NCBI GenBank assembly: GCA_030145525.1
Contig: JAQYVL010000047.1
Location: 1-32,847, forward strand
DNA: 32,847 nt
DNA from: Desulfobacterales bacterium
Lineage (GTDB): Bacteria > Desulfobacterota > Desulfobacteria > Desulfobacterales > SURF-7
Direction of reading: 5' to 3'
The notes beneath the pieces were generated by a model. That model did not search any database and was not told the origin of the DNA. It worked only from the letters and a program-made list of their open reading frames with translations. The position numbers were made by a program, and so were the translations under genes. Positions 1 through 32,847 of this stretch are shown here, piece after piece (position 1 is the first letter of the stretch; each line of letters starts with the position of its first letter).

Positions 1-573
1 TGATGTCGTTTGAAAGCAGGGCCGATGAATTGAATGGAGAATAATGGACACGGCATCGACCACATCCATGGTATCCAGATGCAACGTCATGTCATAAAAC
101 CGCTGGTCCCACGTGTCCAGGCCGTAAAGCGACATACTCCATTTGCGCCGCTCGGCATCATCCTTCACCAAAATATGGCGAGCCTGTTCGCTGGAAATAT
201 TTTCACGCTTCATTTCTTCTCTTATCCGGTCTTCCAGATCCGCAATGATGCGTACTTTTATCACATGAGGAATCTTTTGCAAAAAAGAATGCCCGGCCAG
301 GCCATGATAAATCAGATTATCTTTCTCTAACCTTTTTAACAGCGCCGCACGGAAAAAAGCGATGTATCTCTCTTTACCGGAGGTGAACCGATCAAAAACC
401 GAAGGCGCATCATGTATGGCCCTGACCAGTTTTATCTCGGGTATGTTGAATTGCTCAGAAGCCTCGAGAACAATTTCACGGGAAAGGCATTCGTAGTCCA
501 TTGCGGCGGATAGTTTTTCAGCCACTTCCTTACCCCTGCTGTAAGATCCCCTGGAAATAGTCACAATTGTCAT
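1..573 (-). CDS. Cytidylate kinase-like family protein (3'-partial, runs off left edge)
   Basis: Open minus-strand frame from ATG at 573 to base 1. The translation begins MTIVTISRGSYSRGKEVAEKLSAAMDYECLSREIVLEASEQFNIPEIKLVRAIHDAPSV and is closely similar to the adjacent ORF 685-1518. Confidence 0.8.
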   Translation of the reverse strand, partial: MTIVTISRGSYSRGKEVAEKLSAAMDYECLSREIVLEASEQFNIPEIKLVRAIHDAPSVFDRFTSGKERYIAFFRAALLKRLEKDNLIYHGLAGHSFLQKIPHVIKVRIIADLEDRIREEMKRENISSEQARHILVKDDAERRKWSMSLYGLDTWDQRFYDMTLHLDTMDVVDAVSIILHSIHRPCFQTTS

Positions 574-684
574 GATGCTCCTCATTGTCCGATACCGGCA
601 TGACCAGCACTATTTGAAACGAATTGATTTTATATTAATCAAGGACTATCGGATAGGCTCAGCCCCTTGCGGTCAGGACGCCCG

Positions 685-1518
685 TTAAATATTATGAAAG
701 GGGTTAACGGCATGACGTTCTTCATTTTTATGCACCGCAACGACCACTTTTTTAACGCCGTCCACTTCTTCTGCAAGTTTTTTTATTTCATTAATGACGT
801 TTTGTTTTGCGGTTACCGGTGCCTCAGCATTCCCAATCATGGCGACGCCGTTATCGGTCGCAACCTTAACTATCGGCGCAATTTTTACCAGCGCTGCTTT
901 TACTTTCGCGGCAAGAAGCGAGTCATCTAAAATCTTTTGGGATTCCGGCGTTGTTTTGAAAACCGGAGTCTGGACAGTCTGATAAATCATTTCAATAGCA
1001 TCTTCCGTCTTTATAGTTTTAATATGCAACACCATATCATACAGCCTGCTGTCCCATGTATCAATGCCATAAAGCTGAAGGCCCCATTTGCGGCGTTCGT
1101 CATCATCCTTTTTCAGAATATAAAGAGCCTTTTCCGCAGAAATATTTTCCCTTAGGATTTCTTCTTTCACGCGCTCCTCCATATCTGCGATAATTCTGAT
1201 TTTGAGAACATGGGGAATATCTGTTAGAAAAAAATGACCGGCCAGGCCGTGGTATACGACATTGTCTTTCTGTACATGCTGGAGTAACGCTTTTTTTATA
1301 TAGGAAATATACCGTTCCTTACCGTGCATGTAGCGTTCAAGCACTGACGGAGAATCGTGGATGGCCCTCACCAGCTTGATTTCCGGGATATTGAATTCTT
1401 TCGATGCTTCCAGCAGGATATCACGGGAAATACACTCATATCCTAATTTTAAAGCCAGTTTTTCGGCCACTTCCTTGCCGCGACTGTAAGAACCTCGGGA
1501 GATAGTGATAATAGCCAT
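685..1518 (-). CDS. Cytidylate kinase-like protein with C-terminal BON domain
   Basis: 277 aa ORF. N-terminal MAIITISRGSYSRGKEVAEKLALKLGYECISRDILLEAS is typical of the Cytidylate_kin2-like family. The C-terminus VKAALVKIAPIVKVATDNGVAMIGNAEAPVTAKQNVINEIKKLAEEVDGVKKVVVAVH resembles a BON domain. Confidence 0.82.
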   Translation of the reverse strand: MAIITISRGSYSRGKEVAEKLALKLGYECISRDILLEASKEFNIPEIKLVRAIHDSPSVLERYMHGKERYISYIKKALLQHVQKDNVVYHGLAGHFFLTDIPHVLKIRIIADMEERVKEEILRENISAEKALYILKKDDDERRKWGLQLYGIDTWDSRLYDMVLHIKTIKTEDAIEMIYQTVQTPVFKTTPESQKILDDSLLAAKVKAALVKIAPIVKVATDNGVAMIGNAEAPVTAKQNVINEIKKLAEEVDGVKKVVVAVHKNEERHAVNPFHNI

Positions 1519-1842
1519 ATAACTCCTTAAATTTATTTAAAATGTTTAAACCATATTAAGCCGGCATGTTTCTGCTTTATTACGGCATTGCCAATACTAT
1601 TATTCAATCAACTATTTTATTGACATTAAACCATCTTTTCCCCATATTTAAAAAACTTCACACAAATTTTTTCGTTTCGGTTTGTTGGGTCTCACCGGAA
1701 GTACACCAACAAAAAATGAATTACTCAGCTAATACCAATTGTAAGAATCACAATCAAGAATTCTTTTTTTTCGGCGGGGTTATCATGGCCTGTCGTTTGA
1801 TAATGAGTTAAGACGCGCTTATTTTTTCACAAAGGAGGTGTG

Positions 1843-2301
1843 ATGTCAAAAGTAATTCATACGTCTCATATCACCATTACCCCGGAAGAGGGGCCAACCC
1901 GAAAAGCAATGATCAAAGGTTTTTCCGAGCCTGTTTTTTACGGCGTTCATGGCGGAATAAAAAAATTTTACGGATTGGAACCGAAAAAGGAGCATGCTGC
2001 TACCCTTGATCACATTATTGGAGGAGTCGGCGGGTGAATGATGGGAACTCTGGCGGCGGTGCTTGCCGGTAAAAAAATTGTAACATCTCAAGATCGATAC
2101 CATGCGGAAGTTAAAGGTGACATCGAGAATGTTGATGGCGTGCTGAAAATTACCAGCATTCATGTTAACTATTTTTTAAAGGTGAATCGTGAGCAGGAAA
2201 AAGATGCGGAAGATGCCCTGAATACATATCTTCCTTTTTGTCCGGGGGCACAAAGTGTGATCGGCTGTATAAAAATCAATCACGAAATCACTTTTACCTG
2301 A
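1843..2301 (+). CDS. OsmC-family protein, predicted selenoprotein (in-frame TGA at 2035-2037 read as Sec65)
   Basis: RBS AAAGGAGG at 1831-1838 and ATG at 1843. ORFs 1840-2037 and 2038-2301 are in the same frame, separated only by TGA. Reading through gives ...LDHIIGGVGG-U-MMGTLAAVLAGKKI...AEVKGDIENVDGVLKITSIHVNYFLKV...LPFCPGAQSVIGCIKINHEI, a continuous OsmC-like protein with the TGA at the usual catalytic Cys position. Confidence 0.8.
2050..2069 (+). promoter_or_regulatory. Candidate bacterial SECIS hairpin
   Basis: Starting 13 nt after the TGA: CTGGC (2050-2054), loop GGCGGTGCTT (2055-2064), GCCGG (2065-2069). This is a 5-bp stem with one G-U and a loop starting GG about 17 nt after the TGA, matching the usual bSECIS geometry. 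Confidence 0.6.
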
Positions 2302-2346
2302 ATCTGCCGGGAAAGAGTTGAAAAAGAAAGCAACTGAACCGAAACG

Positions 2347-3273
2347 ATGATTATTGAAAAACGAAATCGAAAAAGCATCCTGACAGTCTATATAGGATTG
2401 GCTGCAAATTTCATTTTAGCTATCCTGAAAACGAGTATCGGTATTCTGGGGCATAGCCCTGCCTTACTCGCCGACGGCATCAATTCCACATCTGATGTCG
2501 CATACGGGATTGTTGTGAGTATATTTATTCGCCTTTCAGGAAAGCCGCCTGATGAAGATCACCCCTATGGTCATGACCAGATGGAAAGTGTCGCTGCCCT
2601 TGTTGTGGGCTCGTTTGTAATAACCACAGCCATTGCCATTTTCTGGAATTCAATTAACAGTGTGTATGATCTTTATATAGGGGAAGGTGATTTCAGCGGC
2701 GCCACGATTACCGCATTATGGGTCGCCTTGTTCACTGTGGCGGCAAAATTGTTGCTGACGATTTGGACACTGAAAGTAGGGCGGCAGACTCAAAACTCAG
2801 CCATACTTGCTCTGGCTTTTGATCATCGAAACGACATATTCTCAGCCATGGCTGCCTCTATCGGCATTTTTTTCGGCCGGTTCGGCTATCCCTGGGTTGA
2901 CCCTATGGCCGGAGCAATTGTTTCGATGATCATCCTGGGAACGGGCATTGAGATTTTACGCGAATCAACGGCAGATTTGATGGATACGCTGCCGGGCAAA
3001 ACCCTTGCACAACAAATTGCCGGCTTCTTGAATTCCATCCAAGGCGTAAAAGAAATAGAAGAGATCCATGCTCACCGATTCGGACCATATCTGGTTGCTA
3101 ATGTCACAATCGGCGTGGACGGTTTTCTAAGTGTAGCCGAAGGTGATAAAATTGCCACACTGGTAGAAGATATCCTGATCGAAAATATTGATCTTATGCG
3201 TAAGGTCCACGTTCATTACCATCCTGTAGCCACAACCGAAGAGATTCCAATCGTATTCCCCGGCAAAGTATGA
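2347..3273 (+). CDS. Cation diffusion facilitator (CDF) family transporter
   Basis: 308 aa membrane protein: ALLADGINSTSDVAYGIVV, DEDHPYGHDQMESVAALVVG, ALAFDHRNDIFSAMAASIG and a C-terminal cytoplasmic domain VHVHYHP. Confidence 0.92.
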   Translation: MIIEKRNRKSILTVYIGLAANFILAILKTSIGILGHSPALLADGINSTSDVAYGIVVSIFIRLSGKPPDEDHPYGHDQMESVAALVVGSFVITTAIAIFWNSINSVYDLYIGEGDFSGATITALWVALFTVAAKLLLTIWTLKVGRQTQNSAILALAFDHRNDIFSAMAASIGIFFGRFGYPWVDPMAGAIVSMIILGTGIEILRESTADLMDTLPGKTLAQQIAGFLNSIQGVKEIEEIHAHRFGPYLVANVTIGVDGFLSVAEGDKIATLVEDILIENIDLMRKVHVHYHPVATTEEIPIVFPGKV

Positions 3274-3333
3274 TATATGCTCCAGAAATACTGAACTTTA
3301 TAAAATCTCCGATCTGATGAAAGAGTTTAAAAA

Positions 3334-4749
3334 GTGTCCCCTATTGAAAATATGCTGTCCAAATGGATAGCCCCTGTGAAGGATGCCATGCCGCCTCTGT
3401 ATCTTGTTGGCGGTGCTGTGCGGGATCATCTCCTTTCCAGGCAAATAAAAGACATTGATCTGGCCTGTGGCAACCCGGAAAAGGCCGCTGCAATTCTGGC
3501 AAAATATCACAAAGCTGCAATTGTACCTCTGGGGAGGGGGAAAAAAACGGTTTGCCATCGTGTGGTTAACCGGAAAAACACGGATGATTTTCTTGATGTT
3601 GTTGAACTTCAGAACGGATCAATAGAAAATGATCTTAAGATGCGGGATTTTACAATAAACGCCATCGCAATTCAAATCACAAAACAAGGCAAATTAGGCC
3701 GAGTTATTGATCCTCTGGCCGGTATGCATGACCTTAAACATAATTCAATCCGTATTACCGGCCCGGATGTTTTCAAATCCGACCCATTGAGAACCCTGCG
3801 AGCCTTTCGTTTTGCTGCTGAACTCAAATTCACGATTGAAGAGTTTACCATCAGGTCAATCAGAGAAAACTGTCTACTGCTTTCTGAAATATCTGCCGAA
3901 CGCATCCTGGTAGAACTTCTAAACCTGCTCAAAACAAATCCGGCAGCTTCAAGTATTCGCATGATGGACGAACTGGGACTTCTTGAAGTTATATTTCCAG
4001 AGATCAGGACAATGAAGAACTGCCTTCAGAATGGATTTCATCATCTGGATGTCTGGAATCACTCCCTGGCCGTACTTGAAACGTGTGAATATATTGCAGC
4101 CAATTTGAAAAACTATTTTTCAGAGGCATCACGGCATGTAGAGGATAACCTTAGTGAAGGCAATCGACTTCCTCTGATGAAAATGGCAGCGCTGCTCCAC
4201 GATGTAGGAAAACCCGCAAAAAAAAAGGCCCGCGGAGAATCCCGTGAAATAAATTTTCACGATCATGACAGGGAGGGGGGAAAAATCGCTTCCGCTATCT
4301 CCGTAAGGCTGAAAATGTCCAACCGGGATAGGGAGTTTCTTCGAACAATGATAACAGAACATATGCACATCCTTTATCTTTCAAGACCTGGTGTAAAAGA
4401 AAAAACAATTCTGAAATGGTTCGGAAAGCTGAATGATGATATAATTCCACTCATTATCATTGAGATGGCGGATTCCATGAGTACCCGCGGACCAGCCTCA
4501 AAAAAATCCGAACGGGAAGCTCACCTGGCCTGGTCCAAAAAAATGGTCATGGAGTATTACAGTGAAATCAGAACAAAGTTAAAACGGAAAAATGTTATCA
4601 GCGGGAACGATTTGATCTCACTGGGGATGAAGCCCGGTCCTGAACTGGGACGAGCGCTTGAAAAAATCAGGGAAGCCCAGGATACAGGACGCATCCTGGA
4701 CCGCAGCGCCGGTTTCGCCATGGCTGAAAAACTTGTAAAGAGCCGTTAA
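3334..4749 (+). CDS. CCA tRNA nucleotidyltransferase / poly(A) polymerase family protein with HD domain
   Basis: GTG start. YLVGGAVRDHLLSRQIKDIDLACG, RDFTINAIAI, DPLRTLRAFRFAAEL and HD motif LLHDVGKP. Confidence 0.9.
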   Translation: MSPIENMLSKWIAPVKDAMPPLYLVGGAVRDHLLSRQIKDIDLACGNPEKAAAILAKYHKAAIVPLGRGKKTVCHRVVNRKNTDDFLDVVELQNGSIENDLKMRDFTINAIAIQITKQGKLGRVIDPLAGMHDLKHNSIRITGPDVFKSDPLRTLRAFRFAAELKFTIEEFTIRSIRENCLLLSEISAERILVELLNLLKTNPAASSIRMMDELGLLEVIFPEIRTMKNCLQNGFHHLDVWNHSLAVLETCEYIAANLKNYFSEASRHVEDNLSEGNRLPLMKMAALLHDVGKPAKKKARGESREINFHDHDREGGKIASAISVRLKMSNRDREFLRTMITEHMHILYLSRPGVKEKTILKWFGKLNDDIIPLIIIEMADSMSTRGPASKKSEREAHLAWSKKMVMEYYSEIRTKLKRKNVISGNDLISLGMKPGPELGRALEKIREAQDTGRILDRSAGFAMAEKLVKSR

Positions 4750-4960
4750 AAAATTCACCTTAACAAAATCGAAAGAATTAATATTTTTTTCATCTAATAG
4801 GGTGTGAACCTGATTTTTATAACAAATTTCAATGGTTCGTCAAAAATAACGCACAAGTTACCGGGAAATTCGGCCTTTGACAAATTCATAATATAACGTT
4901 ATCTACAATGCAAAATACAATTTAATTCGGACGCTATTCATAAAGGAACTAGAGATTTTC

Positions 4961-4998
4961 GTTATCGGAAAATCTTTTTTTTTCGATTTTTCGATAAC
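4961..4998 (+). promoter_or_regulatory. Long hairpin in 5' leader of the ABC transporter operon
   Basis: GTTATCGGAAAATC (4961-4974) pairs with GATTTTTCGATAAC (4985-4998), 14 bp with one G-U, T-rich loop. It ends just upstream of the RBS AAAGGAG and ATG 5018. Confidence 0.6.
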
Positions 4999-5017
4999 AG
5001 TGTAAAAGGAGAAACGC

Positions 5018-5956
5018 ATGATCCGTGTGGAAAACCTGACAAAGTATTACAATGAATTTTGCGCGGTGGATCAGATCAACCTTCACATACGGAAGGGAGA
5101 AATTTTAGGGCTCTTAGGACCGAACGGAGCCGGAAAAACCACCGTTCTCAGGATGCTGACAGGTTTTTTTCTGCCAACTTCGGGTGACATCCATATCAAA
5201 GAGTATTCGATTCGAGAGGATTCCCTTGATATCAAAAGGCTGCTGGGATATCTGCCGGAATCAGCACCCCTGTACCACAGCATGCTGGTATACGACTACC
5301 TGGACTACGTGGCAAACATTAGGGGCATCAGGCCAGACAAAAAAATTTCAAGGCTTAGAAAACTGTCTGAACTGTGCGGCTTAAGCGGTATTATGCACAG
5401 GCCCATCAGCGAGCTCTCAAAGGGACTGAAACAGCGTGTAGGCATTGCCCATGCCATGATGAGTGATCCGGAGATACTGATTCTGGACGAGCCGACTTCA
5501 GGGCTTGATCCGAATCAAATCGTCGAAATCAGGGAAATTATACGCCGGATCGGAAAGGAAAAAACCATTATCCTTTCAACTCACATACTCAGTGAGGCAG
5601 AGGCTACCTGCGATAGAGTCGTAATCATCAATAAGGGAAAAATCGTGGCCGACGGAAGTACGGAATCACTTAAACTGACGGGTAATAGGGACAATGTGAT
5701 CAACATTTCCCTCCTTAATGCTGATGAAAATGAAGTCAAAAAAGAATTTGATTCCATTGATGGTATTAAAGAAATCAGTACGGTAAATACGGACGATCCG
5801 GAAATGCTGAGCCTCCGACTTACCTGCAGGAGCACTGATGACCTTCGGAGATCAATTTACCGGAGAATAAAGCTGAAAGACTGGATTCTGATGGAATTTC
5901 ATCAGGAAAGAAAGTCATTAGAAAACATATTCCGCGAACTGACCAAGGAGAATTGA
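5018..5956 (+). CDS. ABC transporter ATP-binding protein (GldA-like)
   Basis: Walker A GPNGAGKTT, signature ELSKGLKQRVGIAHA, Walker B ILILDEPTSGLDP. Confidence 0.93.
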   Translation: MIRVENLTKYYNEFCAVDQINLHIRKGEILGLLGPNGAGKTTVLRMLTGFFLPTSGDIHIKEYSIREDSLDIKRLLGYLPESAPLYHSMLVYDYLDYVANIRGIRPDKKISRLRKLSELCGLSGIMHRPISELSKGLKQRVGIAHAMMSDPEILILDEPTSGLDPNQIVEIREIIRRIGKEKTIILSTHILSEAEATCDRVVIINKGKIVADGSTESLKLTGNRDNVINISLLNADENEVKKEFDSIDGIKEISTVNTDDPEMLSLRLTCRSTDDLRRSIYRRIKLKDWILMEFHQERKSLENIFRELTKEN

Positions 5957-5957
5957 C

Positions 5958-6662
5958 ATGCGGCAGGTAACCCATATATTCAATAAAGAGTTTAAAGACT
6001 ATTTTATATCACCCATTGCCTATATCGTCATATCTGTCTTTCTTCTGGTAACAGGGTGGTTATTTTTTTCAACCTTTTTTCTGTACAACCAGGTTACCCT
6101 CAGAAACTTTTTTTCGCTCCTTCCTCTTATTTTTTCCTTTGTAATACCGGCTATTACCATGCGCCTTTTTTCCGAAGAGCTGAACATCGGATCATATGAA
6201 ATTCTTCTCACCATGCCGGTAACCTTCAAAGATGTAATTTTAGGAAAGCTGCTTGCGGGAGTAGCCATGGTGGCAGCCATGCTGCTGCCGACCGTTGCCT
6301 ACGCCATTACCGTCGCTTTCCTGGGAGAGCTCGACTGGGGTCCGGTGATCGGTGGTTACATCGGCGCCATCCTAATGGGATCAGCCTATACAGCTATTGG
6401 TCTTTTTGCTTCATCCCTTACGCGAAACCAGATTATCGCCTTTATTGTCGGGATGGCCATCTGTTTCAGCCTCACACTGATAGACAAGATGCTGTTTCTC
6501 TTTCCGGGATCTTTTCTTGGAGTGATCGGTTACCTTGGAGCGGATTTCCATTTTCAAAACATTTCAAAAGGCATTATCGACTCCAGGGATATCATCTACT
6601 TTCTAAGCGTTGTTTTTATAGGCCTCTACGGAGCACATCTGGCCATGCAGGAAAAGGAATAA
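5958..6662 (+). CDS. ABC transporter permease subunit (GldF-like)
   Basis: 234 aa hydrophobic protein immediately downstream of the ATPase; FKDYFISPIAYIVISVFLLVTGWLFF is typical of GldF-type permeases. Confidence 0.85.
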   Translation: MRQVTHIFNKEFKDYFISPIAYIVISVFLLVTGWLFFSTFFLYNQVTLRNFFSLLPLIFSFVIPAITMRLFSEELNIGSYEILLTMPVTFKDVILGKLLAGVAMVAAMLLPTVAYAITVAFLGELDWGPVIGGYIGAILMGSAYTAIGLFASSLTRNQIIAFIVGMAICFSLTLIDKMLFLFPGSFLGVIGYLGADFHFQNISKGIIDSRDIIYFLSVVFIGLYGAHLAMQEKE

Positions 6663-6672
6663 GGAGAATAAC

Positions 6673-8904
6673 ATGGGTAAAATAAGCAGATCCGGAAAAT
6701 ATATCAAATTTTTCATTTATCTAATCGTTATCGTTCTGATCAACATTGCCGGTATGACACTGTTTACCAGGGTTGACCTTACAAACAGTAAAATTTATTC
6801 GATATCCGACGCCAGCAAGGAAGTTGTTGCAACCCTTTCAGAGCCTTTGACCATCAATATTTTCTTTACCAAAAATCTTCCTGCCCCCTATAACAATACC
6901 GAGCAGTATCTTCATGACCTGCTGGAAGAATATGCTATCCATGCGGGTAAATATCACAATTATTTTAATTATCGATTTTATAATATCAGCCCCGAAGGAG
7001 AAGGAGTCGGGGAGAACGTTGAAGAAAATAGAACCCTTGCAAGAAATTATGGAATCAACCCTGTCCAGATCCGCCACTTTGAAAAGGATGAGATTAAATT
7101 CAAGAATGCTTTCATGGGCCTTGTGATCATCCATGGTGACATCATTGAAAAAATTCCGACCATTACTTCTACGGAAGGCCTTGAATACAAGCTGACAACA
7201 TCAATTCAGAAACTGAATAACAAAATCAGTGCGCTTCTCGCTTTAAAGCAAAAAATTCAGATTACACTATACCTGTCTTCATCCATGAAACAGGTAGCGC
7301 CTTTTATGGGCCTGAAAAGCCTCCCCCAATTACCCGAAAAAGTTGAAAAGGCTGTTGAAAAACTGAATTCAAAAAATTACGGCAAGATCGAATTTACATA
7401 TCTCGATCCTTCAGAAGACCCGAAAATTGAAGCGGAAGCAGCGGAACAGAGCCTGATGGCATTGAAATGGCCTGCCATTCCTCAAAAGAATATCGATCCG
7501 GGATCAGGTATTATCGGCCTGACAATGAGGTATGAGAAAAAAATTGTCGATGTCCCTCTTCTCAGTATCATACAGTTTCCGCTTATCGGTACACGATATG
7601 AGCTGATCGACATGGAATCTTTGGAGGAGATTTTAAATGAAAACATTGAAACCCTTATCGATATAAATGAAAATATCGGATTTCTTTCAGATCACGGCGC
7701 GCTGAGCCTTTTCGGAAGCCCGCCGGCAAACCCCATGATGGGGCCACAGGAGGAGGGACTCTCCAATTTCAATTCTCTTGTTTCGCGAAACTATTCATTT
7801 AAAAACATCAGTCTTACAGACGAAAAAATACCGGAAAGCTTGAAATGCATGATCATCGCCGGACCCACGGAGCCGTTTACCGATTATGAGCTGTACCAGA
7901 TTGACCAATATCTGATGCGGGGAAAAAGCCTTGCCGTTATTATGGATAGATTTAAAGAGGTGATGCCGCAGAGACGTCAGACGTTTTCCTTCAACCAGGG
8001 ACCTGCATATGTGCCGATAGATACAGGACTCGAAAAACTGCTGAATCATTATGGGGTTCGAGCAAAAAAATCCTATGTCATGGATGAAAACTGTTACAAA
8101 CAGACCAATGCTCCGCAATTCGGCGGTGGTGAAACGCCGATCTATTTTGCCCCGATTATTCAGCAGGAAAATATCAACCCAGAACCGACCTTTATGAAAA
8201 ACATAAAAGGCCTGATTACGTTGAAAATTTCACCGCTTGAACTTCTGGAAGACCGGATCAAGGCAGGCAATATTAAAGCCACAAACCTGTTTTCCTCATC
8301 AGACAAATCATGGGAAATGAAGGGAAGGATCAGCCTCAATCCAAGATTTATCAGGCCCCCTAAATCCGATGATGAAAAAGAGAGTATGCCCCTTTCCTTT
8401 CTGCTGGAAGGAGAGTTTCAGAGTTATTTTGACGGAAAACCGATCCCTGTGAAAAAAACCGAATCAGACGATGCGGACGAAGACGAAAAGGATATCGAGA
8501 CTATAGGTCCCAAAACCCCTGAAGAAGAAAAGCCGGAGATCGACCTGTCAAAAGTCGAGGGGCAGGGAGGATTTATTGCAAAGAGCAAACCAGCCAAAAT
8601 CTTTATGCTTGCCTCTTCAGATATGCTAAAAAATAATATTCTGGACAGCGAAGGCAAAGGCCCAAATACTACCTTCATCCTGAATGTGATCGACTACCTG
8701 AATAACAGGGAGGACACTGCCCTTATGCGCAGCAAGGAGCAAACGTTGAATCCTTTGTTTGAAACAGATGCTTTGACAAAAACCGCGGTCAAGTATTTCA
8801 ATATTGCCGGACTGCCGGTCCTTGTATCTTTTTTCGGATTTTTTGTGTGGCTCAAGCGACGCTCAAGAAAAAAACAGATCCGGATGATATTTCAGAAAAG
8901 TTAG
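6673..8904 (+). CDS. GldG-family (ABC-type uncharacterised transport) auxiliary protein
   Basis: 743 aa with N- and C-terminal TM segments; FTRVDLTNSKIYSISDASKEVVATLSEPLTINIFFTKNLPAPYNN is characteristic of the GldG/ABC_transp_aux family. Confidence 0.87.
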   Translation: MGKISRSGKYIKFFIYLIVIVLINIAGMTLFTRVDLTNSKIYSISDASKEVVATLSEPLTINIFFTKNLPAPYNNTEQYLHDLLEEYAIHAGKYHNYFNYRFYNISPEGEGVGENVEENRTLARNYGINPVQIRHFEKDEIKFKNAFMGLVIIHGDIIEKIPTITSTEGLEYKLTTSIQKLNNKISALLALKQKIQITLYLSSSMKQVAPFMGLKSLPQLPEKVEKAVEKLNSKNYGKIEFTYLDPSEDPKIEAEAAEQSLMALKWPAIPQKNIDPGSGIIGLTMRYEKKIVDVPLLSIIQFPLIGTRYELIDMESLEEILNENIETLIDINENIGFLSDHGALSLFGSPPANPMMGPQEEGLSNFNSLVSRNYSFKNISLTDEKIPESLKCMIIAGPTEPFTDYELYQIDQYLMRGKSLAVIMDRFKEVMPQRRQTFSFNQGPAYVPIDTGLEKLLNHYGVRAKKSYVMDENCYKQTNAPQFGGGETPIYFAPIIQQENINPEPTFMKNIKGLITLKISPLELLEDRIKAGNIKATNLFSSSDKSWEMKGRISLNPRFIRPPKSDDEKESMPLSFLLEGEFQSYFDGKPIPVKKTESDDADEDEKDIETIGPKTPEEEKPEIDLSKVEGQGGFIAKSKPAKIFMLASSDMLKNNILDSEGKGPNTTFILNVIDYLNNREDTALMRSKEQTLNPLFETDALTKTAVKYFNIAGLPVLVSFFGFFVWLKRRSRKKQIRMIFQKS

Positions 8905-8916
8905 GAAAGGCGAACA

Positions 8917-9891
8917 ATGAAAATGAAAAAGGAATATATCATACTTGCGGCAATCATTGTTGGTTTGTCAGTATATCTTACGATTCACAAATCAGATAAA
9001 GTCCATTATACGCTTCCGGAAATGGCGGAGATCTCCAAAAAGGATATCACCAAAATCGAAATTTCCAAAAAAAATGAACCGATTACACTCATAAGGCAGG
9101 ATGATAAGTGGGTGATCGGTCCTGATGCATATCCGGCGGATTCCGGAAAGGTAGAAAAAATTCTTGATATCATAGATGATCTTTCCCTGACCGCACTTGT
9201 TTCAGAATCGGAAAACTATATTCGCTATGATCTGGGGGAAGATCAGCGAATTCATGTTCGCGCATTCAAAGGTGATGCCCTGAAACGAGAATTCGATATT
9301 GGTAAGGCCGCCCCCTCATTCAGGCACACCTTCATAAGAGTTGAAAAAGATCCCAAAGTTTACCACGCCCGAAAAAACTTTCGATCCCAGTTCGAACAGA
9401 CCGTTGATAATCTGAGGGACAAAACCGTTCTCTCCTTTGACGGAAATGAAATTCAGGAAATAGCCATTGCCAAGGGAGACCGCTCACTTGCTCTTTCAAA
9501 AAAACAGATACCTGTTGAAGTAAAGCCGGACAAGGATTCCGTGAAGCCGGGCAAGGATTCCAAAAAAGAAGAAAAGAGCCGGCCGCCGGAAACCAAAACA
9601 ATCTGGCAGGATGGTGACGGAAAAACCGTTGAAGACACAAAAATAAACAGCCTGCTGTCATCCCTTTCAGGCCTCAAATGTAAAAGTTATCTTCCCGGCA
9701 AAAAAGAGGATCTCAAAGAACCAGTTTATACAGTTCACCTTCGGGGTATAGATGAGCTGTCTCTTTCGATATTTAAAAAAGCCACTGATGAAAGCCGGGA
9801 ATATCCGACAATTTCCTCATGGAACAGTTACGCCTTTGTGCTCGAAGACTCAAAAGCTGATAATATTATGTCGGTTTTCGAAAAAAAATGA
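8917..9891 (+). CDS. DUF4340 domain-containing protein
   Basis: 324 aa with N-terminal TM; SKKNEPITLIRQDDKWVIGPDAYPADSGKVEKILDIIDDLSL. It follows a gldG-like gene, the usual context of DUF4340. Confidence 0.82.
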   Translation: MKMKKEYIILAAIIVGLSVYLTIHKSDKVHYTLPEMAEISKKDITKIEISKKNEPITLIRQDDKWVIGPDAYPADSGKVEKILDIIDDLSLTALVSESENYIRYDLGEDQRIHVRAFKGDALKREFDIGKAAPSFRHTFIRVEKDPKVYHARKNFRSQFEQTVDNLRDKTVLSFDGNEIQEIAIAKGDRSLALSKKQIPVEVKPDKDSVKPGKDSKKEEKSRPPETKTIWQDGDGKTVEDTKINSLLSSLSGLKCKSYLPGKKEDLKEPVYTVHLRGIDELSLSIFKKATDESREYPTISSWNSYAFVLEDSKADNIMSVFEKK

Positions 9892-11147
9892 AACTGATTC
9901 ATACGTCAGACTGGCATTTGGGCCAAAATTTCATGTTCAAAGACAGAAAAAAAGAGCATGAAAAATTTCTTGAATGGCTGGTGCTGCTGATAAAAAAAGA
10001 ATCTGCGGATGTTCTGCTTGTTGCGGGAGATATCTTTGACACAATTTCTCCGCCAAACTACGCATTAAAGATGTATTACAGCTTTTTAGCCCGTGTCTCC
10101 TCAACAACTTCATGCCATACCGTCATTGTAGGCGGAAATCATGATTCTGTGTCAACCCTGAATGCTCCAAAAAATATTCTTGAAGCGCTGAATGTTCATG
10201 TAACAGGAGGCATTTCCGTTGATATTAACGATGAAATCATCGTTATTAGAAATTCTTTGGGAGAGCCCTCAGGAATAATCTGTGCCGTGCCGTTTTTAAG
10301 AGATCGGGATATTCGGAAATCTGTTCCGGGCGAAAGCTACCAGGGAAAAAGCCGGGCTCTTTTGGAAGGGATCAAGAAACATTATTCGCTGGTGAAAGAT
10401 GCAGCCATAAAAAAGAAAGCCGACCTGACCGAAAAAAAGATTCCTGTGGTTGCAACAGGCCATCTCTTCGCGGAGGGAGGTGACGTAAAGGATGAAGAAG
10501 GTCTTCGTGAAATCCATGTGGGCTCCCTGGGGAAGGTCACTGCCGACACATTTCCAAAAGAATTTGATTACCTTGCCTTGGGCCATCTTCACCGGCCGCA
10601 AAAGGTTGGAAAATACCGAAACATAAGATACTCGGGCGCCCCCATACCCTTGAGTTTCAGCGAAGCCGATAATACAAAACAGGTTGTTTGCATAACCTTT
10701 GACCAAGGAAAAAAAGAGCCCGAAATAAAAACCATTGAGATACCTGAGTTTCAGAAACTGCGGACCGCAAAAGGCAGTCTTGACCAGGTCATTACACAGC
10801 TCAAAACTCTCCGTAAAAAAAATGTCGATGACCCAATCTGGGTTGAAGTTTCTGTTTTGGAGAAGAACTGGAAGCCCGATATTGAAAAAGCCGTAAACGA
10901 TCTGGCGAATGAGCAGAAGCTTGATATTCTGGCTATCAAAAACCTCAAAACCTCCCGGGACAGAAGATTACAAAAAACAGCTCCATCTGAAACGCTTGAC
11001 AATTTTACACCGGAGTCGGTCTTTCAAAAAAGACTGGAAAAAGAGATAGAGATCGAAGAAGATCTAAAAATTGGTCTGATGCATGCATTTCATGAAATCC
11101 TAAATGCTGTAAACGAAAGTGTTGAGGATTTTCATGAGAGTTCTTAA
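9888..11147 (+). CDS. sbcD: Exonuclease SbcD subunit
   Basis: MKLIHTSDWHLGQNF, LLVAGDIFDTISPP, GGNHDS, ATGHLFAEGG, ALGHLHRPQ metallophosphatase motifs. ATGA overlap with the preceding gene and sbcC downstream. Confidence 0.95.
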   Translation: MKLIHTSDWHLGQNFMFKDRKKEHEKFLEWLVLLIKKESADVLLVAGDIFDTISPPNYALKMYYSFLARVSSTTSCHTVIVGGNHDSVSTLNAPKNILEALNVHVTGGISVDINDEIIVIRNSLGEPSGIICAVPFLRDRDIRKSVPGESYQGKSRALLEGIKKHYSLVKDAAIKKKADLTEKKIPVVATGHLFAEGGDVKDEEGLREIHVGSLGKVTADTFPKEFDYLALGHLHRPQKVGKYRNIRYSGAPIPLSFSEADNTKQVVCITFDQGKKEPEIKTIEIPEFQKLRTAKGSLDQVITQLKTLRKKNVDDPIWVEVSVLEKNWKPDIEKAVNDLANEQKLDILAIKNLKTSRDRRLQKTAPSETLDNFTPESVFQKRLEKEIEIEEDLKIGLMHAFHEILNAVNESVEDFHESS

Positions 11148-14100
11148 GCTGAATCTTTTGAACATTAATTCTCTAAAGGGTGAATTTAATATAAATTTTG
11201 AGGAGTCACCGCTGGGTGACTCCGGCCTCTTTGTCATCACCGGCCCCACCGGAGCGGGAAAGACAAGCATCCTTGATGCGATATGTGTTGCGCTTTACGG
11301 AAAAACCCCTCGACTTCCCAATAAAAAAGAGCTCGAACAGCTTATGACTCATCATACGGGTGAGTGCAAAGCGGAAGTTACGTTTTCTATAAGCGGAAAA
11401 AAATATCGCTCCTGGTATGCGAGATACAGGGCAAGAAATAAACCCGATGGAAAATTTCAGTCGCCAAAAATGGAGCTTGTGGAGGAAGATACCGGAAAAA
11501 TCATTGCAGATAAAATTTCACAGGTTCCGGTAAAGGTGGAAGAGCTTACCGGTTTGGATTATGAGCGCTTTTCAAGATCAATTATGCTTGCCCAGGGAAA
11601 TTTTACTGCATTTTTACAGGCTGCTGAAGATGACCGGGCGGTTCTTCTTGAAAAAATGACCGGAACGGAAATTTATACGTATATTTCAAAAACCGCTTTC
11701 AACAAAGACAAAATCGAAAAACAAAAGCTCATAAAACTGGATGCCATCCTCGAAAGTTTCAGCCTTTTGCCCGCAGAGGCTGTTCAAGAAAAAAAAGAAA
11801 AACTATTCGAAATCAGGTCCCAAATTACAGAAACCGAAAAAAACCTCGCACAGCTCTTTGAAGAAAAAAAAATTCTGGAAGACGTTCGCAGACTGGAAAC
11901 CGCCGTCACTGAATCCCGGGAAAAGCTGCTCCGGATATCCGAAGAGGAAGAAAGAGCAAAGCCTGATTTTGAAAGGCTTGAACAACATCAGAAGGCTTTG
12001 CCTGTCAGGGAATCCCATATAATTCTTCAGGGGTTTCGCTCACAAATTGAAAGGATAAACAGCAGAATCACCGATTCAGAGAAGACGATTCCCTGCCTTG
12101 AGACGGAACTCGATAATTCAGAACAAAAGAGAAAAGAAAAATCAGATAAATTTGAAATCTTCAAAGCTGAAAAAGAAAAGCTTCAGACCTCAATTACCGA
12201 AACCGTCAGGCAGGACAGTCTGATCAAAAAAGAAGAAGATATTATAACCGAGCAGAAAAAAGAACTGCTCGAAATTGAAGGAAAAGCAGAGCACGTTAAA
12301 GGTCAAAAAAAGGACAAGAAGTCAGAAATAATCAAAACGGAAAAAGAGATCAGGAACTGCAGGAAATATCTTTCAGATCATGAGCCTGACAAATCTCTTG
12401 TAAAGGATTTACCGCTCCTTCAGGAGATCACCTCTGTCTTGAAAAACCTTTCCAAAAAGAAAATTGAAAAACAAAGCCGAATCGAAAACAGCAAAAAAAA
12501 GCGCATAACCGCCTTGAAAGACAACAAAAAAGAATGGGCTCTGCTTAAAAAAATAGAAGCCCGGCTTAAGAAAAAGAGCCGTGAAAAAGAAGAAATTGCC
12601 GGAAAACTGACCGCTTTGCTATCCGGAAAGGACCTGCCGTTTTTGGAGAACAAAGAGGAGCAACTCAAAAAAAATCAGCAGAATATAAAAAACCTTATGG
12701 AAAAGGGCGCTCAGATTGAAGATATGAAAAAAAAGCAAGATGCCCTTATCTCCGAAATAAAAAAAGCTGAGAAAAATCTTTCTAAAACAAATGGTCTTAT
12801 CAGAAGTCTTGAACGAGAAAAAAAGAATAAAGAAAAAGAGATTCTGCATCTTGAAAAAGCAAAAGAACTTGAAGATGCAATTAAAAGTCTGGAAGAAAGG
12901 AGAAAAGAGCTTGTAAAGGATGGTCCCTGCCCTCTTTGCGGATCGACAGAGCACCCCTGGGCAGATCATGCGCCGGCGTCTTCCAACACGGCAGACCGGC
13001 TCCATCTATTACGAAAAGAATTAAAAAGCATCAGAAAACAGATCCAAAAAGCTGAAAAAGATGCGACAAAGCTAATTACCCAGAATGAACAAAACGAAAA
13101 AATTTTAGCCGAACAAAAGGTGTGCCTGGAAAAATTTGATACCGAGTTTAAAGGCCTGCTCGAATTCACAGATCTTGACATCTCTCCTGATCAAATGGAA
13201 AGCCTGAGCAAAAAGCTTAAAACAATCACCAAAGAGATTGCCAAAACAACCGCCGATCTTCAAAATATCAAAAAGACAAAAGATCTTCTTGCAAAGCTTA
13301 ATGAGAACATCCTTATTGAAACCCGAAGCCTTTCGGATGCTGTCGTAAAATGTGAAAAGGCGGAAAACCAGCAAAAATCCATTGAAGAAGAAGCCGCTCG
13401 CATGGAAAAAGAGCTTGAAGAAGAGGACCGCAATTATCAAAAATCGCTGTTGGGTCTGAATACGATTCTAAACCCTTATAAGGAGCAGATTACGGATGCG
13501 GATGCCGGCGGCAAACTGGTTAACCGCCTATCCATCCGATCCGACTCCTTTCAGGAGCAAGTAAAAAACCTTGAAAAACTCAACGAGAAACTCAACCCCC
13601 TTAAAGAAGAACTGGCTGTTATCAAAACCGTCTTCGAGACATATGAAAAACAGATAGAAGATGAAAAAAAGAAGATCAAAGGTTTTCAAAATACCCTCAG
13701 CGGTATGATCGAAAAACGAAAAATACTTTTTGGCGATCAGAATCCTGTAAAAATTCAGGAACACCTCAAGAAAAAAACCATCTCTTTCGAAAACGATCTG
13801 AAAAACCTTCACTCCGAAATAACGGAAATAAAAAAGCAGCTTGCCGCAAAACAGGAGACGTTGAAACAGAATCAATCCGAGCTGAAAAAAATCGCACAGG
13901 AAACAGCCCTGGCATCCGAAACATTTATCACCCGACTTGCGAAAACCGGTTTCCCCGACGAAGAAAATTTTCTCAAAGCCTTCCTTCAGGAAAAAGAGGT
14001 GGAGAAGCTTCAAAACCTGAAGAAAGACATAGAAAAAAGAAAAACTGAAAATCATTCGCTGCAAAAAGACAGCCGGGACAAACTGAACGAAATTCTAAAA

Positions 14101-14787
14101 AATCCAATCACCCGAAATAGTATGGGATCGATACTTGAAAAGATAAACACATCGGAAAAACAAAAATCTGAGTTAAACAGTGAGAAAGGAGCGGTCCGAT
14201 CCCTTTTGGAAGAGAATGAAAAACGAGTGGAGGGCCATCGACAAAAATTGGATGAAGCAAACCGTCAAAAAAAAGAGTGTCTGAGATGGAATACTTTGAA
14301 CGAACTGATCGGATCGGCAGATGGTGCTAAATTCAGAAAATTTGCCCAGGGGCTTACCCTTGAAACCCTGATCGAAAAAGCCAATATTTATCTTGATATG
14401 CTGAACCGGCGTTATCTGCTGAAACGAAGCGAATCTTCCGATCTGGCAATTGAGGTGATTGACACGTTTTATGGCGACCAGGTTCGCCCTACAGACAACC
14501 TGTCAGGCGGTGAAAGCTTTCTTGTCAGCCTCGCCCTTGCTCTTGGGCTTTCTGATTTAAGCAGCCAAAGAACCGCTGTAGAATCCCTGTTTCTCGATGA
14601 GGGATTCGGCACACTTGATTCCGAAACGCTTGAAACTGCTCTCTCCGCTCTGGACACCCTGAACGCCACCGGCAAAACCATCGGTGTCATTTCTCATGTG
14701 GAAGCACTGAAAGAGAGAATCTCCTCAAAAATTGAGGTCAGGCCTTTATCCGGCGGTATCAGCACCCTAGAAGTGACAGCCTTCTGA
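11134..14787 (+). CDS. sbcC: Exonuclease SbcC subunit (SMC-like ATPase with zinc hook)
   Basis: GPTGAGKTSILDAICVALYGKTPR Walker A, long coiled coils, zinc hook CPLC (GPCPLCGSTEHPWA), C-terminal LSGGESFLVSLALALGLSDL and LDEGFGTLD. Start MRVLKLNLLNINSLKGEF at 11134 is preferred over 11119. Confidence 0.95.
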   Translation: MRVLKLNLLNINSLKGEFNINFEESPLGDSGLFVITGPTGAGKTSILDAICVALYGKTPRLPNKKELEQLMTHHTGECKAEVTFSISGKKYRSWYARYRARNKPDGKFQSPKMELVEEDTGKIIADKISQVPVKVEELTGLDYERFSRSIMLAQGNFTAFLQAAEDDRAVLLEKMTGTEIYTYISKTAFNKDKIEKQKLIKLDAILESFSLLPAEAVQEKKEKLFEIRSQITETEKNLAQLFEEKKILEDVRRLETAVTESREKLLRISEEEERAKPDFERLEQHQKALPVRESHIILQGFRSQIERINSRITDSEKTIPCLETELDNSEQKRKEKSDKFEIFKAEKEKLQTSITETVRQDSLIKKEEDIITEQKKELLEIEGKAEHVKGQKKDKKSEIIKTEKEIRNCRKYLSDHEPDKSLVKDLPLLQEITSVLKNLSKKKIEKQSRIENSKKKRITALKDNKKEWALLKKIEARLKKKSREKEEIAGKLTALLSGKDLPFLENKEEQLKKNQQNIKNLMEKGAQIEDMKKKQDALISEIKKAEKNLSKTNGLIRSLEREKKNKEKEILHLEKAKELEDAIKSLEERRKELVKDGPCPLCGSTEHPWADHAPASSNTADRLHLLRKELKSIRKQIQKAEKDATKLITQNEQNEKILAEQKVCLEKFDTEFKGLLEFTDLDISPDQMESLSKKLKTITKEIAKTTADLQNIKKTKDLLAKLNENILIETRSLSDAVVKCEKAENQQKSIEEEAARMEKELEEEDRNYQKSLLGLNTILNPYKEQITDADAGGKLVNRLSIRSDSFQEQVKNLEKLNEKLNPLKEELAVIKTVFETYEKQIEDEKKKIKGFQNTLSGMIEKRKILFGDQNPVKIQEHLKKKTISFENDLKNLHSEITEIKKQLAAKQETLKQNQSELKKIAQETALASETFITRLAKTGFPDEENFLKAFLQEKEVEKLQNLKKDIEKRKTENHSLQKDSRDKLNEILKNPITRNSMGSILEKINTSEKQKSELNSEKGAVRSLLEENEKRVEGHRQKLDEANRQKKECLRWNTLNELIGSADGAKFRKFAQGLTLETLIEKANIYLDMLNRRYLLKRSESSDLAIEVIDTFYGDQVRPTDNLSGGESFLVSLALALGLSDLSSQRTAVESLFLDEGFGTLDSETLETALSALDTLNATGKTIGVISHVEALKERISSKIEVRPLSGGISTLEVTAF

Positions 14788-14842
14788 TTCAAGCAAAAAT
14801 GAGCAATCCGGTATAAAATGAAAAGGGGTGTTGCTATGAAAA

Positions 14843-14877
14843 AAAAGCAGGCGCTTCAGAATGAAACGCCTGCTTTT
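14843..14877. terminator. Bidirectional rho-independent terminator between convergent sbcC and aminotransferase genes
   Basis: AAAAGCAGGCG (14843-14853) and CGCCTGCTTTT (14867-14877), an 11-bp perfect stem with A/T flanks on both sides. Confidence 0.85.
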
Positions 14878-14892
14878 CTGTAGTTTCCCGAC

Positions 14893-16389
14893 TTAATCTG
14901 CAATAATAATATCCGGATTTTTTCTTCCCGGTTCGCTGGGATATTTTTTAATGGTCTCCTGCAGCGCCTCTACAACTCTTTGAATTTTCGAATCAGACAG
15001 GCCGTGTTTAATTCGAATCACCTCCACAGGCTGGTTGTCTTTTCCGATGAGGTTCTGATTCCGAGCCGGAACGACATATATCCCGTATTCCTCCCCCAGC
15101 TTATCCGAACCTTCATGGGTGATGTTTACCATGTCGAACATTCCGAATCTCTTCTTCATCCAGTTCCAGGACAGCGCTTCCGATAATTTTTTCCTGGAAT
15201 TATTTACAATCTCCACAAATATCCGGTTATCCTTTTTATGCGCCTCCTTAAGGGACGGGTCGCGGGCGATTTCAGTCAGATGCATCCATGTGTCCGGCAT
15301 GGCAAGGAAGGTATTTCTGTTCTCGGTTATAAAATGGCTGAAAATTTCAGCACGCTGTTCTCCGGAACCGAGGTACAAATGGTGAAACGCCAGCCTGGAA
15401 GCATACTTGTCTTTTTTGCCCCGTGAGCTTTGAACACCATGCGGAGCACCAGCCTTCTGAAGGATCCTGTAAACCTCCCATTCTGAATCAAAGTCCGGGT
15501 CAAAATTGGGATACGCAATATCATATTCACTGTAAATGCGTTTATCGATCAAAACCTGTGCAATGTTTTCGTTATCCTCTCTTGTTCTTCGAGTCCCGAT
15601 AAAATTGTTCCCCGTACTCATGTCAAACAGAAACAACGTTGTCTGCGGATCAAACATTTCAGAAGCTTTCTGAAAGGATTTAAAATCAAAATCTCCGTTT
15701 TCATCCATATACCGGTATCGTTTTATGGAAAAATCCTTAAAAGTGGCCGGGTAAGCGCCGTAGGAATTTGTCCCCATTACAACCGTTTCAATCTGAGGAA
15801 GGTCTACTGACCTGCGAACGGAATTCAGTAACGGAAGCGTCAGATGTCTATACCCGCTGGCCATTCCAACGGTCTGGTATGAAATGGTTTTTTTCGCATC
15901 ATACTTCCCTTTGCCGTATATGTCTTCTCCGTCAAAAGCAATGGCCTCCTGAAGCGCGGGTGCCGCCGGCGTGCCGTAAGCACAGGGATTTTCCTTGATA
16001 TCATCACCAAACTGCTGCTTTCCGAAACGCTCGAGAGCCCGCTGGTGTGCAACAAACACAGCCGGTGAATGGTAAATTTTCCCTTCACTGTTCTTGAACA
16101 GATCGCATTGCTCCCGGCTGCATCCCGCTTTTTCAGCTTCTTCAACAGAATCATACCAGGCGTTATTTGCCCTGACATATACCCTTATTCGATCTTCATC
16201 ATTAAATACCATTCCCTGGGCCAGTGATACCTTATCAGGCCTCGTGTCTTTGTTATAGAGAGCCTGCCTTGCCGCAATCGGATTCTGAGGCTGTTTCTGA
16301 ACTGTTCTCCCTTTGTTTTTCCAGAAACTCTCTGAAAACCGTTGACCGTCCTTTTTCATGATCTCAATGTTAATCATTTTAAATTCCAA
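14893..16389 (-). CDS. Class I/II PLP-dependent aminotransferase (aspartate/aromatic aminotransferase-like)
   Basis: 498 aa; DIAYPNFDPDFDSE and SSRGKKDKYASRLAFHHLY align conceptually with the DSAYQGF and SxSKNFGLYNERVG regions of TyrB/AspC-type enzymes. Confidence 0.75.
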   Translation of the reverse strand: MEFKMINIEIMKKDGQRFSESFWKNKGRTVQKQPQNPIAARQALYNKDTRPDKVSLAQGMVFNDEDRIRVYVRANNAWYDSVEEAEKAGCSREQCDLFKNSEGKIYHSPAVFVAHQRALERFGKQQFGDDIKENPCAYGTPAAPALQEAIAFDGEDIYGKGKYDAKKTISYQTVGMASGYRHLTLPLLNSVRRSVDLPQIETVVMGTNSYGAYPATFKDFSIKRYRYMDENGDFDFKSFQKASEMFDPQTTLFLFDMSTGNNFIGTRRTREDNENIAQVLIDKRIYSEYDIAYPNFDPDFDSEWEVYRILQKAGAPHGVQSSRGKKDKYASRLAFHHLYLGSGEQRAEIFSHFITENRNTFLAMPDTWMHLTEIARDPSLKEAHKKDNRIFVEIVNNSRKKLSEALSWNWMKKRFGMFDMVNITHEGSDKLGEEYGIYVVPARNQNLIGKDNQPVEVIRIKHGLSDSKIQRVVEALQETIKKYPSEPGRKNPDIIIAD

Positions 16390-16458
16390 AAGCTTAGTGT
16401 TATGGGGTTTGCGTCCTGCGTCCTTAGTAAATTTTGCAGGGGATTAGATTTGATGAAC

Positions 16459-16627
16459 TCGTAAAAAGTCGCAAAACAGACAGCAAAGTAAAAAGTTCAA
16501 GTTCGAGGCGCACAAATCTTGTATAATACCGTGCACAACAGTGCAGCGGTAGCCGAAGGCGTGCATAGTTAGCCTATTACGCAATTATACAAGATGAAGC
16601 GCAACAAAGAAATTGGACTTTTTACGA
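16459..16627. repeat. Dispersed inverted-repeat element, copy 1
   Basis: Perfect 12-bp terminal inverted repeats TCGTAAAAAGTC/GACTTTTTACGA; shares arms and a central TAGTTAGCCTA core with copy 2 at 18408-18544. Confidence 0.85.
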
Positions 16628-16904
16628 AGCTGTCAGATTTACTGCGCTGAAATATTGCCCATCATCTATTATTCAAAAAAAGCCGGATGTCAATAATCTG
16701 TGCCGGCAAGGCCTGTCTTTCAGGATTTGCATTCCAAAAAGTGTCCCTCCATTAATGGATGGGCACTAAAAAGGCTTCTCCGACGAAGTACCTCAATGCT
16801 TTTTCTTATAACATATTTATTTTCTTGACACAATCGCTAAAAAAACGTATTTGATAGGACGTTTTTCAGGGAAAAAAACAATTTACAAAGGAGAACATAC
16901 CGCT

Positions 16905-17186
16905 ATGGCAATTACAAAGGCTGATATCATAAATTCTATACAGGATCAGATCGGATTCCCCAAAAATCAATCATCCGAAATCGTTGAAACCCTGTTAGAG
17001 CTCATAAAGAAAGACCTTGAATCCGGAAACGATGTTCTAATATCAGGATTTGGAAAATTCTGTGTCAGGGAAAAAAAGGAAAGAAAAGGCCGCAATCCTT
17101 CAACCGGGGAAGATATGATGCTTGCACCGCGAAAGGTTGTTACCTTTCGATGCTCAAGTATTTTGTGTAATAGAGTAAACGAATAA
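16905..17186 (+). CDS. ihfA: HU/IHF family DNA-binding protein, probable IHF alpha subunit
   Basis: MAITKADIINSIQDQIGFPKNQSSEIVETLLELIKKDLESGNDVLISGFGKFCVREKKERKGRNPSTGEDMMLAPRKVVTFR. RBS AAAGGAG precedes ATG 16905. Confidence 0.85.
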   Translation: MAITKADIINSIQDQIGFPKNQSSEIVETLLELIKKDLESGNDVLISGFGKFCVREKKERKGRNPSTGEDMMLAPRKVVTFRCSSILCNRVNE

Positions 17187-17203
17187 ACATAGATGAAACA
17201 AAA

Positions 17204-17232
17204 AAAGCCTCCTCCATATATGGGGAGGCTTT
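17204..17232 (+). terminator. Rho-independent-type terminator after IHF gene
   Basis: AAAGCCTCC (17204-17212) and GGAGGCTTT (17224-17232) around the loop TCCATATATGG. Confidence 0.7.
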
Positions 17233-17270
17233 CAAAATTTTCGGAACATACACGAAAACAAGGAGGAGAT

Positions 17271-17408
17271 GTGTCCAAACAACATCCTGAATGTCCCCTG
17301 TATGCTCACACCAACTGTAAGGAGCTGGATAATCAGAAGGTTTGCGCGATTGTGCGGAAAGATAAAACCTGCCTGAAAAAAAAGAACAAAAGCAAACGGC
17401 AAAAGTGA
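17271..17408 (+). CDS. Small Cys-rich protein (45 aa), unknown function
   Basis: RBS AAGGAGGAGAT precedes GTG 17271: MSKQHPECPLYAHTNCKELDNQKVCAIVRKDKTCLKKKNKSKRQK, with four Cys. Confidence 0.6.
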   Translation: MSKQHPECPLYAHTNCKELDNQKVCAIVRKDKTCLKKKNKSKRQK

Positions 17409-17461
17409 TCCGCCGTTCAAAAAGCAACACCTTCTGCTCTGAAACAGAATATTCGAATTCC

Positions 17462-17860
17462 CTATACGCTCTGCAAAATCTTTTTTACAATATTCCCGTC
17501 TGCTGAAGATCCGAAGTGACTCATGATGGGCCTCATGGCCTGCATTCTGTTGTTGAACTGTGTAAAATTGACATTCTGCTGAATCCATACCCGGATTTCA
17601 TCTTCTGATGCCATGCTAGGCAGATATTTTTCAAGGGTTGTGATGAATCCTGAATCGGCTGTTTCTCCTTTTGCGTCAAGCATCTCTTTCTCAGCCTTAA
17701 TCAGCTTTTTAAGAACACTGATAACATCATCATCAGCCAGTTCCTTTTTATCAAGCCTTCCGAACTCCCCCATTACAACTCGAATAGCCGACTTCTTTTC
17801 CTCATCCCTCTCCTTCATCGCAGAGATCAAATCTTTTTTAATCAGCTCCTGAAGTCTCAT
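17462..17860 (-). CDS. GatB/YqeY domain-containing protein
   Basis: MRLQELIKKDLISAMKERDEEKKSAIRVVMGEFGRLDKKELADDDVISVLKKLIK...ITTLEKYLP...ADGNIVKKILQ is the YqeY-like pattern. Confidence 0.9.
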   Translation of the reverse strand: MRLQELIKKDLISAMKERDEEKKSAIRVVMGEFGRLDKKELADDDVISVLKKLIKAEKEMLDAKGETADSGFITTLEKYLPSMASEDEIRVWIQQNVNFTQFNNRMQAMRPIMSHFGSSADGNIVKKILQSV

Positions 17861-17940
17861 GGCGACACCTCCATGCTCCTCTTTGTTTGTACTCGCATAC
17901 TATATATTATATGGTGATTCTCAGAATCACCTTCTGGGCA

Positions 17941-18399
17941 CTATTGTTTCTCTAAGCTATCACCCGCTTCCATCTGGTCCTGGAAAAGTGTGGATTCAAA
18001 TCCGAACAGCTTCTCATACTCCTCTTTGCTGCCGGAGCCCATTCCTAAAAATCCGATTTTGACAAGTGCGAATGGATAGCTTGGGATATAGATGTTTGCA
18101 GCCCCATTAATCTCGGGATCATCGCTGTACTCTATCTCAATGGGAGGAAGAATTAAAGGAGCCACCGGGGTCGCTGCCGTATCCGCAACAATCAATACCG
18201 CATCTGTTACAAGTCCGAAAGGCAGTGCAAGCGGTTTTAAAGCCCAATGTGAATGTTTCGTAAATTCAATTGTCGCATACCGGTAGTAGCCAAGCGTGTA
18301 ATGCCTTACAGGGCCATGGGAGCAGCCGCACAAATATGCAGTTACTGCAAACAGAATCGCAATAACACTGTTCTTTGCTGCTTTTCCTGAAACACTCAT
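17941..18399 (-). CDS. YceK/YidQ-like lipoprotein
   Basis: MSVSGKAAKNSVIAILFAVTAYLCGCSHGP signal with Cys; ALPFGLVTDAVLIVADTAATPVAP resembles the YceK-type family. The ORF track extends to 18435, but that extension lies in the repeat element. Confidence 0.6.
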   Translation of the reverse strand: MSVSGKAAKNSVIAILFAVTAYLCGCSHGPVRHYTLGYYRYATIEFTKHSHWALKPLALPFGLVTDAVLIVADTAATPVAPLILPPIEIEYSDDPEINGAANIYIPSYPFALVKIGFLGMGSGSKEEYEKLFGFESTLFQDQMEAGDSLEKQ

Positions 18400-18407
18400 T
18401 GTCAATC

Positions 18408-18544
18408 TCGTAAAAAGTAAAAATTCTGATGGCAAAGAAAAAAGTTCAAGTTCAAGGCGCGCAAATCCCGAGGAATGAGGCGTAGTTAGCCTACTCCGCA
18501 GTGACGAGGGATGAAGCGCAACACAGAAATTGGACTTTTTACGA
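18408..18544. repeat. Dispersed inverted-repeat element, copy 2
   Basis: 11-bp TIRs TCGTAAAAAGT/ACTTTTTACGA; shares AAAAAGTTCAAGTTC(A)AGGCGC.CAAATC and GATGAAGCGCAACA.AGAAATTGGACTTTTTACGA with copy 1. Confidence 0.85.
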
Positions 18545-18770
18545 AGCCATCACTCATTGGCCTGCCTCTTTCTATACATTTTCGTCCAATAGTAATATCA
18601 GGATGTAAAAAATGAAAGCCTTATTTTATCATGGAAAGTATAAGGTCGAAAATGGATCTCTGGCCGAAGGACATTTTAAAGCCACATCAAAAATGAAAAC
18701 ATGGTTACCATTCGAGGGAGAGATGGTAAGAATTCGGGGGGCACAGGAGCTTAAACTTTTTACAAAACCA

Positions 18771-19430
18771 TCATTTTTGCATAAGTGTAAGATTGATAAT
18801 ATACCCGTCTACAGCTTTTTCGGAATCAAGATGAAGAATTTCAGCATATGATTTTAAAAAGTTTTTTAAATATACCAGCGACGGCAGGTCATGGAACTTA
18901 TTGTTTTCAATTGCCTTTAACATGGATATGCTTATTCTGGCCACCTCAAATATCTCTTCAAGTTCTATTCCAATTGCTTTTCTCAGCTTTTTAAGATCCT
19001 GGCCGGATATGAGTTCCTTGGCAATTATCTCTTCAGCAAGTGACTTGATATCGGATTCTTTGACTTTTTCCTGAACTTTCTTAAAAAAAATATTTTTTTC
19101 TGCCGAACTCCCGGTGCGAAATATGGGTATGGATTTGTCCTGATACCTTGTTAATCGTTCCGATGGCTTTAGTTTTCCGCTTTTTACAAGCTGCTCATCA
19201 TATTCGGACCTTTTGGTTGCATCGATCAGGATATTGAAAGCATCTTCAATTCTCTTCAGCAGTACGGCCCTTTCTTCATCGGGAAAGAGGGAATATGTGC
19301 TCAGGGAATCTTCATCATAAATTAAAAGCGCATCCCGGTAGGCATGCCGTATTTCAAAAAAAGATGCATCAACAGGCACTTCGAGCAATTCATAATAATT
19401 CAATTTTTCGCTATTATTCATGGCTTCCAA
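18771..19430 (-). CDS. Degenerate J-domain protein with C-terminal RodZ-like helix-turn-helix
   Basis: NYYELLEVPVDASFFEIRHAYRDALL...RIEDAFNILIDATKRSEYDEQL (J-domain-like, no HPD), then LKKLRKAIGIELEEIFEVARISISMLKAIENNKFHDLPSLVYLKNFLKSYAEIL (RodZ-type HTH). Confidence 0.8.
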   Translation of the reverse strand: MEAMNNSEKLNYYELLEVPVDASFFEIRHAYRDALLIYDEDSLSTYSLFPDEERAVLLKRIEDAFNILIDATKRSEYDEQLVKSGKLKPSERLTRYQDKSIPIFRTGSSAEKNIFFKKVQEKVKESDIKSLAEEIIAKELISGQDLKKLRKAIGIELEEIFEVARISISMLKAIENNKFHDLPSLVYLKNFLKSYAEILHLDSEKAVDGYIINLTLMQK

Positions 19431-20337
19431 TCGACTCCAATCTTCCGGCCAATCTGTTTTTTTCCAGCTTTTTTACAATATGGCTCAAATCAATGGCACT
19501 TACCGTATATGAATACTTGTTAATGAATATCTTTTTTGAGTAGATTGACTCATGAACCCGTTCGTCGTAGCAGACGTTTCCCAGAAAATGAAACTTTGAG
19601 TAAAAGTAGCGGTTGCAGACCTTCTCGATTTTTTCTCCGAGCTTTGCATCGACTGTTTTTCTGAACTGGTTAATGATGAATTTAAACTGGTATTCCGTTA
19701 ACTGCTTTCGCAGCAGTTCCCCTTTCTCCGGATCATTCTCAGCTACCGCATCAATTATTCTGGCCGTCATTTCAATTGCGTTATCGTTGCCGGTAATACA
19801 ATCGGTAACAGATTTGAATTCTCTCTGGTTGAGAATCTGCCTCACCTTCCGCAAATAAACCGCCTTGATGAATTTAAAAGCATTTTCGATTGAAGTGGGT
19901 TCGGGTGTCAGAAGCAGGATACCCTCATTAGATGACAGGAAAAAATCAAGCGTATTATAATTCGTTCCTGCGCCCAAATCCAGGAGAATATAATCAAAAG
20001 GTAATTTTTGAATGGCTTTTATAATTTTAAGTTTTTGGGCTGCAAACAGGTTGGCAATTTCCATGGAACAGTTAACGGAGCTGATAATGGAAAGATTATT
20101 GATTTCAGTTGGAACTGCAACCTGGGTGAGATCAATTACGGTTTTGTCCAGAAACTTTTCGATTCCGGTTTTTACACTTGGCATTCCAGTGAATGTATGA
20201 AGATTTGCCCCTCCCAGATCAAGGTCGACAAGTACAACTCGGTTTCCCTGTTTTGCCAGCAGTACGCCAAGGTTGGCCGCGATAAAACTCTTTCCGATGC
20301 CCCCTTTGCCGCCTCCTATGGGATAGATGCATGACAT
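19414..20337 (-). CDS. MinD/ParA family P-loop ATPase (FlhG/MinD-like)
   Basis: MSCIYPIGGGKGGIGKSFIAANLGVLLAKQGNRVVLVDLDLGGANLHTFTG deviant Walker A; DYILLDLGAGTNYNTLDFFL. Confidence 0.9.
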   Translation of the reverse strand: MSCIYPIGGGKGGIGKSFIAANLGVLLAKQGNRVVLVDLDLGGANLHTFTGMPSVKTGIEKFLDKTVIDLTQVAVPTEINNLSIISSVNCSMEIANLFAAQKLKIIKAIQKLPFDYILLDLGAGTNYNTLDFFLSSNEGILLLTPEPTSIENAFKFIKAVYLRKVRQILNQREFKSVTDCITGNDNAIEMTARIIDAVAENDPEKGELLRKQLTEYQFKFIINQFRKTVDAKLGEKIEKVCNRYFYSKFHFLGNVCYDERVHESIYSKKIFINKYSYTVSAIDLSHIVKKLEKNRLAGRLESIGSHE

Positions 20338-20568
20338 TTTATGTTTCCGCTCCCTTTGAAAAAAATGAGAGATGACTCACCGTTCTGAAAAATCAGCAGG
20401 AAGAATCATCTTCAAGCTTGCACATGATATTATTCCCGGAATTGATGAATCCCGGGGAAAAGCCATCCATGTAACCGCCTTGAAAACTATTTGAGGCCCC
20501 GTGGAGTTTCTATCAATATTCGGCACGTATAGCTGTGTTTACAATAAACGCCTCGACCCCTGAATTAT

Positions 20569-20751
20569 TTATTTTTCATGCGAGGGTTTTCCATAAACCT
20601 TTTTATAAGATCTGCATGCCGGACAGATGCCCTCTTCAAGCTTTACAAACTGATAAAGGAAGCCTTCCCCTTTTTCCCGGGCCCGTGTACACACGGGGCA
20701 TGACTTTTTGCAGAATTCCGCCATTTTCACGGTCATTTTTCCGTGCTCCAT
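20569..20751 (-). CDS. Small zinc-ribbon-like protein (60 aa)
   Basis: MEHGKMTVKMAEFCKKSCPVCTRAREKGEGFLYQFVKLEEGICPACRSYKKVYGKPSHEK, with CPVC and CPAC pairs and a plausible RBS AGGAGAGG upstream. Confidence 0.55.
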   Translation of the reverse strand: MEHGKMTVKMAEFCKKSCPVCTRAREKGEGFLYQFVKLEEGICPACRSYKKVYGKPSHEK

Positions 20752-20922
20752 TGAACCCTCTCCTGGTAACTGATGTTATATCAACCCAAAAATAAACAAG
20801 AAATGTATCAGTATATTTCATTATTACGGTATGAGCAGAAAGTCAATTTTCATTTACAGATAAAATTTCCTCTTCCCAAAAAAAATCTGAAAAATGCCGC
20901 ACCCTTGATGTATAGACTCTCA

Positions 20923-20949
20923 TTTTATTGTACTTGCATTACAATAAAA
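20923..20949. promoter_or_regulatory. Palindromic operator candidate upstream of the 4Fe-4S protein
   Basis: TTTTATTGTA-CTTGCAT-TACAATAAAA, a perfect 10-bp inverted repeat about 119 bp upstream of ATG 21068. Confidence 0.5.
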
Positions 20950-21067
20950 GATGGCCTATATTTCTTCCCCAACAATATCAGGATGATAAACGGGATCCCG
21001 CCTGGACAACCCTTTAATCTACTGATTCCACAAATTATATTAGAACCGGCTTTTAAGGAGGAAAGAG

Positions 21068-22072
21068 ATGAGTAAAAGCATTTATGAGCAAATGACCGAC
21101 AAGATCATGCTTACCGGATCAAAAATCGTACCGGAACTGTTTGAGATGATCGCGAGCCAGGATGAAGCCGAGCTTATGATGGCTCTGCCTGGAACCCCGA
21201 AGCAACTGGCTGAAAAACTCGGGAAGCCGTTTGAGGAGATCGATGCCATGTGCAGAGAACTTTATCATAAAGGGCTTGCCTTTAAATCATTCAAAAGCGA
21301 GACCGTTGGATACAAGATGTGCCGGGATATGATTCAGTTTCATGACGCTACAATCCTCTGGCAGGAAGCACCGAGAGAATATCTTGATCTGTGGCAGAAA
21401 TTTATGGAAGAGGAGTGGCCCGACTTTGCCCGACTTGCAGAGCAGTTTTTCCCGAAACCGTTTACACGCGTCATTCCGGTACAGGAATCCGTCGACGCCG
21501 GAGGTCAGCAGGTGCTCGAACCGGACAGCGTAAATAAAATTATCGAAGCCGCTGATATCGTGGCCGTAACAAAATGCACCTGTCGGGTGATTGCACACAA
21601 ATGTGATATGCCCCTTGAAGTATGCCTCCAGGTGAATAATGCGGCACGATACACCATCGACCGGGGTTCGGGCCGTGAGGTCACCAAAGAAGAAGCCCTG
21701 AAAATTCTGAGGGAATGTGAAGAAAAGGGGCTTGTGCATGTAACAATGAACAAAACCCATGTAGGTCATTTTATTTGTAATTGCTGCGACGACTGCTGCC
21801 AGGCACTTCCGCTTGTCATCTCTGATGGATTGAACATCTGCGATCCGAGCAGGTTCCAGGCCGAAATTGACTCCGATGCCTGCGTTGCATGCGGAACATG
21901 TCTGGAGCGCTGCTATTTTAAGGCCATTGAAGAGACAGAAAACAGTAACAATGAAACCGTAATGAGTGTCATCGCGGAAAAATGTTTTGGCTGCGGCCTG
22001 TGCAGTGTTACCTGCCCGGAAAATGCCATAAGCTTAGTTGAAGAAAGGGCTGCTGATTTCATTCCGGAGTAG
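21068..22072 (+). CDS. 4Fe-4S dicluster-type ferredoxin domain protein with N-terminal winged-helix-like region
   Basis: RBS AAGGAGG; CVACGTCLERCYF and CFGCGLCSVTCPENAI ferredoxin motifs; extra Cys clusters CTCRVIAHKC and CNCCDDCCQ. Confidence 0.88.
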   Translation: MSKSIYEQMTDKIMLTGSKIVPELFEMIASQDEAELMMALPGTPKQLAEKLGKPFEEIDAMCRELYHKGLAFKSFKSETVGYKMCRDMIQFHDATILWQEAPREYLDLWQKFMEEEWPDFARLAEQFFPKPFTRVIPVQESVDAGGQQVLEPDSVNKIIEAADIVAVTKCTCRVIAHKCDMPLEVCLQVNNAARYTIDRGSGREVTKEEALKILRECEEKGLVHVTMNKTHVGHFICNCCDDCCQALPLVISDGLNICDPSRFQAEIDSDACVACGTCLERCYFKAIEETENSNNETVMSVIAEKCFGCGLCSVTCPENAISLVEERAADFIPE

Positions 22073-22219
22073 GCGTTCAGATTGCCGGTGTCATGGTATT
22101 TCGGATATAACGGGATAAAATAAATGGGCGCTCCCTCTTTTCACATAAACGATTAATTTTGAAAAACTTATAGAGTGCTGAAAGTTACATATTTTCAAAT
22201 GAACGTTCCTCTTTTTTTC

Positions 22220-23506
22220 TCAGGTAGCGACAAAAAGATTAATGGCGGAAAGTAGACCAATTACCCACATAACAGATGAAATTTTCTTAATCTCACCACT
22301 TAAGGCGGCAATGATGACAAAGGAAAGAAAGCCGATTGTCAGCCCTGTGGAGATACTGAAAGTCAGCGGCATCAGTATAATTGTAAGAAATGAAGGGACT
22401 GCAATCGTAAAATCCGAAAAATCAATCCCTTTAATATTTTTGAACATAAACACCCCGACAATTATCAGGGCAGGCGCAGTTGCGAATGCCGGAACGGCAC
22501 TGATCAGCGGCGCAAAGAACAGCGCTAAAAGAAAAAAAGAGGCTGTTACTATTGAAGACAATCCTGTTTTTGCTCCATCAGCAATACCGGATGCGGATTC
22601 AATATAGGTGGTGGTTGTACTCGTACCCAAAAGGGAACCGACAACAGTTGCCAGCGCATCTGCCTCAAGCATTTTATCAATATTCTGAATAGTACCGTCC
22701 TCTTTCACATGCCCAGCTTCGTAAGAACACGCGACAATGGTGCCAATTGAATCAAAAAGATCGACAAACATGAATGAAAAGATTGCACCAACCAGCCCCC
22801 ATTTCAAGGCACCGATAATATCAAGCTGTAATGCGACAGGGGCAATCGAAGGCGGCATCGAAACAAGGGCATCCGGCATTTTTACCTCGCCAAAAATGAT
22901 TCCAATAAAAAATGTCAAAAGGATACCGATCAAGATAGCCCCCCTGATCTTTTTTACTTCAAAGATTACAATGACAATAAGCCCTGCAAGACCAAGAAGA
23001 ACAGGCGTTGTCAGTTTACCGATTGATACAAGAGTTGCCGGGTTGTCAACAATCAGCCCAAGGTTTTTCATTCCGATAAAAGTAATAAAAAGGCCAATGC
23101 CCGCAGCTGCCGAGAACCTCAGGCCAATTGGAATGGCAGTGACAATTTTTTCCCGTATTCCAATAATCGTCAAAACCAGAAAAACAACTCCGGAAATAAA
23201 GACAACACCAAGCGCAGTCTGCCAGTTAAGTCCTTGACCAATGACCAATGTATATGTAAAAAAGGCATTCAGGCCCATGCCGGGAGCCATGGCAAAAGGT
23301 ACGTTAGCCCAAATTCCAACCAGAACAGTGCCAAAGAAAGCGGCAAGGCAGGTAACAGTGATTAATGCCGGTTTATCCATTCCGGCATCACTCAGGATGG
23401 CCGGATTGACAAAAATTATATAGGCCATGGTCATAAATGTAGTCAGACCGCCGATAAATTCATTTTTCAGATCAGTTCTTGTTTCAATATTAAAAATATG
23501 TTTCAT
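22220..23506 (-). CDS. NCS2 family permease (AzgA-like, purine/nucleobase transport)
   Basis: FIGGLTTFMTMAYIIFVNPAILSDAGMD, ANVPFAMAPGMGLNAFFTYTLV, LFDSIGTIVACS, LLGTSTTTTYIESASGIADGAKTGLSSIV. Confidence 0.93.
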   Translation of the reverse strand: MKHIFNIETRTDLKNEFIGGLTTFMTMAYIIFVNPAILSDAGMDKPALITVTCLAAFFGTVLVGIWANVPFAMAPGMGLNAFFTYTLVIGQGLNWQTALGVVFISGVVFLVLTIIGIREKIVTAIPIGLRFSAAAGIGLFITFIGMKNLGLIVDNPATLVSIGKLTTPVLLGLAGLIVIVIFEVKKIRGAILIGILLTFFIGIIFGEVKMPDALVSMPPSIAPVALQLDIIGALKWGLVGAIFSFMFVDLFDSIGTIVACSYEAGHVKEDGTIQNIDKMLEADALATVVGSLLGTSTTTTYIESASGIADGAKTGLSSIVTASFFLLALFFAPLISAVPAFATAPALIIVGVFMFKNIKGIDFSDFTIAVPSFLTIILMPLTFSISTGLTIGFLSFVIIAALSGEIKKISSVMWVIGLLSAINLFVAT

Positions 23507-23521
23507 GTGGCTGCTCCTTAT

Positions 23522-23557
23522 CCCTGCAATGCGACTTATGTCTCGACCAGTGCAGGG
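23522..23557 (-). promoter_or_regulatory. Compact structured 5' leader, candidate riboswitch
   Basis: Minus-strand RNA CCCUGCACUGGUCGAGACAUAAGUCGCAUUGCAGGG: closing stem CCCUGCA/UGCAGGG, inner GAC/GUC hairpin. It is followed directly by AUAAGGAGCAGCCACAUG of the permease gene. Confidence 0.5.
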
Positions 23558-23961
23558 CGATCATATTTAAAATAAAATGTTTACAAGCAGATAAGATCTG
23601 TAACATACAGCAGGATATTTACAAAATGCATGCCCGAAAGAATCTTTTAGCAGACATACAATACGATATAGCACCGAATATCTGAGGCACTATATACCAC
23701 CTCTGTGATAGAATTATCGAATGCCCGGATAAAATTAATCTCACACTCCCATAAACGGATGACCTTTATGCTGCCTCCCAGAAGGCGTGTGTGTTATATC
23801 GCCGCCGTAGCCTTCACGGGGCGAGCGGCTAACAGCGACACCCTGTAAAAAACCATATTGATTTATAAAATTATAACTTTGAAAAAACGACGTCAGCAGC
23901 CCGCTCCCGTGCAAGGTATTGTTCGGCTTTGCCGTTCTTTAATGGATGTTAAATCAAGAAA

Positions 23962-24293
23962 TTATGCATTGACCCGATTATGCACTTCGGCTTGTGGGAA
24001 ATACACTTTTACTTCTTTTTCAATTTTTTTTCCTACCTTACTTCGAGCTGTTTTCATATTGTACCGCACCTGTAGATTCAGCCAAAATTCAGGTTCTATC
24101 CCAAAATATTTACCAAGGCGTAGCGCAGTGTCAGCGGTGATTTCTCTTTTGCCATGAATAACTTGACTAACACGATTTGCCGGTACATTAATGTCTTTTG
24201 ATAGCTGACTCTGGGTAATGTTCATTGGTCTAAGAAATTCTTCTAATAGTACATCACCCGGTGTAGTGTAATTGGAGATAATTTTTTTGTCAT
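23962..24293 (-). pseudogene. higA: HigA-family antitoxin, frameshifted
   Basis: ATG at 24293 reads MTKKLSPIT..., then shifts frame. The alternate frame continues TPGDVLLEEFLRPMNITQSQLSKDINVPANRVSQVIHGKREITADTALRLGKYFGIEPEFWLNLQ, canonical HigA. Removing one TACAC unit restores MTKKLSPITPGDVLLEEF. Confidence 0.75.
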
Positions 24294-24297
24294 GATT

Positions 24298-24471
24298 TCA
24301 CCCCTTATGATAATCAACAATCTCTACTTCTGTGACGTTTTCTTCCTTCCATACGAAACAAATACGCCATTGATTATTAATTCTGATGTTATGTTGACCT
24401 TTTCTGTTGCCTTTCAATTGTTCAAGTCGATTTCCTGGAGGAGCCCGCAAACTGTTTATTTCAAATATTTT
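24298..24471 (-). pseudogene. higB: HigB/RelE-type toxin remnant (N-terminally truncated)
   Basis: Minus-strand reading AAA ATA TTT ... gives KIFEINSLRAPPGNRLEQLKGNRKGQHNIRINNQWRICFVWKEENVTEVEIVDYHKG*, the HigB C-terminal signature. A TAA stop lies immediately upstream in frame. It directly precedes higA. Confidence 0.7.
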
Positions 24472-24554
24472 TTATATCGTTCTTGCCAAGCAGGAGCCGA
24501 AATGATTATATGTACTAATAGCTGTTTTGCTTGCGAAGTAGGTCATATGACGCA

Positions 24555-24597
24555 AATTGGCGGGCTATTTCCTGAAAAAGAGGAAATACCCGCAATT
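24555..24597. terminator. Long hairpin, probable bidirectional terminator
   Basis: AATTGGCGGGCTATTTCCT ... AGGAAATACCCGCAATT followed by T-run, with one internal mismatch. Confidence 0.6.
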
Positions 24598-24744
24598 TTT
24601 TCTCGTATTTTTCGACTCCCGTAACATAAAGTTATCTGATTTTCCGGAGAATCTTCTTCACCCACTTCATTTTCAAGAATGAGTTGATCTCCTATCTTGC
24701 GATCATACCTTCTCCTCTTGTGCATCTCTTTTTGAGTGGTGTTT

Positions 24745-25056
24745 TCACATTCGGGGCATTGTCAGTTCTCCAAAGCCTATCATTTTGAAGTATCCGCTGT
24801 GCCTGTAATTCTTATGCATTGTAATGGCATCATCCGGACAGATGGCGGTGCAGACGCTGCAGGCCATGCACTCATTAGGGGTTTTCATTTTTGACTTTTT
24901 ATCCATCAGCTCCAGTGTATCTGCCGGGCATGCTTTAACACAGATGCCGCAGCCGCTGCATTTTTCTTCATCAAACGTGACAATGCCATACTCGATTTCA
25001 GCAGTGTCATCGTATCTTGGAATATGAATTCTTTCGGAAAAGGTCAGGTTACTCAT
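24745..25056 (-). CDS. 4Fe-4S ferredoxin (two clusters)
   Basis: CSGCGICVKACPADTLEL and CMACSVCTAICPDDAI. Confidence 0.9.
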   Translation of the reverse strand: MSNLTFSERIHIPRYDDTAEIEYGIVTFDEEKCSGCGICVKACPADTLELMDKKSKMKTPNECMACSVCTAICPDDAITMHKNYRHSGYFKMIGFGELTMPRM

Positions 25057-25094
25057 GTTTTCCTCCCTGTGGGATAAAATGTTCGTCCCCTGCT

Positions 25095-25829
25095 CTAATA
25101 AACGGTTTTCCTGGTTCCGTTCTCATACCAGTCTGTCATATGGGTCGGCCGCGCCACCATTCCGTCCGGATCTCCCACCGGCCAGCCGATGGCCAGACTG
25201 CTGGCAAACTTGTAAGGATAGGAGATCCCCAACCGTTTTTTCCATTTGCCGGTATATTGAAAAGCCACTTTGGCAAAACCGACCCAGCAGGTGCCCAGCC
25301 CCATGCTGTGAGCCGCCAGCACCATGTTCTGCCCGGCAATCCCGCAATCCAGATCCGGATTGGAAATGCCGCGAACATCCTTGAAAATAAGGATCACCGT
25401 CGGAGCATCGTGATACAGGCCCAGCTTGCCGTCTGCAATGAGCGTTACGGCACCGAACGGCATTGGATGCAGGTCATTTGGCTTGAGACGAATATTCAGA
25501 TTTGCATTTAAACGCCGCCAGAGAGACCCGGTATACCGGTAGTCGATCAGCCATTTGAAAATTTTGCAGACGGTTACGGTCGTCCTTGTGATTCCCTCAA
25601 TAAGTTCCGGTTCACGCAGAACCACAAACTTCCAAGGCTGACAGTTCCCGGCCGACGGTGCAAAGCGGCCTGCCTCCAGAATTCGTTTGATCATGAATTC
25701 CGGAACCTGTTTTTTTTTATAAAGACGGTTGCTTCGCCTTTTTAAAATCACATTTTCTGTTTCCGTACGCTGGGATTGGAGCTGCTCAACTCGTTCCGTC
25801 ATTTCCTTTTGTTCGTTTTCCATTGGCAT
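25095..25829 (-). CDS. Nitroreductase family protein
   Basis: ILKRRSNRLYKKKQVPEFMIKRILEAGRFAPSAGNCQPWKFVVLREPELI...DCGIAGQNMVLAAHSMGLGTCWVGF...AIGWPVG. Confidence 0.9.
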   Translation of the reverse strand: MPMENEQKEMTERVEQLQSQRTETENVILKRRSNRLYKKKQVPEFMIKRILEAGRFAPSAGNCQPWKFVVLREPELIEGITRTTVTVCKIFKWLIDYRYTGSLWRRLNANLNIRLKPNDLHPMPFGAVTLIADGKLGLYHDAPTVILIFKDVRGISNPDLDCGIAGQNMVLAAHSMGLGTCWVGFAKVAFQYTGKWKKRLGISYPYKFASSLAIGWPVGDPDGMVARPTHMTDWYENGTRKTVY

Positions 25830-25843
25830 CTTCTCCCCTTTTA

Positions 25844-26356
25844 TTATGAAACAGCCTTTTTCAGGCCGTCGTAATTCTCATTAGACAACCTGTTGGCAGG
25901 ATCACCTTCATCAGACATCTGTTTCAGAAGCTCCCGCTCCGGGTTCAGAGGAACACGCCCTGTCAGTTGGGCACAGCAGACTTTCTCGCCATCCTGATTC
26001 GTAAAAAAAGCCTCGGCCTCGGCGTAGCCATTATCCGCTATCTTCGTTATCGTAACGGCGCAACAAATCGTATCACCAAAATAGACAGGTTTTATGAATT
26101 TAAAATTCATGCCTGTTGCCAGCCAACCTACCTGGCCTCCAAACTCGCAAAGCATCGACCCAACGAGAAGACCGTGGCAGATAAGATCTTTAAAGCCTTT
26201 TAATTCAGACCATCGCAAATCATAATGAACGGGATTATAATCCCTTGTCATATCTCCAAAAGATGAAGTTTCCTCTCTAGTGAATTCACGTGTATAAGAA
26301 AACGAATCTCCTTCCGTTAGCCCCTGAATCGCCCTTATCCGAATCGGATTTGCCAT
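25844..26356 (-). CDS. MaoC-like (R)-hydratase / hot-dog fold protein
   Basis: GDSFSYTREFTREETSSFGDMTRDYNPVHYDLRWSELKGFKDLICHGLLVGSMLCEF; RBS GGAAGAGGGG before MANPIRIRAIQ. Confidence 0.87.
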   Translation of the reverse strand: MANPIRIRAIQGLTEGDSFSYTREFTREETSSFGDMTRDYNPVHYDLRWSELKGFKDLICHGLLVGSMLCEFGGQVGWLATGMNFKFIKPVYFGDTICCAVTITKIADNGYAEAEAFFTNQDGEKVCCAQLTGRVPLNPERELLKQMSDEGDPANRLSNENYDGLKKAVS

Positions 26357-26433
26357 TTCCCCTCTTCCTTCTGAAATATAAAACCCCCAAAGCCGCCCTG
26401 CTTCAGGCGACGGCTTCAAAACTTTTGTAAAAA

Positions 26434-26820
26434 CTATTGCACCACTTTATTGGGTTTGAATATTGAATAACTGCCGCTCGCTTTAGCGACCATAACACCA
26501 TGATTGAAAATTACAGACTCCAGGCTTGCAACGGTTTTACCTTTATTTATCAATGTTGTCCTGCATTCAAGAGTGCCTTCACGGACAGGCTTGAAATAAC
26601 TGATCTTGATTTCTATTGTTGCACAGTACTCATCGCTTTTCAGTAATGGATACAGCGCTCCTCCCATCCCGGTATCAGCCAGCGAGTAAAGCACGCCGCC
26701 ATGAACAACATTCTGCGGATTATAAAACTTCTCGCTTACACTTAATTTGCAAACACTCCTGCCTTTATCCCGACTTTCAAAGGCCAGACCGATCAACTTT
26801 GCAAATGGATGCTTCAACAT
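26434..26820 (-). CDS. PaaI-family (hot-dog) thioesterase
   Basis: NPQNVVHGGVLYSLADTGMGGALYPLL...ATIEIKISYFKPVREGTLECRTTLINKGKTVASLESVI; RBS AAGGGG before MLKHPF. Confidence 0.88.
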   Translation of the reverse strand: MLKHPFAKLIGLAFESRDKGRSVCKLSVSEKFYNPQNVVHGGVLYSLADTGMGGALYPLLKSDEYCATIEIKISYFKPVREGTLECRTTLINKGKTVASLESVIFNHGVMVAKASGSYSIFKPNKVVQ

Positions 26821-27068
26821 AGTCCCCTTTTCTTTATCATAATTTAAAACAATACGAATTAGGCAGCGGTATAAATGCCTTTCAAGGCAGTACAACGGTC
26901 TTAAATGAACACAAGGGATCTCGAAAGAATGAATTTGTTTGGGTGAGACCCTGTCTGAAACGAACCAGCGGCAGCATTACACCATGAGAATAGAGAAACA
27001 CGCTTTTGATCATGGTTTGAAAAACTTCCAGCTGTCGCCGATTTCTTCTTTTGTAAGAGAGGTTCATT

Positions 27069-28697
27069 TTACCCCAAAATGGCTTTCAAATCCTCATCCG
27101 GCGTAGAAATAGGCTTGATGTCAAAAGTTTTCACCAGCGTATCCAGCACATTAGGCGTCAAAAAAGCCGGCAGTGACGGCCCGAGACGGATGCCCTTGAT
27201 ACCCAAATGCAGGAGTGACAGTAAAATGGCAACGGCCTTCTGCTCGTACCAGGAAAGCACCATGGATAGCGGCAACTGGTTTACATCTACATCAAACGCT
27301 TTGGCAAGGGCAATTGCGATCTGTACTGCCGAATAGGCATCGTTGCACTGGCCTGCATCCAGAAGCCTCGGGATACCGCCGATATCGCCAAGATCCTTGT
27401 CAAAAAAACGGTATTTCCCGCATGCCAGGGTCAGGATGACACAATCCTTTGGAACCTTTTCTACGAATTCCGTATAATAGTTGCGCCCGGGTTTTGCCCC
27501 GTCACAGCCGGCCACCAGGAAGAAATGCCGGATTGCGCCGCTTTTAACCCCTTCAATCACTTTATCCGCAACACTCAGAACCGAGTTTCTGGCAAAGCCT
27601 ACGGTGACCTCCCGGCCTTTTTCATCTTCCGGGAATCCGGGAAGTGCCAATGCTCTTTCAATTACCGGCTGAAAATTCAAATCCGATATATGGGGAATGC
27701 CGGGCCACCCGACCATTCCCGAGGTAAAAAGGTTTTCGCTGTATTTGTCGCTGGGTCTCTGGATACAGTTTGTGGTCATCAGGATCGCACCGGGGAAATC
27801 CCCGAATTCTTTGGTCTGCTTTTGCCAGGCCGTACCAAACTGACCGTAGAAATGCTCATGCTGTTTCAGCTTCGGGTACCCGTGCGTTGACAGCATCTCA
27901 CCATGGGTATATACATCGATTCCTTTTCCCTGGGTCTGTTTTAACAGCTCTTCAAGGTCTTTCAGGTCATGCCCTGAAACAAGAATGGCTTTTCCCTTTC
28001 TGTGTCCCAGGGGAACCCGGGTTGGAACAGGGTGGCCGTAAATGCCCGTATTCCCGGCATCCAGCAGCTCCATTGCTTTCAGCGCAGCCCCGCCGCATTT
28101 TAGAGTCAGGGCAACCCATTCATCCAGGTTCAAACCGTCTTTCTGTATTTCCGACAGCCCTTCATGGACAAAGGAATACACTTCGTCATCCTCCTGCCCC
28201 AAAATCTGGGCGTGGTCTGCATAGGCGCTCACTCCTTTAATGCCGTAGAGAACGGTGTGCTTCAGAGAAAGAATATCCGGGTTGTCACCTGGGTAGGATT
28301 TCACACCGACTTTCTCTCCCTGCCTGATCAATTCTTCCAGCGTATCTTGAGGATTATATGCAGCAGGACCATCAGGCAGATCGACGTTTCCGCCGGCAGC
28401 CTTAACCTTTTCTTTCAGTTGATCGCGATTCTCTGCCGCGTGATGGATTAACTCCTGGAACCGATCCGGATCAAAATCCACATTGGTCAAAGTCGAAAAA
28501 GCTGCTTTAACCGTAAAAACATCAATATCCCGATCAATAACACCCACCTTTCGACCTTCAACCGCAACCCGGGACAACCCCATTAACGTATAAAGAAGGA
28601 GGTCCTGCAGTGCCGCCACCTCGGGTTTTTTGCCGCATACTCCCTGAATTGTACACCCTGTGCCTTTTGCTGTCTGTTCACACTGATAACAAAACAT
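27069..28697 (-). CDS. hcp: Hydroxylamine reductase / hybrid cluster protein
   Basis: MFCYQCEQTAKGTGCTIQGVCGKKPEVAALQDLL, SGHDLKDLEELLKQTQGKGIDVYTHGEMLSTHGYP, VAGCDGAKPGRNYYTEF, DAGQCNDAYSAVQIAIALA. Confidence 0.96.
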   Translation of the reverse strand: MFCYQCEQTAKGTGCTIQGVCGKKPEVAALQDLLLYTLMGLSRVAVEGRKVGVIDRDIDVFTVKAAFSTLTNVDFDPDRFQELIHHAAENRDQLKEKVKAAGGNVDLPDGPAAYNPQDTLEELIRQGEKVGVKSYPGDNPDILSLKHTVLYGIKGVSAYADHAQILGQEDDEVYSFVHEGLSEIQKDGLNLDEWVALTLKCGGAALKAMELLDAGNTGIYGHPVPTRVPLGHRKGKAILVSGHDLKDLEELLKQTQGKGIDVYTHGEMLSTHGYPKLKQHEHFYGQFGTAWQKQTKEFGDFPGAILMTTNCIQRPSDKYSENLFTSGMVGWPGIPHISDLNFQPVIERALALPGFPEDEKGREVTVGFARNSVLSVADKVIEGVKSGAIRHFFLVAGCDGAKPGRNYYTEFVEKVPKDCVILTLACGKYRFFDKDLGDIGGIPRLLDAGQCNDAYSAVQIAIALAKAFDVDVNQLPLSMVLSWYEQKAVAILLSLLHLGIKGIRLGPSLPAFLTPNVLDTLVKTFDIKPISTPDEDLKAILG

Positions 28698-28779
28698 GTT
28701 TATCCTCCTTTTCCATAAAAAAGCACATCCATCGATGGTCGGATGGCGTTTGAAATTTCCAATCCTGTATATCGATACA

Positions 28780-28795
28780 TTTCAAACTGTTGAAA
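28780..28795. promoter_or_regulatory. CRP/FNR-type operator candidate upstream of hcp
   Basis: TTTCAA-ACTG-TTGAAA, a perfect 6-bp inverted repeat with 4-bp spacer, about 83 bp upstream of the hcp start. Confidence 0.5.
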
Positions 28796-28931
28796 AATCA
28801 AAACATAACATACAGTTTAATTTTCAACAAAAAAATTCTCTGCTAAAAATTAGGGAGATAAGAAAATAATGGGGCCAAATTTGCTATCTTAAACTTATTA
28901 CCTTTTGCCATATCATAAAATCAAAACGGCC

Positions 28932-29567
28932 TCAAAGTTCAAAGCATTTACGACAATCTTCATCCCAGTAATCATCCCCGTAACTGATAAAAAGCTGTTC
29001 ATTTTTTAGAATATCTCTTGCAGCCTTGAAAAAAATGATCCAATGTCCGTCATGAATCGTATGCTCGACATCCACGTTAAAATTATCGCTATGGTTCACA
29101 AAACGCATTTCATTCCCTTCAAACCTCCCGTTTATTTCAAGTTCGGGGCCCCCTTCAATCTTATCAAGATAATACCATGAGAAATCAGACTCATATCCGC
29201 CTTTTTCCACTTCTTCACCAGCATCTTTTTCAGGAATTTGGACCACACCGGCATACTCACCGATAAAATCATCCTTTTTGATCTCATCAGCGGCAAAAAC
29301 CCCAAATCCGAGTTTTTCATTTATCCTTTTGATATACACGGGCGCCAGATTTCCCTTTTCAATATCCTCATGGTATCTTGTGGAAAGCTCCTGAAACAAC
29401 TCTTTGTTTTCCAGATAGTAGGGACTGTTTTCCAGATTCATTTTACGAAGCGGCTCCCAGCCGATCTGTGTCCTTTTTAAATAAACAATATGCTGATCCC
29501 TGAAAAATTTCAGAATCTCATCCTTTTTTCTGTAAATCTTTTTATTGCTCTGTCTCATAAAAAACAA
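28932..29567 (-). CDS. SET domain-containing protein (putative lysine methyltransferase)
   Basis: GFGVFAADEIKKDDFIGEYAGVV, MRFVNHSDNFNVDV (NHS motif), KNEQLFISYGDDYWDEDCRKC. Confidence 0.85.
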   Translation of the reverse strand: MFFMRQSNKKIYRKKDEILKFFRDQHIVYLKRTQIGWEPLRKMNLENSPYYLENKELFQELSTRYHEDIEKGNLAPVYIKRINEKLGFGVFAADEIKKDDFIGEYAGVVQIPEKDAGEEVEKGGYESDFSWYYLDKIEGGPELEINGRFEGNEMRFVNHSDNFNVDVEHTIHDGHWIIFFKAARDILKNEQLFISYGDDYWDEDCRKCFEL

Positions 29568-29687
29568 TCAAACCCCTTCAAATAAACGGCTGCCTGTAAC
29601 ACTTCTTAAAGTCATTAAAACTCTATTATATTTTACCCGCCGATACGACGCATTCATCTTTTTCAGAAAAAAATAAACTGCAGGTTA

Positions 29688-30512
29688 TCAAAAGGCAGAA
29701 GGCGGAGGCATTTCTTCCATTTCCGCCTGAATGTAGAAAAGTTCCCTGCTTTTTTTAACGGCTTCCGCTATAAACCCGTTCCCGAAAGAACGCCCGACCA
29801 CCGCTATGGTAAAATTATCAAAACCGCCCTTTTCAAAACTGGCTGTTTTTAGTCTGTCGACAACCTGATCCGGGTTCCTGAAAGTAGAAAGGATTTCTGA
29901 AAGGATTTCCGGTTCATCTCGATAGGCCATTCCGTCTGTTCCAAGTATAAAAACCTGTCTTGAGTTCCATCTCCCTGAATTAATTCCCACCTTGAGCCTT
30001 TCATCCCCAATCCCGACCACTCTGCTTAACATATGCCTGTCAGGATGAACCTTTGCTTCCTCTTCCGTAACTGCACCCCAGTCCAGGAGCTGTCTCACAA
30101 CCGTATGATCACGGGTTACCTGCCGACTTTTGCTTCTCTCATAAAGCCAGACCCTTGTATCGCCAACCCAGGCGACTTCCCATTTCCTGCCGGAAATATA
30201 AAGGGCTGCGACTGTAGTACCTGGATTCCCGGATACATTGGAACGCTCTGCCTCCATCTTTTTGACAGCCTCATGAGCGCACTGAACAGAATCTTCAAGC
30301 GTTTTGCCGTGCATGACGTTTTTCATTACGGCTTCTGCGCATACGCGGCTCGCCAGTGCGCCCTTTGCATGTCCACCCAATCCGTCGCACAAAACCCATA
30401 GCCCAAGGGAGGGACGGGCAATATAATAATCCTCATTGTGCTGCCGGATAAGACCGGAACTCGTTTCAACCGCCCAGAGAACCCTATTCTGATTGTAATG
30501 AGATCTTTTCAA
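29688..30512 (-). CDS. PP2C-family Ser/Thr protein phosphatase
   Basis: SGLIRQHNEDYYIARPSLGLWVLCDGLGGHAKGALAS, GTTVAALYI, VAWVGDTRVWL, FILGTDGMAYRDEP, GGFDNFTIAVV. Confidence 0.94.
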   Translation of the reverse strand: MKRSHYNQNRVLWAVETSSGLIRQHNEDYYIARPSLGLWVLCDGLGGHAKGALASRVCAEAVMKNVMHGKTLEDSVQCAHEAVKKMEAERSNVSGNPGTTVAALYISGRKWEVAWVGDTRVWLYERSKSRQVTRDHTVVRQLLDWGAVTEEEAKVHPDRHMLSRVVGIGDERLKVGINSGRWNSRQVFILGTDGMAYRDEPEILSEILSTFRNPDQVVDRLKTASFEKGGFDNFTIAVVGRSFGNGFIAEAVKKSRELFYIQAEMEEMPPPSAF

Positions 30513-30526
30513 GAGTGAAACAATAC

Positions 30527-32847
30527 CTATGATTTTTTTATGATGCGAAAACCAAGATTGTAATTTCTGCTGTTTTCAAAATAATAGCTGCGATTTGAAG
30601 ATCGACACTCTTTCTCCGAAAGAAGCCAGCTCCCCCCCCTGCAAACTCTATAATTACCCTCTCCTTTATATAACGGATTAAAACGTTTATGCCGAATATA
30701 TGCATCAGTCATATACACATCCTCTACCCATTCAAAAACATTTCCGCTCATGTCAAACAGGCCTATGCCGTTGGGCCTTCTGCGGCCAACAGGATGAGTG
30801 ACCTCCTTACTGTTTCCCTTATACCATGCCACGGCATCGACATCTTCACCACCGGAATACTCTTCCGTCTTTCCGCCGCTCCTGCAGGCATACTCCCACT
30901 CCGCTTCCGTGGGAAGGCGGTAAATCGCTTTACCCTTATTGATCATATTTAACTTTCGAATAAATCCCTGTGAATCTTCCCAGGATACATTTTCTAAAGG
31001 ATAATCATCCCCCTTTTGAAAAAAGGATAAATTCTCTCCCATTACCTTCTTCCACTGCCCCTGGGTTACTTCATATTTTCCAATCCACATTCCATCAACG
31101 CATACTTCATGAACAGGGCTCTCATCAGATCCTATTCCGCTCTTTTCTAAAGGGCTCCCCATGTTAAAGCATCCTTTTTCAACCCAGACAAATTCCATTC
31201 CGGTAACAGTGTCACGATATAAATTTTCGGCAACGCTCACGATCTCTTCAAGAGAGACAATCACCGATTCTTTTTTACCGGAATGAATATCGATTGCCAC
31301 TTCCCAGTCTAAATAGTTATCCTTTTTTACTTTGATTTTATATACACCTTTTTTCAATATACCGGAGTCTCCGGGCGTCTTCCCCATCAATCGGCCATCT
31401 AAATACCAGTCAGCACCTTTCGGAACACTATTGATCGAAAAACTTCCACAAACGGATTTCAAAAAAAATTTGGTTTTTTTTACTCTCAAGGCTGAAGCCA
31501 TAATTGTTTTTTCGGAAGGCTCGTAACACTCCTTCCTGACTTCGACCAATATTTTTCCTTTTTGAATTCCTTCTATTCTCGTGGGAGTCCGGCCGCGCTT
31601 TTTGCCGGAGATATACACAACTGCATCACTGGGATCACTTGTAATATATAATTTTCCGAGAAGAGGCGTCAGCGCTGCTGTAACTTCAGCTACTTTATCT
31701 GCCGTAATATCAACTTCCTTTTTCCAGGAACTAAATCCGTCTTTTTTAATCTCAACCTGCTGCAGCCTTTTTTCCACCATATCTATCGTCAGCGGTGTAC
31801 TCCCAAACTTTTTTCCGCCTATGTAAACATCGGCATCCTCCGGCACACTCTTTATTTCAAGTTTTCCGTACAGAGGCACCAGATCAACTCCTACTTCTGA
31901 AATTTCTAAAGGAACAATTGCGATCTCATCCTGCCATGTCTCAAATCCTTCCTTCTTCAGCTTCAGTATATAACTGCCTCCCGCTAAATCTTTTAATATC
32001 GCAGGCGTAATTCCTTTCCCGATATCATTGATATATATTTCAGCCTGTGAAGGTGAGCTGATCACTGCAAGCTCTCCGGTGGGCGGCGGCTCCGGTTTGC
32101 TTGGCGGAACCATTTTCGCTTCTTCAATGGGCTTCCCTTTATCAATCTCCGAAACTTCTTTCCCCCCGAAAAAATCAGGTATTTTGAACATCCCGTTGTC
32201 TGGAGCCAGTCCATCTCTGCCATCGTATTTAAATACATTCGCTATATATTCTGTTATTTTACTGCCCAACAGATCCTGACTGTATATTATCCATCCAAGC
32301 TCCCCCAAGACAATCAGACATAAAAAAGCAATAATCGCATATATGGATACCGGTCTCTTTTGAGATTTTCCGTCTCTTTCTTTATGCTTTTTTATTTTTT
32401 TCTTTGCAGAATCCGCTGTCGTTTTTTCAAATTCCTGAACTTCCGCTTCGGCATTGATTTCAGGAGCAGACTTTTCACCTGCGAGCATCTCAACAAGTTC
32501 TCCGGCGCTTCCAGGGCGCAGGGTTTTATCCTTTGCCAAACCGGACAACAGCGCTTTATTGACGTGCTCCGATACGCCCTCGATCATATCTACTTTTTCG
32601 TGCATAATCTGCCAGCGCAAATCTCCGGTGTAAAAAGGCGGATGTCCGGAAATCACTTCATAGGCAACCGCTGCGAGTGCATAAATATCTGTCCATTTTC
32701 CTATTCCTTTACCCCTTATCTGTTCCGGCGCCATATATGCCAGTGAACCGGCTGCCTCCCAAGCGGAGACACGTGTTGCAAGATCCCGCAAAACGCGGGC
32801 AAGACCGAAATCTGCAATTTTAGGGACCGCACCATCCATGAAAATAT
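30527..32847 (-). CDS. Ser/Thr protein kinase (C-terminal part) - TM - four PEGA domains - FGE-sulfatase (SUMF1) domain; 5'-partial at right edge
   Basis: KIADFGLARVL, GSLAYMAPEQIRG, WTDIYALAAVAYEVISGHPPF kinase motifs; TM SIYAIIAFLCLIVLGELGWIIY; PEGA repeats; MEFVWVEKGCFNMGS...RLPTEAEWEYACRSGG...GLFDMSGNVFEWVED...RVCRGGSW...NLGFRIIK FGE domain. Confidence 0.93.
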   Translation of the reverse strand, partial: IFMDGAVPKIADFGLARVLRDLATRVSAWEAAGSLAYMAPEQIRGKGIGKWTDIYALAAVAYEVISGHPPFYTGDLRWQIMHEKVDMIEGVSEHVNKALLSGLAKDKTLRPGSAGELVEMLAGEKSAPEINAEAEVQEFEKTTADSAKKKIKKHKERDGKSQKRPVSIYAIIAFLCLIVLGELGWIIYSQDLLGSKITEYIANVFKYDGRDGLAPDNGMFKIPDFFGGKEVSEIDKGKPIEEAKMVPPSKPEPPPTGELAVISSPSQAEIYINDIGKGITPAILKDLAGGSYILKLKKEGFETWQDEIAIVPLEISEVGVDLVPLYGKLEIKSVPEDADVYIGGKKFGSTPLTIDMVEKRLQQVEIKKDGFSSWKKEVDITADKVAEVTAALTPLLGKLYITSDPSDAVVYISGKKRGRTPTRIEGIQKGKILVEVRKECYEPSEKTIMASALRVKKTKFFLKSVCGSFSINSVPKGADWYLDGRLMGKTPGDSGILKKGVYKIKVKKDNYLDWEVAIDIHSGKKESVIVSLEEIVSVAENLYRDTVTGMEFVWVEKGCFNMGSPLEKSGIGSDESPVHEVCVDGMWIGKYEVTQGQWKKVMGENLSFFQKGDDYPLENVSWEDSQGFIRKLNMINKGKAIYRLPTEAEWEYACRSGGKTEEYSGGEDVDAVAWYKGNSKEVTHPVGRRRPNGIGLFDMSGNVFEWVEDVYMTDAYIRHKRFNPLYKGEGNYRVCRGGSWLLSEKECRSSNRSYYFENSRNYNLGFRIIKKS

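Follow-up and report, generated by a model that had tools for sequence, protein, structure and literature searches.

What are the two similar inverted repeats in the window (the whole stretch of DNA analysed, 32,847 nucleotides from a Desulfobacterales bacterium), and is their folded form under selection? Both were found to be copies of one element, each situated between divergently read ORFs. The explanation offered here, which as a whole we consider very probable, is that the element is a MITE widespread in its phylum, that it shares its ends and target-site duplication (TSD) with IS1182-like insertion sequences (ISs), and, with less certainty, that its fold has been kept on the plus strand, perhaps as RNA.

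Extent and parts of the two copies

The element ends in GAYRGYYTCGTAAAAAGTC...GACTTTTTACGAAGCCRTC. A sequence-only reading had described the two copies with their terminal inverted repeats (TIRs), arms and central hairpins, and these parts were all recovered; its coordinates were inner ones, and each true end lies another 7 bp outwards. The features are as follows.

16446-16451, no strand: TSD AGATTT left of copy 1, identical to 16635-16640
16452-16634, plus: copy 1, of the long subtype (183 bp), whose core carries an additional hairpin module (CM R1 match, 119.6 bits)
16452-16470, plus: outer (terminal) left inverted repeat GATGAACTCGTAAAAAGTC of copy 1, adjoined by the TSD
16479-16495, plus: second, internal occurrence of the end repeat in copy 1, partner of the right end (sequence; inner/right covariation)
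16516-16527, plus: 5' arm of the copy 1 core stem, ATCTTGTATAAT (sequence, fold)
16565-16577, plus: apical hairpin of copy 1, ATAG-TTAGC-CTAT (sequence, fold)
16584-16595, plus: 3' arm of the copy 1 core stem, ATTATACAAGAT (sequence, fold)
16616-16634, minus: right TIR of copy 1 (sequence)
16635-16640, no strand: TSD AGATTT right of copy 1 (sequence)
18394-18401, no strand: direct repeat ACTCATTG left of copy 2, identical to 18552-18559, with a 1-base overlap with the degenerate left terminus
18401-18551, plus: copy 2, the 151-bp standard form (CM R1 match, 181.5 bits)
18401-18419, plus: outer left inverted repeat of copy 2 (sequence)
18428-18444, plus: inner end-repeat copy of copy 2, which pairs with the right end (covariation)
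18465-18474, plus: 5' side of the copy 2 core stem, ATCCC then GA-G-GA (5' half, two tandem G.A mismatches)
18479-18497, plus: apical hairpin of copy 2, GGCGTAG-TTAGC-CTACTCC
18503-18512, plus: 3' side of the copy 2 core stem, GA-C-GA then GGGAT
18533-18551, minus: right TIR of copy 2
18552-18559, no strand: direct repeat ACTCATTG right of copy 2

Because the direct repeat ACTCATTG overlaps the element by one base, the left terminus of copy 2 looks shifted by about that much. Both lengths recur in the genome, with 20 copies of 183 bp and 40 of 151 bp. A search of Rfam gave no match over either copy up to an E value of 1.

Copy number, target sites and range

At least 100 exact right ends, TTGGACTTTTTACGA, were identified in the 3.17-Mb draft genome (91% complete), while the reversed-pattern control gave none. 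BLAST returned 209-250 candidates. The 198 end-pattern matches overcount the elements, some left ends having been accepted with one mismatch, and only the lower bound of 100 copies is used here.

Based on 105 distinct copies in this genome, a perfect 6-bp direct repeat was present directly outside GAY...RTC in 47, and 11 more had 5/6 identity; random re-pairing of the flanks gave chance levels of 1.2% for perfect repeats and 6% at 5/6. The consensus target was AANNTT. Targets deviating from it, such as AAAACA and GAACTT, were also duplicated on both sides, from which it follows that the duplication is truly 6 bp and no artefact of preferred ends. Six-bp TSDs together with inverted ends are hallmarks of a DDE transposon. 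Only 2 of 76 copies overlapped an ORF, and the insertions are therefore mostly intergenic, as judged with a crude ORF caller. The element is thus a MITE: it is short (151-183 bp), has no coding capacity, carries complementary ends and a 6-bp TSD, and is present in at least 100 intergenic copies. An autonomous partner with the same ends, also expected of a MITE, was found in other genomes of the phylum (loci L265, L349 and L350). An empty orthologous site was sought via a neighbouring gene, and no close relative was found; the one named relative of that gene was from Desulfopila.

With the same crude ORF calling, positions between tandem genes were co-oriented in 51 cases and opposite in 32 (30:20 in the own genome, 21:12 in relatives), a weak orientation bias relative to genes. 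The hypothesis that the element is a terminator was rejected, since gaps between convergent genes were not enriched (7/73). At L017 (about 1360-1445) a solo end repeat overlaps the T-run of a terminator-like hairpin, and on this sequence the ends of the family could double as terminator tails.

A 45-bp copy at L101 (about 960-1004) consists of the two end repeats alone and has a perfect 6-bp duplication, ATGCTT. The core may be dispensable for transposition; an internal deletion after insertion would give the same appearance, which leaves dispensability as a possibility. Elements directly beside another element or end, with a 6-bp duplication in common, were observed at L041 (about 1640-1665), L265 (417-2454) and L318 (1083-1250), suggesting a possible preference for insertion beside existing copies.

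The 151-bp copy 2 was matched in 65 of 146 relatives, belonging to 51 of 107 genera. A covariance model built from 32 copies (alignment A2) extended the MITE to 152 of 395 genomes and 101 of 246 genera of the phylum, which we take to be Desulfobacterota. Many of these matches were full length, with E values below 1e-24 and visible TSDs, and the best ones were nearly constant in length (151-154 bp); some weaker matches to the model might belong to different hairpin families. Collections of plasmids, phages and viral contigs contained no copies, and in 390 genomes of the order MITE ends flanking non-MITE sequence were solo or decayed ends only. Among the long subtypes, L024, L026, L069, L075 and L090 have the left arm swapped for a CCCCGCTTTTAGCGGG... 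hairpin module, and L067, L080 and L086 carry a core module on the opposite arm; these sequences suggest modular exchange inside the element.

The closest known MITEs are ERIC and Correia (NEMIS), which are 100-200 bp, intergenic, palindromic and high in copy number (PMC2229807, PMC10969869), and whose transcripts form long stem-loops that are RNase-processed (PMC10969869, PMC2229807). The present element resembles them in size, intergenic site, palindrome, copy number and the long stem-loop that a transcript would form. They are listed with TA termini and for enterobacteria or Neisseria, whereas this MITE has AANNTT 6-bp TSDs, different ends, a phylum-wide range and an internal end-repeat copy paired with the right end. 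It does not belong to ERIC, from which it is set apart by termini and TSD rather than by consensus alignment: its ends are GAY...RTC with an AANNTT TSD, and there was no match in plasmids of other bacteria. The Chunjie MITE of Geobacter uraniireducens, compared by description alone, is similar in coming from a related bacterial group and in its variable internal length; it is 235 bp long.

The fold, its duplicated end repeat and its strand

On the left side the end repeat occurs twice, spaced 27 bp. A TSD (at least 5/6 identity) abuts the outer copy in 81 of 141 copies and the inner one in 5 of 141. At position 3, the inner repeat and the right end form Watson-Crick pairs in 52 of 55 copies (29 T-A and 23 C-G, p=3e-13), while the outer, terminal repeat is mostly mismatched to the right end. 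The 5' arm of the fold is the internal copy of the end repeat, and the TSD lies beside the other, terminal copy.

Compared with 200 dinucleotide shuffles, the RNA folds of copies 1 and 2 had z values of -7.6 and -4.7. The sequence-only reading had argued from compensatory changes that the folded form is under selection. The two copies in the window are by themselves insufficient to prove this, and the covariation was taken from larger alignments, which bear the argument out. For A2, aligned by sequence alone, RNAalifold gave a fold of 39 pairs, 16 of them with double changes. Alignment A3 comprised 57 copies drawn from about 56 genomes, nearly all of which contributed a single copy; it showed changes on both sides in 25 of 39 pairs, against 10.9 pairs in shuffles and at most 10 in slid controls, in which the partner was moved by 1-3 columns. 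Cells with double changes numbered 157, against 40±7 when shuffled and at most 25 when slid. A3 was fitted to the covariance model, so that its counts lean to structure; the alignment is nearly gap-free, and A2 gave the same covariation picture. Further copies without central pairing had been named as evidence that would speak against the fold, and A3 did not bear this out: 97.6% of the cells in A3 were paired, versus 34-49% in slid controls. The fold is real, and its paired bases change together.

In the core stem, GA faces GA in two mismatch doublets with a single G-C pair between them. The doublets are conserved in 46 and 44 of the 57 copies, and several of the exceptions have Watson-Crick pairs instead. 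In RNA, and in certain DNA hairpins, tandem G.A pairs are known to be stable. The doublets, together with the use of an internal repeat as stem partner, argue against a fold made up simply of two transposon ends.

As a strand test, an initial G.T to A.C count of 38:9 was discarded, as the fold had been chosen on the plus strand and the count was biased. When the test was kept to pairs common to independent plus- and minus-strand folds, the ratio in A3 was 22:5, with p=0.0015 when cells are counted and 0.013 when pairs are counted; in A2 it was 14:6, which is not significant. The GA doublets would read as T.C mismatches on the minus strand, which, with the excess of G.T, favours the plus strand; it is moderately supported as the folding strand.

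The likely helper and the role of the fold

The sequence-only reading had remarked that no transposase is nearby, which holds for the window; the whole draft genome likewise yielded no transposase that matches. In high-copy genomes, about 110 DDE transposase loci were screened for MITE ends on both sides. Such ends surrounded the transposase at L265, L318 and L344, all three encoding proteins of one type, with 51-54% identity to the first one, and a profile search of the 395 genomes gave further loci. Perfect 6-bp TSDs flanked the IS at L265 (AACCTT), L349 (AACAAT) and L350 (AATCTT), and the TSD at L358 matched at 5/6. The IS at L344 had both ends and no matching TSD. In L318/L348 the left end lies 124 bp before the ORF and the right end 10 bp after it; the TSD does not match, and the left end adjoins a MITE, AATCTT being common to both. 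One or both MITE-type ends were present at L351, L352, L357 and L360. More distant homologues (31-35% identity) were without MITE ends, and GACGGGGCGGTAAAAAGT was present at either end of a relative carried by a Microvirga plasmid.

The helper IS contains a single ORF of about 577-590 aa, which fills nearly all the space between the ends. Its protein matched the IS1182 model NF033551 with E values of 3e-46 to 4e-45 (155-158 bits), below the curated cut-off of 270, indicating a related, divergent group. DUF772 and DDE_Tnp_1_6 (PF05598, PF13751) were over the Pfam cut-offs in all three proteins tested. As judged from these sequences, the helper is likely a divergent IS1182-like IS. A helper IS with matching TIRs or a REP/TnpA system had been suggested earlier; an IS with the same ends was found, and the REP/TnpA alternative was abandoned, the ends being IS1182-like. 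At L265 the IS lies directly beside a MITE whose ends are the same as its own, with AACCTT between the two and on either flank. This MITE (2316-2448) differs from the one in the window and carries a GTCATTCCCGCGAAAGCGGGAATCCAG palindrome, from which it follows that several MITE families share these ends.

No helper was detected in the own, 91%-complete genome by searches with PF01609, ISNCY_2 and the helper profile. Of 23 genomes with a helper match, 11 also carry the MITE, versus 38% overall, and there is no clear association. This fits helpers that come and go while MITEs remain, without lending that history support. The IS1182 family resembles the present system in the model match, the DUF772/DDE_Tnp_1_6 domains and the single ORF, and its member IS1272 is also reported to have forms with a tandemly duplicated left end. 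It differs in that the helper scores below the family cut-off, the target is AANNTT with a 6-bp TSD rather than a replaced stem-loop, and the MITE codes for nothing.

Mobilisation in trans by an IS1182-like transposase is probable from the common ends. The transposase would bind the GAY...TCGTAAAAAGTC ends common to IS and MITE, then cut the element and paste it into AT-rich AANNTT sites between genes; in the own genome the helper would have been lost, or would lie in unassembled sequence. With less certainty, the fold would be maintained on the plus strand and would form an RNA hairpin on co-transcription with neighbouring genes, making insertions tolerable or lending an RNA function; alternatively, the folded strand would aid the transposase.

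The leading reading, to which we give roughly an even chance, is that the folded core acts as an RNA hairpin within host transcripts; it would then be comparable to ERIC and Correia elements. More tentatively, the hairpin of inner repeat and right end, with its two tandem G.A motifs, might be a dedicated module of a phylum-wide mobile structured RNA (or single-stranded DNA), selected either because an IS1182-like transposase recognises it or because it controls many host genes per genome at the post-transcriptional level.

The main rival to the RNA reading, held as less likely, gives the fold a part in transposition: inner repeat and right end would form a single-stranded hairpin, or a cruciform, which the IS1182-like transposase would read, or which would mark the element as a preferred target. 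IS1272 is reported to replace stem-loop targets, and some of its forms to have a tandem duplication of the 25-bp left end (PMC5678879), comparable to the left end duplicated here at 27 bp; the adjacent elements with a common duplication at L041, L265 and L318 also agree with such a role. However, the insertions have canonical 6-bp TSDs at AANNTT with no replacement of stem-loops, the core-less 45-bp copy has a perfect TSD, and in the stretches read the helper ISs have no internal hairpin like that of the MITE.

A neutral palindrome is unlikely; one arm would then be copied onto the other, by template switching or intra-strand repair, and the fold itself would not be selected. Arm-copying repair is known for inverted repeats, and the long subtypes gain and swap whole hairpin modules. 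Such copying should, however, erase mismatches, yet the GA/GA doublets have been kept across many genera; moreover, changes in the stems go pair by pair with G.U intermediates, G.T exceeds A.C at those pairs that the folds of both strands share, and the terminal repeat has not been homogenised with the right end.

A little more doubtful still is that the element is an independent gene for a non-coding RNA, driven from a promoter of its own, acting in trans and spread by transposition. The strong covariation, the tandem GA motif and the near-constant length across the phylum would suit such a gene, but neither copy matched Rfam, and at least 100 divergent copies per genome would be unusual for a trans-acting RNA gene. 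A REP/BIME moved by a RAYT (Y1) transposase, or by a system of the IS200/IS605 type, is likewise a repeated intergenic hairpin of high copy number, and GTAG occurs in the hairpin stem of own-genome copies, but it can practically be dismissed: REPs have no TIRs or TSDs and a different transposase chemistry, whereas this MITE has true TIRs and 6-bp TSDs, its tetranucleotide is GTAC in most genera and is paired rather than an unpaired tag, and its partner with the same ends encodes a DDE transposase.

MITEs, including MITEs with foldable transcripts, are already known. In the open literature searched, no MITE was found that combines a phylum-wide range, quantified covariation, a stem built with a second, internal end repeat and a helper of the IS1182-like type; a catalogue entry elsewhere is possible. 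Bacterial MITEs have mostly been described from a single species or family, with folds usually argued on energy alone. Here one family keeps its length and fold across a phylum. It shows strong covariation and a mismatch motif that is conserved, and its likely helper can be named. The old question of whether MITE hairpins act as RNA, as a transposition substrate or as neither becomes testable, and the covariance model would allow a large unannotated repeat fraction of these genomes to be annotated.

A 2.36-kb unit at L221 with the same TIR, the TSD ATCTTT and an IS4-like ORF was considered as a helper and rejected by comparing copies: the ORF is that of another IS, which has ends of its own (CGCAGAGATTTTAA...) and has inserted within a MITE copy. 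This IS4-like IS was observed at L221 (914-3273, genome G604), L224, L227, L232, L235 and L237; it sits in GGAATCC-type palindromic repeats, and in two genomes it interrupts a MITE copy that has the same ends as the two in the window. Elsewhere in the window, a 71-bp direct repeat (512-582 and 1457-1527, 76% identical) is located at the 5' ends of two apparently paralogous genes on the minus strand.
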